Assembly: GCF_029581395.1 (NCBI RefSeq)
Contig: NZ_CP121113.1
Location: 62,001-126,000, forward strand
Direction: 5' to 3'
Length of the DNA: 64,000 nt
DNA from: Roseinatronobacter sp. S2
Lineage (GTDB): Bacteria > Pseudomonadota > Alphaproteobacteria > Rhodobacterales > Rhodobacteraceae
Shown here: one piece after another, positions 1 through 64,000 of the stretch
Numbering within the stretch: position 1 is the first letter of the stretch
Layout: each line of letters opens with the position of its first letter
Translations under genes and position numbers: made by a program
Notes under the pieces: model-generated
Database searches by the model: none
What the model saw: only the letters and a program-made list of their open reading frames with translations
Told to the model about the DNA's origin: nothing

Positions 1-242
1 GTGTTACCAACACAGCAACAGCCGACAGGCGAAAAGGCAAAATGCAAGTCATCAGATTTCCGAATATGGCGCAGCACCGAAATGCGCTGCAACGCGGCAC
101 TCCGTGATTCGGCCCTGAAACACAATTCACGCGCCTGAGAGTATGCCAAAATCGGCGAAACCCCGCCCAATTCGTGCCCCTTGCTGCGCAGCCGCCCTGC
201 CGCTAGAAGGCAGAAACAGGACAGCCACAGGAAAATGCGCCA

Positions 243-1757
243 ATGCTTGATCTGACCTATGAAGCACCCGAAGTCAAAACCCTATCCGGCGCGACCGGAG
301 AATGGGAACTGGTGATCGGCATGGAAATTCATGCGCAGGTGGCCAGCCAGTCCAAACTGTTTTCCGGGGCCTCGACCAAATTCGGGGCGGAACCCAATTC
401 GAACGTTGCCTTTGTGGATGCGGCCATGCCCGGCATGTTGCCGGTTGTGAATGAATTCTGCATCGCGCAGGCTGCGCGCACAGGGTTGGGGCTGAAGGCG
501 CAGATCAACCTGCGTTCAGCCTTTGACCGCAAGAACTACTTTTACCCCGATCTTCCGCAGGGCTACCAGATCAGCCAGCTGTATCACCCGCTTGTCGGCG
601 AGGGCGAAGTTCTGGTGGAAATGGGGCCGGGTATTGCGCGACTGGTGCGGATAGAACGTATCCATGTGGAACAGGACGCGGGCAAATCCATCCATGACAT
701 GGACCCGAACATGAGTTTCGTGGACCTGAACCGCACGGGCGTCGCGCTGATGGAAATCGTTAGCCGCCCCGATATTCGCGGGCCGGAAGAAGCCGCCGCC
801 TATGTCACCAAGCTGCGCCAGATCCTGCGGTATTTGGGCACTTGCGATGGCAATATGCAAAACGGCAACCTGCGCGCCGATGTGAACGTGTCCGTCTGTC
901 GCCCCGGCCAGTATGAGAAATATCAGGCCACGCAGGATTTCGGCCATCTGGGCACGCGCTGCGAAATCAAGAACATGAATTCCATGCGCTTCATTCAGGC
1001 CGCGATTGATTATGAGGCCCGCCGCCAGATCGCCATTCTGGAAGATGGCGGCAGTGTGGTGCAGGAAACGCGTCTGTATGACCCGGACAAGGGTGAAACA
1101 CGATCCATGCGGTCCAAGGAAGAAGCGCATGATTACCGCTATTTCCCCTGCCCCGACCTGCTGCCGCTGGAAATTGAACAGGCGTGGGTCGATGATATTG
1201 CAGCCACCCTGCCGGAATTGCCCGATGACAAGAAAGCGCGCTTCATGCGCGATTTCGGGCTGACCGATTATGATGCAAGCGTCCTGACCGCCGATGTGAC
1301 CAATGCCGCGTTTTTCGAGGCCGTGGCCGATACCGCCGGTGATGGCAAGCTGTCCGCAAACTGGGTCATCAATGAATTGTTCGGCCGCCTGAAGAAAGAA
1401 GGGCATGACATCAGTGCAAGCCCTGTGTCCGCCGATCAACTGGCGGGAATCATCAAGCTGATCAAATCGGGCGACATTTCGGGCAAGATCGCCAAGGATG
1501 TGTTCGAGATCGTCTATACCGAAGGCGGCGATCCTGCGCAGATCGTGGAGGACCGCGGGCTGAAGCAGGTGACAGACACTGGCGCGATTGAAAAAGCCGT
1601 GGATGACATCATCGCGTCCAACCCCGCGCAGGTGGAAAAGGCCAAACAGAACCCCAAACTGGCAGGCTGGTTCGTCGGACAGGTCATGAAAGCCACGGGC
1701 GGCAAGGCCAACCCCCAAGCCGTGAACGAGATTGTCACCGCCAAACTGGGGCTGTAG
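243..1757 (+). CDS. gatB: Asp-tRNA(Asn)/Glu-tRNA(Gln) amidotransferase subunit B
   Basis: GatB is the kinase/tRNA-binding subunit of the GatCAB complex. It activates the side chain of misacylated Glu-tRNA(Gln) or Asp-tRNA(Asn) with ATP so that ammonia delivered from GatA can amidate it in the cytosol. The 504-residue length is normal for the family. The N-terminal catalytic signature GMEIHAQ (about residue 28), the [12 protein letters not shown] block and the RCEIKNMNS block are all visible, and the C-terminal YqeY-like tail domain is complete. The start has AGGA 11-13 bases upstream. The gene stands alone here, with no gatA or gatC beside it, as is common in alphaproteobacteria. Identification is secure. 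Confidence 0.97.
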
Positions 1758-1782
1758 CAGCTTGCACGGAACTTCCGCGTGA

Positions 1783-1805
1783 CCGCGGCGGCAATACTGC
1801 CGCGG
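1783..1805 (+). terminator. GC-rich hairpin downstream of gatB
   Basis: A 7-bp inverted repeat CCGCGGC/GCCGCGG with a 9-base loop lies 26 bases after the gatB stop. There is no T-tract, so it is at best a weak or Rho-assisted terminator or a 3'-end stabiliser. Confidence 0.4.
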
Positions 1806-1979
1806 CACGCGAAGCGTTGCAAAAAAACACAGCTTTTCAGCGGTGCAAGCGAATTAATTGTTTGGAATGTATTTTTAGCGTATGCAGATACGTCCTTCGG
1901 CGGGATTTTGCCCGTTGATGTGGCGGAGCAGTCCCAAGCGCAAAATAATAATAGCGCCCCAAAAGTCGAGATTTGTATC

Positions 1980-2450
1980 ATGAACCTGATCAGAACAGCG
2001 CTTGTCGCAATTGCCCTGTTGTCCCAGCCTGCATTTGCAGAAAGCCCGCGCATTTTTGGCAGTATCGGCAGCCAGCTCTCCGTCGGTTCGACCGAAGGGC
2101 AGGTGCGCTATATCGGCGATCCGTATATCTGGGGCCTGCAACCCGTGGTCGGCCTGTCGGCGGCGGCCAACAGTTCGGGCTATATTGGTGTCGGTGCCGC
2201 ATATACGTTGCGGTCACAACAAGGCGGCCTGTTCGCACGCCTGACGGGTCTGGCCGGCGTCCAGAAACGCGGGAATGGGCGTGATGTGGGCGGCCCGGTC
2301 CAGTTTCGGACATCTCTGGATGTGGGCTACAAGACAGCGACTGGCCTGGAATTCGGGATCGGGGCGGACCACCGTTCCAGCGCAGGCATTTACAAGCCGA
2401 ATCCGGGCCTGAATACCGCATATCTGTTCACGACTGTGCCATTGCGCTGA
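1980..2450 (+). CDS. PagL-like lipid A deacylase / acyloxyacyl hydrolase-type outer-membrane barrel
   Basis: This is a 156-residue precursor with a clean signal peptide (cleavage after AFA, about residue 20), then a small beta-barrel rich in alternating aromatic and glycine segments. The C-terminal strand carries a PagL-like active-site block: His131, Ser133, then the NPG element at 141-143. In PagL, as recalled, the triad is His-Ser-Glu with Glu fourteen residues after His; here that position is Asn145. The start at 1980 is chosen because it gives the signal peptide; an upstream in-frame ATG would bury it. PagL removes the 3-O acyl chain of lipid A in the outer membrane. Family membership is fairly likely, activity is uncertain. 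Confidence 0.65.
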   Translation: MNLIRTALVAIALLSQPAFAESPRIFGSIGSQLSVGSTEGQVRYIGDPYIWGLQPVVGLSAAANSSGYIGVGAAYTLRSQQGGLFARLTGLAGVQKRGNGRDVGGPVQFRTSLDVGYKTATGLEFGIGADHRSSAGIYKPNPGLNTAYLFTTVPLR

Positions 2451-2545
2451 TCCGGCGGGACCACGATGTTGCACCTTCCGACAGTCTGACATAGACGCAG
2501 CGGATAAAATGTGCCCCTTGGTGGTGTGATAAGGACAGGAATGCC

Positions 2546-2947
2546 ATGCAGTCTTATGAATACCTCGCTGTGCCCGCGCCCGTGAAGGGGCAGAAGATCA
2601 AAGGGTTGAAAACACCCGGCGAACGCTACGCGCACCAGTTGACAGTGCTGCTGAATGACCTTGCCCGCGAAGGGTGGGAATACTGGCGCGCGGATTGCCT
2701 GCCCAGCGAGGAACGCAAGGGTCTGACAGGAACCTTAACCGTTCACAACAACATGCTGATCTTCCGCAGACCCAGCGCAGAAACGCTGGCAGAACACCCC
2801 CAGATAACAGAGCCGCGCGCCGCCGCACCGATGGAACCAGTGCTGAACACACAAACCGGCCCGCGCCCGATACATGAATCGCGGCGCGAACCGCAGTTTC
2901 GGGATGCAGCCCCGCGCCCCGAATCTGGCGAGACGCCGGAACGCTGA
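2546..2947 (+). CDS. DUF4177 domain protein
   Basis: This 133-residue cytosolic protein has a compact N-terminal domain (about residues 1-76). It shows the DUF4177 pattern: an initial YEYLAVPAP strand, a helix ending in LAREGWEYW, and a final strand NNMLIFRRP. The remaining about 55 residues are Pro/Arg/Glu-rich and probably disordered. The function of the family is unknown. AGGA sits about 9 bases before the start. It is convergent with bolA, and the two stop codons abut at 2947/2948. Confidence 0.8.
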   Translation: MQSYEYLAVPAPVKGQKIKGLKTPGERYAHQLTVLLNDLAREGWEYWRADCLPSEERKGLTGTLTVHNNMLIFRRPSAETLAEHPQITEPRAAAPMEPVLNTQTGPRPIHESRREPQFRDAAPRPESGETPER

Positions 2948-3205
2948 TCAGGCCCCAATATCCAGCGATAATGCGTGAATGCGGTTGACCAGTTCCGCCC
3001 CCAGCGCGGCATGAACAGCCCGATGACGCGCGACACGCGACTGGTCGCGAAACCCCTCGGCGCGGATCATGACGTTGAAATGCGTCTGCCCGCCTTCACG
3101 CCAACCGGCATGACCGCGATGGCTTTCGCTGTCATCAACGACCTGTAACTGCGCTGGATTGAACGCGGCTTGCAGTTTTGCCTCGATTTGATCACGAATA
3201 TGCAT
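2948..3205 (-). CDS. BolA family protein
   Basis: This 85-residue protein has the BolA fold signature: an N-terminal helix (IEAKLQAAF), a DDSESHRGHAG segment, FNVMIRAEGF, and the RHRAVHAAL...IHALSL C-terminal helix. BolA proteins bind [2Fe-2S] clusters together with monothiol glutaredoxins and act in iron-sulfur trafficking and stress morphology. Divergent pairing with a J-domain gene is a familiar arrangement in this group. The gene is full length, and the start at 3205 is the only ATG giving the complete first helix. The subclass (BolA versus IbaG) cannot be decided here. Confidence 0.9.
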   Translation of the reverse strand: MHIRDQIEAKLQAAFNPAQLQVVDDSESHRGHAGWREGGQTHFNVMIRAEGFRDQSRVARHRAVHAALGAELVNRIHALSLDIGA

Positions 3206-3339
3206 GGTTTCTCGCTGCCCTCTTCTAACCTGACGAAAATATAACTAAGCTGCTGCCTCCGAGTCGGAAAGGCCCGCACTACGTTTTCATTGCTATACAG
3301 CACCACCGACACCAAACACAGGCAACAGCAGGTTTAGGC

Positions 3340-3975
3340 ATGGATCGCAAATCCCCTTTTGATTTTGACATTCGCGCGTCCAGCGACAAGAAAAAGCGCA
3401 CTCGCGGACGGCGCGGCATGTCAGGGGCATGGGAAACCTCTGTCCGGCAGTGCGAGCATCCGGGCTGCGAGGAATCTGGGCAATATCGTTGCCCGAAATC
3501 ACCCGACCAGTTGAACGAGTATCTTTGGTTTTGCAAAGACCATGCACGCGAATACAATCTGAAGTGGAACTACTTCGATGGTCAGACCGAATCCGAGATG
3601 ATGGACGCCATGGAACGCGACCGCGTCTGGGGGCGGGCGACACAACCGTTGGGCAGCAAGGATGAACGCCTTGCATGGCAACGCCTTGGCATCGAAGATC
3701 CGCATCAGGTGCTGGGTGACAACGCAACCCGAAACCCCGGCAGGGCGACCAGTGGTGCCGCATCGCGCAAACTGCCGCCGACCGAACGCCGCGCATTGGA
3801 AATTCTGGATGCCCGCGACACATGGACACGCCCGGAGATTCGCAAGCAATACAAAAACCTTGTGAAAGACCTGCACCCTGATCGCAATGCAGGCGCCCGA
3901 AGCGATGAAGACCGCCTGCAAGAAGTGGTCTGGGCGTGGGACCAGATCAAGGAAAGCCGCAATTTCCGCGATTGA
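3340..3975 (+). CDS. J-domain (DnaJ-like) protein
   Basis: This 211-residue protein carries its J domain at the C-terminus (about residues 148-205), with helix II/III and the diagnostic HPD in KDLHPDRN. The N-terminal 110 residues hold a cysteine/histidine set (CEHPGC, about 13 residues, C, then FCKDH), suggesting a small metal site, followed by a Trp-rich helix. Stand-alone J proteins recruit and stimulate DnaK-type Hsp70. The gene is divergent from bolA with 134 bases between the starts. There is no DnaJ zinc-finger or substrate-binding domain, so it is a specialised co-chaperone rather than dnaJ. Confidence 0.85.
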   Translation: MDRKSPFDFDIRASSDKKKRTRGRRGMSGAWETSVRQCEHPGCEESGQYRCPKSPDQLNEYLWFCKDHAREYNLKWNYFDGQTESEMMDAMERDRVWGRATQPLGSKDERLAWQRLGIEDPHQVLGDNATRNPGRATSGAASRKLPPTERRALEILDARDTWTRPEIRKQYKNLVKDLHPDRNAGARSDEDRLQEVVWAWDQIKESRNFRD

Positions 3976-4020
3976 TGGCGTGTTGTTGCGCGCACGGGTT
4001 TGCGCCTTGTCAGATGCGCG

Positions 4021-4263
4021 TCAGCGCGATGGCCGTTCAACAGGCGTGGCAATGGTGGCGCGAATGGTGGCACCATGCTTTCTGGCCAGTTGCCAGATCG
4101 CGAAAAGCGGGGCTGTGGTGCGGCGCGCGGGCGCGGTACAAGCCGCATCCAGACCATCAAAAACACCTTCAAGCTGGCGTATTGTGCGCAAGTCGTTGAC
4201 GATATCGTTCGCCATGATCCGGCCCGATGAACCCGCGCGATTGCCCTTGTCACGTTCCTGCAT
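4021..4263 (-). CDS. small hypothetical protein (80 aa)
   Basis: The start at 4263 is chosen for its AAAGGA ribosome-binding site 6-7 bases upstream; a further upstream ATG at 4314 lacks one. The product is basic and soluble, with a helical middle (NDIVNDLRTIRQLEGVFDGL) and a second helix (LFAIWQLARKHG). I recognise no family. It is convergent with the J-domain gene and lies 46 bases from it. A real gene is plausible from the ribosome-binding site and amino-acid composition, but no function can be assigned. Confidence 0.5.
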   Translation of the reverse strand: MQERDKGNRAGSSGRIMANDIVNDLRTIRQLEGVFDGLDAACTAPARRTTAPLFAIWQLARKHGATIRATIATPVERPSR

Positions 4264-4436
4264 TGATATTCCTTTCACTTCAGGGACAGTTCCCGTGATT
4301 CCAGCATGCAGCAAGAAGCTTGTGATTTGGTTATTGCCGCGAATCTTGTCAGTCTGATGAAATTTTCATGGATTATCGGCTTTTCCCTCTTGCGGCGGGA
4401 AACGATAGTTTGTAAGTCGCGCATACCGAAAACGGG

Positions 4437-4511
4437 GCGGGCGTAGCTCAGGGGTAGAGCATAACCTTGCCAAGGTTAGGGTCGTGAGTTCGAATCTCAT
4501 CGCCCGCTCCA
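4437..4511 (+). tRNA. tRNA-Gly (anticodon GCC)
   Basis: A full cloverleaf folds by eye. The acceptor stem is GCGGGCG/CGCCCGC (4437-4443 with 4501-4507), followed by discriminator T and an encoded CCA (4509-4511). The D-arm is TAGCTCAGGGGTAGAGCA and the anticodon stem is TAACC/GGTTA with loop TTGCCAA, giving anticodon GCC. The T-arm contains GTTCGAATC. It is followed closely by a terminator. Confidence 0.97.
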
Positions 4512-4522
4512 ATTTCGAAAAC

Positions 4523-4549
4523 AGGCGGCCTTCGGGCCGCCTTTTTCGT
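4523..4549 (+). terminator. Rho-independent terminator of tRNA-Gly
   Basis: An 8-bp stem AGGCGGCC/GGCCGCCT closed by a TTCG tetraloop is followed by TTTTTCGTTTT. It lies 12 bases after the tRNA 3' end and is a textbook intrinsic terminator. Confidence 0.93.
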
Positions 4550-4912
4550 TTTATGCCCAATTCCGTAGCACTATCGTTGCATGACCGAGTCTTGCCTTGC
4601 CGCAACCGGCCACAAGGGAAGGTCAAGATATTTTTCCACCTGCCGCCGCAAATATTTCCGTTGACGAAGCCCCCTACTATACGTCAAGTTGTGCATATCG
4701 CCGCAAGACCTACCACATGTAGTAAGAACAAGCTGCAAAGGTGGGCAATGAGGCAGGGATATAGGAAAAGTGGATAAACATGTCACCGGATGAATATGCC
4801 GGTGAAGAACGTGTTTCATATCGCTGCCTGCGTCACTGACCGTTGAAATTGCGGCACTTTCAAACGGGGTTTCCCCGAAAAACCTTGAAGCGATATAAGG
4901 GACGTCAGGCAG
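4550..4912. other. 363-base gap upstream of nrdJ
   Basis: I see no coding region here. The stretch is more AT-rich than its surroundings around 4625-4730 and must hold the nrdJ promoter and long 5' leader. Candidate NrdR-like half-palindromic sites are listed separately. I could not fold a cobalamin riboswitch by eye. Confidence 0.5.
4674..4723 (+). promoter_or_regulatory. candidate pair of NrdR-type boxes upstream of nrdJ
   Basis: Two related 14-mers, CTACTATACGTCAA (4674) and CTACCACATGTAGT (4710), lie 36 bases apart in the nrdJ leader. The second is a good CTAC-N6-GTAG palindrome. NrdR, the ATP/dATP-sensing ribonucleotide reductase repressor, binds paired palindromic boxes of this general type. 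The spacing and the poor first box make this tentative. Confidence 0.3.
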
Positions 4913-7900
4913 ATGATCATCGAGCGGCATTTTACCAACGCAGGACAAGACGCATACGCAGCCCTGGAATTCACCACGACAGTGTCGGAAATCCGGAACC
5001 CGGACGGAACTGTGGTGTTTTACAACGGCGCAGTAGAAGTGCCGCGCAACTGGTCACAAGTCGCATCTGATGTGATTGCACAGAAATATTTTCGCAAGGC
5101 AGGCGTTCCTGCACGGCTGAAGCGCGTGGCCGAAAAGGGCGTGCCGGAATTCCTGTGGCGCTCGGTCGCGGATGAAAAAGCGCTGGCGGACCTGCCCGAA
5201 GACGAACGCTATATCGGCGAGACATCGGCGAAACAGGTCTTTGACCGGCTGGCCGGTGCATGGGCCTATTGGGGCTGGAAGGGCGGTTATTTCAAAACCG
5301 AATCCGACGCGAGTGCCTATTTCGACGAGATGCGCTTTATGCTGGCCGCGCAGATGGCCGCACCAAACAGCCCGCAATGGTTTAACACCGGCCTGCATTG
5401 GGCTTATGGCATTGACGGTCCCAGCCAGGGGCATTTTTACGTCGACCCCTTCACCCACAAGCTGGTGAAATCGAAATCAAGCTATGAACACCCCCAGCCG
5501 CATGCCTGTTTCATCCAAAGTGTCAGCGATGATCTGGTGAATGAAGGCGGGATCATGGATCTTTGGGTGCGTGAAGCGCGCCTGTTCAAATATGGTTCCG
5601 GCACGGGAACCAACTTCAGCTCGTTGCGTGGTGAAGGCGAGAAACTGTCGGGCGGCGGTAAATCCTCTGGGTTGATGGGTTTCCTGAAAATCGGTGATCG
5701 CGCTGCTGGCGCGATCAAGTCGGGCGGGACCACGCGCCGCGCGGCCAAGATGGTGATCTGCGATATGGACCATCCCGATATCGAGGAATTCATCAACTGG
5801 AAGGTGATCGAAGAACAAAAGGTCGCCTCTCTTGTTGCCGGTTCCAAATTGCACGAAGCGCGTCTGAATGAAATTTTCGGCGCAATCCGTGCTTGGGACG
5901 GCAGCACAGAGGATGCCGTCGACCCAGGCAAGAACCCTGCGCTGAAGGCGGCAATCAAAACCGCCAAGAACCGCATGATCCCCGAAACCTATGTGGGCCG
6001 CGTGCTGCAATATGCGCGTCAGGGCTATGGCAGCATCGAATTCCCGACCTATGACACCGATTGGGATTCGGAAGCCTATGTCACCGTGTCGGGCCAGAAC
6101 TCGAACAATTCCGTTCGCGTGACCGATGCGTTCTTGCAGGCCGTCAAGGATGATGCCGATTGGGCATTGCTGCGCCGCACCGATGGCAAGGTTGCCAAGA
6201 CCATCAAGGCACGCGACCTGTGGGACCAAGTGGGCCATGCGGCATGGGCCTGTGCCGATCCGGGCATCCAGTTTCACGACACGGTAAACGCGTGGCACAC
6301 CTGCCCTGCCGATGGCGCGATCCGCGGGTCGAACCCGTGCTCGGAATACATGTTCCTGGATGACACCGCCTGCAACCTTGCGTCGATGAACCTGCTGAAA
6401 TTCTATGACAGCAAAACGTTCAACGCCGAAGGCTATATGCACGCTACACGCCTTTGGACAATTACGCTGGAAATCAGCGTGATGATGGCGCAATTCCCGT
6501 CCAAGGAAATTGCACAGCGATCCTATGAATTCCGCACGCTGGGTCTGGGCTATGCCAATATCGGCGGGTTGCTGATGAATATGGGCTTTGGCTATGATTC
6601 CGCCGAAGGCCGCGCATTATGCGGCGCGCTGACCGCGCTGATGACAGGCGTTGCTTACGCGACATCTGCGGAAATGGCGTCGGAACTGGGCGCGTTCCCC
6701 GGCTACAAGAAAAACGCAGATCACATGCTGCGCGTGATCCGCAACCACCGCCGCGCCGCCTATGGCAATGAAAGCTATGAAGCGGTGAATGTGGCCCCTG
6801 TTACCCTTGATGCGGCAAACTGCCCCGATGTGCGTCTGGTCGATCTGGCCCGTGCCGCATGGGACGAAGCCCTGACACTGGGCGAGGCGCATGGCTACCG
6901 CAACGCACAATCCACAGTGATTGCGCCCACCGGCACAATCGGGCTGGTCATGGATTGCGACACCACCGGCATTGAACCTGATTTCGCGCTGGTCAAATTC
7001 AAGAAGCTGGCCGGTGGCGGGTATTTCAAGATCATCAACCAGTCAGTGCCGGCCGCCCTGCGCAAACTGGGCTACCGCGAATCGGAAATCGCGGAAGTCA
7101 TCGCCTATGCGGTGGGCCATGGCAGCCTTGGTCAGGCACCGGGCATCAACCATACCAGCCTGATCGGCCACGGCTTTGGCGAGGCAGAGATCACCAAGAT
7201 CGAAAAAGCCCTGCCTTCGGCATTCGACATCCGGTTCGTGTTCAACCAATGGACGCTGGGCGAGGCATTCTGCCGCGAAACGCTGGGCATTCCGGCAACA
7301 GAGCTGAACAACCCCGGCTTTGACCTGCTGCGCCATCTGGGCTTTACCAAGGCGCAGATTGACGCCGCCAATGACCATGTCTGCGGCACCATGACACTGG
7401 AAGGCGCGCCCTACCTGAAGGACGAACATATTTCGATCTTCGATTGCGCGAACCCGTGTGGCAAGAAAGGCAAGCGCTTCTTGTCGGTGGACAGCCATAT
7501 CTACATGATGGCGGCTGCACAGTCGTTCATCTCGGGGGCGATTTCCAAAACCATCAACATGCCCAACACGGCCACGATCGAGGAAACGCTGGCGGCCTAT
7601 GAACTTAGCTGGTCGCTGGGCATCAAGGCAAATGCGCTGTATCGCGACGGGTCCAAACTGTCGCAGCCGCTGGCGGCAGCCCTGATCGATGATGATGAAG
7701 AGGCCGAGGAAATTCTGGCAAGCGGATCAACGCAGGAAAAAGCGCAGGTTCTGGCCGAAAAAATTGTCGAGAAGATCATCATCAAGGAAGTCATCCGCCG
7801 CGACCGCCAGAAACTGCCGGAACGCCGCAAGGGCTACACCCAGAAGGCCGTTGTCGGTGGTCACAAGGTCTACCTGCGCACAGGCGAATATACCGATGGC

Positions 7901-8560
7901 AAACTGGGCGAGATTTTCATCGACATGCACAAGGAAGGTGCGGGTTTCCGCGCGATGATGAACAATTTTGCCATCGCCGTGTCGGTGGGTCTGCAATATG
8001 GTGTGCCGCTGGAAGAATTTGTCGATGCCTTCACCTTCACCCGCTTTGAACCGGCAGGCATGGTGCAGGGCAATGACAGCATCAAGAACGCGACATCAAT
8101 TCTTGACTATATCTTCCGTGAACTGGCCGTCAGCTATCTGGACCGCACCGATCTGGCCCATGTCAAACCCACAGGCACCAGCTTCGATGATCTGGGCGGG
8201 GGCGAGCATGAAGGCATTCGCAACGTTAGCGAACTGTCCGACGATGCGGCGTCGCGGTCGCTGGAAGTGCTGCGCCAGATCAGCTCTACCGGATATCTGC
8301 GCAAGCGCCTGCCACAGGAACTGACGGTGTTGCAGGGCGGGCAATCCACAACGGCCTATGCCACGGATGGCACCGCCGCCGTGTCCATGGAAACCAGCAA
8401 GTCGGAAACCCTGACTGTCGCCACAATGGACCCCCGCGCCAAAGCCCGCATTCAGGGCTATGAAGGCGACCCCTGCGGCGAATGCGGCAACTACACATTG
8501 GTGCGCAACGGGACCTGCATGAAGTGCAACACCTGCGGCGGGACCAGCGGGTGTAGCTAA
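4913..8560 (+). CDS. nrdJ: adenosylcobalamin-dependent (class II) ribonucleotide reductase
   Basis: NrdJ reduces ribonucleotides to deoxyribonucleotides using a thiyl radical made from coenzyme B12, independent of oxygen. The 1215-residue length matches the long alphaproteobacterial form. Visible elements are the PHACFIQS cysteine, the substrate loop near [10 protein letters not shown], the active-site NPCSEYMF block with its Asn-Cys-Glu, the [10 protein letters not shown] segment, an acidic linker (DDDEEAEE, about residue 930) and a C-terminal tail with cysteine pairs CGEC...CMKCNTC. These tail cysteines fit a metal or redox-tail site. The start follows AAGGGA about 14 bases upstream (AAGGGACGTCAGGCAG). 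The gene is transcribed alone. Confidence 0.97.
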
Positions 8561-8960
8561 TGACCCAGGTTGTGTCACTTGTTGTCAGCCTTCGGAATTT
8601 CTTGCGAATTTTCGAAATGCCGTCAAAAAGCGAAACAAACGGGAATGTGGCTTCCTCTCTGAACGATCCGTTACCTGATTTGATTTCAGAGAGTTGGCCG
8701 GGGTCGCGTTAGGCACAGAAGCGCTTTGAGCGGGCCAGAACACAGCAAGAAGATGGTCGGGCGGGGGAAACTCCGTCCGATTTTCCGTTCTGGGGCCGCT
8801 GCCAGAATTCGGAAGTTCATACGGGCGGAAACTCCGTCAGCGTATCCGGTATTGCGGCCACCGTGTTCATGGGTTGAGAAACAGGCCGTGCCGGCACAGA
8901 CCCTGAACACACGCCCAAGAATGCGCCGGTTCACGGCCATGTGCGCTTGCTGATGGATGT
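8561..8960. other. 400-base gap between nrdJ and the exporter operon
   Basis: The gap lies between nrdJ (plus) and the end of the adaptor gene (minus). Open frames of 75-84 codons exist on both strands around 8686-8953, but none has a convincing ribosome-binding site or recognisable product. A 12-base direct repeat, GGAAACTCCGTC, occurs at 8766-8777 and 8827-8838. Confidence 0.4.
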
Positions 8961-10172
8961 CTAGCTGTCACGCGCGGTTATTGCCGCACCATCGGCCAAC
9001 GTGCTGCTGGGGTAAAGGACCACCCGCGCGCCTTCGGCCAACCCGTCCAGAACCTCTGCATGGCTGTTCGCTTGTCGCCCAATCCGCAAGGGCCGCAAGT
9101 GCGCACGGCCTGCTTCCTCGACAAAAACAGCCCATCCGGTGCCATGACGGAACAGCGCGGCCTGCGGGACTTGCAGCACGGCTTCTTCGTGCCACAATAT
9201 CAGGCGGGCATGAACGCGAAAGCCCTCGCCCAGACCGGGGCGGTCTTCGGGTGGGGTCAGAAGGTCAAGCCGCAGACGCACGCGCTGTTCCTCGATTCCC
9301 AATGCAGAGACGCGGGTGAAGGCCGCAGGCTCTATCCGGCGCAGGCGGGCTTCCAGTTCCCCCTCGCCGCCCCAGCGTTCGATTATGGCCCGTGCCTGGG
9401 GTGGCACGCGCACTGCATCGGCGGATAGCAGGTCCAGTTCAACCTCCATCTCGTCCAGATTGCCGATGGTCAGAAGGGGGGCGCCTGCCTGAACCAGCCG
9501 CGCGCTGCGGTCGCTGACCGCCAGCACAATTCCGGTCTGCGGCGCAAGAATGCGCTGGCAACATTCGCCCGGCCCGGCGGAAGGGTCGAACAGCGCCTGT
9601 GGTCCCATCAACTGGGCCTGTGCGCGGTCCAGTGTGGCGCGGTTCAGGTCCAGCTGGGACTCTGCCGCCGCCCGCGCCTGTTCCGCCGCTTGATAGGTCG
9701 CCTCGATGTCTTCCAGCATGCGCTGGGCAATCGTGCCCCGCGCGGCCAGTGTGCGCCCGCGTTCAAGCTGGGTTGCGGCATGGGCAAGTTCGGTTTCTGC
9801 CTGACGCAGGTTTGTCTCGGCCAGTGCCACGGCGGCTTGCGCTTCGGCCACGGCGGCTTCGGCCTGCGCGCGGGCGCGCGCGTCCATCAAGGCCGGATCG
9901 GCGGGCTGGATAACCGCCACCACTGTTTCCCCTGCCCGCACGGTGTCACCCACTTCTACGGGGGAACGGGTGACAGTGCCTGTGATGGGGGCTGCGATGG
10001 CATAGGGGGCGCGCACGCGGGTCACGCCCTGCGCCTGAATCGTGCCCTGCATTGGCCCGCGGGCGACAATGGCCAGATCAACCGGTGTCGGTTGCGGCCA
10101 CAGCGCCCAGACCAGCGCCCCTGCCAGTGCGGCCCCGATCAGCCCCAGTCCCAGCTTGCGCATCATGCTCAT
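8961..10172 (-). CDS. HlyD/MacA-type periplasmic adaptor of an ABC exporter
   Basis: This 403-residue membrane-fusion protein has one N-terminal membrane anchor (about residues 8-26) and a biotinyl-lipoyl-like half (RAPYAIAAPITGTV). A long Ala/Glu/Gln-rich coiled-coil hairpin follows (about 90-190), then the second lipoyl half (RILAPQTGIVLAVS), a beta-barrel domain and a membrane-proximal domain. It would link the inner-membrane ABC permease/ATPase encoded upstream to the outer membrane or periplasm. It is the last gene of a four-frame minus-strand operon (ATPase, split permease, adaptor), with an 89-base gap after the permease. The substrate is unknown. Confidence 0.87.
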   Translation of the reverse strand: MSMMRKLGLGLIGAALAGALVWALWPQPTPVDLAIVARGPMQGTIQAQGVTRVRAPYAIAAPITGTVTRSPVEVGDTVRAGETVVAVIQPADPALMDARARAQAEAAVAEAQAAVALAETNLRQAETELAHAATQLERGRTLAARGTIAQRMLEDIEATYQAAEQARAAAESQLDLNRATLDRAQAQLMGPQALFDPSAGPGECCQRILAPQTGIVLAVSDRSARLVQAGAPLLTIGNLDEMEVELDLLSADAVRVPPQARAIIERWGGEGELEARLRRIEPAAFTRVSALGIEEQRVRLRLDLLTPPEDRPGLGEGFRVHARLILWHEEAVLQVPQAALFRHGTGWAVFVEEAGRAHLRPLRIGRQANSHAEVLDGLAEGARVVLYPSSTLADGAAITARDS

Positions 10173-10261
10173 TGCGTTCTCTCCATCATTCGTGCGCCTG
10201 ACGTGTCGCGTTCATTTGCATTCATGCCACCCACTCTCACCTTTTGACCAAGCATGTGGCG

Positions 10262-11731
10262 CTAATCCCGCGCCTTCAGTGCTGTTGCCAGATCAATCCG
10301 GTCCAGCCGCCTTCGCACCATCATCACCGACCCCAGCGCGGCCAGAAACACGGCCAGCGCGGCCAGCGCGAAAGTCCGGCGCGTAATGTGAAACGGAATC
10401 TGGAACATGTCGGTCGACATTGCGCCCACCAGCCCCAGCGCCAGCCAGTAGCCAAAGCCCCAGCCCAACGGAATGGCCAGCGCTGTCAGCAACATCATCT
10501 CGCCTACCAGAACATAGCCCACCTCTGCACGGCTGAAGCCCAGCACGCGCAGGCTGGCCAGTTCATAGCTGCGTTCCGACAACTGAATGCGGGCCGCGTT
10601 ATACACCACGCCAATGGCAATCAGCACCCCGATCAGGGTGTATATGCCCACCATTGTCAGCAAGTTCTCGCTTAGCGTGGCATCAAACTGACGCCGCACC
10701 TCGGCCCAGTCCGACAGGCCCGCAACGGCGGGTGTTTCCTTGATTGCAGCGTTCAGGTCATCCATCCGGTCTGACTGCACGGACAGGTGAATCATGTTCA
10801 CCTGCGGCGCGCTGTCCATCGCGTCAAACAGGGCGGCGGCGGCGATATGCGCTTCCTGCCCCATGCCCTGCGGGATAATCTCGGCCACGGGCAGGTTCAG
10901 GATGGCGCGGGGCGGGGCCATCATTTCCAGCCGCAAGACCTGACCTGCGCGAATATCCAGTGCGCGGGCCAGCATCTCTGGCAGGATCAGGCCTGATGCA
11001 CCCGGTTCAACCACCCGACCGGCATCATCGACCAGCCGCGCCAGTTCTGCATCGGGGAAATGGCCCTGCAATGCTGTCAGCCTGTTGCGGTGGCCGTGAA
11101 CCGCACGCACCGGCATCGCATAGGCCCCTTCGGCGTGCAGCACGCCCGGAAGGGTCAGCGCGTCCTGCACCGCCGCATCAGATTGCGCATGCGCCAGCAT
11201 CAGCGTGACCTGCTGGCGATTGGCCTGCTGGAACACGCTGTCGGCCAGTCGTTCAACCGCGTCGAACATGAAATAGCTCATCACCAGCACGCCCACGGAC
11301 GCCGAAACGCCAAACAGCGTAATCGCCGCCCGCCCTGGCCAGCGGATGATCGAGCGAAAGATCATCATTGTGGTCTGTCGCAGGTGTATCCGTGTCAGCA
11401 CCCTGTCGGCCCAACCCCGCGCAAAACTGGGCGGCGCGGGGGGCTGCATTGCTTCGGCTGGCGGCAATTTCAGCGACGACCAGACAGCCCGCAGCCCGCC
11501 CAGACCCGCCGTCGCCATGCCAAGGATGGCAGAAATCACCAGCGCCTGCGTGCCCCAGTCGCGGATGATGAAGGGGAAGCGGAAGAAATCGCCATAAAGC
11601 CCGATCATTGCATCAGCGATCCACCAGCCGAACCCCCAACCGGCCAGCACACCGATGACACCGATCAAAAGCGCAAGTTTCAGGTAATGCCAGGCAATAT
11701 CGGCGCGCCCGTAGCCCAGCGCCTTCATCAC
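10262..11731 (-). CDS. FtsX/MacB-type ABC exporter permease, C-terminal part of a split gene
   Basis: This 489-residue frame opens with GTG at 11731, overlapping the preceding frame's stop as GTGA. It begins inside an FtsX domain: MKALGYG is the second half of the conserved coupling segment ER-x-QIG-x-x-KALG whose first half ends the upstream frame. It then holds three membrane spans, a second periplasmic MacB-like domain and a complete second FtsX domain (ELASLRVLGFSRAEVGYVL near residue 380). Homologous permeases are, to my knowledge, single chains of roughly 780 residues. Either the gene carries a one-base deletion or the junction is read by frameshifting or coupled reinitiation. Confidence 0.75.
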   Translation of the reverse strand: MMKALGYGRADIAWHYLKLALLIGVIGVLAGWGFGWWIADAMIGLYGDFFRFPFIIRDWGTQALVISAILGMATAGLGGLRAVWSSLKLPPAEAMQPPAPPSFARGWADRVLTRIHLRQTTMMIFRSIIRWPGRAAITLFGVSASVGVLVMSYFMFDAVERLADSVFQQANRQQVTLMLAHAQSDAAVQDALTLPGVLHAEGAYAMPVRAVHGHRNRLTALQGHFPDAELARLVDDAGRVVEPGASGLILPEMLARALDIRAGQVLRLEMMAPPRAILNLPVAEIIPQGMGQEAHIAAAALFDAMDSAPQVNMIHLSVQSDRMDDLNAAIKETPAVAGLSDWAEVRRQFDATLSENLLTMVGIYTLIGVLIAIGVVYNAARIQLSERSYELASLRVLGFSRAEVGYVLVGEMMLLTALAIPLGWGFGYWLALGLVGAMSTDMFQIPFHITRRTFALAALAVFLAALGSVMMVRRRLDRIDLATALKARD

Positions 11732-12621
11732 CCGATTTGCGCGCGCTCCATCGTGATCAGGCGGCCCAGCACCATGTTGACCAGAAACGCCGCAATCAGC
11801 AGGAATATCGGCGGCATGAACGCGGCCATCGCGCCAAGCTGCTGCAATTCGCCATCCAGAAACGCATGCGAAACCTGCCGGTCACGCCCATAAGCCCCTG
11901 TTCCGCCATAAGGGTCCAGAAGGTGGTCGAGGGCCGCAATCACGGCGCGTTCATCCCCGTCGCGGGCCAGACGCACGGCAATCTCGTTGACGGCGCCTGC
12001 CATGTCCATGGCTGCGGCGGCGGCCGCATCTGTCATCCAGATCAGTGCATAGCGGCGGTCATCCGGCATCATCGCGCCGGGGGGCATGGTGTAGATGAAT
12101 TCGGGGCTAAGCACCCATCCTGTCACCGTCAGTTCACGCAGCTGGCCGTTCAGCACACCCCGCAACCTGCTGCCGGGGACCAATCCGTGAATTTCGGCAA
12201 AAGGTTCGGCAAGCGCCACTTCATCGGGGCGGTCGGGGTCGGGCAGGCGGCCGCGCCGCACCAGCGGCAGGTTCAGCGCCGGTCCCGCTGCGGGCAGGGA
12301 CAGGATGCGCCCCGTCGCGGGTTCGGCCATACCCGCGATATCCAGCACCGCCTGAAAGCTGATACGCCCTTCGGCCTGCGCAACACCGGGGATCAGGGCT
12401 GCGGCCTGCACCACATCCGCAGGTGCGCGCGTGGCCCCTGCGAAAACATCGGCAAAGCGGTGGCGTTCATAATAGGCGGCTTGTGTCTGGATCAATGTTG
12501 ATTGCGTGGCCTGCGCGCCCACAAGCACCATGATGCCGCAACCCAGCACCAGCGCGATGGCCAGCGCCTGCGCCCATATTCTGCGCAGATCGCGCAGCAT
12601 CTTGCGGTCCAGCGCCCTCAC
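11728..12621 (-). CDS. FtsX/MacB-type ABC exporter permease, N-terminal part of a split gene
   Basis: This 297-residue frame has an N-terminal membrane span (about 15-35), a periplasmic MacB-type domain (about 40-255) and the first span of an FtsX domain. It ends in ITMERAQIG immediately before TGA, so the stop falls in the middle of the coupling helix that normally continues as x-KALG. The next frame resumes exactly there, one base back (-1). Its own start overlaps the ATPase gene stop by 4 bases. Alone it would give a one-span FtsX fragment and could not form a normal permease. Confidence 0.75.
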
Positions 12622-13340
12622 CAGCTGACCTGCGCTGGCAGGACACGTTCGGCATTGGCTTCATCGCGGATGACGCGTCCATCCGCCAGCACGACAACGC
12701 GGTGCGCGATACGCTGGATGGCGGCATTATGGGTGATCAGCACAGTCGCGGTGCCCAGATCGCGGTTAACCTCGTGCAGCGCTTCCAGAACCTGAATGCC
12801 GGTCTTGCTGTCCAGCGCGCCGGTCGGTTCATCGCACAGCAGGACATCGGGGCGCTTGGCAATGGCGCGGGCGATGGCCACGCGCTGTTGCTCGCCCCCT
12901 GACATTTCAGCGGGAAAATGGTCCATCCGGTGCGCAAGGCCCACGCGGTCCAGCGCTTCTTCGGGTGTCATCGGGTTTCGGGCAATTTCGGTCACCAGTG
13001 CCACGTTTTCGCGTGCGGTCAGGCTGGGGACCAGATTGTAGAACTGAAAGACAAAGCCCACATGATCGCGCCGAAAGGCCGTCAACTGGCGGTCGCCGGC
13101 CTGCGTCAGTTCCCTGTCGCGAAAAAACACCCGCCCGCCTGACGGCAGATCCAACCCGCCCAGAATATTGACCAATGTTGACTTGCCCGAACCCGACGCG
13201 CCCAGCAGGACCACCATTTCGCCTTCGGCAAGGCGAAGGTCGACCCCGCGTAATGCCCACACCTCTACCGTGCCCGTCTTGTAGACACGGGTGACGCCTT
13301 CTGCACGGAAGACTGGCAAGGGCGAACTGTCATGCACCAT
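12618..13340 (-). CDS. MacB/LolD-type ABC transporter ATP-binding protein
   Basis: This 240-residue nucleotide-binding protein belongs to a MacB-like exporter. Walker A is GASGSGKST (about residue 48), the Q-loop lies in [13 protein letters not shown], the signature is MSGGEQQR and Walker B is [12 protein letters not shown]. The GALD wording is typical of the MacB/LolD/FtsE branch. It is the first gene of the minus-strand operon and overlaps the following permease frame by 4 bases. It powers extrusion together with that permease and the HlyD-type adaptor. Confidence 0.92.
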
Positions 13341-13590
13341 AAGCCTGTTCTAGCATAGGTAGAGTTCAGCGGCATGATCGAAATCAAGATACCCCCCGGA
13401 CCAGAGCGCAAGACAGCCTGGCAATGCCAACCGGCACGGGCAGGGCCGAAAACTGCGATAGCTGTCCCCGGGATTTATTGTCATGGCCCATTTTCTTGGC
13501 GTGGCATGAAGCTCTCGTCCGTTGGCCAAGCAAAAGAATAGACAAGTCAGCAACCACCTGTTTATGATTTGATCAAAAAGGGGGACGTGC

Positions 13591-15258
13591 ATGAACACGT
13601 CAGATATGGTGATTTTCAACGCCCGCGTGTTGCCAATGGATGGGCATCAGACACCGGCAACCGCTGTGGCCTTGGCCGCGGGCCGGATTCTTGCGATTGG
13701 CGATGATGCGCATATCTTGGCTATGGCAGATGGCGCTGCGCGCGTGATCAACGCACATGGCCGCACGCTTTTGCCGGGGTTCATTGAAAGCCATCTGCAC
13801 CTTTTCACCGGCGCGGGCGAGTTGGGGCATTTGCAGCTTCTTGGCATTCAGGGTTTTGACGCACTTTGCCAAGCTGTGCGCGAATATGCTGCCAAACACC
13901 CGGAATTAGCGGTTATTGTGGGGCAAGGGTGCGATTATGACGTGGTTGGCCGGTCCCTGACCCGGCATGATCTGGACGCTGTTCTGCCCGACCGCCCTGT
14001 CTGCGTGCTGGCGGCTGATCATCACACCGCATGGGCCAATACAGTTGCGCTGAAGCGCGCAGGCATCCTGGAAGGGCGCAGTCTGGGGCCGGGCAATGAA
14101 ATTGTGATGGGCGATGATGGGCTGGCCACCGGCGAGCTGCGCGAATTTCAGGCCAAGGCCCCTGTACTGGCGCTGGCTGGGGCGCATCGGATCATGGCCG
14201 GGCTGGCCACTGGCAAAGACCCCGCCCCCTACCCCACCGCGCAGGAATTTGCTGCCGATTGCGGGATTATGGCGCAGGGTCTGGACTATGCAGCACGTCT
14301 TGGGCTGACAAGTCTGACGAATATGGACGGCAATCCTTATACTTTGCGCATTCTTGAGCAGTTGCGCACCGAAGGGCGGCTGACTGCGCGCGTCAAGGTG
14401 CCGTTTCACTATGCCAGCGGCTGCACATTGGCTGATCTGGATATCGCAAGCCAGATGGCGCGGGATTATTGCGATGACTGGCTGTCATCGGGCTTTGTTA
14501 AGCTGTTTATGGACGGGGTCATCGACAGCGGCACCGCAGTCATGATCCATGACTACCCTGATCGCGCGGACTGGCGCGGAGAGCCGCTGTGGTCAGAGGC
14601 GGAATTTGCCGCCATCGCCACCGAAGCCGACAGGCGCGGGCTTCAGATCGCTGTCCATGCCATAGGCGACGGGGCCGTGCGCCGTGTGCTTGATGGATAT
14701 GCACACGCACAAATAGCAAATGGCCCCCGCGATTCCCGCCACCGGATCGAGCATATCGAACTGATCGACCCTGCCGATATCATGCGGCTGAAGAACCTTG
14801 GGGTCACAGCCTCGATTCAGCCCATCCACGCCCCCGGTGCCAGTGATTTCCCCTTGCAGCCAACCATGAACAAGATCGGTCAGCCCCGTTGGGGGGATGC
14901 CTATCTGCACCGCACGCTTGCAGATGCGGGGATTCCGCTGGCTTTTGCCAGTGACTGGCCCGTAGCCGACCTTAACCCGTTGCGCGGTATCCAGTCTGCC
15001 TTGCAGCGCCCCGTCTATGAAGGTGCTGCCGATGAACGCCTGCCCCTGCACGACATTCTGGCGGCATACACAACCGGGGGTGCCTATGCCACCCATAGCG
15101 AAACCCGCAAGGGACAACTGCGCGCGGGGTATCTGGCCGATCTGGTTATCCTGAATGGCGATATCGAAGCGGCAACGCCAGCTGAAATAGGTGCAATGCA
15201 GGTCGACATGACCATCTGCGGCGGCCAGATCGTCTGGGAACAAGACAGCGCATTCTAA
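13591..15258 (+). CDS. amidohydrolase family protein (YtcJ-like)
   Basis: This 555-residue metal-dependent hydrolase belongs to the amidohydrolase-3/YtcJ group, which includes N-substituted formamide deformylases. The first metal motif His-x-His is at residues 68 and 70 (ESHLHLF); later HAIGDGAVRR supplies another metal histidine, RIEHIE a further one, and ASDWPV the catalytic aspartate. A C-terminal beta-sandwich (ADLVILNGD) is present. GGGGGA lies 5-9 bases before the start. The polyamine-type importer begins 31 bases downstream, so the enzyme probably acts on the imported compound or a relative, which is an inference from context. Confidence 0.85.
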   Translation: MNTSDMVIFNARVLPMDGHQTPATAVALAAGRILAIGDDAHILAMADGAARVINAHGRTLLPGFIESHLHLFTGAGELGHLQLLGIQGFDALCQAVREYAAKHPELAVIVGQGCDYDVVGRSLTRHDLDAVLPDRPVCVLAADHHTAWANTVALKRAGILEGRSLGPGNEIVMGDDGLATGELREFQAKAPVLALAGAHRIMAGLATGKDPAPYPTAQEFAADCGIMAQGLDYAARLGLTSLTNMDGNPYTLRILEQLRTEGRLTARVKVPFHYASGCTLADLDIASQMARDYCDDWLSSGFVKLFMDGVIDSGTAVMIHDYPDRADWRGEPLWSEAEFAAIATEADRRGLQIAVHAIGDGAVRRVLDGYAHAQIANGPRDSRHRIEHIELIDPADIMRLKNLGVTASIQPIHAPGASDFPLQPTMNKIGQPRWGDAYLHRTLADAGIPLAFASDWPVADLNPLRGIQSALQRPVYEGAADERLPLHDILAAYTTGGAYATHSETRKGQLRAGYLADLVILNGDIEAATPAEIGAMQVDMTICGGQIVWEQDSAF

Positions 15259-15289
15259 GCCCGCAGGGCGATGAAAAAGGACAGGCAAG

Positions 15290-16375
15290 GTGAGTCAGGA
15301 AATAGAAGTCACAGGGTTGAACAAATCCTTCGGGCAGGGGGGCGGCGAGTTTCGCGCGCTCAGCGCTATCAACCTGACCATAGCTACCGGGGAATTTTTC
15401 ACGCTTCTTGGCCCTTCGGGTTGCGGCAAGACGACGCTGTTGCGCATCATTGCGGGGTTTGAGGAACCCAGCACAGGCGTGCTCAGAATTAACGGGAAGG
15501 ACGTGACGGGGCTTGGCCCCGACAAGCGGCCCATCAACACGGTATTTCAGTCCTACGCCCTGTTTCCGCATATGAGCGTGGCGCAAAATATAGGCTTCGG
15601 GTTGAAGATGTTGGGCAAACCGAAATCCGAGATCAAAGCGACCGTGGCCGAGATGTTGCAGCTTGTGCGCATGGACGCGATGGCAGACCGCCTTCCTTCG
15701 GAAATTTCGGGGGGTCAACAGCAGCGCGTGGCACTTGCGCGCGCGCTGGCACCGCGCCCGCGTGTGCTGCTGCTGGATGAACCGCTAAGCGCGCTTGATT
15801 TGAAACTGCGCAAGGAAATGCAAAGCGAACTCAAGCGTTTGCAGACCGAGACAGGCATAACCTTTGTTTTTGTGACCCATGATCAGGAAGAGGCCCTGAC
15901 CATGTCAGACAGGATCGCTGTCATGTCAGCGGGCGAAATCCTGCAACTTGGGCCACCACAGGAAATTTACAACGCGCCGGTAAATCGCTTCGTGGCCGAT
16001 TTCATTGGCGACACAAATTTTCTGCGCCTGCGCGTGAAAGCCATTGGCGCAGGGGAGGCTGTCTTGGAACTGCCAGGCGGAAAACAGGCATCCGCACGCC
16101 TGCCTGCAAGCATCAGCCCGCCGGTCGGGTCGCTTGTCACGGCGGTCATCCGGCCTGAACAGGCCGAACCCACGCCCGCCGGACAGGGCGAGATGCAGGC
16201 TGTTGTCGCGTCGGCCACCTTTTTTGGCACAGACACCCATCTGCATCTGTTGCTGGATGACGCGCAGGGCTTTGTGCTGCGTCGCCAGAACCGCCCCGAC
16301 CAGCCGTCCCCCGCACCGGGGACAAAGCTGGGCCTGACCTTCGCGCCCGGCGCGCTGCGTGTGCTGGAGGATTGA
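15290..16375 (+). CDS. PotA-like ABC transporter ATP-binding protein
   Basis: This 361-residue ATPase of a spermidine/putrescine-type importer starts with GTG and has a close AAGG. Walker A is GPSGCGKTT (residue 41), the Q-loop is in [11 protein letters not shown], the signature is ISGGQQQR and Walker B is [11 protein letters not shown]. The C-terminal third forms the TOBE regulatory domain typical of PotA. The gene follows the amidohydrolase and precedes two permeases and a binding protein. The polyamine family is clear, but the true ligand may be another cationic or amide-bearing molecule. Confidence 0.9.
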
Positions 16376-16378
16376 GCG

Positions 16379-17269
16379 ATGCGCGGGCATGGTTGGAAAT
16401 GGCTGCTTTGTACCCCTGCGTTGATCGTGCTGTTGCTGGCAGCGTCCGGCCCCTTGCTGATCGTGGCGGTGTATTCACTCCTCAGCCCCGGGAATATGGG
16501 CGGTGTGGTCTGGGATTTTTCCCTTGAAGCATGGTTTCGCGTGTTTTTCCGCCGCGACATTTTCGAACCTGATCAGGTAGAACTGAACACCGCGCACCTT
16601 CAGGTCTTCTGGCGGTCGGTCTGGCTGTCGCTGCAAACCACATTCATTTGTGCGTTCCTTGGCTTTCCGACGGCTTGGTTCATCGCAACCCGCCCCCGCC
16701 ACACCCGCACCGTCTGGTTGTTCCTGATCACAATCCCCTTCTGGACCAACCTGCTGATCCGCACCTTCGCGATTCAGGAAATGATCCGCAACAATGGCAC
16801 AATCAACGCGGTGCTGATCTGGACCGGTGTTATCGACAGTCCGATCCAGATGATGTTCACCGAATTTGCAGTGCTTCTGGGCATGGCATATGTGTTCCTG
16901 CCCTTGATGGTCCTGCCGCTATATGCCGCAATGGAGAAGATGGATTTCAGTCTGGTCGAGGCAGGCTATGATCTGTATGCCAGCCGGTTGAATGTGCTGT
17001 GGCATGTCATTTTGCCGCAAGTGAAGCCGGGGTTCATAGCGGGGTCCATCCTTGTTTTCATTCCCGCAATCGGGGCCTATGTCACGCCGCGCATTCTGGG
17101 TGGCGGGCGCACGATGATGCTGGGCAACCTGATCGCGTTGCAATTCGGGCAGGGACGAAACTGGCCGCTTGGCGCGGCGCTGGCGCTTTTGATGCTGGTC
17201 ATGGTTGTGGGGGCGTTGATCTTTTATCTGCGCGTCGTTGGCCGGAATGATGAGGTGCGCCGTGGCTAG
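16379..17269 (+). CDS. PotB-like ABC transporter permease
   Basis: This 296-residue inner-membrane permease has six predicted spans and an unusually large periplasmic loop after the first (about residues 40-80). The EAA-type cytoplasmic loop LVEAGYDLYASRLNVLWHVILPQVKPG contacts the ATPase. The gene starts 3 bases after the PotA-like stop and its end overlaps the start of the next permease by 8 bases. It is one half of the PotB/PotC heterodimer. Confidence 0.9.
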   Translation: MRGHGWKWLLCTPALIVLLLAASGPLLIVAVYSLLSPGNMGGVVWDFSLEAWFRVFFRRDIFEPDQVELNTAHLQVFWRSVWLSLQTTFICAFLGFPTAWFIATRPRHTRTVWLFLITIPFWTNLLIRTFAIQEMIRNNGTINAVLIWTGVIDSPIQMMFTEFAVLLGMAYVFLPLMVLPLYAAMEKMDFSLVEAGYDLYASRLNVLWHVILPQVKPGFIAGSILVFIPAIGAYVTPRILGGGRTMMLGNLIALQFGQGRNWPLGAALALLMLVMVVGALIFYLRVVGRNDEVRRG

Positions 17270-18068
17270 ATCACGTTTTTCCATCACCCGACTGCCGGGC
17301 TTCGGGCTTATCGCAATCCTGACCTTTGTGATGTTGTATCTGCCGATCGTCATTCTGGTGGCGTTTTCCTTCAATGAAGGCATTTCGCAATCGCGCTGGG
17401 AAGGGTTTTCACTGCAATGGTATCAGGCGGCGTTCAACAATGCGCAGGTGCGCGATGTGTCGCTGCGCTCGCTCTGGCTGGCCGTTACGGCAGCCAGCTT
17501 CGCAACGATCCTTGCAACGCTGGCCGCGCTTGGCACAACCCGAGTGGGCCGTTTTCCGGGCCAGACAATGATCTATGCCCTGATCAATCAACCGCTGATG
17601 GTGCCCGAAATCGTGACCGGTATTGCGCTTTTGATCTTCGTGGCCGCGATCAAGGTGCAAACCGGCTATACAGGCATGGGCTATCTGGTGGCCGCGCATA
17701 CCGCGTTTTGCATACCGTTTGCCTATCTGCCCATCCGCGCGCGGCTGGAAACACTTGATCACGCGCTGGAGGCCGCTGCGGCAGATCTTTACGCATCACC
17801 CATACAGGCGTTTCGGTATATTACGCTGCCCCTGATGGTGCCGGGCATTCTGGCAGGGTTCATGCTGGGGTTTGTTATTTCGCTTGATACGGTGGTGATC
17901 ACGGAATTCGTGAAATCTGCCGGGCAGGACACGCTGCCCACCTACATGCTTGGCCAGCTTCGCCGGACAGTCACCCCCGAAATGAACGCCATTGCTACAC
18001 TGTTCCTCGCGCTGTCGCTGATGATTGTGACGGCCTTCTTCTTCATCACCCGCACGCGCGGGCGATGA
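17262..18068 (+). CDS. PotC-like ABC transporter permease
   Basis: This 268-residue second permease has six spans and the EAA loop LEAAAADLYASPIQAFRYITLP. The GTG at 17262 is preferred over an ATG 24 bases upstream because GAGGT lies 6 bases before it and the overlap with the PotB-like gene is then short. With PotB it forms the translocation pore of the importer. Confidence 0.88.
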   Translation: MARSRFSITRLPGFGLIAILTFVMLYLPIVILVAFSFNEGISQSRWEGFSLQWYQAAFNNAQVRDVSLRSLWLAVTAASFATILATLAALGTTRVGRFPGQTMIYALINQPLMVPEIVTGIALLIFVAAIKVQTGYTGMGYLVAAHTAFCIPFAYLPIRARLETLDHALEAAAADLYASPIQAFRYITLPLMVPGILAGFMLGFVISLDTVVITEFVKSAGQDTLPTYMLGQLRRTVTPEMNAIATLFLALSLMIVTAFFFITRTRGR

Positions 18069-18099
18069 GGGTTCCACCACCAACCACAGGGAGACGATA

Positions 18100-19131
18100 A
18101 TGATGAAAAAAATAACAGGATGGGTCAGTGCGGCCCTGCTGGGCACCACAGCCCTTGCAAGCGCCGAAGGTGTCGTGAACCTTTACAACTGGGGGAACTA
18201 CACCAACCCCGAAATTCTGGAACGCTTCACTGCCGAGACAGGAATAGAGGTCACATTGACCGATTTCGACAGCAACGATACCGCACTTGCGCGTATTCGT
18301 CAGGGCGGGCATGGCTTCGACATTGTCGTTCCATCAGACACCTATATCGACACATGGGTGTCCGAAGGGCTGTTTCAGCCGCTCGACCGCGAGATTGTCA
18401 CCAATCTGGGCAACATCGCGCCACAATGGGTGGATGTGCCATTTGATCCGGGCCGTGAATATACGGTTCCATGGGCCTGGGGGACAACAGGCGTGATTGT
18501 GGATACGTCGGTCTACAGCGGTGATATCAACAATATCGAGCTGATTATTGACCCGCCCGCCGAATTGCAGGGCCGGATCAATGTTATCCCGGAAATGTCC
18601 GATGTGATGGCGATGACGATCTATTATCATGGCGGTGAACGTTGCACGACCGACCGCGATACCTTGCGCGCCGTGCGCGATAGCCTGATGTCGGCCAAGC
18701 CGCATTGGCTGGCCCTCGATTACGGTGCCGTTGACAGCTATGCTGCGGGCGATTTTGCCGCAGGCATCTACTGGAACGGCGCATCAATGCGTGTGCGACT
18801 GCAAAACGATAATTTCGCCTATGGCTACCCCGCGACCGGATATCCGATCTGGATGGACAATGCAGCCGTGCTCGCCGATGCGCCGAACCCTGAAAATGCA
18901 ATGAAATTCATCAACTTTGTCTTGCAGCCCGAAATAGCCGCACTCATCTCCAATTTTGCGCGCTACTCGAACGGTGTCACCGGGTCTGAAGAATTTATGG
19001 ACGAAGAAATGCGCAACGCACCAGAGATCAATGTGCCCGCAGAACAGGCAGAAGCAGGGCGCTGGGGGCAGGCCTGCGCGCAAGACGTCAATGACATCCA
19101 CACCCAGATATGGACAGAACTGATGCAGTAA
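18100..19131 (+). CDS. PotD/F-like periplasmic substrate-binding protein
   Basis: This 343-residue precursor has a Lys-rich n-region and a signal peptide cleaved near ASA (about residue 22). The mature start VVNLYNWGNYTNPEIL is characteristic of the spermidine/putrescine-binding family, as are the FDIVVPSD and AVLADAPNPENAMKFINF segments. GGGAG precedes the start by about 9 bases. It ends the amidohydrolase-potABCD-like operon and is followed by a hairpin. Exact ligand specificity cannot be read from sequence. Confidence 0.9.
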   Translation: MMKKITGWVSAALLGTTALASAEGVVNLYNWGNYTNPEILERFTAETGIEVTLTDFDSNDTALARIRQGGHGFDIVVPSDTYIDTWVSEGLFQPLDREIVTNLGNIAPQWVDVPFDPGREYTVPWAWGTTGVIVDTSVYSGDINNIELIIDPPAELQGRINVIPEMSDVMAMTIYYHGGERCTTDRDTLRAVRDSLMSAKPHWLALDYGAVDSYAAGDFAAGIYWNGASMRVRLQNDNFAYGYPATGYPIWMDNAAVLADAPNPENAMKFINFVLQPEIAALISNFARYSNGVTGSEEFMDEEMRNAPEINVPAEQAEAGRWGQACAQDVNDIHTQIWTELMQ

Positions 19132-19147
19132 TCAGTTCAAGGACATG

Positions 19148-19181
19148 CTTCAGGGCGCGGCGTATCGCGCCCGCCCTGAAG
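19148..19181 (+). terminator. hairpin after the Pot-type operon
   Basis: A 10-bp perfect inverted repeat CTTCAGGGCG/CGCCCTGAAG with a 14-base GC-rich loop begins 16 bases after the binding-protein stop. There is no U-tract. It is probably a transcript-end or mRNA-stabilising structure. Confidence 0.6.
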
Positions 19182-19396
19182 TAACAGCATTTGGTTAGCA
19201 GCCCTGCCGCCTTGCACGAGCACGCAAATGCTGCGTCACAGATCATGCCTGCTAACGGACTTGCGTGGGGCTTTATCAGAAGATGCGATATATTGAACCG
19301 CACTGCCTTTCTTCGTGGCGCTGCGGCTGGTCGTTTCATCAAACACTCCAAACCGGATATTCAGACTGAAGCAAAAAGGTAGCTCAGATCCTTTTG

Positions 19397-19430
19397 GCCC
19401 AGTCAGGTCAGCTTGCCCAGTCAGGTCAGC
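19397..19430. repeat. two tandem copies of a 16-base motif
   Basis: GCCCAGTCAGGTCAGC occurs at 19397-19412 and again at 19415-19430, separated by TT (18-base period), about 165 bases upstream of the ABC-F start. It could be a protein-binding site or replication slippage. Confidence 0.6.
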
Positions 19431-19593
19431 GGCCAGCTGTCGTTCGGGGCCTGAACTTGCCGCAGAAGCCGACTTGCCAAGTCGCTGGGCCGCACCTATC
19501 TTTAACACATCACTATAATCGGAGACGCTACAGTTATGGACATGAACCTCGCCGCCCTCACCCATCCGGTTTTCGCTGCGAGAAGTTCTGCCC

Positions 19594-21177
19594 ATGCCTG
19601 CATCTGTTTCCCTGTCCGGCCTGTGTTGGTCAACGCCCAACAACACGCCGCTTTTCACTGACCTCGACCTGACCTTCGGGCCTGAACGCACCGGCATTGT
19701 CGGACGCAATGGAACCGGCAAAAGCACGCTTCTGCGCCTGATTTGCGGCGATCTGCATCCGGTATCGGGTCAGGTGCAGGTGTCCGGCACCCTCGCTATG
19801 ATGCGACAGGACGCGCAGGAACAGCCCGACAGCACCATCGCCGATCTGCTTGATGTGCGCCCAGCGCTGGACCTGCTGGACAGGGCCGAAGCAGGCCGAG
19901 CGGGGGCCTGTGAACTGGCCGACGCGGACTGGACACTGCCCGCCCGCATAGAGGCTGCATTGTTGAAATGTGGCCTGCCAATCAGTCCGCAGACGCCACT
20001 GGCCACATTATCAGGTGGTCAGCGCAGCCGTGCAGCGCTGGCCGCCCTGGTCCTTGCAGAACCGGATTTCATGTTGCTGGACGAGCCTACGAACAATCTT
20101 GATCGTGGCGGTCGCAGGGCGGTCATCGACCTTATCCGGGGCTGGAAAACTGGTGCGATTATTGTCAGTCATGATCGCGAGCTTCTGGAGGAAATGGATG
20201 CCATCGTGGAACTAAGCGCGCTTGGCGCAGCCCGCTATGGCGGGAATTACAGCGCGTTCCGGCACATCAAGGACACGGAACTGGACGCAGCCGCGCGCGA
20301 CCTTGCCCATGCGGAAAAGTCCAGAAAGGACACCGCCCGCCGCGCCCAACAAGCCGCAGAGCGTAAGGCGCGCAAGGATAGTGCGGGACACAAGGCACGG
20401 GCGAAAGGTGATCAGCCCAAAATCGTGCTGGATGCAGCGAAGAGCCGTGCCGAAGCGTCTGGCGGTGCGGGTGCACGTCTGCGTGACGCACGGCGCGAGG
20501 CCGCAGAAGAGGCATTATCCGCAGCCCGCGCAAAGATTGAAGTTTTGCAACCGTTGCATATGGACATTCCGTCAACACATCTGCCGACCGGCAAGACGGT
20601 GCTGCGGCTGGACAATGTGACTGGCGGGCATGATCCTGACCGCCCGGTTATCCGCAATCTGTCGCTAACGGTCACCGGCCCTGAACGCATCCTGATTGCG
20701 GGGCCGAATGGCAGCGGCAAGACGACCCTTCTTAGGCTTATAACCGGCCAGATCATGCCGCAGGGCGGGGTTCTGGACCTTATGGTCCCGTTCTCGATGC
20801 TGGATCAGCATGTCAGGCTACTGAACCCGTCGCAGACCTTGCGCGAGAATTTTCAGCAACTAAACCCCGCAGCGGATGCGCAACAGGCGCATGCTGCGTT
20901 GGCGCGGTTCGGGTTTCGCGCCGCCGATGCGTTGCGACCGGCACGCGCGTTAAGCGGCGGCGAGCACTTGCGCGCCGGTCTGGCCTGCGCCCTTGGGGGC
21001 ACCCCGCCACCCGGTTTGCTGATACTGGACGAACCGACGAACCACCTTGATCTGGATGGCATTGCAGCGCTGGAGGGCGCGCTGGCATCCTATGACGGTG
21101 CAGTGCTGCTTATAAGCCATGATGAAGCGTTCGTCAGGTCGGTCAGACCCGACAGAACCATTCAGCTTGGGGCGTGA
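19594..21177 (+). CDS. ABC-F family ATPase
   Basis: This 527-residue soluble protein has two ABC cassettes and no membrane span. The first has Walker A GRNGTGKST (about residue 35) and signature LSGGQRSR; the second has GPNGSGKTT (about 371) and LSGGEHLR. Both Walker B motifs end in DEPTN-N/H-LD, the EQ2-type ABC-F hallmark. The cassettes are joined by a basic, Ala/Lys-rich linker with coiled-coil character (about 225-310). ABC-F proteins act at the ribosomal E site in translation rescue or antibiotic protection. The subtype is not determinable. It is convergent with the Mrp-type operon. Confidence 0.9.
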   Translation: MPASVSLSGLCWSTPNNTPLFTDLDLTFGPERTGIVGRNGTGKSTLLRLICGDLHPVSGQVQVSGTLAMMRQDAQEQPDSTIADLLDVRPALDLLDRAEAGRAGACELADADWTLPARIEAALLKCGLPISPQTPLATLSGGQRSRAALAALVLAEPDFMLLDEPTNNLDRGGRRAVIDLIRGWKTGAIIVSHDRELLEEMDAIVELSALGAARYGGNYSAFRHIKDTELDAAARDLAHAEKSRKDTARRAQQAAERKARKDSAGHKARAKGDQPKIVLDAAKSRAEASGGAGARLRDARREAAEEALSAARAKIEVLQPLHMDIPSTHLPTGKTVLRLDNVTGGHDPDRPVIRNLSLTVTGPERILIAGPNGSGKTTLLRLITGQIMPQGGVLDLMVPFSMLDQHVRLLNPSQTLRENFQQLNPAADAQQAHAALARFGFRAADALRPARALSGGEHLRAGLACALGGTPPPGLLILDEPTNHLDLDGIAALEGALASYDGAVLLISHDEAFVRSVRPDRTIQLGA

Positions 21178-21225
21178 CCGCTTTCGCCATAAGGATGCAG
21201 CCCAGGCTGGCTGCGATGAAGGCAA

Positions 21226-22899
21226 TCACCAGCGCGCCACCCCGATCAGGCCCGCAAAGACCAACGCCGCCGCAATCAGCACCACGCCAGCGCGCGGCCA
21301 GCGTCGCATGCGGTCTTCGGCGGCTTTTGCGCGCAGCAAGGCGCGCAGCGCCGGGCGTCTGATGCTGCGCGCGTGGCGTAAGCGCTGGCCGCCGGGCCAT
21401 GCAGGAAACGCCGCCCAGCCCCGCAGCCCCTGAAACAGCGCAAGCACATCACCGGGGGGCTGGGCGGGCAGTGCCCATCTTTTTATCACCGCAACCGCGC
21501 ACAGCCCGGCCAAGACAGGCCAAAGCCCCGCAAGCACATTGGCCCCGCGCACAGGATAACCGGCAGGCAGGCCCATAGCCCCCGCCCAAAGCACCCATGG
21601 CAGGGCAAGGGCCAGCCCCGCCAGAAGTGCCGCGCCGGAAAACACGCCCCGCCAAAGATGCGGCCCTGCGGGTTTTGCGGCGGGTTTTGCAGCATGCTGG
21701 TCAAGCCGCATAAGGAACCAGCCCAGAACCAGCGTGGTGGTAACCCCGCTAAGTGTCAGCGCCAGCGCCAGCGCCACGGGCAACCCGTCCTTGCCGCCCA
21801 GCTTGGCCAACGCCCCGCCCGTCAACGGCAATCCCGCCACAGAAAGCGCGACAGCGGCGGCAACCACCAGCGTCGCGCTGCGCTGGCGCGGGGTCGTGGC
21901 CGCAGCCATCACGCCCACGCACAGGAACAAGGCGGCCTTGGCAAGCCCGTGATGCAGCGCATAATAGGCCAACCCGCCCGACCCTGCGCCCGCAAGCATC
22001 AGCATCAGCCCCATCTGGCTGACCGTCGAATAGGCCAGCACCGCCTTCGGGTTGCGCTGGGTCACGCCCCAAAGCGCCGCCCAGAACCCACCTGTAAGCC
22101 CCGCCACAATCAGCATAGTGCCCCAGCCAGACCCGTCAGGCAGGAACAAAACCATGCCGATAAGCCCAGCCTTGACGATCGCACCCGACAGCACCGCCGA
22201 CCCGGGCACAGGTGCTGCCGGATGCGCAACCGGCAGCCACAGATGCAAAGGAACCATCCCCGCCTTGATCCCGAACCCCACAATCAGCGCAGCCAGTCCG
22301 ACCTGCCCCAGCGGCGCGTCCGGCAGTGCCGCGCGCACCGATGTTATTTGCAGGTCTTCGGCGGCCGCCGCGCCAATCATCAAACCGATCAGCAGCGCCG
22401 CTTCGCCCAGCACTGCAAGCGTGATATACAGCTTGCCTGCCGCCAGCGCCTTTTGCGTGCGCTCATGCACCACCAGAAACCACGCCGCCAGTGATACCGC
22501 CGCAAATGCCAGATAAAAGGTGACAACGTCGCCCGCCAGAAACACACCCAGATTGCCTGCCAGCGTCAGGCACCAGAACCCCACGAAATTGCCCGCCTGC
22601 ATGCCGGATTTCAGGGTCAGCGCCGCATGCACCCCTGCCACGGTCCAGACCAGCGCGGTCATGCCCAGCAGCAGCGCGCCCCCCGGGACGGCGGCCAGAT
22701 GCACCCCCAGCAGCAGATCGGGCAGATCTATCGTGCCCGGCGCGCCTGCCGCTGCAAAAGCCAGCGCAGGCAGCGGGGCCAGCGGCAGCACCCGCAGCGC
22801 CCCCGCCCGCCAGCGCGGCACCAATGGCACCAGCCCGACCAACAGCGGCCAGACAAGCACGGCCAGCGGCATAAGCGATCCCGTATAAAGCGCCGTCAT
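21226..22899 (-). CDS. third MrpD/ND5-like antiporter subunit (lacks the TM5 glutamate)
   Basis: This 557-residue polytopic protein belongs to the proton-conducting NuoL/M/N-MrpA/D family. The TM7 lysine segment GFGIKAGMVPLHLWLP and the TM8 lysine in GAIVKAGL are present, as is a lysine in the TM12-like region (GALAKLGGKDG). The TM5 position occupied by Glu in the two sister subunits (FFELLTLS; GIELLSLA) is Ala133 here (FAAVSLAA). The C-terminus is about 70 residues longer than the sisters and strongly basic. It is the last gene of the eight-gene operon, overlapping its neighbour by 4 bases. It may have a structural or altered transport role. Confidence 0.85.
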   Translation of the reverse strand: MTALYTGSLMPLAVLVWPLLVGLVPLVPRWRAGALRVLPLAPLPALAFAAAGAPGTIDLPDLLLGVHLAAVPGGALLLGMTALVWTVAGVHAALTLKSGMQAGNFVGFWCLTLAGNLGVFLAGDVVTFYLAFAAVSLAAWFLVVHERTQKALAAGKLYITLAVLGEAALLIGLMIGAAAAEDLQITSVRAALPDAPLGQVGLAALIVGFGIKAGMVPLHLWLPVAHPAAPVPGSAVLSGAIVKAGLIGMVLFLPDGSGWGTMLIVAGLTGGFWAALWGVTQRNPKAVLAYSTVSQMGLMLMLAGAGSGGLAYYALHHGLAKAALFLCVGVMAAATTPRQRSATLVVAAAVALSVAGLPLTGGALAKLGGKDGLPVALALALTLSGVTTTLVLGWFLMRLDQHAAKPAAKPAGPHLWRGVFSGAALLAGLALALPWVLWAGAMGLPAGYPVRGANVLAGLWPVLAGLCAVAVIKRWALPAQPPGDVLALFQGLRGWAAFPAWPGGQRLRHARSIRRPALRALLRAKAAEDRMRRWPRAGVVLIAAALVFAGLIGVARW

Positions 22900-24359
22900 G
22901 GCCCATACTCCCGCGTGACAATCAGCGTGGCCCAGCCCAGCGGGCTGATCGGGCTGGCCGCAAGCAGGCCCACGCCCACCGCCGCCGCCGCAGTGACCAC
23001 CGCAGGAATAACCAGCGCCGGTGCGCGTTCATTCCCCGTAGCATCAGGCGCGGCGGGCAGAAACCACAGCCTGTATAGCAGGGGCAGGAAATAGGCCGCA
23101 TTCAGCAGCGTCGATGCAGCAAGCACGCCCAACACCCAGGGCGCGCCAGCCTGAAGCCCCCCAAGGCCAAGATAGAATTTGCTGACAAACCCCGCCAGCG
23201 GCGGCAGCCCGATCATTCCCATAGCCCCCAGACTGAAACACACCGACGTCCACGGCAAGCGTTGTCCCATGCCGTTCAGGCCGGTAATTTTCTTGACGCC
23301 CGCGCGTTCGTCATAGATGCCCGCGCAGAAAAACAACGTGATTTTCATCAAGCCCTGATGGATCAGATGCACCAACCCGCCAATCATCGCCAACGGGCTG
23401 GCCAGCGCCGCACCCAGCACGATGTAGCTGACCTGACTGACGGTCGAATACGCCAGCCGTTTCTTGATCTCGTCTTGCTGCAAGGCGCGCACAGACCCCC
23501 AGATGATGGTGACAGATGCAAGGGCGGCCAGCGGCACACCCACCCCAAGGGCGATGACATTGGCCGCGCCGAACACATCATAAATGATGCGCACAACCCC
23601 GAACGCGCCCGCCTTGACCACCGCCACCGCATGCAACAGCGCCGATACCGGCGCGGGCGCGGCCATTGCGGCGGGCAACCAGCCATGCAGCGGCACCAGC
23701 GCGGCCTTGACCCCCACGCCGATTATGAACAGCGCGAAAATGGTGCGCAGCGCGTATGGGTCCAGCGCGCTCAGGTCTGGGGGGTCGGTGAACAGCACCG
23801 GCCCCGTGGCGCTTTCCAGCCAGATAATCGCCCACAGCAATGCCGCAGACCCCGGCAACGCATAGGCCAGATAAACCCGCGCCGCCGACAGGGACGGCTT
23901 GTCTTGCTTATGCGCAACCAGCGGCCATGTGGACAGCGTCAGCAATTCAAAGAAGATGAAAAACGAGATCAGCGAGCCGGACAGCGCCAGCCCCGTTGTC
24001 GCCGCCACACACAGGCTGAAAAACCCGAAAAAGCGCGACAATTCCGGCTTGGCCCCGAAATAGGCAATGGCATAGATCGTGGTCAGAAACCACAATGTTG
24101 CAGACAGTGAAATGAACAGCAGCGCCAGCGCATCCACCCGCAGCAGCATCACCAGACCGGGGGCAAGGGGCAGCGTGGTTTCATAGCTGGCGCCGCCCGC
24201 CACGGCAAACAGCATCCAGACAATCAACCCCAGCTTCAGCACCGCACCGCCCAGATTAAGGGTGTTGCGCAAACCGTGGCTGTCCTGCGCCAGAAAGAAT
24301 GTCACACCCGCAGGTATCAGCGAGGTCAGCAGGACCAGCACGGGTAGGGCGGCGGTCAT
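22896..24359 (-). CDS. second MrpD/ND5-like antiporter subunit
   Basis: This 487-residue membrane protein has about 14 spans. The TM5 glutamate is in IFFELLTLSTW, the TM7 lysine in GVGVKAALVPLHGWLP, the TM8 lysine in VVKAGAFG, and the broken-helix TM12 lysine in GFVSKFYL. These are the proton-path residues of complex I antiporter-like subunits and MrpA/D. It overlaps both neighbouring genes by 4 bases. It would conduct protons or exchange a cation in the inner membrane as part of the Mrp-like complex. Confidence 0.88.
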   Translation of the reverse strand: MTAALPVLVLLTSLIPAGVTFFLAQDSHGLRNTLNLGGAVLKLGLIVWMLFAVAGGASYETTLPLAPGLVMLLRVDALALLFISLSATLWFLTTIYAIAYFGAKPELSRFFGFFSLCVAATTGLALSGSLISFFIFFELLTLSTWPLVAHKQDKPSLSAARVYLAYALPGSAALLWAIIWLESATGPVLFTDPPDLSALDPYALRTIFALFIIGVGVKAALVPLHGWLPAAMAAPAPVSALLHAVAVVKAGAFGVVRIIYDVFGAANVIALGVGVPLAALASVTIIWGSVRALQQDEIKKRLAYSTVSQVSYIVLGAALASPLAMIGGLVHLIHQGLMKITLFFCAGIYDERAGVKKITGLNGMGQRLPWTSVCFSLGAMGMIGLPPLAGFVSKFYLGLGGLQAGAPWVLGVLAASTLLNAAYFLPLLYRLWFLPAAPDATGNERAPALVIPAVVTAAAAVGVGLLAASPISPLGWATLIVTREYGP

Positions 24360-25825
24360 AACCCCTCCTGCGCGGGGGCCGGTCGCCCGATCTGCAACAA
24401 ATCAAACGGGATGGCCGACAACAGCCCCAGCAGGATCGACAGCGCGGCCAGCACCAGCGGCACGGCCTGCCATACGCGCGGGATGGGGCGCGCAGGCGTT
24501 CGGGCACCCTGCGCGAACAGGGCCGCGATGGGGCGATACAAATACGCCGCCGCCAGCACACCGCCGCCCGCCAGCACCAGCGCCCATGGCCATTGCCCCG
24601 CCGCGAAGGCCGAAGTCATCAGCAGGTATTTCGCAGTAAACCCGCCCGAAGGCGGCAGCCCCATCAACGTGATCGCAGCCAGCGCGAAGGCAAAACCCGT
24701 CATCGGCAGGCTGCGGGCCAGACCGCGCAAATCCCCCAGCCGGTCACTGCCAATGGCGGCAATGTAAATGCCTGCCGTCAGGAACATCGCGGCCTTGGCC
24801 AACCCGTGGCTAAGGGCCTGAAACATCGCCCCCGTCCATGCCCCTGCCGCCCATGGCTGCGCAGACCCGTCCCCGCCCGCCAGTGGAAAAATGAAAAACA
24901 GATATCCCAGTTGCGCAACGGTCGAATAGGCGATGATCAGCTTCAACCGCTTTTGCACCAGCGCCAGAACCCCGCCCCAGATCACGGCAATCGCCCCAAG
25001 GGCTGCCAGCACCAGCAGCGCGGCACCGGATGCAAGATCGGGCATCGCCTCGAACCACAGGCGTATCAGGATCAGAAAGGACGCTTTTGGCACCAGCGCC
25101 GACAGCAAGGCCGAAGCGGGTGCCGGTGCCCCTGCATGTGCGGGCGGAAGCCAGACATGGAACGGAAACAGCGCCGTCTTGGCCAGCAGCCCTGCCGTCA
25201 TAAGCGCCAGCGCCAGCGCATCGGTGTGCGCAGGCACCCGCACCGCCAGCAACCCGATATCCAGCGTGCCATGCGCGCCATATGCCAGAACCACGCCTGC
25301 CAGATACAAAAGCGACCCCGCCAGCGCAAAGATCATATACCGCAGGGCCGCCGCCAAAGCCTGCGCAGAACCCGAAAGCGCGACCAGCGCGACCGCCGCA
25401 AGGCTAAGCAATTCGATCCCGACATACAGGTTGAACAGATCGCGCGACAGATAGACCGCGTTCAGCGCCCCCCAAAGCAGCAACATCAGCGGCCAGAACC
25501 CGAAACCCATGCGCACGCCAACCCTGTCGGGCGTCAACTCGAACTGTGCGGCCAGTGCCACGGCGCCCATGACAAGCGCACTCATCATAATCAGGGCCGC
25601 AGCCAGCCCGTCGGCGCGCAGCGCAATGCCAAGCGGTGGTGCCCAGCCCCCCACCGCCAGTGTAACCGGCCCGCCATGCCACACGGCAAGGACCAGCGCC
25701 CCCGCCGCCAGAACGATCAGGGCCGAACTGGCCAGCACCACAGGCACGCGGGCGCGCGCAGGCAACAACAGCACCGTCAGCGCCGTCATCAGCGGCAGTG
25801 TCAGAACGATCACAAGCGCACTCAT
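24356..25825 (-). CDS. mnhD: MrpD/MnhD-type antiporter subunit
   Basis: This 489-residue ND5/MrpD-type subunit follows the MnhC gene directly, the conserved place for mnhD. The TM5 glutamate (YVGIELLSLA), TM7 lysine (LLAKTALFPFHVWLP), TM8 lysine (ALVPKASF) and TM12 lysine (GGFTAKYLL) are all present. It is the best candidate for the canonical MrpD of the complex, working with MnhC and the DUF4040/MnhB protein to exchange Na+ or another monovalent cation for protons across the inner membrane. Confidence 0.9.
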   Translation of the reverse strand: MSALVIVLTLPLMTALTVLLLPARARVPVVLASSALIVLAAGALVLAVWHGGPVTLAVGGWAPPLGIALRADGLAAALIMMSALVMGAVALAAQFELTPDRVGVRMGFGFWPLMLLLWGALNAVYLSRDLFNLYVGIELLSLAAVALVALSGSAQALAAALRYMIFALAGSLLYLAGVVLAYGAHGTLDIGLLAVRVPAHTDALALALMTAGLLAKTALFPFHVWLPPAHAGAPAPASALLSALVPKASFLILIRLWFEAMPDLASGAALLVLAALGAIAVIWGGVLALVQKRLKLIIAYSTVAQLGYLFFIFPLAGGDGSAQPWAAGAWTGAMFQALSHGLAKAAMFLTAGIYIAAIGSDRLGDLRGLARSLPMTGFAFALAAITLMGLPPSGGFTAKYLLMTSAFAAGQWPWALVLAGGGVLAAAYLYRPIAALFAQGARTPARPIPRVWQAVPLVLAALSILLGLLSAIPFDLLQIGRPAPAQEGL

Positions 25826-26124
25826 GGCGTGCGGTCTTCGTCAGGCAGGGCGGCGTGGCCTGTGCGTCGCGCCAGTGCCACCACCAGCCCGACGGCCAGC
25901 GCACTGGCCGACAGCGCCACGACAATGCCGGTAATGATCAGCGCCTGCGGGATTGCATCAACCGCCACACCGCGCGCACCGGCCGCGCCAAAAAACAAAA
26001 ACAGGCCAGACCCTATCAGGTTGAAGCACATGATCCGGCGCAGCAAATGCGGCAATGCCAGCAATCCATAGACACCAAGACCCACCAGCGCCGCACCTGT
26101 CAGGGCAAAGACTGTCAGACTCAT
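25822..26124 (-). CDS. mnhC: MnhC/MrpC (NuoK-like) subunit
   Basis: This 100-residue protein has three membrane spans and the NuoK/MrpC pattern: VFALTGAALVGLGVYGLL, then the cytoplasmic LRRIMCFNLIGSGLFLFF, and a last helix ALIITGIVVALSASALAVGL with its typical A-L-x-x-T-x-I-V sequence. It overlaps the genes on both sides by 4 bases. In complex I the homologue NuoK carries the proton-path glutamates; MrpC is essential for antiport. Confidence 0.92.
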   Translation of the reverse strand: MSLTVFALTGAALVGLGVYGLLALPHLLRRIMCFNLIGSGLFLFFGAAGARGVAVDAIPQALIITGIVVALSASALAVGLVVALARRTGHAALPDEDRTP

Positions 26125-27050
26125 GATGATCGCCCCGCATCATCAGGCGGGCCAATGACCAGCAATGCCAGCGTCACGGCAATAGAGATGGTAAGCGCGG
26201 CCTCGATCACCAGAATGACGGGCTTTGCCAGCGCGGGCGGCAGGGTCAGGAAGGCCCCGCCGAACCCCGCCGCCAGCAGGCCCGCCAACAAAAACACCGC
26301 TGGCCCGACAACAACCGCCACCCGCAACAGGGCGTATGACACACGCGGCGGGCGCACCACATTGGCCATCAGCGCCACCAGCCCGACGGCGGCCAGCACC
26401 GTGCCGCCCTGAAATGCACCGCCGATATAATCCGCGCCCGCCCAGACCAGATACACCCCGAAGCAAAGCCCGATCGGGGGCAGAAACCGGCCAAAATTAA
26501 CCAGCACACCGCCCGACAGCGCATGATAGCGCGGCCCCAGCGGGGCGTTCCAGTCATCATTGCGCGCCAGCATCCAGACCCCAAGCAGCGCCGCAAGCAA
26601 CACAATGCTTTCCAGCAATGTGTCCCATGCCCGAAAGTTCAGCAACACCGCCGTTACCGGATTGCCAACCCCCGACCGGGGCAGCGCCTGCGCAATATCG
26701 GGCGTGGCCGGGACCGGCAATGCAAACCACGCCCAGCCCAGCGCAAGCGCCATCCCAGCGCCCGCAAGTGCGGCAGGCAGGTTCAGACCGGCGGGTGGCG
26801 GCGCATCACCCGCTTGCATCCGTCGCAGCCGCCCATGCGCGGCCAGAAGCAACACGCCGGTCAGCCCCGCACCAATCGCGGCTTCGGCCAGCGCCACATC
26901 AAACGCGCCCAGCCGCGCCCAGCCGATGGCCAGAAAAAGCCCGTAGGTTATGAAGAATATAACCGCACGAAACACAGCCCCACCCGCCACCGTTGCAAGG
27001 GCCGCGCCCAGGATCAGGGCACAAAGCGCAAGGTCCAGCGCAAGGCTCAT
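26121..27050 (-). CDS. fused DUF4040 (MbhD-like) and MnhB-type subunit
   Basis: This 309-residue membrane protein combines parts usually found at the end of MrpA plus MrpB. The N-terminal about 75 residues are the DUF4040/MbhD unit with FDVALAEAAIGAGLTGVLL, the NuoJ-like glutamate helix. A linker with two spans follows, resembling MbhE, and then the MnhB domain (GRFLPPIGLCFGVYLVWAGADYIGGAFQGGTVLA). Thus the carboxy module of MrpA has been separated from an ND5-like chain and joined to MnhB, as in Mbh/Mrp-type modules of membrane hydrogenases. It overlaps its neighbours by 4 bases. Confidence 0.87.
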   Translation of the reverse strand: MSLALDLALCALILGAALATVAGGAVFRAVIFFITYGLFLAIGWARLGAFDVALAEAAIGAGLTGVLLLAAHGRLRRMQAGDAPPPAGLNLPAALAGAGMALALGWAWFALPVPATPDIAQALPRSGVGNPVTAVLLNFRAWDTLLESIVLLAALLGVWMLARNDDWNAPLGPRYHALSGGVLVNFGRFLPPIGLCFGVYLVWAGADYIGGAFQGGTVLAAVGLVALMANVVRPPRVSYALLRVAVVVGPAVFLLAGLLAAGFGGAFLTLPPALAKPVILVIEAALTISIAVTLALLVIGPPDDAGRSS

Positions 27051-27337
27051 TCACCCTCCTGCACTTGGGCAAGGGCGGCGCGTGCCACCAGTTGCGCCAC
27101 AGTGCCCGCAGCCAGCAACGCCAGCGCCCATATCAGCGCCAGCATGGCCAGTTGCGCCCATGTGTCGGCCTGAAACGCAACCCCCAGCGCGATGAACCCC
27201 AGACCCAGATTGTCGGCCTTGGTCAGCGCGTGCAGGCGGCTGAATGTGTCTGGAAAGCGCAGCAGGCCAACGGTTCCGGCGACAAAAAACACCAGCCCCA
27301 GCGCGGTCAGGACATAGGTTGCAACATCTGCCATCAT
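27047..27337 (-). CDS. mnhG: MnhG/MrpG subunit
   Basis: This 96-residue, three-span protein has the MrpG signature GLLRFPDTFSRLHALTKADNLGLGFIALGV near residues 23-52. It is a small structural subunit of the antiporter complex. The 4-base overlaps with the MnhF and DUF4040/MnhB genes suggest coupled translation. Confidence 0.93.
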   Translation of the reverse strand: MMADVATYVLTALGLVFFVAGTVGLLRFPDTFSRLHALTKADNLGLGFIALGVAFQADTWAQLAMLALIWALALLAAGTVAQLVARAALAQVQEGE

Positions 27338-27666
27338 GCCCGTTTATCCGCCTGCCCTGTCGCGTGGCGGTTTTGCCAGCCAGCCGGTGGCGCGGTTTCT
27401 TCGGGGTCGCCCGCACCGTCGGGGGTTTGTGCCTTGATGAACCCGACTGCCGCCAGTGCTGCAAGCAGGGCCAATGCCAGCGCGACAACCAGCAATCCCC
27501 AATCCTGCAAGGCCGCCAGCACAATCAGCACACCAACCCCGCCCGTGCCCACAAGCTGCGCGGCCATCATCCGGTCGGCCTGTGACGGGCCGCACCATAC
27601 GCGCCAAAGCGCGCCGCCAAGGCTGGCCAGCAAGCCCAGCGCGACAATATGCAACCACACGGTCAT
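27334..27666 (-). CDS. mnhF: MnhF/MrpF subunit
   Basis: This 110-residue protein has three spans and the MrpF element RVWCGPSQADRMMAAQLVGTGGVG. The polar DRM segment between spans one and two is the family hallmark. The C-terminal 30 residues are hydrophilic and Pro-rich, longer than in many MrpF proteins. It overlaps mnhE by 4 bases and mnhG by 4 bases. Confidence 0.9.
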   Translation of the reverse strand: MTVWLHIVALGLLASLGGALWRVWCGPSQADRMMAAQLVGTGGVGVLIVLAALQDWGLLVVALALALLAALAAVGFIKAQTPDGAGDPEETAPPAGWQNRHATGQADKRA

Positions 27667-28151
27667 GCCGCGCCTGCCCGCGCCCGACCGATAAGTGCGG
27701 CAATCTCGGCTTCTTCGCGCGGAATGGCGGCGTCAAAGCCCGCATCCGTATCCAGCAGATGCACGATCAGCGTGCCATCCGCGCTGCCCGCGACCAGCGT
27801 GCCGGGCATCAGCGACAATTCCCCGCCAAGTGCCGCGCGCGCGCCGTCCGGCAGGTCGCTTGGCACCTCTATCCAGCCGGGGTTCAGCCGCAAGGTGGGG
27901 GCGAAGGCGCGCAAGGCGACATCAACCCCGCCGCGCACCGATCCGATGACAAACCTTGGAAAATGCAGCGCCATCCGCCACAGTTTGAACGGGTGGCGCG
28001 CAGGCAACAAATGCAGGCTTAGCCATACGGCGGCAACCGACACGGCCAGCCCGGCTGCAAACCCGCCCGGATCTGCGCCCGTCAGCGCCAGCCAGACGGC
28101 TGCGAACAGCAACGCCCGATGTATGACCGCTTTCATGAAGACAGTGTTCAT
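27663..28151 (-). CDS. mnhE: MnhE/MrpE subunit
   Basis: This 162-residue MrpE-type protein has two N-terminal spans (about 8-45) and then a cytosolic domain with the family element GWIEVPSDLPDGARAALGGELSLMPGTLVAG (about 91-121). It is the first gene of the eight-gene minus-strand operon E-F-G-(DUF4040/B)-C-D-D'-D''. A Mrp-type complex supports Na+ and pH homeostasis, a role suited to saline or alkaline habitats. That ecological reading is inference. Confidence 0.9.
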   Translation of the reverse strand: MNTVFMKAVIHRALLFAAVWLALTGADPGGFAAGLAVSVAAVWLSLHLLPARHPFKLWRMALHFPRFVIGSVRGGVDVALRAFAPTLRLNPGWIEVPSDLPDGARAALGGELSLMPGTLVAGSADGTLIVHLLDTDAGFDAAIPREEAEIAALIGRARAGAA

Positions 28152-28284
28152 GGCGCAAGTCTAATGTGCGGCGCGCAGGCGGGTCAACTGCATAGAAGGC
28201 CGCAGCCCTGCGGCATCGGACCCCGTGGGCGGGGATCGCCCGCATAAAGCATCGCAAGGCCAAAAAACAAGGCCATTCAGATGC

Positions 28285-29292
28285 TTATGCGGCTGCCGCG
28301 TTCTTGCGCATATCCGTCAGGACATCGGCGGCAATCTGGAATGACCGGACCCGCGCGGTCTGGTCATGGATCATTCCGGTCACCATCAGTTCATCAGGCC
28401 GGAACGTGTCGATCAGCTGATGAAGCTGCCCCTTGACCGTGCTGGCCGCGCCGGTGGCGGAACACGACAGGGCCTGCTGCACCTGCGTCATGACCGCAGC
28501 GGGGATTTCATGATCCACATCATGGGTCGGGCGGGGCAGTTTGCCGGGCCGCCCCGTGCGCAGCCGCGCGAATGCAAGCAGTTGCGATGATCGCAGATAC
28601 GCAGCCTCGGCATCTGTGTCAGCCGCACAGACCCCTGCGGCCATCATCACATAGGGGCGGTCCAGATGCTCTGACGGTTGAAATGTGCTGCGGTAAACCG
28701 CCAGCGCCTGTTCCAGCATGGCGGGCGCGAAATGCGACGCGAACGCATAGGGCAGGCCCAGATATGCGGCCAGCTGTGCGCCATACAGGCTGGACCCCAA
28801 TATCCAGACCGGAACATGCGTCCCTGTTCCGGGGATGGCACGCACAGGGGCCGCATCAGGGTTTTCGCCGAAATAGCCGATCAGTTCCTGCACATCCTGT
28901 GGAAAGCTGTCATCGGGTGCCATGTGGCGGCGCAAGGCACGCGCGGTGGCCATATCGGTGCCCGGCGCACGCCCCAGCCCCAGATCAATCCGGTCGGGGT
29001 AAAGTGTGGCCAGCGTTCCGAACTGTTCGGCAATGACAAGCGGCGCATGGTTCGGCAGCATGATGCCGCCTGCGCCGATCCGCATGGTGCGTGTTGCCGC
29101 CGCAACATGCCCGATCACCACGGCCGTCGCGGCACTGGCGATACCGGGCATGTTATGATGCTCGGCCAGCCAGAACCGGTGATACCCGGACACTTCGGCG
29201 GCGCGCGCCAGATCAACGCTGCCCGCCAGCGCGTCGGCTGCGGTTTTCCCTTCGGGAATGGGTGACAGATCAAGAAGTGAAAAATGTTGCAT
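28285..29292 (-). CDS. LLM-class flavin-dependent oxidoreductase
   Basis: This 335-residue luciferase-like monooxygenase family protein has a TIM-barrel fold using FMNH2 or F420-type flavin. Visible are the N-terminal strand [58 protein letters not shown] split over two strands, and GRAPGTD. The start at 29292 is preferred because GGAGG lies 6 bases upstream and the family's conserved N-terminus begins there; the frame extends 35 codons further up. The substrate is unknown. Confidence 0.9.
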
Positions 29293-29380
29293 GGCAGCCT
29301 CCGTTGCCGGACAGTTAAGCATCCGGCGGGGCCGCGCCAAGGGCATACGCGCGGTTCTGGCGTCGGGGGGCCGCCCGCAG

Positions 29381-29854
29381 CTATTCGGAACGGACAATCC
29401 TGACCTGAAAGCAGTTGTTCCGCGCGGACCTTACATCCACAAAACTGATCTCGGGGTTGTCCAGCAGGGCCGCCGCGTAGGTGGCAATGTCGTCCTTCGC
29501 CACAATCTTGCCGGTGCCGTAGCGAATGCGCTGATCCGCCATATACCCCTTCAGCAAGTAGTCGGGGCTGGATGTCAGAATTGGCGGAATGCCGGTGCCC
29601 GTCCAGGGCGCGCAGTCATCTGCACACAGAAAAACGGGGCCGGTTTCGGCATAGGGCTGAAGGGTGTCGAATGGCCGGTATGCCAGTATCAGCATTCCCG
29701 CCCCCTTGGGGACAAAGCCCAGACAATGCCGACAGGGGTTGCCACTGCCGTCGGATTGCGTGCGTTCGGGCCGGTTGCCATAGGCGTCATGACCCTGCCC
29801 GCGCAGGTCGGCAACCGCATCACTGGGCAACGGAATGAATTTGATTGTGTGCAT
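29381..29854 (-). CDS. DUF1203 domain protein
   Basis: This 157-residue soluble protein matches the DUF1203 pattern: an N-terminal [11 protein letters not shown], a cysteine pair [12 protein letters not shown] (about residues 40-51), LAYRPF, a GPVFLC segment, YGTGKIV and a terminal [17 protein letters not shown]. The family function is unknown. The ATG at 29854 shares one base with the stop of the transporter gene upstream (TGATG) and has AGGAG before it, so translation is probably coupled to it. Confidence 0.8.
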
Positions 29855-30819
29855 CACTGCTCTCCTGAGGTCGGATATGTTGCTTTGCGCCGCCGCTGGG
29901 TCACGGACATGATGCCCGCCCATGGCCGCCCGTCGATTGCCGCCAGTCCCGCGCCGATCAGCGCGATTCCTGCCATGTGGCGGGGCAGCAGGACCTCGCC
30001 AAGAAAAACAGTGCCCAGTATGATCGCGCTGACAGGAACAAGGAATGTCACCAGCAACAGGTTGGTCGCCCCGGCGGTGGCAAGAATGCGGAAATACAGC
30101 ACATAGGCCAGTGCGGTCGAAATCACCGCCACGCCAATCAGCGCCAGAATGGCGGCCATGCTGGGAACCGCAAGCGTCCAGGGCCGGTCCAGCACCATCA
30201 TCACCGGCAGCAGGATCAGGCTTGACGCGACAACCTGTCCGGTTGCGGTGCTTATGGGGCTTATGCCCATGGCCCGAAACCTGCGCCCGTAAATGCCCGC
30301 AAACGCATAGGACAGCGCAGCGGCAAGGCACATAAGCTGCGCCACGACATTCACCCCCAGATCGCGCAACGCATCCGCGCCAATCATCACCCCCACGCCC
30401 GCAAAACCGATCACGACACCGGCGGCCTTGCCCCCCGACAGGCGTTCATCGCGGGTCATAAGATGTGCAAGGATGACAGTGAACAGCGGTGTCGCGGCAT
30501 TCAGGATCGACGCCACACCCGATGCGATATGCTGCTGCCCCCAGACAATCAGCGAAAACGGAATGGCGTTGTTCAGCAAACCCATGCCAAAAAACGCAGC
30601 CCATACATGCCGGTCGCGCGGCATCCGCACGCCGCGCAGTCGTAACAGCGCCAGCAGGATGACGGCTGCCAGCGCCACGCGGCACACGACCACCGTGAAC
30701 ACCGGAAGTTCCGCTACTGCAATGCTGTTAAAGAAGAATGACCCGCCCCAAATGGTTGCAAGGGCCAGCAGCATGGCCCATTCCGTCAGGGTCATGGGGC
30801 GTTGATGTGGGTGCGGCAT
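29854..30819 (-). CDS. DMT superfamily (EamA) transporter
   Basis: This 321-residue inner-membrane protein has ten predicted spans in two EamA repeats (about 10-140 and 155-290). The first span carries LALATIWGGSFFFNSIAVAELP, the classic EamA opening, and the fifth-sixth region PLFTVILAHLMTRDERL is also typical. Such proteins export amino acids or related metabolites. The gene is translationally coupled to the downstream DUF1203 gene. The substrate is undetermined. Confidence 0.9.
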   Translation of the reverse strand: MPHPHQRPMTLTEWAMLLALATIWGGSFFFNSIAVAELPVFTVVVCRVALAAVILLALLRLRGVRMPRDRHVWAAFFGMGLLNNAIPFSLIVWGQQHIASGVASILNAATPLFTVILAHLMTRDERLSGGKAAGVVIGFAGVGVMIGADALRDLGVNVVAQLMCLAAALSYAFAGIYGRRFRAMGISPISTATGQVVASSLILLPVMMVLDRPWTLAVPSMAAILALIGVAVISTALAYVLYFRILATAGATNLLLVTFLVPVSAIILGTVFLGEVLLPRHMAGIALIGAGLAAIDGRPWAGIMSVTQRRRKATYPTSGEQ

Positions 30820-30990
30820 TGTCCCTCCGGCATATTTGACGGGACGTGTGCCTGATCTGTGCGGTGTCCCTTCGGCGGGATCATGCGGTAAATGGACTTG
30901 GGCGCGCGACCCGTTTCTTGCGCTAAATGCGCACGGGTCTGGACAAATTGAATGGGCAGGGTCTGCGCGCGGTGCCGGTGGGCACCCGCA

Positions 30991-31905
30991 TCATTTGCAA
31001 AGCTGGCGGTCCAATGTGTCAAAGGCCTTCTGGAACACATTGTCATGCACATTGGGGATCAGCGCCAGATCATCTTGCGGGCTTGCCGTCCAGTCTGCGG
31101 TCCACACGGCAAAGGTATGGTCGCGGTCGGTCAGCGGATATAGCTGCGCACCGGCATGATAATTCATCCACGGCATGGGGCTTTTCAAAATACGGTAGCG
31201 AAAGGCATGGTCCTGATCGGACAGGAACGTAAGCTGTTCGTGCAACTGCCCGTCACCAAATATGAAATCCCGCACGCCCGACACCTTGTCGGACCGCACG
31301 CTGTCGATCATGTCCATCTGCGGGATATCTTCGTGCCAGTGTTTCATGCCCGCAAAATCGCGCATCTTTTCCCACACCGCAGGCAACGGCGCGCGAATCA
31401 CGCTGGAGGTGAAAACCTTGGCGGGGCGCAGCCCCTGCCAGCGCGCATCCGCCGTGGCCGGGGCCGGTTCGCGGGCAATAAATTCCGCCAGTGCCGTCAG
31501 TCCGGCGGCAAAAACATCGCGCGAGATCAGCGCGCTGTATGTCCCGCTGTCCTTTGGCGCTTCGTCAAAACTGGCATGCCAGCGCACAAATGTCCGGTCG
31601 CCATTGGTGACAGGGATTAATTCCAGCGTGGCCAGATAATGCGCCACGGGAAAAGCGGGGGTCTCAAAGTTATAGCGCATCCGGTAACGGCTGTCGTCCA
31701 GTTCCAGCAGCCGTTCACGCACGAAACTGCCATCTGCCAGATGAAAGGCGCGGATGCAGCCCACGGTGTCGGCATCGCGCCCGTCCTCGATCATGCTGTC
31801 GCGCACACCGCTGTTCCAGCGTGGCAACCCGTTGAAATCGCGCGCAATGGCCCAGACGGTTTCCACGGGCGCATCGATGATGGTTGTTGCAAGGGCGTGG
31901 GCCAT
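30991..31905 (-). CDS. tandem SRPBCC (START-like) domain protein
   Basis: This 304-residue protein is built from two homologous SRPBCC units. The first (about 1-145) contains IDAPVETVWAIARDFNGLPRWNSG; the second (about 155-300) contains IRAPLPAVWEKMRDFAGMKHWHED. Such domains bind small hydrophobic ligands or act as lyases/cyclases. The start at 31905 has AAGGAG 8 bases upstream; an extended frame to 32070 would run into the preceding gene. It begins 10 bases after the TIM-barrel gene and is the last member of the LIV-type operon, so its ligand may be the imported compound or a product of it. Confidence 0.82.
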   Translation of the reverse strand: MAHALATTIIDAPVETVWAIARDFNGLPRWNSGVRDSMIEDGRDADTVGCIRAFHLADGSFVRERLLELDDSRYRMRYNFETPAFPVAHYLATLELIPVTNGDRTFVRWHASFDEAPKDSGTYSALISRDVFAAGLTALAEFIAREPAPATADARWQGLRPAKVFTSSVIRAPLPAVWEKMRDFAGMKHWHEDIPQMDMIDSVRSDKVSGVRDFIFGDGQLHEQLTFLSDQDHAFRYRILKSPMPWMNYHAGAQLYPLTDRDHTFAVWTADWTASPQDDLALIPNVHDNVFQKAFDTLDRQLCK

Positions 31906-31915
31906 GATCTTCTCC

Positions 31916-32761
31916 TTAGAAGGTAAGCGCCTTGAACGCGCGGGTTGTGTCGCATAGCGCGGATTCTGTCGGCAGCCGTTCCATGGAACTGGCCCCGTAA
32001 AACCCGTGGCATAGCTTCGTTTGGCGCAAAACGTATGCCGCATCCTGCGGTGTGGCAATCGGGCCGCCATGGCAGATGATCAGAATGTCAGGCCGCACGC
32101 GCAGCGCAGCTTCCGCCCATTGGTCAATATCGCGCACGCAATCATCCAGCGTGCGCACGGTTTCCGCGCCGATGGTCCCGCCCGATGTCAGGCCCATATG
32201 CATCACCAGAATATCGGCCCCTGCATTGGCCATGGCCACGGCTTCTTCTGCGGAAAATACATAGGGGGTGGTCAGCAGATCGCGTTCATGGGCCATGCGG
32301 ATCATGTCGACTTCCAGCGCGTAACTCATGCCGGTTTCTTCCAGATTTTGCCGGAACACCCCGTCAATTAGCCCGACTGTGGGAAAATTCTGCACGCCCG
32401 CAAAGCCCAGCGCCTTCAGCCGGTCCAGATGCTGCCCCATCATCACGAAAGGGTCGGTGCCATTCACGCCCGCCAGAACCGGCGTTTCATGCACCACCGG
32501 CAGCACCTCGCGCGCCATGTCCAGCACAATTTCATTGGCATTGCCGTATGCCAGAAGCCCCGCCAGCGACCCGCGCCCCGCCATGCGGTAGCGCCCCGAA
32601 TTGTAGATCACGATCAGATCGATCCCGCCGCTTTCTTCACTTTTGGCGGAAAGCCCCGTGCCCGCCCCACCGCCGATAATCGGAATGCGCCGCTTGGCCA
32701 TATCCTGAAACTTGCGCATCAGCGCGCTGCGGTCGCGGTGGTCGTTCTTGGTCTGGATCAT
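31916..32761 (-). CDS. TIM-barrel signal-transduction / PEP hydrolase-like protein (PF09370 type)
   Basis: This 281-residue protein belongs to the TIM-barrel family annotated as phosphoenolpyruvate hydrolase-like. It shows the N-terminal glycine loop [13 protein letters not shown] (about 29-41), [14 protein letters not shown], the GNANEI turn, [13 protein letters not shown] and a terminal [10 protein letters not shown]. The start overlaps the UPF0261 gene stop as ATGA. In plants this fold is fused behind a UPF0261 domain in the Tm-1 virus-resistance protein, and the bacterial gene pair here mirrors that fusion. The reaction is not known with certainty; PEP or phosphonopyruvate hydrolysis is only a family label. 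Confidence 0.85.
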
Positions 32762-33960
32762 GGGAGCATCCTGAATAATTCAGCGGCCATTGCAGCGGCA
32801 AAGGCCGGATCGTTGATATGCTGCGGCAGTTCGATCAAACGGCGGTTCGCACCGGGTTTGAACGTGTCGCGGATCGTGGTGAACAGCGCGTCATCGGCGG
32901 CGGGGTCATGAAAGGGCATGCCCGGCGCATCCACCGCCGAAACCCCGCCCAGCGGCAAAAACAGCGTAACCGGCCCGTCGCACCGGTTCAGGCGTTCGGT
33001 CAGAAAACGCGCGATCTGCACATTTTCCGCAGGTGTGGTGCGCATCAGGGTGATTTGCGGATTGTGCACCAGCAACTGACGATCGGCAAAGCGGTCCGGC
33101 ACCGTTTCACGGCCCGCGAAATTGACCATATCCACCGCACCCACCGACCCCACCCACGGAATACCCGTGCGCGCGACAACGCCGTAGCGGTCGGCTGAAC
33201 ATGGCATGACCCCACCCACCAGATGGTCGGCAATTTCGGTCGCGGTGACATCCAGCAGCCCTGCAACAAGGCCCGATTCCGCCAGCTTTTCCATCGATGC
33301 GCCACCTGTCCCCGTGGCATGGAACACATAGGGTTCAACCTTGCCCGCCAGTTCAGCGCGCAGATGATCGACGCAAGTTGTGGTGACGCCAAACATTGTC
33401 ACGCCCACACCGGGCAAATCCGCCGCTGCGTCGGGGATTGTGTTTTGCGCCATTCCGGCAGCGGCATGGGCGGCATTGCCGATCACGCGGCGGCTGATTG
33501 CGTTCAACCCCGCCACATCTGTCACCGAATGCACCATGCCCAGATCAGTGGCCCCCACATATTGCGCGACCTGCCCCGATGCGACGGTGGACACCATCAG
33601 CTTGGGCACGCCCACGGGCAGCGCCCGCATGGCCTGCGTGACCAATGCGGTATTGCCAGACCCGCCCAGCCCCAGCACCGCGCCGATATCACCCCGCGAC
33701 AGCAGCCAATGCGTCAGCGCTTCGGCCATGCGGGTGACGGCCAGCCCGCGATCATCAGATCCCAGCACGGCATCTGCGCCGTCAGGGTGGCAGGCGGCAA
33801 TCTCAGCCGCCGGCACATCGGCGGTGCCGGATGCGCCGCGCGTGCTGACATCGACCAGCACCGCCGCGGCACCGGCGGCCCGGACCCTGTCGCAGGCGAA
33901 AGCCAGTTCGGCCTGTTTGGTGTCGCAGGTTCCTATGACATAAACGCGCCTAGTGCCCAT
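32758..33960 (-). CDS. UPF0261 / Tm-1-like ATP-binding protein
   Basis: This 400-residue protein is a UPF0261 (Tm-1-like) family member of normal length. The N-terminal Rossmann-like strand [16 protein letters not shown] is diagnostic; [15 protein letters not shown] (about 97-111), [11 protein letters not shown] and a second-domain [14 protein letters not shown] follow. Family members bind ATP, and the biochemical role in bacteria is undefined. It overlaps livF by 11 bases upstream and the TIM-barrel gene by 4 bases downstream, so it is part of the LIV-type transport operon and probably acts on the imported substrate. Confidence 0.88.
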
Positions 33961-34657
33961 GGCTGACCCCCAGATACCGGTTTTGCATCTCGCGGTCGCT
34001 TGCCAGTTCCGCAGACCCCACGGTTGCCGCGATCCGGCCTGTCACCATGATCGACACCTGATCGGTTACAGATGTCGCCACGCGCAGGTTCTGCTCTATC
34101 AGCAACAGCCCCATGCCTTCGGCGGCGATGGTCTGCAACACTTCGATCAGATGATCGACAATCACCGGCGCCAGCCCTTCGGACGGTTCATCCATGATCA
34201 CAAGGCGCGGGTTCATCAAAAGCGCGCGCGAAATGGCAAGCATCTGCTGCTCGCCGCCCGACAACTGGTCACCGCCATTCCTGCGCCGTTCGGCCAGTCG
34301 CGGAAACGTGTCATAGACACGCTCGATGGTCCAGGGCGGGCTGCCGCGCTGCGCGACCAGAAGCAGGTGTTCATGCACCGAAAGCGATGGAAACATGCGC
34401 CTGCCCTGCGGCACCAGCGCAATGCCCTGTCGGGCTATGCGTCCGGTGTTCAGGCCCAGAACGTCCTGCCCGTCCAGCGTGATACTGCCGGATGCGGGCA
34501 CCATGCCCATCACCGCCGAACACATCGTGGTTTTGCCCATACCGTTGCGCCCGACCACCGACAGCGGCTTGTCTTGCACCGACAGGCTGACACCTTGCAA
34601 GATTGTGGCCTTGCCGAAGCGCACATGCAGATCGCGAATATCCAGATGGCCCGCCAT
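33950..34657 (-). CDS. LIV-type ABC transporter ATP-binding protein (LivF-like)
   Basis: This 235-residue second ATPase belongs to a branched-chain amino-acid family importer. Walker A is VGRNGMGKTT (about residue 36), the signature is LSGGEQQM and Walker B is VIMDEPSEGLAP, with the LivF-typical ending AELASDREMQNRYLGV. The start shares one base with the livG stop (TAATG) and the end overlaps UPF0261 by 11 bases. It works with LivG, LivH and LivM. LIV-type systems also carry amides, urea and aromatic acids, so the substrate is open. Confidence 0.92.
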   Translation of the reverse strand: MAGHLDIRDLHVRFGKATILQGVSLSVQDKPLSVVGRNGMGKTTMCSAVMGMVPASGSITLDGQDVLGLNTGRIARQGIALVPQGRRMFPSLSVHEHLLLVAQRGSPPWTIERVYDTFPRLAERRRNGGDQLSGGEQQMLAISRALLMNPRLVIMDEPSEGLAPVIVDHLIEVLQTIAAEGMGLLLIEQNLRVATSVTDQVSIMVTGRIAATVGSAELASDREMQNRYLGVSHGH

Positions 34658-35430
34658 TAATGCCCTTCCCCCAGATAAATCGCCTGAACAACGGGGTCAT
34701 CGACCACCTTTTCAGGCGTTGAATCCACCACAACCACCCCGTCCTTCATGACGGTCACCTTTTCGGAATTGGCCAGGGCAACATCCATGTCATGCTCGAT
34801 CAAAACCAGGGTCAGATCGCGCGGCAGACCGGCCATAAGCGTGACCAGTTCGGGGCGTTCTGCCGCCGACAGGCCCGCCGCCGGTTCGTCCAGCATCAGC
34901 AGTTTCGGGTCACCCGCCAGCGCCATGCCAATTTCCACCTGCCTGCGCTGCCCGTGCGACACGGCATCAATGCGCGTGTCCAGAATGTGATCCACCCGCA
35001 CCTGTTCGGCCAGCACGGCCACCCGCACCAGATCGGCATGTCCCGGCCCCGCCTTGATCATGGAAAACCTGCCGGACTTGGCCGCGCGGACCGCCAGATA
35101 CAGGTTTTCGCGCACAGACAGCCCGTTGAACAGGGTGGAGCTTTGATAGGTGCGCCCGATCCCCATTCGCGCCCGCCGGTAAGGTTTAAGCTGCGATATA
35201 TCGGCGCCAAAATAAGTGATCTTGCCCGAAGTCGGCGGGTAATCGCCGCAGATTGTATTGAACAACGTGGTCTTTCCTGCACCATTCGGGCCAAGGATCG
35301 CCCGACGCTCTCCCGCGTGAATGGTCAGGGTCACGCCGCTGACCGCGTGCAGCGCGCCAAAGCGGCGGCCAACACCGTCCAGAACCAGCGCGGGCAGATC
35401 AGAAGCTGAAGAAGTTGACAACGTCATCAT
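34657..35430 (-). CDS. LIV-type ABC transporter ATP-binding protein (LivG-like)
   Basis: This 257-residue LivG-type ATPase has Walker A GPNGAGKTT (about residue 39), a variant signature VSHGQRRQ (consensus LSHGEQR in this branch), Walker B LLMLDEPAAGLS, and the C-terminal VVDDPVVQAIYLGEGH ending typical of LivG. It starts 57 bases after the binding-protein stop, across a strong intercistronic stem-loop. It is the partner of the LivF-like protein. Confidence 0.92.
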   Translation of the reverse strand: MMTLSTSSASDLPALVLDGVGRRFGALHAVSGVTLTIHAGERRAILGPNGAGKTTLFNTICGDYPPTSGKITYFGADISQLKPYRRARMGIGRTYQSSTLFNGLSVRENLYLAVRAAKSGRFSMIKAGPGHADLVRVAVLAEQVRVDHILDTRIDAVSHGQRRQVEIGMALAGDPKLLMLDEPAAGLSAAERPELVTLMAGLPRDLTLVLIEHDMDVALANSEKVTVMKDGVVVVDSTPEKVVDDPVVQAIYLGEGH

Positions 35431-35448
35431 ATGTCCTGTCTTGGAATA

Positions 35449-35478
35449 GCCCGCCCCGATGTTGCCAAAGGGGCGGGC
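35449..35478 (-). promoter_or_regulatory. intercistronic stem-loop after the LIV binding-protein gene
   Basis: A 9-bp perfect inverted repeat GCCCGCCCC/GGGGCGGGC with a 12-base loop lies between the binding-protein stop and livG. Such structures usually stabilise the upstream mRNA or cause partial termination, giving more binding protein than ATPase. No T-tract follows on the minus strand. Confidence 0.65.
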
Positions 35479-35487
35479 AAGGCCAGA

Positions 35488-36750
35488 TTACCGTGCTGGC
35501 GGGCAGGAAGGATTATCCCGCGAGGGCGAACCCAGCGCCAGAAACTCTTCGGTTTCCATGCCAAGCGTCTGGCTGACATCCGGCGTGCGCCCGAAAGCTT
35601 CGGTGCGCATTGTGCCGCCATCATTGACGATACGCGTCAGGAAAATGTCCGAAATGGCCTGACGGTTTTCGTCAAGGCGGACATTTGCACCGGTCGGGGC
35701 CGTAAACTCGATCGATGCCAGCGCGTCCTGAAACGCCGCCTGATTGTCGGACAGATCGCCGCCCACCTCTTCCAGCGCCTGAAGCACGGCGATGGTGTTG
35801 GTGTAGTAGTTCACAGCATGGATCGACGGCGAGTCGAACCCGTCGGGCCAGCGTTCGCGGTAATCTGCAACGAATTCCGTCCAGTTGGGGTCATCATTCA
35901 GGTCGGCAATCGGGCCTGCGGCCACCATGCCTTCCATCAGGCGCTGGTGCGGACCGCGTGCCGACAGCAGCGTCTGGTCTGCGGTGATGGACCCGCCAAT
36001 GATGGGCAGATCGCCGCCCACTTCGGCATATTGCGTCAGGAAGGCCAGCGCGTCCGTGCCCCCCTGAATCAGCAGCACCGCGTCGATATCATCAGGGAAT
36101 TGCGCGATGATGGACGAAAAATCGGTGGTGTTCAGCGGCGACCACAGCTTGGTGACTTCGCCACCCAGCTCGCAATATTCATGCATGAAGCCGAACACCT
36201 GCGCATAGGGAAACGCGTAGTCTGCGGCCACAAGGGCCACATGGCGCGACCCCATGTCTTCATAGGCATGCGTGCCCAGACCGGCCATCCATTGGGTGCC
36301 TTCCGTGCTGAAGCGGAAGAAATTCGGCGAAGGGTCCCGCAACGTGGTATCGGCGGCGCCGGATGATCCGTTCACGATTGTCCTGCCGTCCAATGTGCGG
36401 GAATAATCCCGCAGCGCAATCCCTTCAGCGCCCGAAAGCGGGCCGATGATGATGTCCACCTCGTCCTGCTCGATCAGTTTGCGGGCACGGGCCAGCGCCA
36501 CATCCGGCGTTGCGTTGGACGACTCGCGGATCCATTCGATCTGGCGACCGCCAACCGTGTAGTCAATCGCTTCAAACGCCATTTCCATGGCGCGGTAGGC
36601 ATCCTGCCCGCCTGTGGCAAACGGCCCTTCCAGTGTGGTGATCGAACCAATGCGAATTGGCTGTTCCTGCGCCATGGCCCCGGATAGCGCGAAAACCGCC
36701 GCCACCGTGCCCATTGCCCAGGCTGTTGTATGTCTGCGCGAAACTGACAT
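35488..36750 (-). CDS. LIV-type ABC transporter periplasmic binding protein
   Basis: This 420-residue precursor has a signal peptide (MSVSRRHTT n-region, hydrophobic core, cleavage at AMA-QEQP near residue 28). The mature protein opens with IRIGSITTLEGPFATGG, the periplasmic-binding-protein-like I fold of LivJ/K-type proteins. ELGGEVTKLWSPLNTTDFSSIIAQ and SIHAVNYYTNTIAVLQAL are further family segments. The ATG at 36750 has GGAGGAG 8 bases upstream. It sits between livM and livG. Its length and motifs suggest the amide/urea/aromatic-type branch rather than classical LivK, but the ligand is undetermined. Confidence 0.9.
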   Translation of the reverse strand: MSVSRRHTTAWAMGTVAAVFALSGAMAQEQPIRIGSITTLEGPFATGGQDAYRAMEMAFEAIDYTVGGRQIEWIRESSNATPDVALARARKLIEQDEVDIIIGPLSGAEGIALRDYSRTLDGRTIVNGSSGAADTTLRDPSPNFFRFSTEGTQWMAGLGTHAYEDMGSRHVALVAADYAFPYAQVFGFMHEYCELGGEVTKLWSPLNTTDFSSIIAQFPDDIDAVLLIQGGTDALAFLTQYAEVGGDLPIIGGSITADQTLLSARGPHQRLMEGMVAAGPIADLNDDPNWTEFVADYRERWPDGFDSPSIHAVNYYTNTIAVLQALEEVGGDLSDNQAAFQDALASIEFTAPTGANVRLDENRQAISDIFLTRIVNDGGTMRTEAFGRTPDVSQTLGMETEEFLALGSPSRDNPSCPPAR

Positions 36751-36771
36751 GTATCTTCTCCTCCTTGTTGT

Positions 36772-36793
36772 GCCGGGTTTCCTCCTCCCCGGC
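36772..36793 (-). promoter_or_regulatory. small hairpin with a Shine-Dalgarno-like loop before the binding-protein gene
   Basis: GCCGGG/CCCGGC (6 bp) encloses a loop reading GGAGGAAA on the minus strand, about 22 bases upstream of the start codon and just before the true GGAGGAG site. It may be a standby ribosome site or a processing structure. Confidence 0.4.
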
Positions 36794-36859
36794 GGTAAGT
36801 TCTTTGACCCTGTGATCAGCACGTTCTGCGCGGTCGGGTCCAATTGCCGCGCGTGTGGT

Positions 36860-37882
36860 TCAGCGCGCCTCCTCGCTGCCCGTATTGCTGCCCGTAATCT
36901 TGTTGTGGTCTTTGCGCCCAAGGGCTGCGGCCAGTCTGCCGCCCATCCCCCAGACGCCATCTGGCGACAACAGGACGATGATCAGAAAGACCATGCCAAT
37001 CAGTGTGTTGAACCTGTCATGCCCGATGATTGACGATGCGAATGTGTCCATAAGCGCGAAGATCAGCGCGCCGATAAACGCCCCCAGCGGGTGACCCAGC
37101 CCGCCGATCACAGCCATGATCAGCACGCCCACCGTGGCCCATAGCCCGATCGAACTGGGGGTGATGCCAATGTTGTAGAATGTGATCAGCACACCGCCCC
37201 AGCCCGCGATAAACCCCGCCAGCGCAAAGGCGGCAATGCGGTGCAGCCCGACATGAAAGCCGATTGCAGCCGTGCGCCGGTTGGAATCGCGGATGGCCTG
37301 CAACACCAGCCCGAACGGCGTGCGCACCACATACAGAACCAGCAGATACAACAGCGCGGCGACAATCAGCGCGGTATAGTAAAACACCATCGGCGTGCGG
37401 AAGGGCCTGCCGAATATCTCGGGGCCGACAACGTTGCGAATGCCTTCATAGCCGTTGAACCAGGTGATGTTGGACTGCGCAAACAGGCTGAAGCCGACAG
37501 CCAGCGCAAGCGTGATCATCAGCAAGTAAATCTCGCGCGTGTTGACCGCGATCAGCCCCACCACAGCGCCTGCAACAGTTGCCGCCAGCACCGCAAGCGG
37601 GATGGCCAGCGCATAGGGCAAGGCCACATCGCCCAGCGGAATCGCATTCGGTGCCATCATGGCAACGGCATAACCCGCCACACCCGCGACCATGGTTTGC
37701 GCCAGCGACACGAACCCGCCGTAATGCGCCAGAAAGGTCAGTGACAAGGCGACAATTCCGTAAACCAGCGCGCGGCCGAATATATTGACCAGCCAGAAGT
37801 TGGGCAAAAACAGCGGCAGTGACAGCAATATCGCAAGTCCGATCCCCGTCAGCGCCCAGCGGCGCGTGCTCATGATGATCAT
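36860..37882 (-). CDS. LIV-type ABC transporter permease (LivM-like)
   Basis: This 340-residue inner-membrane permease has about nine spans and the LivM elements LTFLAHYGGFVSLAQTMVAGVAGY, the coupling loop VLQAIRDSNRRTAAIGFHV, and ATVGVLIMAVIGGLGHPLGAFIGA. The ATG at 37882 is chosen because it overlaps the livH stop as ATGA with GAGGAAG upstream; the frame extends 35 codons further inside livH. The C-terminal tail is hydrophilic. It forms the pore with LivH. Confidence 0.9.
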   Translation of the reverse strand: MIIMSTRRWALTGIGLAILLSLPLFLPNFWLVNIFGRALVYGIVALSLTFLAHYGGFVSLAQTMVAGVAGYAVAMMAPNAIPLGDVALPYALAIPLAVLAATVAGAVVGLIAVNTREIYLLMITLALAVGFSLFAQSNITWFNGYEGIRNVVGPEIFGRPFRTPMVFYYTALIVAALLYLLVLYVVRTPFGLVLQAIRDSNRRTAAIGFHVGLHRIAAFALAGFIAGWGGVLITFYNIGITPSSIGLWATVGVLIMAVIGGLGHPLGAFIGALIFALMDTFASSIIGHDRFNTLIGMVFLIIVLLSPDGVWGMGGRLAAALGRKDHNKITGSNTGSEEAR

Positions 37883-38772
37883 GTTGGCTTCCTCCCCAAC
37901 AGACCCTGCGGCCAGACGGCCAGCACCGATGCCATGATCACGAAGGTCAGGATCACCGAATATGTGGGAAACAGCACCTGCCCCCATTGCTCGGCCAGAC
38001 CGATCAGCAGCGCGCCCAGTGCCGTGCCGCCAATGGACCCCATGCCGCCCACAATCACCACCACCAACGACATCAGCAGGAACCGGACATCAACGCCCAG
38101 CGCCATCGGCTGTGCAGTCGCGCCAATCACGCCCCCCAACCCCGCCAGCGCGGCACCAAGGGCAAAAACCGTGGCCGCCACCAGCGGCACATTGATCCCG
38201 CAGGCCGCCAGCATCTGGCGGTCATCAACCCCCGCACGCACGACAATGCCCAGCTTGGTCTTGTTCAGCAGCAGCCACAACCCGACACCCACCGCAATCG
38301 CCAACCCGACCTGAAACAACCTGAACACAGGATAGCGCCCGATGCCCGGAACCTGCACAGGCCCAAACAGCATATCAGGCGCGAAGAACTGGAAAGGATT
38401 GCCACCAAAGGTCGCAAGCAATTGATCTGCAATGATAATTGACAAGCCGATTGTCACAAGTGCCTGCCGCAGTTCCTGCCCCTGCATCCACCCCAGAAAG
38501 GCCACCTGCATGATCAGCCCCACCAGCGCGGCGGCGGCAATCCCCGCCAGAACGCCAATCAGCCACGCTTGCGAGGCCCACGCACTTGAGGCATAAAGCG
38601 GGTCATACACTGCAAACCCCACATATGCGCCCACCATGTAAAGCGAACCATGTGCCATGTTCACAGTCCGCATCAGCCCGAATATCAACGAGAATCCGCA
38701 GGCGACGATAAAGTATAGCGATGCAAGCGTCAGCCCGTTCAGGGTGACGGTCAGGATGAACTGCAAGGACAC
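37879..38772 (-). CDS. LIV-type ABC transporter permease (LivH-like)
   Basis: This 297-residue permease has eight predicted spans. It opens with LNGLTLASLYFIVACGFSLIFGLMRTVNMAHGSLYMVGAY-type sequence, the LivH hallmark, and has the loop GVDDRQMLAACGINV and the SLVVVIVGGMGSIGGTALGALLIG segment. It is the first gene of the eight-gene LIV/UPF0261/TIM-barrel/SRPBCC operon. Its promoter must lie in the 137 bases shared with the divergent second TIM-barrel gene. Confidence 0.92.
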   Translation of the reverse strand: MSLQFILTVTLNGLTLASLYFIVACGFSLIFGLMRTVNMAHGSLYMVGAYVGFAVYDPLYASSAWASQAWLIGVLAGIAAAALVGLIMQVAFLGWMQGQELRQALVTIGLSIIIADQLLATFGGNPFQFFAPDMLFGPVQVPGIGRYPVFRLFQVGLAIAVGVGLWLLLNKTKLGIVVRAGVDDRQMLAACGINVPLVAATVFALGAALAGLGGVIGATAQPMALGVDVRFLLMSLVVVIVGGMGSIGGTALGALLIGLAEQWGQVLFPTYSVILTFVIMASVLAVWPQGLLGRKPT

Positions 38773-38909
38773 GTTTTCCTCCTCGTCTGGCGCTGGCAGC
38801 CATGGTGGCTCCTCCCTCAGCGCGGCGACGATCTGTTGGTCTTGTCAGGGGATTTTGCAGGGCCGGTGGACAAGTTGCCACAGCCATTTTGGCGGATAAT
38901 TGGGTAAAA

Positions 38910-39620
38910 ATGGGTAACTCTTTGAACACAGCACATAGGGGGGCCTTGCCTGATCTTGCCGTCGGCGCGGCACTCCCCATGGTTGAGCAGGGGCGCGAAT
39001 CGTGCCTGCCGCATATCTTCGCACCATGGCTGGCCGCCTTGCCTGTCGCGCAACGTGATCTGCTGGCGTTGCTGCCGGTGCTGGATGTAAACGGCGCAAT
39101 GTTCACGGCCCTGAACGGCGCGGAACCGGACACGCGCGCGGCCACGGCCCGACAGGGTGTCATCGCCGCGTTGTTATGTGTTGATCCGTTTTTGCGGGTG
39201 CGCGATGTGGTGGCCCTTCTGCGCGCGGCCGGAATATCCGGGGTGGCCAATTTTCCGACGGTTCAGCTTATCGATGGCGTGGCAGCGCTTGGGTTTGACA
39301 GCGCCGATCTTGGCCTGCGCCGCGAAGCCCGCATGCTGGCGCGCTTTGCCGATGACGGGCTGGCAGTCACGGGCTTTGCCACCACAGCGGAAAATGGCCA
39401 GCGGCTGCTGGATCATGGCGCGGCGGAACTGGTTGTGCATCCCGGCCTGCCGTCAACCGATTGGCGCAACCGCGCGGTTGCCGCGCGCGGCGCCGCAGAT
39501 ACGCTTGCGGCGCTGCGTGCGCAGTGCACTGTGCCACTGCGCCTTTTCTGCCCCGACAGCTATGGGGCGGAACTGGATGACGCGCGCGCACTGGCCGACG
39601 GGCTGGTGCGATATGCCTGA
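38910..39620 (+). CDS. diverged TIM-barrel (PF09370-like) protein
   Basis: This roughly 236-residue protein is homologous to the operon's TIM-barrel protein through GVANFPTVQLIDGVAALGFD (about 108-127), GLRREARMLARFADDGLAVTGF and LLDHGAAELVVHPGL. It lacks the N-terminal glycine loop, the [10 protein letters not shown] segment, the GNAN turn and the C-terminal GASS ending that the other two copies have. The start is uncertain; 38910 was chosen as the first ATG after the livH promoter region, and 38802 is also open. It is divergent from livH and followed by the fused regulator. It may be a non-catalytic partner or a specialised enzyme. Confidence 0.65.
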   Translation: MGNSLNTAHRGALPDLAVGAALPMVEQGRESCLPHIFAPWLAALPVAQRDLLALLPVLDVNGAMFTALNGAEPDTRAATARQGVIAALLCVDPFLRVRDVVALLRAAGISGVANFPTVQLIDGVAALGFDSADLGLRREARMLARFADDGLAVTGFATTAENGQRLLDHGAAELVVHPGLPSTDWRNRAVAARGAADTLAALRAQCTVPLRLFCPDSYGAELDDARALADGLVRYA

Positions 39621-39759
39621 CGCCAAAGCGCACCCTTGATCAACCACACGACAAGGATGCATCTTCGCATCTGGGGTTTTCGACTGTTCCACTGCCGCCA
39701 GATGGATATGCTGCATATCAAAGTGCCAGACCCGCAGAAAGGCCGGACCCGCCAAAGTT

Positions 39760-41496
39760 ATGGAAAACACGCTGAACCAGATGTTGCACAAAAAATCGCC
39801 CGGCAGTGGAACGCTGCTGATCGGCGGGGCGATTGGTGTTGGCATGACTGCGGAAGCGGCGGTGCGTGGCGGCGCCGATTTCCTGCTGGCGCTGAATGCG
39901 GGGCGCTACAGGGTCATGGGGGCCGCGTCGCTTGCGGCGCTGCTGCCGCTTGGCAATGCCAACACATTCACCGACCAGTTTGCACGCCGTGAAATACTTG
40001 ACCGTGTTTCCGTGCCGGTGCTGTTCGGCGCGTCATGTTTCGACCCGTCGACCAGCCCCGAAAAACTGGTCCGCCAAACCTGCGATGTCGGGTATCAGGG
40101 CATCGCGAATTTCCCGTCTTCGATTCATTTTGACGGCCGGTTCCGCCAGCTGCTGGAAGAAGCCGACCTTGGCTTTGCCCGCGAGGCCCGCATGCTGGCG
40201 CAGGCGCGCAGGGCCGGACTGCTGACATTTGGCTACGCCAAAACCCGCGCCGAGATTTCGATGCTGATAGATGCAGGGGTCGACATGATCTGCCTGAATT
40301 TCGGCTGGAATGCAGGCGGTGTGCAAGCGGTAGCACAAAGTTTCACCATCGCAGAAGCCGCTGATCGGGCGCGGCGCATTTTCGCGTCCATCCGCAGCCG
40401 TGCGCCCCAGACGCTGTGCTTTGTCGAAGGCGGGCCAATCATCAACCCTGACGACATGTTTCGCGTCTGCGACGAGGCCAGCGCCGATGGCTATGTCGGC
40501 GGCTCCACGCTGGACCGCGTGCCGCTGGAAATTTCGGTGACGGAACGCACGTCAGCCTTCAAGGCGTTCGGGTTGCTGAAACAGGCCAACACCGCGCAGA
40601 CGCGCGAGTTGGGACGCGCGGCACGGATCGCGGGAATCGTGGGCCAGTCGGAATTCGTGCTGGCCGTGCTGGAACAGGTCACACGGCTGGCAGGCACGCG
40701 CATTCCCGCGCTGATCTGCGGCGAGCCGGGCCTTGGACGTGGTGCATTGGCCCGCGCGCTGCATCCGCTGTCTGAACGCAGTGGTCCGCTGATGACCGTG
40801 CGCGCGAAAAACCTGCAAGCCGCGCCCGAAGCGCAGTTGTTTGGCGAAGCGCCGCGCCGTCAGGGGATGCTGGCAAAACCCGATGCAACCGTGGTCGTCG
40901 AAAATGCCGAAGTTCTGCCACACGCCGTGCAGCGCCGTCTGGTTGACTGGCTGGAACAGGCCATGCCGGACACTGGCCCCCATGCAGGGCCGGATCAGGC
41001 CGCGCGGCTGGTTCTGGTGTGCGACGCCGACCCCGGCGGCGCAACGGCACTGATCCCCGAACTGGCGCAATGCCTTCAGGCGGGCCGCATTGAAATTCCA
41101 CCCTTGCGCGAACGCCCCGAAGATGTGCCTGCGCTTGCACGGCACAGGCTGGCAATACTGGGAGGCGGGCAACAGATTTCGGCCGATGGGTATCGTTTGT
41201 TGCTGGCGCATGGCTGGCCCGGCAACATTCCCGAATTGCGGTCGGTCATTGATCGCGCAGCGCTTCAAAGTGCAGGAAAAACAATCGGATCAGGCGCGCT
41301 TTCGGGGGCGATTGGCCACAGCCCATCGGGCGACACCCCAGATGAAGACCCTGCCCTGCACCCGCTAAACGAACGAGACTGGCTGCTGGATGCCCTGCGC
41401 CGCAACCGTTTCCGGCGGGGCGATACAGCCGCCTATCTGGGCGTATCGCGCAAGACATTATACAACAAAATGCGCCGCATGGGCCTGCTGGAATAG
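39760..41496 (+). CDS. TIM-barrel sensor fused to a degenerate sigma54-activator-like AAA+ domain and Fis HTH
   Basis: This 578-residue regulator has three parts. Residues 1-275 are a PF09370-type TIM barrel (LIGGAIGVGM, LLALNAGRYRVMG, PLGNANTF, GIANFPSSIHFDG). About 295-510 is an AAA+ domain resembling sigma54 enhancer-binding proteins, and about 540-578 is a Fis-type helix-turn-helix (DTAAYLGVSRKTLYNKMRRMG). The AAA+ part is degraded: Walker A reads GEPGLGRG (Arg327 for Lys), GAFTGA is missing after LFG, Walker B is VVVENAE instead of LDE, the arginine-finger region is gone and sensor II reads WPGNIPEL. It probably controls the divergent LIV operon by ligand sensing without sigma54 activation, which is inference. 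Confidence 0.85.
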   Translation: MENTLNQMLHKKSPGSGTLLIGGAIGVGMTAEAAVRGGADFLLALNAGRYRVMGAASLAALLPLGNANTFTDQFARREILDRVSVPVLFGASCFDPSTSPEKLVRQTCDVGYQGIANFPSSIHFDGRFRQLLEEADLGFAREARMLAQARRAGLLTFGYAKTRAEISMLIDAGVDMICLNFGWNAGGVQAVAQSFTIAEAADRARRIFASIRSRAPQTLCFVEGGPIINPDDMFRVCDEASADGYVGGSTLDRVPLEISVTERTSAFKAFGLLKQANTAQTRELGRAARIAGIVGQSEFVLAVLEQVTRLAGTRIPALICGEPGLGRGALARALHPLSERSGPLMTVRAKNLQAAPEAQLFGEAPRRQGMLAKPDATVVVENAEVLPHAVQRRLVDWLEQAMPDTGPHAGPDQAARLVLVCDADPGGATALIPELAQCLQAGRIEIPPLRERPEDVPALARHRLAILGGGQQISADGYRLLLAHGWPGNIPELRSVIDRAALQSAGKTIGSGALSGAIGHSPSGDTPDEDPALHPLNERDWLLDALRRNRFRRGDTAAYLGVSRKTLYNKMRRMGLLE

Positions 41497-41498
41497 CG

Positions 41499-42593
41499 CT
41501 ATGCCTGCGCCAGCGTCGGGCGGCGATCCGGTTTTCGCACGGGCCGGTCAGCGCCAGCACCGTCAAGGATGACCTTTTCGACATCAGGCGCACTCATGGC
41601 GCGCATCAGTGCAGAATAATCGGGCTGAAAGCAAACTTCGCTGCCTGCCACCAACGCCGCACCGCGCGTTTGCAGCAGCAGATGGTCACTGCTGGACCCC
41701 AGCCGTGTCATTCCGACCGGCATTGAAAGCCCGCCGATATCAGTGTCCTGATCGCCAAGTGCCAGCAGGGATTTGCTTTCGCCAGTGCCGGACACAGGCA
41801 GCCGCAGCACAGACGGCTGCGGCAAATCAGCGGCGGATTCAATGATTTCCGCCACCAGAACGAACGCATCGGTAGACAGGCCGTCTATCGGGGCGCGGGT
41901 CACCGGATCACGGCCCAGCAAAATGGCCTCTCCCAAACGCAGGTCGTTGACCCGTGTGCGTAGACCCGTGCGGTAAAGCCCCGGCAGGCTGGCGGAATTG
42001 CCGCCCGATATGGTCCGCAGCGTGATCCCGAAATCGCCCTCAATCGCGGCGGCAAGCGCCGAAAGTTTGCCCATCTCGGACGGGTGCGGGGCGCCCCCGC
42101 TCAGGCAGGCGAAATTCGCGCCGATGCCTGCCAGCACAACACCATCAAGGCCCATGACATGGCGCGCCAGACCCGCCAGTTCATCCGGCTGGACGCCTTC
42201 GCGCCCGTCGCCCATCTCGACCATCAGAACAACCTGATGCACCACCCCCGCGCGCGCAGCAGATTGCGCAAGCGCCGTCACGACATCCGCATCGGTATTC
42301 AGGCTGGTGCCGCAGGCCCGCACGACCCTGTCGGTCTGGCTGCGCATGGGCGTGCGGATCAGGACAACCGGCGCGTCAATGCCCGCAGCCCGCATCCGTT
42401 CCACATTGGAAACCCGCGCATCCGCCAGACGCTGCACGCCACCGTCAAGCATGGCTTGCGCGATTTCAGGATGACCGCACACGCCTTTGGTCACGCCTGT
42501 CACCGCAATCCCGTGCTGCGCAAGGCGGTCGACAAGCTGCCGCGCATTCCGCCTGATCTTGACCAGATCAACCTCGATGCGTGGGGCGGTCAC
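41499..42593 (-). CDS. fold-type III PLP racemase, alanine/ornithine racemase family
   Basis: This 364-residue protein has an alanine-racemase-like N-terminal barrel. The PLP lysine is Lys36 in GVTKGVCG; LMVEMGDGREGVQ, GIGANFACLSG and TISGGNSASLPG follow, and then a C-terminal beta domain. These match the alanine/ornithine racemase (Orr-like) branch rather than Alr. The start overlaps the DUF1611 gene stop as ATGA, so the two are co-translated. It would interconvert D and L amino acids in the cytosol; substrate preference is unknown. It is convergent with the fused regulator, with two bases between stops. Confidence 0.85.
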   Translation of the reverse strand: MTAPRIEVDLVKIRRNARQLVDRLAQHGIAVTGVTKGVCGHPEIAQAMLDGGVQRLADARVSNVERMRAAGIDAPVVLIRTPMRSQTDRVVRACGTSLNTDADVVTALAQSAARAGVVHQVVLMVEMGDGREGVQPDELAGLARHVMGLDGVVLAGIGANFACLSGGAPHPSEMGKLSALAAAIEGDFGITLRTISGGNSASLPGLYRTGLRTRVNDLRLGEAILLGRDPVTRAPIDGLSTDAFVLVAEIIESAADLPQPSVLRLPVSGTGESKSLLALGDQDTDIGGLSMPVGMTRLGSSSDHLLLQTRGAALVAGSEVCFQPDYSALMRAMSAPDVEKVILDGAGADRPVRKPDRRPTLAQA

Positions 42594-43795
42594 TGTGCGG
42601 CCAGATCGCGCGATCCGTTCAGGGCAGGATAGGCAGACAGAACCATGTCCAACAGCTCGCGCGCAGGTCGGGAAAGAGCATCCGTTGCCGGCAGGTCGGA
42701 CGCGAGCGCCATGGACCCGATGGCCGCATCAATGTCATGGGGTGACATATTTTCGTGATTCAGGGTCAGCCCGATGACCTTGGTGGGGGCAAATGCCTCG
42801 ATCAACTGGATTTCGGCAATCGGGTCGGGCATGGGCATTTGTGGAAAATCACAGCGGTGCGCGCGGGCGGGCGCGTGTTGCAGGATAACCGCATGGGGCT
42901 GGCTGCCGCGCAGAATGAACGCCGATGTGCAAAAGGCCGGATGACTAAGCGCGCCCTGCCCCTCGATGACAATGACATCCGGCGCTTCTGCGTTGAAGGC
43001 CGCAACAACTTCGCCTTCCAGCTCGCCGCAGCAAAACTGTGGTGGCACCGCATCCATGGCAATGCCGTAGCGCGCGCCCTGCATCAGGCCGGTCTGGCCT
43101 GTCCCTACCAGAATGGTGCGAATGCCCGCTTCATTTAACGCATGGGTCAGAACCGTCGCGGTTGTCCGCTTGCCAATCGCACAATCCGTCCCCAGAACCG
43201 CAATCCGCAGGGCGCCAACATTCGCCACGCTGCCATCGAACAGGCGCATGTCCTTGCCGGGCTTCGGTTTGCGGATATCACGAATGCGAACCTGACTGGT
43301 TTTGGCCGCATGTGCGATTTCGGGATCATCACCAAGATATTCGTGCAACCCGCTGACAATGTTCATCCCGTGCCCGATGGCCTTCAGGATCACGGCGCGA
43401 TCTTTGGGCGACAGCTTGCCACTGGACGGGGCCACACCATAGATGAACGTGTCGGGTATGACGGTTTCTTGCAGTATCGCAGCATCCAGATCACCGACCA
43501 CAGGAATGCCGTTTGGCACTGCATCCAGAACCTGGCCGCTGTCGCGTCCGGCGCAACTGCTGTCAACGACCGATGCGATGCGAAACGTCTGGGAGTGGCG
43601 CACAAGACCATTGGCCGTTTTCCCGTCAACCTGCCCGAAATTCCCTTCGCAATAGACAATCGCGCACAGCAGGCCGGACGCGCGCAGGTCCGGTTCGACC
43701 ACATTCGCATGTAGGGATGCCTGTGTTGCTTGCGGGCGCGAAACGGGTTTGCTGGCAAGGCTAAGGAAGGCGCGGCCGGTGTTGTCGTCAGTCAT
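42590..43795 (-). CDS. DUF1611 family protein (DgcN-like N-acyltransferase candidate)
   Basis: This 401-residue two-domain DUF1611 protein has an N-terminal Rossmann domain (AIVYCEGNFGQVDGKTANGLVR, about 44-65) and a C-terminal P-loop domain with VLGTDCAIGKRTTAT (about 204-218), VGTGQTGLMQGARYG, and VIVIEGQGALSHPAF. A family member, DgcN, has been reported as a D-glutamate N-acetyltransferase in marine bacteria. Here the partner is an Orr-like racemase instead of the enolase-type DgcA. The gene leads a two-gene operon divergent from a TRAP importer. The specific substrate is an inference. Confidence 0.82.
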   Translation of the reverse strand: MTDDNTGRAFLSLASKPVSRPQATQASLHANVVEPDLRASGLLCAIVYCEGNFGQVDGKTANGLVRHSQTFRIASVVDSSCAGRDSGQVLDAVPNGIPVVGDLDAAILQETVIPDTFIYGVAPSSGKLSPKDRAVILKAIGHGMNIVSGLHEYLGDDPEIAHAAKTSQVRIRDIRKPKPGKDMRLFDGSVANVGALRIAVLGTDCAIGKRTTATVLTHALNEAGIRTILVGTGQTGLMQGARYGIAMDAVPPQFCCGELEGEVVAAFNAEAPDVIVIEGQGALSHPAFCTSAFILRGSQPHAVILQHAPARAHRCDFPQMPMPDPIAEIQLIEAFAPTKVIGLTLNHENMSPHDIDAAIGSMALASDLPATDALSRPARELLDMVLSAYPALNGSRDLAAQ

Positions 43796-44341
43796 TGGAA
43801 TATCCTTTGACGGGGAAAGCGCCGCCTCGCTGAATGTATTTCCGTCCGGGGCGCACGCAAAAGCAGCTCGCGCGTCCGGAAAGATCCGAAGCGATCAGGC
43901 AGGGTTAAAGCTGCAAAATCATGTGTCGCAGTCCGACACTGTTCCGGCAGGCCTGACGCTGCGCAGATGCGCAGTCGACGCTTTGCAGGAAAATAAAGTG
44001 ATGGAGTCGCCCCCTTAACCAGCACGGCAAGGGCCTCCCGTTAGGGATGATGTAACCCTCATGGGCAGTCATATCAATGGAACAGGTCATTAAACTGCGC
44101 GCGCCAGTCACTTCAGGACGGCCCGGATCATACCCGCCCGCCCCCACACAACGAGTCAGGCTTGATCCCCGCGCGGAAAAAAGGCAATGCTACGCCCAAG
44201 CGCGAAAGTCTGCGGAGGAGGGGGGGGCGGAGCGGGGCGATACACGGGACAACACGCATATCGTCAGGCACTGCCAGCGCCCTGAACGGCGCGCTTTTGC
44301 CACCACGGACACGCTTGAAGATTTCAACAGGGAGGACACTC
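43796..44341. other. 546-base divergent control region between DUF1611 and dctP
   Basis: There is no supported gene. It contains two short palindromes (listed separately), low-complexity purine runs near 44215-44235 and the dctP ribosome-binding site GGGAGGA. Its length suggests dual promoters with regulator sites for the racemase/DUF1611 and TRAP operons. Confidence 0.5.
43923..43974. promoter_or_regulatory. two adjacent palindromes in the divergent control region
   Basis: GTGTCG-N5-CGACAC occupies 43923-43939 and CTGCGC-N4-GCGCAG occupies 43959-43974. Both are perfect 6-bp arm palindromes about 36 bases apart centre to centre. They are candidate operator sites for a dimeric regulator; which one is unknown. 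Confidence 0.45.
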
Positions 44342-45331
44342 ATGAAACCCACTATGATCACCTTGGCCGCAACATTTGCGATGGTCAGCACAACGGCGGC
44401 CCTGGCAGATTTTGCCGATATCGATCCGATCAACCTGCGCCTTGCCCATGTCGTGAACGAGCAAGACGCCTTTCATGTCTCGGCCACACAATTCAAGGAA
44501 ATCGTCGAGGCCCGCACCGATGGCAAAGTAACAGTAGAGCTGTTTCCGAATGCCAGCCTTGGGGATGAACGCACGCTGCTGGAAGGCATGCAGATCGGCT
44601 CGGTGGATATGGGCGTTATCACCAATGGCCCTGTTGCCAACTTTCTGGAGGATATGGCCGTTTTTGAACTGCCCTTCCTGTTCCCGTCACCCGAAGCTGC
44701 ATATGATGTGCTGGACGGCGAAATCGGTCAGGAACTTCTGGACCGGCTGCAAGAAGTCAACCTGAAGGGGCTGGCCTATTCCGAACGCGGGTTCAGAAAC
44801 CTGACCAACAGCCAACGCGAAGTCCGCAGCCCGCAAGACATTGACGGGTTGCGCATTCGCGTGATGGAAAACCCGGTCTATACCGACACATTCCGCGAAC
44901 TGGGGGCAAACGCCATCCCGATGGCGTGGACCGAAGCACTGACCGCCATGCAGCAAGGCACGATTGACGGTCAGGAAAATCCGGTCGGCGTGATCCATTC
45001 GTTCAAGCTGAATGAAACCCAGATGCACATGACCATGACGCGCCACACCTATGCCCCAGCGGTTGTGGTGATGGGCCAGCCGACATGGAACACCCTGCCC
45101 GAAGCCGTGCAGGACGTTGTTGTCGAGGCCGCGATTGAAGCCGGTGCAGCCGCCCGCGCATTCAATGCTGAAATGGAATTGTCCCAGCTGGAAGAACTGC
45201 GCGCCGCAGGAATGTCGATTATTGATGATGCCGATCTGGTGGCCTTTCAGGACGCCATCATGCCCGTCTATGAACGCTATGGCGAAGCGTTCGGCGATTA
45301 TCTGACCCGCATTCGTGCAGCGATCGAATAA
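44342..45331 (+). CDS. TRAP transporter solute-binding protein (DctP family)
   Basis: This 329-residue precursor has a signal peptide ending ALA (about residue 22), then DPINLRLAHVVNEQDAFH, the DctP-family opening. Also visible are ASLGDERTLLEGMQIGSVDMG and GLRIRVMENPVYTDTFRELGANAIPM, which holds the conserved carboxylate-binding arginine, and TIDGQENPV. The start at 44342 has GGGAGGA 8 bases upstream; the frame is open 60 codons further without a signal peptide. It captures an organic acid or amino-acid-like anion for the DctQM membrane proteins. Confidence 0.93.
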   Translation: MKPTMITLAATFAMVSTTAALADFADIDPINLRLAHVVNEQDAFHVSATQFKEIVEARTDGKVTVELFPNASLGDERTLLEGMQIGSVDMGVITNGPVANFLEDMAVFELPFLFPSPEAAYDVLDGEIGQELLDRLQEVNLKGLAYSERGFRNLTNSQREVRSPQDIDGLRIRVMENPVYTDTFRELGANAIPMAWTEALTAMQQGTIDGQENPVGVIHSFKLNETQMHMTMTRHTYAPAVVVMGQPTWNTLPEAVQDVVVEAAIEAGAAARAFNAEMELSQLEELRAAGMSIIDDADLVAFQDAIMPVYERYGEAFGDYLTRIRAAIE

Positions 45332-45835
45332 ATGCTGCGTCTGACCGGCATTATCGACAATGCCCTTGCGGCCATCCTCAAGCCCACCGTGGCACTGGGG
45401 ATGGCCGCCCTGATTGCAGTGATCACGCTGCAAATTGTCAGCCGTGTGTTTTTCACCGCCGTGGGCTGGACAGAAGAAGTCGCGCGTTTCCTTATGATCT
45501 GGCTGACATTTCTGGGCGCTGCGCTGGCATGGCATCAGGGCCGGCATATTGCCGTGACCTTTCTGGTGGATTTCATGCCATCAGCACCACGTCACATAAT
45601 GCAGATTACGGCGCTGGCGGTGACATGCGGCTTTGCAGTAGCGCTGGCATGGCTGGGACTGGCCTATATGGACATGAGTTCTTTCCAGCGCTCGCCCGCG
45701 CTGCGCATCCAGATGACATATATCTATGCGGTGATCCCACTTTCTGCCGCGCTGATTTGCTGGTTCAGCCTGTCGGACCTGTTGCGCCTGATATTCGGTG
45801 ACAAATTTGACGGGCAAGGGGGCATGCCGGAATGA
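45332..45835 (+). CDS. TRAP transporter small membrane subunit (DctQ)
   Basis: This 167-residue protein has four spans typical of DctQ, including VFFTAVGWTEEVARFLMIWLTFLGAALAWHQGRHIAV, with the conserved E-E-x-x-R and the G-x-H-I motif. It starts directly after the dctP stop and overlaps dctM by 4 bases (ATGA). It scaffolds the large subunit in the inner membrane. Confidence 0.92.
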   Translation: MLRLTGIIDNALAAILKPTVALGMAALIAVITLQIVSRVFFTAVGWTEEVARFLMIWLTFLGAALAWHQGRHIAVTFLVDFMPSAPRHIMQITALAVTCGFAVALAWLGLAYMDMSSFQRSPALRIQMTYIYAVIPLSAALICWFSLSDLLRLIFGDKFDGQGGMPE

Positions 45836-47079
45836 GCCTGCTGCTGTTCGGCCTGTTTGTGCTGTTTCTGTTTATCGGCGTTCCGGTGGCAATTGCCATC
45901 GGGGCCGCAACACTGGCGGCCATGTATGCAGCCGGTGTGCCGCTGCTGGTGATGCCACAGCAAATGTTCTCGGGCATAAATTCCTTTGCGCTTGTGGCAA
46001 TCCCGATGTTCATTCTGGCAGGTGACGTGATGGCACGCGGCGCGGTCAGCGCGCGGCTGGTGGCCTTTGCCGAAGCGCTGATCGGGTTCGTGCGCGGCGG
46101 TTTGTCTGTGGTGTCGGTGCTGGCGGGCATGTTCTTTGCCGCCATCTCCGGTTCTGGTGCGGCGACCACGGCGGCGGTGTCGTCGACACTGGTTCCCGAA
46201 CTGACACGCAAAGGGTATGACCCTGCATCCGCCGCCAGCCTGATTGCGGCCAGCGGCACAATCGGCGTGGTCATCCCGCCATCGGTTCCGATGATCATTT
46301 ATGCCGTGATCGCGCAGGAATCCGTCTCAAAACTGTTTCTAAGCGGGTTCATCCCCGGTCTGGCCATGGGGTTGGGGCTTATGGCGATTGCCTTGGTCCA
46401 AGGCTACCGGCGTGCCTATCCTGCCGGTGAAAAGTTTGCCCTGCCAACGATCTGGCGCACATTCCGCGCGGCGTTCTGGGGGCTTTTAACGCCTGTCATC
46501 ATTCTGGGCGGTATCTTTTCGGGCATCTTCACACCCAGCGAGGCTGCGGTGGTGGCGGTGAATTATGCCATTCTGGTGTCGCTGTTCATCTACCGCGATA
46601 CCACGCTGCGCGATCTGTATCACCTGCTGATCCGGTCTGCCGTGACCACAGCCGTGATCATGATTGTCATCGCATCGTCAGCGGCGCTGAGCTGGGCGCT
46701 GTCAAGCTGGCAGGTTCCCGGCACAATTGCGCGGTTCGTGCTGGGCTTTTCGACCGAGACCTACCTGATCCTTGCATTGATGCTGGTTCTGATCCTGCTG
46801 ACAGGGGTATTTATTGAAACCGCGTCGGCGCTGATTATCCTGACCCCGATTTTGCTGCCGCTTGCAGTGCAGCTTGGGGTCGATCCTGTGCATTTCGGGA
46901 TCATCATTGTGATGGGGCTGGCAATCGGAATGATCACCCCGCCGGTGGCGATCAATCTGTATGTCGCATCCTCTGTCACAGGCATCGGGCTGGAGCGCAT
47001 CACGCGGGCAATCCTGCCCTACCTGTCAATGCTGATCCTTGTTCTGGTCGCAGTCACCTATCTTCCGCTTTTGTGGTGA
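45832..47079 (+). CDS. TRAP transporter large permease (DctM)
   Basis: This 415-residue DctM subunit has about 12 spans. Diagnostic blocks are SGINSFALVAIPMFILAGDVM, FAAISGSGAATTAAV, GTIGVVIPPSVPMIIYAV and GMITPPVAINLYVAS, the two re-entrant Pro-Pro loops. It drives substrate uptake on the Na+ gradient. It completes the dctPQM operon facing away from the racemase/DUF1611 pair. Confidence 0.94.
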   Translation: MSLLLFGLFVLFLFIGVPVAIAIGAATLAAMYAAGVPLLVMPQQMFSGINSFALVAIPMFILAGDVMARGAVSARLVAFAEALIGFVRGGLSVVSVLAGMFFAAISGSGAATTAAVSSTLVPELTRKGYDPASAASLIAASGTIGVVIPPSVPMIIYAVIAQESVSKLFLSGFIPGLAMGLGLMAIALVQGYRRAYPAGEKFALPTIWRTFRAAFWGLLTPVIILGGIFSGIFTPSEAAVVAVNYAILVSLFIYRDTTLRDLYHLLIRSAVTTAVIMIVIASSAALSWALSSWQVPGTIARFVLGFSTETYLILALMLVLILLTGVFIETASALIILTPILLPLAVQLGVDPVHFGIIIVMGLAIGMITPPVAINLYVASSVTGIGLERITRAILPYLSMLILVLVAVTYLPLLW

Positions 47080-47146
47080 GTCCTGCCTTTGGGGCGGTTT
47101 CTGTCGCGCGTATGAAGGTGGTCGGGGCAGATTTGGGGGAGGCAAA

Positions 47147-48067
47147 TTACAGCGAGGTGTCCGTACCAATATTGCCGCGTTCGAGCCACTGGCGCTCGTC
47201 TTCGCCGAGTAAGTCAGTCATCCGAGCATCGTATGCCGCCAAGTCGGCATCCGAGAGCAGGCCAACCCACTTTCGCGAAGTGCCGCTGTCAAAAAAGTCA
47301 GAGTCATTGCGCCAGAAACCTTCACGCGCCGATACGGCAAAACGTTCAGCGTTGCGCTTCATGTTCCGGAAACGCGCTGCGTCAACCAGTGCATCCATGA
47401 CAGACGCTGGATGGGAAATGCCGATATGGTCCGCGATCCTGACAAAGGACGCCTCCAGATCATGCGTCATATCTGCGTAGTGCAGGCACAAAATATTCTC
47501 ACGATCTGTCAAGGCGCGTGCGCTGCGGTAGTGGTCAATAATGGACGAGAGGCTTGCGCCATCCCGATGGTCGCCTTCGAGAAAAATTCGAAATCCCTCA
47601 TGAATATCGGACGGGTAGATGTCCTCCAGTACGCCCTTTGTCATATTCTCGACGTGACGCCTGAATGACAGATGCACATCTATGGGGTGCCGGTAAACAG
47701 CGATGTAACGCAGGTCAGGCCAAATTGGGATACCGTCCAGGGGCGTATGCGTTTTCACTTGCCGACGTCCAGTCTGCGCATTGAGCGATGCGATGATCTC
47801 ATCCTGTTCAGGCGTCGTAATGTCTATCCACGGCGCATCTCGGGAAATTGCGGCATCCACTTCAGGATTTCCGGATATGAGCAGCGCGAGAATGCCCTGG
47901 GTCCAAGTGGTTCCCGATTTCGGCGGTGTTGATACGACAATATCTCCCGCCCGGGGTTTAAAGTCGTCCCACCGGTCAGGGTCTGCGATCTTGCCCCCGT
48001 AGCGACGACTAGGTGGTTCAGGAACACGAATCATATCAGTTGAATACTGCTTCATCGCGACTGACAA
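47147..48067 (-). CDS. sulfotransferase family protein
   Basis: This 306-residue cytosolic sulfotransferase has the 5'-PSB loop STPPKSGTTW (about residues 46-55) and the 3'-PB element YRHPIDVHLSFRRH, the two PAPS-binding motifs. RKWVGLLS near the C-terminus corresponds to the RKG-x-x-GDW-type region. It resembles the eukaryote-like Sulfotransfer_1 branch. An alternative ATG lies at codon 5. By eye the base composition is less GC-rich than in its neighbours, which may mean recent acquisition. It is convergent with dctM and has no co-transcribed partner. Confidence 0.88.
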   Translation of the reverse strand: MSVAMKQYSTDMIRVPEPPSRRYGGKIADPDRWDDFKPRAGDIVVSTPPKSGTTWTQGILALLISGNPEVDAAISRDAPWIDITTPEQDEIIASLNAQTGRRQVKTHTPLDGIPIWPDLRYIAVYRHPIDVHLSFRRHVENMTKGVLEDIYPSDIHEGFRIFLEGDHRDGASLSSIIDHYRSARALTDRENILCLHYADMTHDLEASFVRIADHIGISHPASVMDALVDAARFRNMKRNAERFAVSAREGFWRNDSDFFDSGTSRKWVGLLSDADLAAYDARMTDLLGEDERQWLERGNIGTDTSL

Positions 48068-48159
48068 AAGACCCTTCCGCTACTTTGACAGCGGACATTG
48101 GTGCATTGCACACAATAGCCCCCGCCCCCCACTGCCTATCCCATATCAAGCCACAACGC

Positions 48160-48933
48160 CTAGCGCAGTAACGGGCCGTCCTGATCCAGATAATCGGTGT
48201 CGAAGCCTGCAAGGGCTGTCAGCCCGTCAAAATCGATGAAACTGACCCGCCCTTTCTGGAATTTCACCAGCCCCTCTTCGCGCAGATGGCGCAGAACGCG
48301 GTTCACATGCACAGCGCTTAGCCCCAGCGCATCGGCCAGATGGTATTGCGTCAGCGGGCAGTCAAAACCCGTCTTGTCGCCGATGCCCACAAGCTTCAGC
48401 CGCGCGCCAAGTTCCAGCAGGAAATGCGCCATGCGCATTTCTGCCGAACGGCGGCCAAGATTGACCAGATGTTCCACCACCATCGCCTCGTCGCGCGACG
48501 CGGCCCAAAGCACAGCCGTGGCAAGGCGCGGGGCGGTTGCAAACCCGTCCAGAATGTCGGTGGCCAGCACTTCGGACGCTTCGATGCGGGTCACGGCCTC
48601 GACACTGTGGTCGGTGGTGCGGAACAGCACGCTGCGCAGGCCCAGAAAATCACCGGGAACCTGAAAGTCCACGATCTGCCGCTCGCCATCGGGCAGCATC
48701 TTGTAGGAACAGGCCCAGCCTTCGGCCAGAATAAACGCGGACTGGTTTTTCTGCCCTTCATGAATCAGTTCATGGCCGGCCAGAAAGCTGCGCCTGCGCC
48801 GGTGAAAGCGCGCAAGCGTTTCCAGATCGGTGGCTGACAGGGCAACGAAGGCAGACAGCTTTCGTGTCAGCGGGCTTTGCAGCATCTGCATGGCGGCGTC
48901 CCCTTCATGCGTATCGTGTCCATTCGCATTCAC
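48160..48933 (-). CDS. Crp/Fnr family transcriptional regulator
   Basis: This 257-residue protein has an N-terminal cyclic-nucleotide-binding-like barrel (about 20-140, GHELIHEGQKNQSAFILAEGWACSYKML, VPGDFLGLRS) and a C-terminal Crp-type winged helix (about 165-235, LADALGLSAVHVNRVLRHLREEGLV). There is no N-terminal cysteine cluster, so it is not an oxygen-sensing Fnr, and the ligand is unknown. A second ATG at codon 15 is an equally plausible start. It stands alone beside the small-protein region. Confidence 0.9.
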   Translation of the reverse strand: MNANGHDTHEGDAAMQMLQSPLTRKLSAFVALSATDLETLARFHRRRRSFLAGHELIHEGQKNQSAFILAEGWACSYKMLPDGERQIVDFQVPGDFLGLRSVLFRTTDHSVEAVTRIEASEVLATDILDGFATAPRLATAVLWAASRDEAMVVEHLVNLGRRSAEMRMAHFLLELGARLKLVGIGDKTGFDCPLTQYHLADALGLSAVHVNRVLRHLREEGLVKFQKGRVSFIDFDGLTALAGFDTDYLDQDGPLLR

Positions 48934-49094
48934 GCACCCTAGTTTAACATCTTGTTCACATATGCCCGTGTCGCAGAAAAGAAGCGCTGCAAGCTGCTAT
49001 GGATCAGTCCTGCACTTACAGTAACGCCTAAGATCACGGGGCGCGTTCCAGATGTCTGGCGCCCGTCGAAGTTTTTTTCCCGCAACCGAAAGCG

Positions 49095-49337
49095 ATGCCG
49101 ATCATGCCCGCCCCCAGTGACATTGCCGGAACCGCAGCCCTGTCGATATGCGAATCGCTGCTTCTGGCCCTGAATGACAGAAATATCCTGCCAGAGAAAG
49201 AGATTGTGGGGATACTGAGGGATGCGGCGGCGGCACATGAATTCGCAACCGACGCCAGCAAGGCCGAAACGAATGCCGCTGTTGCCGCCCTGATCAATTC
49301 AATACTGGCCGGTGGGAATTCCGTCCGCCGCCGCTGA
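49095..49337 (+). CDS. small hypothetical helical protein (80 aa)
   Basis: This is an acidic-to-neutral soluble protein made mostly of helices (SICESLLLALNDRNIL, EIVGILRDAAAAHE, NAAVAALINSILAGG). I do not recognise a family. A second ATG three codons downstream might be the start. Amino-acid composition and the helical periodicity argue for a real gene; the ribosome-binding site is weak. Confidence 0.5.
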   Translation: MPIMPAPSDIAGTAALSICESLLLALNDRNILPEKEIVGILRDAAAAHEFATDASKAETNAAVAALINSILAGGNSVRRR

Positions 49338-49411
49338 CTGGCCATCTGCACCGCAAAATAAGTAACCCCGCCGCAGGAGGGACACCGCGGCAGGGCTGTC
49401 GGCTGGTGACC

Positions 49412-49582
49412 TCAACCCTTACGCAGGGTGTCTTTCGCCTTGCCGATTTGCTTTTGAAACTTGCTGTCCGCCTGGCTTGTCTTGCCTTCGGACTGGCGCG
49501 TCTTGTAGTCACTTTGGGTATTCGTTCCCTTGGAACCAGTGCCCGGTGATTTCTTCTTTTTGTTCTTTTCCATGATCATCAT
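49412..49582 (-). CDS. small very basic hypothetical protein
   Basis: This is a polar peptide of 53-56 residues depending on the start (ATG at 49582 or 49573). It opens with MEKNKKKKSPGTG, has a Gly/Ser/Thr/Gln-rich disordered middle and ends KQIGKAKDTLRKG. No family is recognised. The tail resembles that of an adjacent minus-strand frame ending at 49612 (KLQDALRKD), which may reflect an old duplication. It lies among several small stress-type genes. Confidence 0.45.
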   Translation of the reverse strand: MMIMEKNKKKKSPGTGSKGTNTQSDYKTRQSEGKTSQADSKFQKQIGKAKDTLRKG

Positions 49583-49859
49583 ACTTTCGCGCAGATTGTG
49601 AACAGGCGGCATCAGTCTTTGCGCAGGGCGTCTTGCAGCTTGCCGTTTGAAGGGTGCCGCGCGTCTATCGTGGCTGTGGTTTCAAACGTCTGGTCGTGCA
49701 GGGGGGTGTCTGTGCCCTTCTTCGATACATAGAACCGCCGCCTGAAATACTGATCCAGGTCAGTCCGGGGCGCCTGAAACCGGCGATACCGTGGTGTCTG
49801 ACGCGGGCGTGTGGCGGTTGGTGCCGAAACGGGCCGCGTCACCCTTACAGGAGGAAGAC

Positions 49860-50072
49860 ATGTCGCAATCAAACATCATCGGGATCATCGCGCTGGCCCT
49901 TGGCACTGTGCTGCTGTTCTTCGCATGGCGGGCATCCACAACCCCGGTCGAGCAGCTCTCCGAGGTGCTGACCGGACGCTATACCGGCAATACCATGTGG
50001 TATCTGCTGTCAGGTGTTGTCAGTGTCGTTCTGGGGGTTGCCCTGCTTGTGCGCGGCACACTTAGGCCCTGA
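49860..50072 (+). CDS. DUF3185-like small membrane protein
   Basis: This 70-residue protein has two membrane spans (about 5-22 and 45-66) separated by a short loop STTPVEQLSEVLTGRYTGNTMWYLLSG, a pattern typical of DUF3185 proteins. GAGGAA precedes the ATG at 49860 by 4 bases, which decides the start over an upstream in-frame ATG. The function is unknown; such proteins are often expressed under envelope stress. Confidence 0.75.
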   Translation: MSQSNIIGIIALALGTVLLFFAWRASTTPVEQLSEVLTGRYTGNTMWYLLSGVVSVVLGVALLVRGTLRP

Positions 50073-50105
50073 CATTCGGCTTTCGGGCAGGGCGGGTGCG
50101 CCCTG

Positions 50106-50528
50106 TCAGTCACCGCTGCCGTCTGACCCGAAGATGAATGTCTGCATCAGGAACACGATCACCACGATGATCGCAATGACCGGCCCGAACCCCACCGATT
50201 TGGACATAGCAGGCAGACCGATCCCCTTGTCACTTTTCAGACCTGATGCGTTTGGAAGCAGGTCAACAAGCTGCGGGACAATCGCACCATTGTCGCGCCC
50301 AAGAGCGGGGACATCGTTGAACCGCGCCAACAGCCCGCCCAGACGGGTGCGCGCCCCGTCCTGCGACAGGTCTGCCAGCGCGGCGGCTTCGTCCCACGGG
50401 TCCAGCCCAAGGCGCGCAAGCGCCGACAAGACACTGACGGTGTTCCCGTCCCTGTCCTGACCAAGTTCAGCATAAAGGAAACCGTCAAACGGTGTCCCCC
50501 CTTGGTGAAGGAAATCCATTCTGGACAT
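50106..50528 (-). CDS. hypothetical tail-anchored protein (140 aa)
   Basis: The soluble N-terminal about 105 residues include a helical region (SVLSALARLGLDPWDEAAALADL) and an invariant-looking GLLARFNDVPALGRDNGAIVPQL. A single C-terminal membrane span follows (about 113-133, GPVIAIIVVIVFLMQTF). I do not recognise a family. An alternative start is the ATG at codon 4. It is convergent with the DUF3185-like gene. Confidence 0.6.
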   Translation of the reverse strand: MSRMDFLHQGGTPFDGFLYAELGQDRDGNTVSVLSALARLGLDPWDEAAALADLSQDGARTRLGGLLARFNDVPALGRDNGAIVPQLVDLLPNASGLKSDKGIGLPAMSKSVGFGPVIAIIVVIVFLMQTFIFGSDGSGD

Positions 50529-50863
50529 GCGTTTTTGGCCTTTTCCTGAAGCGTAGGGGTGCAGGACCGGTCAGCGCGCCAGCCAACCAGCCTTAGCGAA
50601 CGGAATCATTCGCCAGTATTTCCCCTGTGCTACATCACTGCACGCATTGCGCTGCTAACGCAGATCAGTGCGCGGCATTTGCAGGCGTATCTTCGGGCGA
50701 ACGCAGCGCGGCCACTAACCCCGATCAGTTTCGGGGACGCGCGCGCGGTGTAGGGTTTAAACGAAATTGACACTCAAGCGTTGCCCGACAAGCGCGCGCG
50801 CGGGGCCGCGCAGTCAGTCCTGCGCGCGCCATGCACCCCCCTCATGTTACAAGGATGCCGAAC
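50529..50863. other. 335-base gap in the small-gene region
   Basis: No gene is supported here. The interval contains GC-rich runs (GCGCGCGCGGGGCCGCGC around 50793-50810) and divergent promoter space for the genes on either side. Confidence 0.4.
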
Positions 50864-51055
50864 ATGCCGCTTATGAATCTTATCGTTACACTGATTGTTG
50901 TGGGTGTTTTGTTGTGGGCCGTGAACACCTACATCCCGATGGATCGCAAGATCAAATCCATCCTGAACGCCGTGATCGTGATCGCGGTTATTTTGTGGCT
51001 GCTAAGTGCCTTTGGTATTTTGGGCAATCTAAGCGGGGTGCGGGTGGGTGGCTGA
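50864..51055 (+). CDS. Thivi_2564-like small membrane protein
   Basis: This 63-residue protein has two membrane spans (NLIVTLIVVGVLLWAVN, then AVIVIAVILWLLSAF) separated by a short cytosolic loop YIPMDRKIKSILN, which matches the Thivi_2564 type of small membrane protein. AAGGA lies 8 bases before the ATG at 50864, which is why this start is preferred to upstream ATGs. It overlaps the next gene by 8 bases. The function is unknown. Confidence 0.75.
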   Translation: MPLMNLIVTLIVVGVLLWAVNTYIPMDRKIKSILNAVIVIAVILWLLSAFGILGNLSGVRVGG

Positions 51056-51293
51056 CGCGAAACCGTCACCGGCATTCCTGACGGGTCTGGAACATGTCAC
51101 AAAACCGGCATGGGACAGGCTGCGTCCGGCGCCTTCGTGGTTCGGCGCCCCCGACCCGCTGCCCGAGCACGGGCAGATCCACGAACGCAACGGGATCTGG
51201 GTTGTCACAATCGACGGTGTCTGGCGCGGTGACTATATCAAGCGCGAACACGCGCTAGAGGCTGTCACTTCTGCCAGTTCCGGTTCGCGCTAA
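51048..51293 (+). CDS. small hypothetical protein (81 aa)
   Basis: It starts with GTG at 51048 inside the end of the preceding membrane-protein gene, in another frame, suggesting coupled translation. The product is soluble, Trp/Pro-rich in the middle (WDRLRPAPSWFGAPDPLPEHG) and has a beta-like IHERNGIWVVTIDGVWRGDYIKREHAL segment. No family is recognised. Confidence 0.5.
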   Translation: MADAKPSPAFLTGLEHVTKPAWDRLRPAPSWFGAPDPLPEHGQIHERNGIWVVTIDGVWRGDYIKREHALEAVTSASSGSR

Positions 51294-51366
51294 GCGTGCT
51301 GCGAACGCCTGTTGGCGGCCCCTGACACGCGGCCGCATATGTGCAAATTTTGGCGAAAGGACATCA

Positions 51367-51564
51367 ATGCAAGCGTCAATCAGCACGACAAACGCCCCGC
51401 TTGCGGATACTGTCGCTATCAACCGGACCGAAGGGCCAGTGGCCGCGCCGGATCAGGGCCATCCCGCCCCTTTCGACGGTATGGCCCTGATCCGGCAGAA
51501 TTTGCGCCACACAACGCGTCCCCGCGGGGACAACTTACCCGCGGCGCAGGCTTATGGCACATGA
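51367..51564 (+). CDS. possible small hypothetical protein (65 aa)
   Basis: The ATG has a strong AAAGGA site 6 bases upstream, the main reason to list it. The product is polar and probably disordered (Ala/Pro/Asn-rich) and shows no family features. A second frame at 51554-51763 overlaps its end and could be a coupled gene, but has no better support. Confidence 0.35.
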   Translation: MQASISTTNAPLADTVAINRTEGPVAAPDQGHPAPFDGMALIRQNLRHTTRPRGDNLPAAQAYGT

Positions 51565-51812
51565 TCTGGCACTGGCCTGCGACATGCACACCAAGGCCGC
51601 AGCCGGTGATGCCAGCATTGCGGGTGCCCTCGCCAAGGCTATGGTCAGACTGATACTGAATGCGCGCTGCATACCACCAGCCCCGATGCGCCAGCTTCAT
51701 CTACCGCACAGCAGCACTGCCGTTCAGATTGCCGAAAACGAAGGCATGCCCGCGCGACCCTGACAAACGCAGGGCACTACCGCAGGACCGACCAGCCGCA
51801 AGGAACGCACAT

Positions 51813-52007
51813 ATGACCACTGCCCATCCGCAACACACCCCGCCTGTCAGGGCCGATGGCGATGTCGCGGCGGAACGCGCGTGCCTGCGGTGCAAGACGC
51901 TGTTCCAAAGCGAAGGTTTCGGCGAACGGATATGCCCGCGCTGCAAGGGGTCGGTTATATGGAAATCGGCCGTGCCCGCGCGCGATGGCCGTTCCCGTCA
52001 GGGCTGA
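51813..52007 (+). CDS. small zinc-ribbon protein
   Basis: This 64-residue protein carries two CxxC knuckles, CLRC (about residue 23) and CPRC (about 42), spaced like a zinc ribbon: [32 protein letters not shown] is 8 bases before the ATG. Its stop is 2 bases before the transglutaminase-like gene start, so the two are probably co-translated and may act together. The binding partner is unknown. Confidence 0.7.
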
Positions 52008-52009
52008 CA

Positions 52010-52894
52010 ATGCCCAACATTCGCATCACCCATAAAACACACTACATCTACCAATCACCCGTCGCCCTTGGGTTGCACCGGATGATGCTGCGCCCCCGGG
52101 AAACGCGCGAGCTGAAACTGCTGTCCTTCGATCTGGCCGTTTCGCCAGATGCACATGTGACATGGGCGCATGATGTTGTCGGCAATTCGATCGCAACCGC
52201 AGTTTTCCCCGAAATGTCGGATCGCCTGCTGATCGAAAGCAGTCTGACACTTGCGCTGACTGCCGCGCGATGGCCGGTTTTCGCAATTTCGGCATCCGCG
52301 CTGACCTATCCGTTCCGCTATTCAAACGAAGACTGGACCGACCTTGGCGCATTAGCCTGCCCGCAATATGCCGACGGGGCCGGGCGCTTGTCGGAGTGGG
52401 TTGCGCGGTTTGTGATGTACAGGCCCACCGACACGCTGTCGCTGCTGAAAGATGTCAGCAACGGCGTCTCGCAGCAGATCGCCTATCAAAGCCGCGAGGA
52501 TCAGGGCACGCAGGGGCCACTGGAAACGCTGGACAGGGGCTGGGGGTCGTGCCGTGATTTTGCGGTGCTCTATGCCGAAGCGGTCAGAACACTGGGGTTC
52601 GGCGCGCGGATCGTGTCGGGCTATATGTTCGACCCGTCGAATACGCTTGTGGGGTCCGCAGGACAAGGGTCGACCCATGCCTGGGTCGAGGTGTTTGTGC
52701 CCGGTGCGGGCTGGATATCCTTTGACCCGACAAATCGCGCCGTAGGATCGGCCAATCTGATCCCCGTCGCAGCCGCGCGCCATATTGCGCAGGTGGCCCC
52801 GGTGACGGGCAGTTTTCGCACCGCGCAGGGTGACATGCCCCGCATGGATGTCAGCATTTCCGTCGAAGAAATGCCCGAAGACAACATGCCCTGA
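52010..52894 (+). CDS. transglutaminase-like cysteine protease family protein
   Basis: This 294-residue protein has an N-terminal bacterial transglutaminase-like domain (about 1-85, [27 protein letters not shown]) followed by the catalytic core. The catalytic residues are visible as Cys in [15 protein letters not shown] (about 180), His in [12 protein letters not shown] and Asp in FDPTNR. These proteins are usually peptidases or deamidases rather than true crosslinkers. It is cytosolic, as no signal peptide is seen. The gene directly follows the zinc-ribbon gene. Confidence 0.9.
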
Positions 52895-52915
52895 ATTGGC
52901 ATGACATGCGCGCCA

Positions 52916-53257
52916 TCAGGCGTTCATCCAGATATAGGCGGCCATCACCACCCCCGACAGCGCGATGGCCCCTGCCAGCCAAGGGCCTGCAATTTCAAGA
53001 ACCGGAAGAAAGCGGCGCACCAGACGAAAGGGCGCGTTGGTTTCAGCCAGTCTGTTGCGCCCGAAGCGCGCCACCAGGCCAAAAACTGTGGGGATCAACC
53101 CTGCCGCTATGCTGGAAATAAGCAGCGTGAACAGCGTTTTATAGCTTCGTGCGGCCAGATCACGGTCGCCGCCAAAAAGCGGCAAGGTCCGTTCTCCAAG
53201 GACCAGCAACACCACCACAATCGCCCCACAAACCCCGCTAAACCAGATCAGACGCAT
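52916..53257 (-). CDS. hypothetical inner-membrane protein (113 aa)
   Basis: Three membrane spans are evident (about 3-20, 38-57 and 85-108), with a basic loop GRNRLAETNAPFRLVRRFLPV between the second and third. I do not recognise a family. The start at 53257 places the first span at the N-terminus, whereas the frame is open 48 codons further up with a charged, unlikely sequence. The stop is 21 bases from the convergent transglutaminase-like gene. Confidence 0.6.
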   Translation of the reverse strand: MRLIWFSGVCGAIVVVLLVLGERTLPLFGGDRDLAARSYKTLFTLLISSIAAGLIPTVFGLVARFGRNRLAETNAPFRLVRRFLPVLEIAGPWLAGAIALSGVVMAAYIWMNA

Positions 53258-53401
53258 GGCGCAGCGCCGCCCCCGCGCGGTTGGCGGTCTTGTCGCGGGC
53301 AGGTCAGGGGATCTGCCATGCGCAATCCGGCCGGCACCGATAGCGGTGCGGGCCAAGCTCCGAATGGTGGCATATCGGGGTGCATCACGGACTGCCTGCA
53401 A

Positions 53402-54325
53402 TCAATCCACAGGTGTCAACGGCCCGCGACCCGCGAACCAGCTTTCAAGATTTGCCAGAACCAGATCGCCCATCGCATCGCGTGTCGCGCCCGTCCCCGA
53501 CCCGATATGTGGCAGCAGCACGGCATTTTGCAGCGCCATCAAGGCCGCAGGCACGTTCGGTTCGTCCGTGAACACATCCAGCCCGGCGGCACCAAGGTGC
53601 CCGTCTGCAAGCGCGCGCACAAGCGCCTGTTCATCCACCACACTGCCGCGCGCCACGTTGATCAACACGCCATCCGGCCCAAGTGCCTCTATTACGTCCG
53701 CACCGACCAAACCATCGGTCGCGGGGCCACCGGGCACAACAACGATCATGACATCACAGGCCCGCGCCAGCGCCAGCGGGGTGTCGTAATAGGCATAGGG
53801 CACGCCCTGCCGCGCGGTTCGGGTGCAATAAGCCACGTCCAGCCCCATTGCGACAACCCGCCTGGCTATGGCATGCCCGATCCGGCCCAGTCCCAGAATG
53901 CCGACGCGCCGCCCGCGCAACGAACGCGACAACGGGAACGACCCTGATGGCCATTTGCCTTCGCGCAGGAACCTGTCTGCCTGCGGGATCTGGCGGACCG
54001 TTGCAATCAACAGCCCGATTGCCAGATCTGCGACTTCATCGGTCAGGACATCGGGTGTGTTGGTGACAACCACATTCGCTGCGCGCGCAGCGTCTACATC
54101 GACGTTGTCATAACCAACGCCGAATTTCGCGACAATCTCCAGCTTGGGCATCCGCGCGAACAGATCTGCCCCGATTGCCATTGACCCTGCGGCGGCCATT
54201 CCGCGCACTTCGGCAAGAATTGGGGCGTTGGTTTCCAAGGCATCGGCACCAACCACATTGTAGCTGTCCAGCTGATTGCCGGACGCGGGAAAGCTGGCGG
54301 GAACGAAAACTGCGATTTTCTTCAT
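53402..54325 (-). CDS. D-2-hydroxyacid dehydrogenase (glyoxylate/hydroxypyruvate reductase type)
   Basis: This 307-residue NAD(P)-dependent dehydrogenase has the nucleotide-binding motif GILGLGRIGHAIARR (about 141-155). The catalytic set is Arg in NVARGSVVDE, Glu in FTDEPNVP and His in LLPHIGSGT. FGVGYDNVDVDAA is the substrate-domain signature. It reduces 2-oxo acids such as glyoxylate or hydroxypyruvate, or oxidises D-2-hydroxy acids. AGGAG lies before the ATG. It is divergent from the amidohydrolase gene at 54541, so the two may be co-regulated. Confidence 0.9.
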   Translation of the reverse strand: MKKIAVFVPASFPASGNQLDSYNVVGADALETNAPILAEVRGMAAAGSMAIGADLFARMPKLEIVAKFGVGYDNVDVDAARAANVVVTNTPDVLTDEVADLAIGLLIATVRQIPQADRFLREGKWPSGSFPLSRSLRGRRVGILGLGRIGHAIARRVVAMGLDVAYCTRTARQGVPYAYYDTPLALARACDVMIVVVPGGPATDGLVGADVIEALGPDGVLINVARGSVVDEQALVRALADGHLGAAGLDVFTDEPNVPAALMALQNAVLLPHIGSGTGATRDAMGDLVLANLESWFAGRGPLTPVD

Positions 54326-54540
54326 GGGGGCGCTCCTGAACAGGGTTTTGCGTAACGCTGCGGTCTTGTTGATTGATGTTCTGTTTCAGCGCCGTCACCA
54401 CCCGCATAGGGCGATCCTACCAAGGTCGTCAAGACTGGCGGTGCGCGCGGCGCAAAGAACCAAGCCCAGGTTGCTGGCACATCATTGGCAATCATGGCAT
54501 GTTTGGCATTAATGGTATCAGGCTTGCGAAAGGGCAAAAG

Positions 54541-55755
54541 ATGCAGATAGATGGCGCGCGGTTCTTAAAGGATTTGCATGATCTGCGTGCAATCGGGGCG
54601 TCTGGCATAGCGAAAGGCGTTGTACGCCCTGCCTATTCGGCTGCCGATATTGCGGCGCGCGAATGGCTTGCGGACCGGATGCGCGATGCCGGTCTGGATG
54701 TCCGGTTTGATCCGGCTGGCAACCTTTGGGGGATCGCCAAGGGAAAATCCCTGTTGGTCGGCTCGCACAGCGACACCCAGCCGGAAGGCGGGTGGCTGGA
54801 TGGGGCGCTGGGTGTTGTCATGGGGCTGGAACTGGCCCGCGCGGCACAAGAAGCCGGTGGTCCCGCCGTGTCCGTCGTCAGCTTTCAGGATGAGGAGGGG
54901 CGCTTTGGCGTTACAACCGGCAGTGCAATCTGGTCCGGCAGCCTGTCACTGGACCACGCCGACACACTGACCGACAGCGCGGGCACCAGCTTTGCGACTG
55001 CGCGCGCCGCAATGTCACATCTGATCGGGGATTTCGTTGATCCGGCGCAATTCAGCGGCTTTGTCGAATGCCATATCGAGCAAGGCCCGTGGCTGGATGA
55101 AGCGGGGCAATCCATCGGGGTGGTTACCGATATTGTGGGCATACGCGACATGCGTGTGACATTCGAGGGGGAGCAAAACCACGCGGGCACAACGCCCATG
55201 CACCGCCGTCGCGATGCGTTTCAGGCGCTTTCGGCGTTCAATACCGCGCTGAACGACAGGCTTCGCAATGTGGTGACGCCGCAATCCGTGTGGACCATCG
55301 GCCATGTCAGCCTGCATCCGGGCGCACATTCGATCGTTCCGGGAAAGGTGGTGTTTTCCATGCAATGGCGGGACGGCGATACAGCCCGCCTGACACGGAT
55401 GGAAACCGTGATCCGCGAGACAGCCGCCGATGTGGCAGACGCAACGGGGATGCGGTTGTCATTCAGTGAAATGCTGGGGCTGGAACCTGTGGCAATGGAT
55501 GCACAGCTGCGAAAGGCCCTTGCGCAGGCAGCGCAACAAATTGCCCCTGATCGCTGGCGCGAAATGCAATCAGGGGCCTTGCATGATGCCACGAATGTGG
55601 CGGCGCTGATGCCTGCTGCAATGATGTTTGCTCCATCCATCAACGGGATCAGCCACACCTTTTATGAGGATACGCATGAAGCAGATTTGCTGTGTGGCCT
55701 GAACGTTCTGGCCGCAGCCCTTCCGGCATTGGCCAAGGCGGGCGGGGGGTCCTGA
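54541..55755 (+). CDS. Zn-dependent amidase/hydantoinase-type M20 hydrolase
   Basis: This 404-residue M20-type metalloenzyme belongs to the N-carbamoyl-L-amino-acid hydrolase, allantoate amidohydrolase and ureidoglycolate amidohydrolase group. The metal residues are visible in [19 protein letters not shown] (His and Asp), FQDEEGRFG (Glu pair), [10 protein letters not shown] (His) and [14 protein letters not shown] near the end (His). The lid/dimer domain has [15 protein letters not shown]. The ATG at 54541 has AAAGGG about 6 bases upstream. No allantoin or hydantoin genes are nearby, so the substrate cannot be narrowed. A decayed arsenite exporter lies just downstream. Confidence 0.88.
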
Positions 55756-55774
55756 CAGGGCGGCTGTTGGCGCA

Positions 55775-56135
55775 TCAGCCCTGTTTTTTTGCGCGCGGCT
55801 TGGCGATCGGGGTTTCGTGTTCGGGAACCAGTGTTTCGTGCGGTTGGCGAACCACACCAGCGACAGCATCACCGGCACTTCGACCAGCACACCCACGACA
55901 GTGACAAGGGCCGCGATGGAGTTCAGACCGAACAGCCCGATTGCCACCGCCAGTTCAAAGAAATTCGATGTGCCAATCAGCGCGCAGGGGGCCGCGACCT
56001 TATGCGGCACACGCCACGCTTTCGCGGCCCAATAGGCGAGCGCGAACATGCCATAGGACTGGATCAGCAGCGGAATGGCGATCAGCACGACCGTCGCCAG
56101 CAGCCCGATGATCGAGAAGGGTTTGACGCGGGGAC
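55775..56135 (-). pseudogene. decayed acr3 arsenite efflux gene (C-terminal remnant)
   Basis: The minus strand from about 56135 encodes the last third of an Acr3-type As(III) exporter: [54 protein letters not shown]. Three lesions are visible. There is no N-terminal half or start. About 15-20 residues that in Acr3 separate LLATVVL from IAIPLLIQ are missing in frame. After HWF one T is lost, shifting the frame; the restored frame reads [16 protein letters not shown] and stops at 55775. No arsR or arsC is near. It is non-functional as seen. Confidence 0.8.
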
Positions 56136-56173
56136 GTTCGGCCGGACAGCCGATACTGCCGCCCGGCCACGCT

Positions 56174-56219
56174 GTTAAAGCGTTCCAGCTTTTCGCTGAA
56201 TCACCAGAAACGCCTTAAC
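56174..56219. repeat. imperfect long inverted repeat next to the acr3 remnant
   Basis: Arms GTTAAAGCGTT (56174-56184) and AACGCCTTAAC (56209-56219) match at 10 of 11 positions, with a further small hairpin inside. It lies between the GNAT stop and the truncated end of acr3. It could be the GNAT transcript terminator or a scar of the event that removed the acr3 5' end. Confidence 0.5.
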
Positions 56220-56256
56220 CTTCTGTTTTGTCGCAATTTCGAACCGGAAAAGCCTG

Positions 56257-56730
56257 TCAGTCTTTCCTGAAATTGCTTTGGCCGTTCAGGTGCAATCGGG
56301 CATTCTCGAACGGTAGGCCATGATCATCGACCGGCCTGCGCGACACCTCTTGGAAACCAAGTGCTGCATAGAACCGGGCCGCCTGTTCATTTCTGGTGTA
56401 AACCTCCAGGGAAAGCGCGTCTTTCAGGCCCATAGCATGGGAAATCAGCTTGCGCCCGATTCCCTGTCCTTGCTGGCGGGGGGCGACAAAAATTCCCCCG
56501 ATAAACCTGTCCAGCAAGCTGATGAAGCCAACAGGTTCACCCTTGATGCACGCCACCCAGGTTTCGGCCTTGGGCAAATATTGCGTTTTGATCAGCTGGC
56601 GCTGTTCGGCAAGGCGCTGTTTGCCGATAAAACCATGGGCCAAAAGGGACGCATCAAACCAGATGCCCGACAGTATTTCAGTGTCCGTCGCCGCATCAAA
56701 CGGCCGGATCACCACGTTTTGGATCTTCAT
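56257..56730 (-). CDS. GNAT family N-acetyltransferase
   Basis: This 157-residue GNAT has motif A (acetyl-CoA pyrophosphate loop) in IFVAPRQQGQGIGRKLISHA (about 81-100) and motif B in LEVYTRNEQAARFYAALGFQEVSRR. VACIKGEPVGFISLLD is the typical beta4 strand. The start at 56730 is chosen over an ATG eight codons upstream because IQNVVIRPFDAATD is the usual GNAT opening. The acceptor substrate is unknown. Confidence 0.9.
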   Translation of the reverse strand: MKIQNVVIRPFDAATDTEILSGIWFDASLLAHGFIGKQRLAEQRQLIKTQYLPKAETWVACIKGEPVGFISLLDRFIGGIFVAPRQQGQGIGRKLISHAMGLKDALSLEVYTRNEQAARFYAALGFQEVSRRPVDDHGLPFENARLHLNGQSNFRKD

Positions 56731-56934
56731 AAGAACTCCACAGAAAGAAAGCACAGAAATATCGGCACCTTTGTGGTGCCGGACGATACCGCTGGTTGCG
56801 GTTCAGTCAAAGCCTCTGCGCATAAATCTCCTTCTGGTTGCGGGTCTTGTTTTACGTTGCCGATGCCGCCGCGTCAATGGTGGCGACAGAATTCCGGGCC
56901 ATGGCGACCTGCGGCATGGCCCGGATGTCTGGTG

Positions 56935-58245
56935 CTACAGAACCACAAGCAACGTGCTGATGATCGCCCCTGTGATGACCAGATGGATCAGGCAAAAGCC
57001 CATGATGTCCTTGGCCTTCAGGCCCGCGATGGCCAGCATGGGAAGCGCCCAGAACGGCTGAAGCAGGTTGGTCCACGCATCACCCCACGCAACCGCCATC
57101 GCAACGCGCGCGACATCCGCGCCAAGCGCTTCGGCGGCAGGCAGCATCACCGGCGCTTGCACAGCCCATTGCCCGCCACCAGACGGCACGAACAGGTTGA
57201 CGATGCCCGCGCTGATGAATGTCCAAAACGGCAGTGTCGTCGCGGTCGAGATGGACACAAACCATTCCGACATGCTTTGCGCCAGCCCCGATTGTGTCAT
57301 GATCGCCATGATGCCTGCATAAAACGGGAACTGGATCACAATCCCTGCGCCGCCCTTCACGGCCTCGTTCAACGCAATCATCAGGTTGCGCGCGGTGCCA
57401 TGCAAAACGATGCCCAGCATCAAAAACAGATAGTTCACGATGTTCAGGTTCAGGCCACTGCCGCGAATGAAGAAGTAATGCGCCAGAAAAATCAGCCCCG
57501 GAATACCGACAAGCCACATCAGGATGCGGCTGTTTTCCAGATGCTCTGCCGGACGCTGGGGGACGAATTTTTCTGCCACCTCTTCGCCCAGTTGTTCGGG
57601 CGTGACATACACACTTTCTTCGGCGCGGGGCACCATAAGCCAGTTTGTCAGCGGAATGATGACGAACAAAACGCCCACGATCGTAAGATTGAAACTGGCG
57701 AAAATCGTCATTCCGGTTTCAATGATGCCAATCTGGTCTTCGGTAAAATGCCCCGGCGTGGCGATGGTCAGCGGAATGGACCCCGCAAGCCCGCCATGCC
57801 AGATCACAAAACCCGAATAAGCCGCAGCAATCAACAGCCGGTAATCGACCTGAATTTGCCGCGCCAGTTCGCGCGCGAACAACGCGCCCACAACAAGCCC
57901 AAAGCCCCAGTTTATCCATGATGCAATCAACGAGACCACGGTTACCAGAATAATCGCGGACCCCGGTGATGTTGCCAAGCCTGCCAGAAACGCCAGAAAT
58001 TTCTTCACGGGTGGCGATGACGCCAGAATAAAGCCGGTGACAAGCACCAGCAGCATCTGCATCGAGAATGTCAGCAGCCCCCAGAAACCGTCGCCCCACA
58101 TCTGGATGACCTGAATTGGTGCCGTGCCTTGGAACAGCATGGCCGAACTGGCGGTGACAATGGTCAGGATCAGAACGAAGATAAACGGATCGGGCAAATA
58201 TCGATCCATCAGCGTCACAGCTGGACGAGAAAGTGAACGTAGCAC
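56935..58245 (-). CDS. short-chain fatty acid transporter (AtoE family)
   Basis: This 436-residue inner-membrane protein has about ten spans and matches AtoE throughout: YLPDPFIFVLILTIVT, WINWGFGLVVGALFARELAR, GLAGSIPLTIATPGH and GIVNLFVPSGGGQWAVQ. AtoE imports short-chain fatty acids such as acetoacetate or butyrate. The start is GTG at 58245 with GGGAGG 6 bases upstream. It stands alone, without atoDAB genes. Confidence 0.93.
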   Translation of the reverse strand: MLRSLSRPAVTLMDRYLPDPFIFVLILTIVTASSAMLFQGTAPIQVIQMWGDGFWGLLTFSMQMLLVLVTGFILASSPPVKKFLAFLAGLATSPGSAIILVTVVSLIASWINWGFGLVVGALFARELARQIQVDYRLLIAAAYSGFVIWHGGLAGSIPLTIATPGHFTEDQIGIIETGMTIFASFNLTIVGVLFVIIPLTNWLMVPRAEESVYVTPEQLGEEVAEKFVPQRPAEHLENSRILMWLVGIPGLIFLAHYFFIRGSGLNLNIVNYLFLMLGIVLHGTARNLMIALNEAVKGGAGIVIQFPFYAGIMAIMTQSGLAQSMSEWFVSISTATTLPFWTFISAGIVNLFVPSGGGQWAVQAPVMLPAAEALGADVARVAMAVAWGDAWTNLLQPFWALPMLAIAGLKAKDIMGFCLIHLVITGAIISTLLVVL

Positions 58246-58597
58246 GGTAACCTCCCTTTTTGGTTAGCATAAGTTTTCAGCATAATTGTCAGCGCAAATC
58301 CAGTGGTCCTTGTGGCGATGTCGCGTTTTTTTAACCCTATCGTGGACATTCAGATATTTGCCGCCACGGTTAGGCGCCAAGCCGTCGAAAGGCACTGATC
58401 TGCGCTAGTGCCGGATTTCTGCTGCACGGATATTCTGCGCGCTGGCCGTTGTGACCGCAGCGCAATATCACCTGAAGAAACGGGCTGTTCTTTCCGGTTT
58501 TCGGACTAAATCGTTGCGGTGAACGCATGAAACACCGCGTCCCCCGCGCGCGTCGGGGCGGGTCCGGTGGCAAACGACATAACACCCGGGGGCAGGG
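58246..58597. other. 352-base gap between atoE and the CIA30 gene
   Basis: This is divergent promoter space. No coding region is supported; a 71-codon minus-strand frame (58370-58585) has no ribosome-binding site or recognisable content. Confidence 0.4.
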
Positions 58598-59155
58598 ATG
58601 CGCAGATTTATCGCTTTTGTTCTATCGGCAGCCCTGATGGTTGCCGCCGCGCCCACCCTGCTGGCCAGCGAAACGCTGATCGAGGATTTCACCATGCAGC
58701 CTGACAAAAGATGGCGGTTCTTCTCGGACAATGTGATGGGGGGCATTTCGACCGGACAGGTCACCATTTTGCAAGACGGCACCCACCCCTTCGCGCGCAT
58801 GACAGGACGGGTCAGCACCGCAAATAATGGCGGCTTTATCCAGATGCGGCTGGACCTGTCCGCGCCACCGCCAGACGGCACGGTTGGTGTGCGGTTGCTG
58901 GTTCGCGGCAATGACCAGCGCTATTTTGTGCATCTGCGCACACGGGGCACGATGTTGCCATGGCAGTATTATCAGGCAGGGTTCAATGTAACCGGCGGCT
59001 GGGGTGAAATACGCATTCCATTGGAAAATTTCGCGCCTTCTGGTGCGCTGTTGCGCGGTTCGCCCCGTGCGCAAAGCCTGACATCCATTGCCATTGTTGC
59101 CTTCGGGCGCGATCATGACGCCGAAATTGATGTGCGCGAAATCGCGTTTTACTGA
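58598..59155 (+). CDS. CIA30 family protein (exported)
   Basis: This 185-residue protein has a signal peptide (cleavage near LLAS, about residue 23) followed by the CIA30/NDUFAF1-like galactose-binding-type fold: WRFFSDNVMGGISTGQV, FARMTGRVSTANNGGFIQMR, GVRLLVRGNDQRYFVHLRT and a final DAEIDVREIAFY. The W-x-x-x-x-D-x-V-M-G-G-x-S motif is the family signature. In mitochondria CIA30 assists complex I assembly; the bacterial exported form has no established role. GGG/GCAGGG precedes the start. Confidence 0.9.
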   Translation: MRRFIAFVLSAALMVAAAPTLLASETLIEDFTMQPDKRWRFFSDNVMGGISTGQVTILQDGTHPFARMTGRVSTANNGGFIQMRLDLSAPPPDGTVGVRLLVRGNDQRYFVHLRTRGTMLPWQYYQAGFNVTGGWGEIRIPLENFAPSGALLRGSPRAQSLTSIAIVAFGRDHDAEIDVREIAFY

Positions 59156-59179
59156 ACTGCATGACTGACCGGGGGCGCA

Positions 59180-59818
59180 ATGACACAGGATCGAAACCGC
59201 AGGTTCTGGAACCGGATTGCACAACGCTATGCGGCGCGCCCGCTGAAAGATGTGCCCGCATATGAAGCGATGCTTGCGGCGACTGCGGCGTGCCTGTCCC
59301 CATCGGCGCGCGTGCTGGAACTTGGCTGCGGAACCGGCGGCACGGCGATCCGCCTTGCACCACAGGTCGCGCACTGGACCGCCACGGATTTTTCGGCGGA
59401 AATGGTCCGCATCGCCAGTGCCAAACCGCGCGGCACCAACCTGACGTTCAAGGTGGTTGATGCGGCCAATGCCTTCGACGACGGCCCCTATGACGTGGTT
59501 TGTGCGTTCAATGTGCTGCATCTTGTCGATGATTTGCCCGGCCTGCTTGCCCGCGCGCATGCAAATTTGCGCCCCGGTGGGGTGCTGATTTCGAAAACCT
59601 GGTGCTTTGCCGGTGTAAACCCGCTGCTGCGCGCCCTGTTTCGCGTGTTGCAGGTTGTCCGGCTGTTCCCCGATGCGGCCATACTTTCTGAGGCCCAGTT
59701 ACAGCAAGCCATTCGCGGTGCGGGCTTCGATATTGTTGACCAGAAGGTATTCGGCCCCCATCCGCAAAACCCCTATATCGTGGCGCGGCGATCCGATGGA
59801 ACTGCGGACCGACGGTAA
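59180..59818 (+). CDS. class I SAM-dependent methyltransferase
   Basis: This 212-residue protein has a Rossmann methyltransferase fold. Motif I is VLELGCGTGGTAIRL (about 44-58), the acidic end of strand 2 is in WTATDFSAEMV, and motif IV is VVCAFNVLHLVDDLPGLLARAHANLRPGGVLI. It starts 24 bases after the CIA30 gene and is probably co-transcribed with it. It resembles small-molecule methyltransferases; the substrate is unknown. Confidence 0.9.
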   Translation: MTQDRNRRFWNRIAQRYAARPLKDVPAYEAMLAATAACLSPSARVLELGCGTGGTAIRLAPQVAHWTATDFSAEMVRIASAKPRGTNLTFKVVDAANAFDDGPYDVVCAFNVLHLVDDLPGLLARAHANLRPGGVLISKTWCFAGVNPLLRALFRVLQVVRLFPDAAILSEAQLQQAIRGAGFDIVDQKVFGPHPQNPYIVARRSDGTADRR

Positions 59819-59847
59819 CGCCCCGAAACGGGCCTGTATTTCACGCA

Positions 59848-60567
59848 TTACGCGGCGCGCGATCCCGCACAGGCCGCAGCATGGGCATCGCGCCATAGCT
59901 GATCGACCCCCGCCAGCGCGGTGGCATCCAGCGCCGGACCCTGCCAGTAGCGGCCGGATGGGCAGATTGCGCCCAGCGCCTGTTCCGCGCTCAATGCGCG
60001 ATCCATCGATGCGGGATTTAACGCGCGGGGCTTTTGCTGCCGAATATCCGCGATATCACAGCGCGCAAATACCAACCGCGATGCACTGGACGACAGGTTC
60101 ACCACGGCGCAGCCCTGCCGCGCGGCCAGCAATTCCAGCCGTGCGGATTTGGCACCAAGATCTTGCAATGTGGGGTCGGGGCGCAACGGATCGGCGGTGC
60201 CGGTCCCATAGAAATGCGTGGTCTTGTGGTCATAAACCATATCGCAGCCCAGATAGGCCAGCACCGTCGGGCGCAATGCCGCCAGCGCCCAGTATCCCGC
60301 ACTGAAGGCCATTGTGGCCCCTGCATAGATAATGCCGCCATAGTCGTTATTCGCGGGCACATATTCGGTGGCGGTGATGATCTGCCTGTCCGCGCCTGTT
60401 TCGGGTGGGTGGCGGTCGTTCGGGAAATCTTCGGGGTGGACCAGATAATCCCAATCAGGGCGCACCTGCCACGCATTGTTGATTGCGACAATCCGGTCCA
60501 CCGCCCCGCGGGACCAGTCACGGCAGACCACAACGCCGGGGCCGCTGCCCAATATCATGACAATCAT
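59848..60567 (-). CDS. conserved hypothetical protein with an N-terminal nucleotide-binding-like strand
   Basis: This 239-residue soluble protein opens with MIVMILGSGPGVVV, then RIVAINNAW and DWDYLVHPEDFP, a pattern seen in sialyltransferase- or MAF/DUF115-like Rossmann proteins that handle nucleotide sugars. VLAYLGCDMVYDHKTTHFYGTGTADPL and CAVVNLSSSASRLVFARCDI follow. The ATG at 60567 has GAGGGG 5-10 bases upstream. I cannot assign a family with confidence; a glycan-modifying role is a guess from the first strand only. Confidence 0.6.
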   Translation of the reverse strand: MIVMILGSGPGVVVCRDWSRGAVDRIVAINNAWQVRPDWDYLVHPEDFPNDRHPPETGADRQIITATEYVPANNDYGGIIYAGATMAFSAGYWALAALRPTVLAYLGCDMVYDHKTTHFYGTGTADPLRPDPTLQDLGAKSARLELLAARQGCAVVNLSSSASRLVFARCDIADIRQQKPRALNPASMDRALSAEQALGAICPSGRYWQGPALDATALAGVDQLWRDAHAAACAGSRAA

Positions 60568-60869
60568 CAGCGCCCCTCTTTTGTTTTTCGCGCGCCGCAT
60601 CAATCCGGCACTTCCCCGACGGGTGAACCGCAAACATAACGATTGCCAGACGTCCCACACGGGTCAAACCTGCCGGACCGACATTGCGCCATGTGTGGTG
60701 TCTTAGCGCCCGTTTGTGCCGGAACAAGGTCAAATCTTGCGCTTGGGGGCGGGTTCCACGCGTTTCGTCATGCGCAGGGCAGCGCCGGATACGGGTTCCA
60801 TCACCCGCAAGATGGTTTCTTTGGCCCCCACAACCGGCGGCAACATGCGAAATCATCGCAAGCCGTTTA
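60568..60869. other. 302-base gap before the enolase-superfamily gene end
   Basis: No coding region or tRNA is seen. It contains the promoter of the hypothetical gene at 59848-60567 and the 3' end of the enolase-superfamily transcript; no intrinsic terminator is evident. Confidence 0.4.
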
Positions 60870-62075
60870 TCAAATATCGCCTATCTGCGTCGTCTTGCGG
60901 GTGGTTGTGAACGCCCGATCAAGGTCCGGATTAAGCGCAAGCCCCAGCCCCGGACCGGGGGGAACAGTTATCTGGCCGTTGGTCACCACTGGCAAGGCGG
61001 TCACCAGATCGCGATACCATGTGCGGTAGAACGCGCGCACGCTTTCCTGCACCAGCGCGTTGGGGGCGTTCAGCGACAGATGGGTGGACGCCGCCAGCAC
61101 CACAGGCCCCGTGCAATCATGCGGCGCAACCGGCAGGTGCCATGCTTCGGCCATGGCGGCAATCTTGCGCGCCTCTGACAGGCCACCACACCAGCTTAGG
61201 TCCAGCATAACAACGCCTGCCGCGCCAGTTTCCAGCAAATCCCGAAACCCCCAGCGCGTGGCCAGTGTTTCAGATGCGCAGATCGGCGCGACGGATGCCT
61301 GCGCATAGCGCGTCAGGCTGCCAAGGCTGTCCATACGAATGGGGTCTTCGTGCCAGAAGGTGTTGAACGGGGCCAGCGCACGGGCAATCTGCATCGCGGG
61401 CAAAAGCTGCCACATGGAATGGAATTCAACCATGATGTCCATTCTGTCGCCCACCGCATCGCGAATTTTTTCAAACGGGCGCAGGGCGGTTTTCAGATCA
61501 TCAGGCGCGATATACTGACCGCGCGTCTTTTCAGCGGCAATATCAAAAGGCCAGATTTTCATCGCTGTGATCCCGTCCTCCAGCAGGGACAGGGCCAGAT
61601 CGTCGGCGCGGTGCAAGAACGCATCAAGGTCGTCATAGGCATGGGGTTTCTTGCCGTGCCCCCAGTTACCCACCTGCTGGCCGTCAGCCTTCTTGATGTA
61701 ATCCAGCCCCGCGCAGGTGTTATAGGTGCGGATGGAGGGCCGCGTGAACCCGCCCAGAAGCTGCGCAATAGGTTGGCCCGTGGCCTTGCCGAATATGTCC
61801 CAAAGCGCAATGTCAAACGCGGAATTGCCGCGCATCTCCGCCCCCGCCGAGCGGAAGCCCAGATAGCCCACCAGATCGGCGGCCAATGCATCAATCTGCA
61901 ACGGGTCACGCCCCAGAACGCGCGGCGCGATCCATTCATGCACATGCGCTTCAACGGTGGCAGCGCCGAAAAATGTCTCGCCCAGACCGGTGATCCCTTC
62001 ATCGGTGTGAACCTCGACCCATAGCAGGTTCGGGCGCTCCGCAATACGAATGGTCTCAATGGCGGTAATTTTCAT
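60870..62075 (-). CDS. mandelate racemase/muconate-lactonizing (enolase superfamily) enzyme
   Basis: This 401-residue enzyme has an N-terminal capping domain (VEVHTDEGITGLGETFFGAA) and a TIM barrel with the catalytic lysine region TAMKIWPFD. The metal ligands lie in MVEFHSMW, FWHEDPI and CASETLATR, with a C-terminal PHDCTGP histidine. The E-x-H version of the first metal strand suggests a sugar-acid dehydratase-type subgroup (gluconate/galactonate/mannonate-like) rather than mandelate racemase itself. It is followed upstream on the same strand by a GntR regulator and an FAD-linked oxidase, which fits a hexonate or hydroxy-acid catabolic unit. The substrate is inferred, not shown. Confidence 0.85.
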   Translation of the reverse strand: MKITAIETIRIAERPNLLWVEVHTDEGITGLGETFFGAATVEAHVHEWIAPRVLGRDPLQIDALAADLVGYLGFRSAGAEMRGNSAFDIALWDIFGKATGQPIAQLLGGFTRPSIRTYNTCAGLDYIKKADGQQVGNWGHGKKPHAYDDLDAFLHRADDLALSLLEDGITAMKIWPFDIAAEKTRGQYIAPDDLKTALRPFEKIRDAVGDRMDIMVEFHSMWQLLPAMQIARALAPFNTFWHEDPIRMDSLGSLTRYAQASVAPICASETLATRWGFRDLLETGAAGVVMLDLSWCGGLSEARKIAAMAEAWHLPVAPHDCTGPVVLAASTHLSLNAPNALVQESVRAFYRTWYRDLVTALPVVTNGQITVPPGPGLGLALNPDLDRAFTTTRKTTQIGDI

Positions 62076-62123
62076 GCGGCACCTTTTCGTGTTGATATGT
62101 GCGAAATCAGGGGCGGATGGGCA

Positions 62124-62840
62124 TCAGTCAGACATATCCAGCTGCAAGCCCACACGCTGCGCGCCACCGGCCAGATGCGCGCGCATCGCCGCGCGGGCGG
62201 CCCCTGCATCGCCCGCGACAATCGCGGCGCAGATTGCGGCATGTTCGCGTCTGGTCTGGGCGTGCAGGGCGTCCAGCGGGGTTTCAGCCCGTGCCGCCAG
62301 TATGACATGCGCGATCCGGTCGGAAATTGCGGTCAGGAACTGCACGAAATACGGGTTGCCCGTTGCCAGCGCCAGCGCACGGTGAAATTCCAGATCGGCG
62401 GCCACAGAACTGTCGGCGCTTTCTTCAGGCTGATCAAACCGTGCCAGTGCGGCCTTGATCCGCAACATATCAGCGGCGCTGCGGTGGCGCGCGGCCAGGG
62501 CTGCGGCCTCAACCTCCAGGGGGGCGCGCAACTGGAACAGGTGCTGAAACGCGCGGCTGTCCATGTCTTGCGGGGCATCCAGACGGATCGGGCGTGCGGC
62601 CATATCAGCCACAAACGCGCCCGCGCCCTGACGGGTTTCCACCAATCCTTCGTTGCGCAACTGGGCAATCGCTTCGCGGATGACCGCGCGGCTGACACCG
62701 AAATCACGCGCCAGTTGCGCTTCGGTCGGCAGCCGCGCGCCGGTTGTCAGGCCATCCGCTTCGATCTGCGCCAGAAGATGCGCGGCAATGCGGGTGGAAA
62801 GCTGCGTGTTGCGTGCAAAACCGGGCATGGGCGCACTCAT
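62124..62840 (-). CDS. GntR/FadR (FCD) family transcriptional regulator
   Basis: This 238-residue protein has an N-terminal winged helix (LPTEAQLARDFGVSRAVIREAIAQLRNEGLVETRQGAGAFV, about 37-78) and an all-helical FCD ligand domain (LRAPLEVEAAALAARH, LEFHRALALATGNPYF, REHAAICAAIVAGD) holding the Asp/His metal residues. FCD regulators bind small acids and repress catabolic operons. The ATG at 62840 overlaps the stop of the FAD-oxidase gene as ATGA, so it is co-translated and likely senses the pathway substrate; it starts 48 bases before the enolase-type gene. Confidence 0.92.
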   Translation of the reverse strand: MSAPMPGFARNTQLSTRIAAHLLAQIEADGLTTGARLPTEAQLARDFGVSRAVIREAIAQLRNEGLVETRQGAGAFVADMAARPIRLDAPQDMDSRAFQHLFQLRAPLEVEAAALAARHRSAADMLRIKAALARFDQPEESADSSVAADLEFHRALALATGNPYFVQFLTAISDRIAHVILAARAETPLDALHAQTRREHAAICAAIVAGDAGAARAAMRAHLAGGAQRVGLQLDMSD

Positions 62841-64000
62841 CCCCCTGCCCCGCGCACCAGCACCAACTGGCAATTCGGGTTCATCATCTGCGCGGGGTCA
62901 ATCGCGCGCTTGATCGCCCCCAGCAGGTCGCGCTGCGTGTCCGGCAGGGCGTCCTGAAAATCCGCGCGTTTCAACCGCCCGATGCCGTGTTCGGCACTGA
63001 TGGACCCGTCAAAGCGTTCAAGCACCTGATAGATCAGCTTCTTCGCGGCCTCGATCTGGTGATCTGCATCGCCTTCGGGGGCGGGCAGAACATTCAGATG
63101 CACATTGCCGTCGCCGACATGCCCGTAGGACACGCACACCGCCCCCGGCAGCGCGGCTGTAACTGCCGCTTCGGCGGTCGCCACAAATTCCGGCAGGCGG
63201 GACAAGGGCACGGACACATCGGTGCGCAAATGCCGCCCGCGCCGCGCCTGCCCTTCATTCATCCCCTCGCGGATCAGCCACAGGCCCTGCGCCTGCGTTT
63301 GCGATTGGGCAATCACCCCGTCACGCACCAACCCGTCGGAAAACGCCAGTTCCAAAAACCGCTCCATCAGGTTCGCAACATCGACCAACCCCGACCCGGA
63401 CAGTTCCATCAGAACATAGGCGGGGGCATCCGTGGCCATGGGTATGGACAAATCCGGCATGGCCTCTCTCGCCAGTGTAAACGCCAGCGGCGGCATGAAT
63501 TCAAACGCCGACATCAGGTCGCAACACTGGCGGCGGGCCAGCCGGAACAGGGACATCGCATCTTCCAGCCGGTCCAGCGCCAGCAGTGCGGTTGCGGTTT
63601 GTTCGGGCAGCGGGCCAAGTTTCAGTGTGGCCGCCGTGATCACGCCAAGCGTGCCTTCCGCGCCAATGAACACCTGTTTCAGATCAATGCCGCGATTGTC
63701 CTTGCGCAACCGCGACCGCAAATCCAGCACGCGCCCGTCCGGCAGCACCACTTCCAGCCCCAGCACCAGATCGCGCGTCATGCCGTAGCGCAGCACATTC
63801 AGCCCGCCCGCATTGGTGGACAGGTTTCCGCCAATCTGGCAACTGCCCTGCGCGCCCAGCGCCAGCGGGAAAAACAGCGCAGCATCTGCCAATCTGTCCT
63901 TCAGGGTTTGCAGCACAACACCTGCTTCCACTTCGGCAGTGAAATCATCAGCTTCAATGCGGCGGATGCGGTTCATGCGTTCCAGACTTAGCACCACCTG
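62837..64000 (-). CDS. FAD-linked oxidase (GlcD/D-lactate dehydrogenase type), 5' part beyond window
   Basis: The 388 or so residues visible are the C-terminal part of a D-2-hydroxyacid dehydrogenase. They start in the FAD-binding PCMH domain (QIGGNLSTNAGGLNVLRYG, GVITAATLKLGPLP) and run through the cap domain with SYGHVGDGNVHLNVLP (the conserved His pair) and SAEHGIGRLKR. The gene runs off the end of the window, so the start is unseen. It oxidises a D-hydroxy acid such as D-lactate, glycolate or a sugar-acid product. It is in an operon with the GntR regulator and the enolase-type enzyme. Confidence 0.92.
   Translation of the reverse strand, partial: QVVLSLERMNRIRRIEADDFTAEVEAGVVLQTLKDRLADAALFFPLALGAQGSCQIGGNLSTNAGGLNVLRYGMTRDLVLGLEVVLPDGRVLDLRSRLRKDNRGIDLKQVFIGAEGTLGVITAATLKLGPLPEQTATALLALDRLEDAMSLFRLARRQCCDLMSAFEFMPPLAFTLAREAMPDLSIPMATDAPAYVLMELSGSGLVDVANLMERFLELAFSDGLVRDGVIAQSQTQAQGLWLIREGMNEGQARRGRHLRTDVSVPLSRLPEFVATAEAAVTAALPGAVCVSYGHVGDGNVHLNVLPAPEGDADHQIEAAKKLIYQVLERFDGSISAEHGIGRLKRADFQDALPDTQRDLLGAIKRAIDPAQMMNPNCQLVLVRGAGG

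What the first reader, a model, noticed from the sequence alone, without database searches (positions are those of the whole stretch)
30991..41496. LIV importer operon coupled to a Tm-1/UPF0261 + TIM-barrel pair and controlled by a regulator built from the same TIM barrel
Seen directly: livH-livM-binding protein-livG-livF-UPF0261-TIM barrel-SRPBCC run on one strand with overlaps of 1-11 bases at five junctions. Divergently sit a second TIM-barrel protein and a TIM barrel-AAA-Fis fusion. Known: UPF0261 and this TIM-barrel family (PF09370) are fused in plant Tm-1 and have no settled bacterial reaction. Inference: this is a catabolic or detoxification pathway for an amide/amino-acid-like compound in which the regulator senses ligand with a copy of the enzyme's own fold. 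Three related barrels in 10 kb, one enzyme-like, one sensor and one diverged, look like an under-described self-sensing system.
Basis: partly seen in the sequence, partly recalled or inferred. Interest (0 to 1): 0.82.

Follow-up and report, generated by a model that had tools for sequence, protein, structure and literature searches.

The report
Enzyme-fold sensor controlling its own importer
A bacterial nutrient-import operon is paired with a regulator that appears to have turned a copy of the operon's own enzyme into a sensor, and a matching DNA switch site was found in front of the import genes, which opens a poorly understood enzyme family to direct test.

Summary
The operon and its two divergent barrel genes are real and form a conserved module: an enzyme-like PF09370 barrel, a diverged short barrel ('bar2') and a PF09370-AAA-Fis regulator. 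In 386 alphaproteobacterial genomes bar2 was found in exactly the nine with the regulator. All 40 genomes over the PF09370 cut-off also have UPF0261. The importer varies (LIV or sugar type), so an amide/amino-acid substrate is unsupported.

New here: a direct repeat, TTGGGTAA-N3-TGGGTAA, at 38900-38917, 127 bp upstream of livH. At 2 mismatches or fewer it occurs in 24 of 26 regulator loci and 0 of 39 loci with no intact regulator on the fetched stretch. The one regulator locus without a site at 3 mismatches has the one recognition helix with a changed Arg-Lys core.

The regulator lacks the sigma-54 contact motif and its genome has no detected sigma-54. Its barrel keeps the shared pocket, but three conserved enzyme positions (His, Thr, His) are Asn, Asn, Glu, as expected of an enzyme turned sensor.

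The domain architecture was already recorded. Operator, sigma-54 independence and strict bar2 pairing appear new. Ligand and reaction stay unknown.

The parts
30991..31905 (-). double SRPBCC (Polyketide_cyc2 x2) protein, third slot after the barrel; a cupin takes this slot in some relatives
   Evidence: Pfam; relatives
31916..32761 (-). PF09370 enzyme-like TIM barrel ('barE'), close homologue of solved 2P10 (Mll9387)
   Evidence: Pfam 425 bits; 2P10 417 bits
32758..33960 (-). UPF0261 (Tm-1 N-terminal-like)
   Evidence: Pfam N and C domains; Tm-1 structures 3wrw/3wry and 9mpy
33950..34657 (-). livF-type ABC ATPase; in one frame with UPF0261 in 17 of 59 loci with UPF0261
   Evidence: Pfam; fusion count
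34657..35430 (-). livG-type ABC ATPase
   Evidence: Pfam
35488..36750 (-). LIV/urea-type periplasmic binding protein
   Evidence: Pfam; best solved relative 4zpj, 148 bits
36860..37882 (-). livM-type permease
   Evidence: Pfam
37879..38772 (-). livH-type permease, first gene of the operon
   Evidence: Pfam
38900..38917 (.). candidate operator TTGGGTAAAAATGGGTAA (direct repeat, 10-bp period), 127 bp upstream of livH
   Evidence: only exact match in the 4.4-Mb genome; in 24 of 26 regulator loci and 0 of 39 others at 2 mismatches or fewer
38802..39620 (+). bar2: diverged short PF09370-like barrel, proposed partner of the regulator (true start probably at or after the site 38900-38917)
   Evidence: 63.7 bits; AF2 model pLDDT 83.9, eight strands listed; same nine genomes as the regulator
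39760..41496 (+). regulator: PF09370 sensor barrel (about 14-269), degenerate AAA (293-525), Fis-type HTH (538-573)
   Evidence: Pfam; motif checks

Best explanation
This is a self-contained uptake-and-processing module with its own sensor. The LIV-type importer brings in a small compound, and UPF0261 and the barE barrel act on it as a pair. The divergent regulator is a sigma-54-independent Fis-type protein. Its N-terminal barrel descends from the enzyme family and has been re-specialised to bind the compound or a close metabolite. It binds the direct repeat TTACCCA-N3-TTACCCAA about 80-130 bp upstream of the importer and UPF0261/barE operons and most likely activates them with housekeeping RNA polymerase. 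bar2 is probably a non-catalytic partner barrel of the regulator. Shown by sequence: module conservation, pocket replacement, lack of GAFTGA, no sigma-54 found in this genome, co-occurrence of site and regulator. Inferred: site binding, ligand binding, sign of regulation, bar2 partnership. Ligand and reaction are not known.
For: Regulator and bar2 found in the same 9 of 386 genomes. bar2 goes with all 26 regulators: 23 by its own best match, L109 by place and length although barE scored higher (42 against 33 bits), L071 and L072 by profile; mostly adjacent, at most about 6 kb away (L033). Site at 2 mismatches or fewer: 24 of 26 regulator loci against 0 of 39 loci (704 kb) with no intact regulator on the fetched stretch. 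Genome-wide, 13 of 15 regulator genomes have sites at 1 mismatch or fewer, all in the cluster or within about 8 kb of it; 1 of 15 regulator-less genomes has one. In seven plasmid records 12 of 13 sites lie 80-118 bp before a start codon, and 7 of 7 records have one before an importer's binding-protein gene. Recognition helix SRKTL(Y/F)NK in 25 of 26; the exception, L074 (STRTLYNK), is the only unit without a site at 3 mismatches. GAFTGA absent in 26 of 26; no sigma-54 match in the window genome. Enzymes H188 and H231 in 64 of 64, T192 in 61 of 64; regulators N180, E223, N184 in 59 of 59 with N117, E142, R49, D40, S249 kept. Enzyme, sensor and bar2 each one clade.
Against: No experiment shows binding or regulation. 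The repeat was defined from the window and then sought in relatives, several of them close kin. In the more diverse 26 regulators the three replacements stand at 23, 21 and 25 of 26, and the three changed positions may mean a different ligand. A sigma-70 promoter scan of 38700-39800 found none. L118 has no UPF0261/barE within 30 kb. The L108 site has 3 mismatches, and two non-regulator loci have one site each at 3. The reversed control pattern also gave more sites in regulator loci (9 against 1 at 2 mismatches). Five of the 13 plasmid sites also have bar2 starting on the other side, so their polarity is ambiguous. One search scored at most 7 candidates per genome. bar2 branches are long.
Confidence: 0.62

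Rival explanations
1. The regulator's barrel is an oligomerisation or protein-contact domain: it senses no small molecule itself but docks barE, UPF0261 or bar2, whose occupancy it reads, as DhaR is reported to be bound by its kinase.
For: The regulator's best NCBIfam match is DhaR; the title of the DhaR/kinase paper was seen in a reference list, the paper itself is not held. bar2 tracks the regulator in 9 of 9 genomes. 2P10 is listed with six chains.
Against: Pocket positions of the sensor barrel are fixed in 59 of 59 aligned proteins, more than a docking surface should need. The DhaR score (88) is far below that model's cut-off (551).
Confidence: 0.25
2. The repeat is the site of another regulator in the same neighbourhoods, and the PF09370-AAA-Fis protein controls something else.
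For: Direct repeats are unusual for Fis-type HTH dimers (recalled). A GntR gene lies between bar2 and livH in L073 and GntR genes lie in the L108, L114 and L117 stretches.
Against: 0 of 39 loci with no intact PF09370 regulator carry it at 2 mismatches, including those with GntR or TetR genes; the one regulator with a changed helix core has no site; no GntR was listed in L109, L115, L116 or L118.
Confidence: 0.12
3. The regulator is a conventional sigma-54 activator, as some public records say.
For: Labels 'sigma-54-dependent Fis family'; Pfam Sigma54_activat match at 30.8 bits, over its cut-off of 20.2.
Against: No GAFTGA in 26 of 26; in 120 further proteins the nearest stretch has 2 mismatches, in 7 of them; no sigma-54 match in G000, G012, G018 or G021.
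Confidence: 0.02

Closest known systems
PF09370 (TIM-barrel signal transduction / PEP_hydrolase) and UPF0261, fused in plant Tm-1
   Same: Same two families; their co-evolution across bacteria, archaea and fungi is published (PMC5028733, passages read)
   Different: The passages read say nothing of a dedicated regulator, a bar2 partner or an operator; 'sigma' occurs 0 times
DhaR/TyrR/HupR class of GAFTGA-less Fis regulators
   Same: AAA plus Fis domains without GAFTGA, sigma-70 dependent (PMC3162934, passages read); best NCBIfam match DhaR
   Different: N-terminal PF09370 barrel as sensor; candidate operator is a direct repeat with 10-bp period
Regulators whose sensor is a re-used enzyme fold (general class, recalled)
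   Same: Enzyme-family domain with altered active-site residues fused to a DNA-binding part
   Different: Here enzyme, sensor and a third diverged copy sit side by side and travel together
Urea and LIV ABC importers
   Same: Domain set of an HAAT-type importer
   Different: Scores below every urea and LIV equivalog cut-off shown; ATPase in one frame with UPF0261 in 17 loci

Membership tests
Sigma-54 enhancer-binding proteins | GAFTGA loop | tested here: not met
   absent in 26 of 26; in 120 further proteins no stretch closer than 2 mismatches
Sigma-54 enhancer-binding proteins | sigma-54 in the genome | tested here: not met
   PF04552 no match in G000; of 12 other regulator genomes 3 have none and 9 have one
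Sigma-54 enhancer-binding proteins | Walker A lysine and Walker B acidic pair | tested here: not met
   window reads GEPGLGRG and VVVENAE; Walker A R in 43, K in 16 of 59
GAFTGA-less Fis regulators (DhaR/TyrR class) | AAA plus Fis HTH, no GAFTGA | tested here: met
GAFTGA-less Fis regulators (DhaR/TyrR class) | acts with sigma-70 | not testable with these tools
   promoter scan found no sigma-70 match, uninformative
PF09370 | score over curated cut-off 33.8 | tested here: met
   425 (barE), 240 (regulator), 63.7 (bar2) bits
PF09370 enzyme-type barrel (applied to regulator) | H188 and H231 as in 64 of 64 enzyme barrels | tested here: not met
   N180 and E223 in 59 of 59
LIV branched-chain amino acid or urea importer | equivalog cut-off of the subunits | tested here: not met
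   all below cut-off in the rows shown
UPF0261 | both Pfam domains | tested here: met
   202 and 285 bits

The most novel reading that the evidence does not exclude
The three barrels work as a mixed-oligomer switch: the regulator's sensor barrel assembles with bar2 and perhaps with barE, so that transcription reads the occupancy of the enzyme's own active site through a direct-repeat operator. I know of no such scheme for a Fis-type regulator other than the DhaR/kinase case (recalled).
Probability: 0.25. Interest if true: 0.78.

Novelty: new variant of a known kind. Interest (0 to 1): 0.6.

Why it matters
UPF0261/PF09370 proteins are widespread, are fused in the plant virus-resistance protein Tm-1, and have no assigned reaction in what I read. 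An operator and a sensor barrel turn that question into tractable experiments: find what recruits or releases the regulator and the substrate family follows. The case also corrects a misleading 'sigma-54-dependent' label and would be a clean example of an enzyme fold converted to a sensor beside its parent.

Tried and rejected
Amino-acid or urea importer identity: not supported, subunits below equivalog cut-offs; solved relatives of the binding protein give no ligand. Substrate from neighbours: some fused-type operons carry flotillin, SRPBCC pairs (one fused to zinc alcohol dehydrogenase), molybdo-hydroxylase subunits, fumarylacetoacetate-type hydrolase and amidohydrolase (10 proteins from 5 loci), rhizobial ones ribokinase, SDR, HAD, Gfo/Idh and cupin; no single substrate emerges. 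Sigma-54 promoter: none seen by eye in the upstream regions, no formal test; sigma-70 scan empty. Sites elsewhere in the window genome: two further matches with 2 mismatches, fewer than the reversed control gave (6), so background. The conserved 'WVKMG' of bar2 was at first read as protein conservation; it is the repeat read in frame. In L074 an ATGG repeat of 10-bp period was seen by eye in the printed sequence (the script's own repeat test did not report it), unproven.

Literature: 'UPF0261', PF09370/PF06792, 'TIM-barrel signal transduction', COG5564/COG5441, Fis plus TIM-barrel, and the operator letters (lists capped at the rows shown in 85 and 93) gave no description of this regulator or site; only open-licence PMC papers are searched. 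Passages were read in PMC5028733, PMC8963296, PMC2364660, PMC6867892, PMC6643234 and PMC3162934; all other papers were seen as listings.

Limits of the counts: one search used a profile built from 20 bar2 proteins, among them those of eight of the nine genomes it found, so it tests absence elsewhere more than presence there; searches scored at most 6 and 7 candidates per genome. The 39 non-regulator loci include L086 (a contig that ends inside the operon, regulator side not seen), L085 (its genome has the regulator elsewhere) and L121/L122 (genome with a broken regulator); L078, second contig of a regulator genome, was in neither list. One search took 15 regulator genomes; fragmented G020 was left out. 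Two short enzyme barrels were dropped. The 59 regulators were chosen from 120 listed of 238.
Full report
What is there. The window (Rhodobacteraceae by its nearest named relatives Roseinatronobacter, Natronohydrobacter and Pararhodobacter) holds, on the minus strand, livH-livM-binding protein-livG-livF-UPF0261-PF09370 barrel-double SRPBCC, and divergently a short PF09370-like barrel and a PF09370-AAA-Fis regulator. The enzyme-like barrel matches solved 2P10 (Mll9387) at 417 bits; UPF0261 matches tomato Tm-1 structures at 313 bits.

Conservation. In 386 alphaproteobacterial genomes 40 have a PF09370 match over cut-off, and all 40 are among the 52 with UPF0261; two weaker PF09370 genomes (G050, G311) are not. 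Nine carry the regulator (long frames, AAA part confirmed). A bar2 profile scored at least 169 bits in exactly these nine and at most 86 bits elsewhere, the lower hits falling on enzyme or regulator barrels (the G379 match is flagged with one stop). Over fetched loci 26 intact regulators were aligned, and bar2 goes with each: 23 by its own best match, L109 by place and length, L071 and L072 by profile. In G020 the cluster is split over two contigs (L082/L083). In L121 the regulator is broken and no bar2 or site was found. The importer differs: LIV type in the window's genus and several other unnamed families, CUT1 sugar type in NGR234, Phyllobacterium, Bradyrhizobium and Qingshengfaniella plasmids. 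In 17 of 59 loci with UPF0261 the livF ATPase and UPF0261 are one reading frame, which ties transport and enzyme together.

Regulator. GAFTGA is absent in all 26; among 120 further proteins the closest stretch has 2 mismatches, in 7 of them. The Walker A lysine is arginine in 43 of 59. The window genome (listed as 100% complete) has no PF04552 match, while 4 of 14 controls ring, E. coli among them; of 12 other regulator genomes 9 do have sigma-54, so its absence is not general. Published work places DhaR, TyrR and HupR in a GAFTGA-less, sigma-70-dependent class (PMC3162934, passages).

Sensor barrel. At three places in motifs that recall TIM-barrel strand ends (inferred from sequence, no structure compared) the enzymes have H188 and H231 (64 of 64) and T192 (61 of 64); the regulators of alignment A2 have N180, E223 and N184 (59 of 59), with the rest of the conserved site retained. 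In the more diverse 26 the replacements stand at 23, 21 and 25 of 26. bar2 keeps the equivalents of N125, P127 and E150 (26, 27 and 27 of 27 rows, two of them pieces of one gene) but loses the first and last parts of the site. Its AF2 model has pLDDT 83.9, is weak over about the first 45 residues and lists eight strands. A quick tree puts enzyme, regulator barrel and bar2 each on one side of a branch (SH-aLRT 91, 95, 99; long branches flagged).

Operator. The repeat TTGGGTAAAAATGGGTAA lies between livH and bar2. With the middle three bases free it has at most 1 mismatch in 20 of 26 regulator units (27 sites in 564 kb), at most 2 in 24 of 26 (35 sites) and at most 3 in 25 of 26 (43 sites); in 39 loci with no intact regulator on the fetched stretch (704 kb) there are 0, 0 and 2 sites (L082 and L083 counted as one unit). 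The reversed pattern gave 1, 9 and 21 sites in regulator loci against 0, 1 and 9 in the others; it shares letters with the true site, but part of the excess may be local composition. Genome-wide, the window genome has one exact match, this one. Thirteen of 15 regulator genomes have matches with at most 1 mismatch, all in the cluster or within about 8 kb of it; G396 has two 2-mismatch sites in the cluster and G036 (L074) none there; 1 of 15 regulator-less genomes has one. In seven plasmid records, 13 sites were found at up to 4 mismatches in 18. Read with the polarity seen at livH, 12 lie 80-118 bp and one 304 bp before an annotated start; each record has one before an importer's binding-protein gene and three have one before UPF0261; five of the 13 also have bar2 on the other side (and the tables). 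The recognition helix reads SRKTLYNK in 24 of 26, SRKTLFNK in L116 and STRTLYNK in L074, the unit without a site. In 120 further proteins the core RKTLY stands in all 117 that reach the helix, after S, A or G; their operators were not examined.

Reading. The simplest account is a self-regulated uptake module whose regulator senses with a converted copy of the enzyme and acts without sigma-54 through the repeat. Whether it activates or represses, and what bar2 does, is inference. Ligand and reaction remain open. Already known: UPF0261/PF09370 co-evolution (PMC5028733; also a fungal co-profile pair COG5441/COG5564 in PMC8963296) and the regulator architecture as an annotation ('predicted TIM-barrel enzyme/transcriptional regulator with AAA-type ATPase domain').

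Noticed in passing
window 41499-43795: An alanine-racemase-N protein and a DUF1611 protein overlap by 4 bases right after the regulator on the other strand, next to a TRAP binding protein (44162-45331); kept in close relative L076, not seen by the window-protein search in L079 or L080.
   Followed up: partly
L080:13085-15642: In G021 the UPF0261 gene is split by about 1 kb of other sequence.
   Followed up: no
L121:4808-5937: Broken PF09370 regulator frame (stops inside) with neither bar2 nor operator found, beside an intact UPF0261-barrel pair.
   Followed up: partly
L096, L085, L088, L104: Operons with the LivF-UPF0261 frame carry a flotillin-like gene right after the barrel (Pfam-checked in L096 only; the others by similar first residues); L085 also has molybdo-hydroxylase subunits and a CoxE-like VWA protein.
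   Followed up: partly
L069:5341-6855: SRPBCC domain fused to a zinc alcohol dehydrogenase.
   Followed up: no
L094:7613-10899: A PF09370 barrel flanked on both sides by UPF0261 genes.
   Followed up: no
G000, G012, G018, G021: No sigma-54 DNA-binding domain found in these genomes of the genus, whereas G031 of the same genus has a lower-scoring one.
   Followed up: partly
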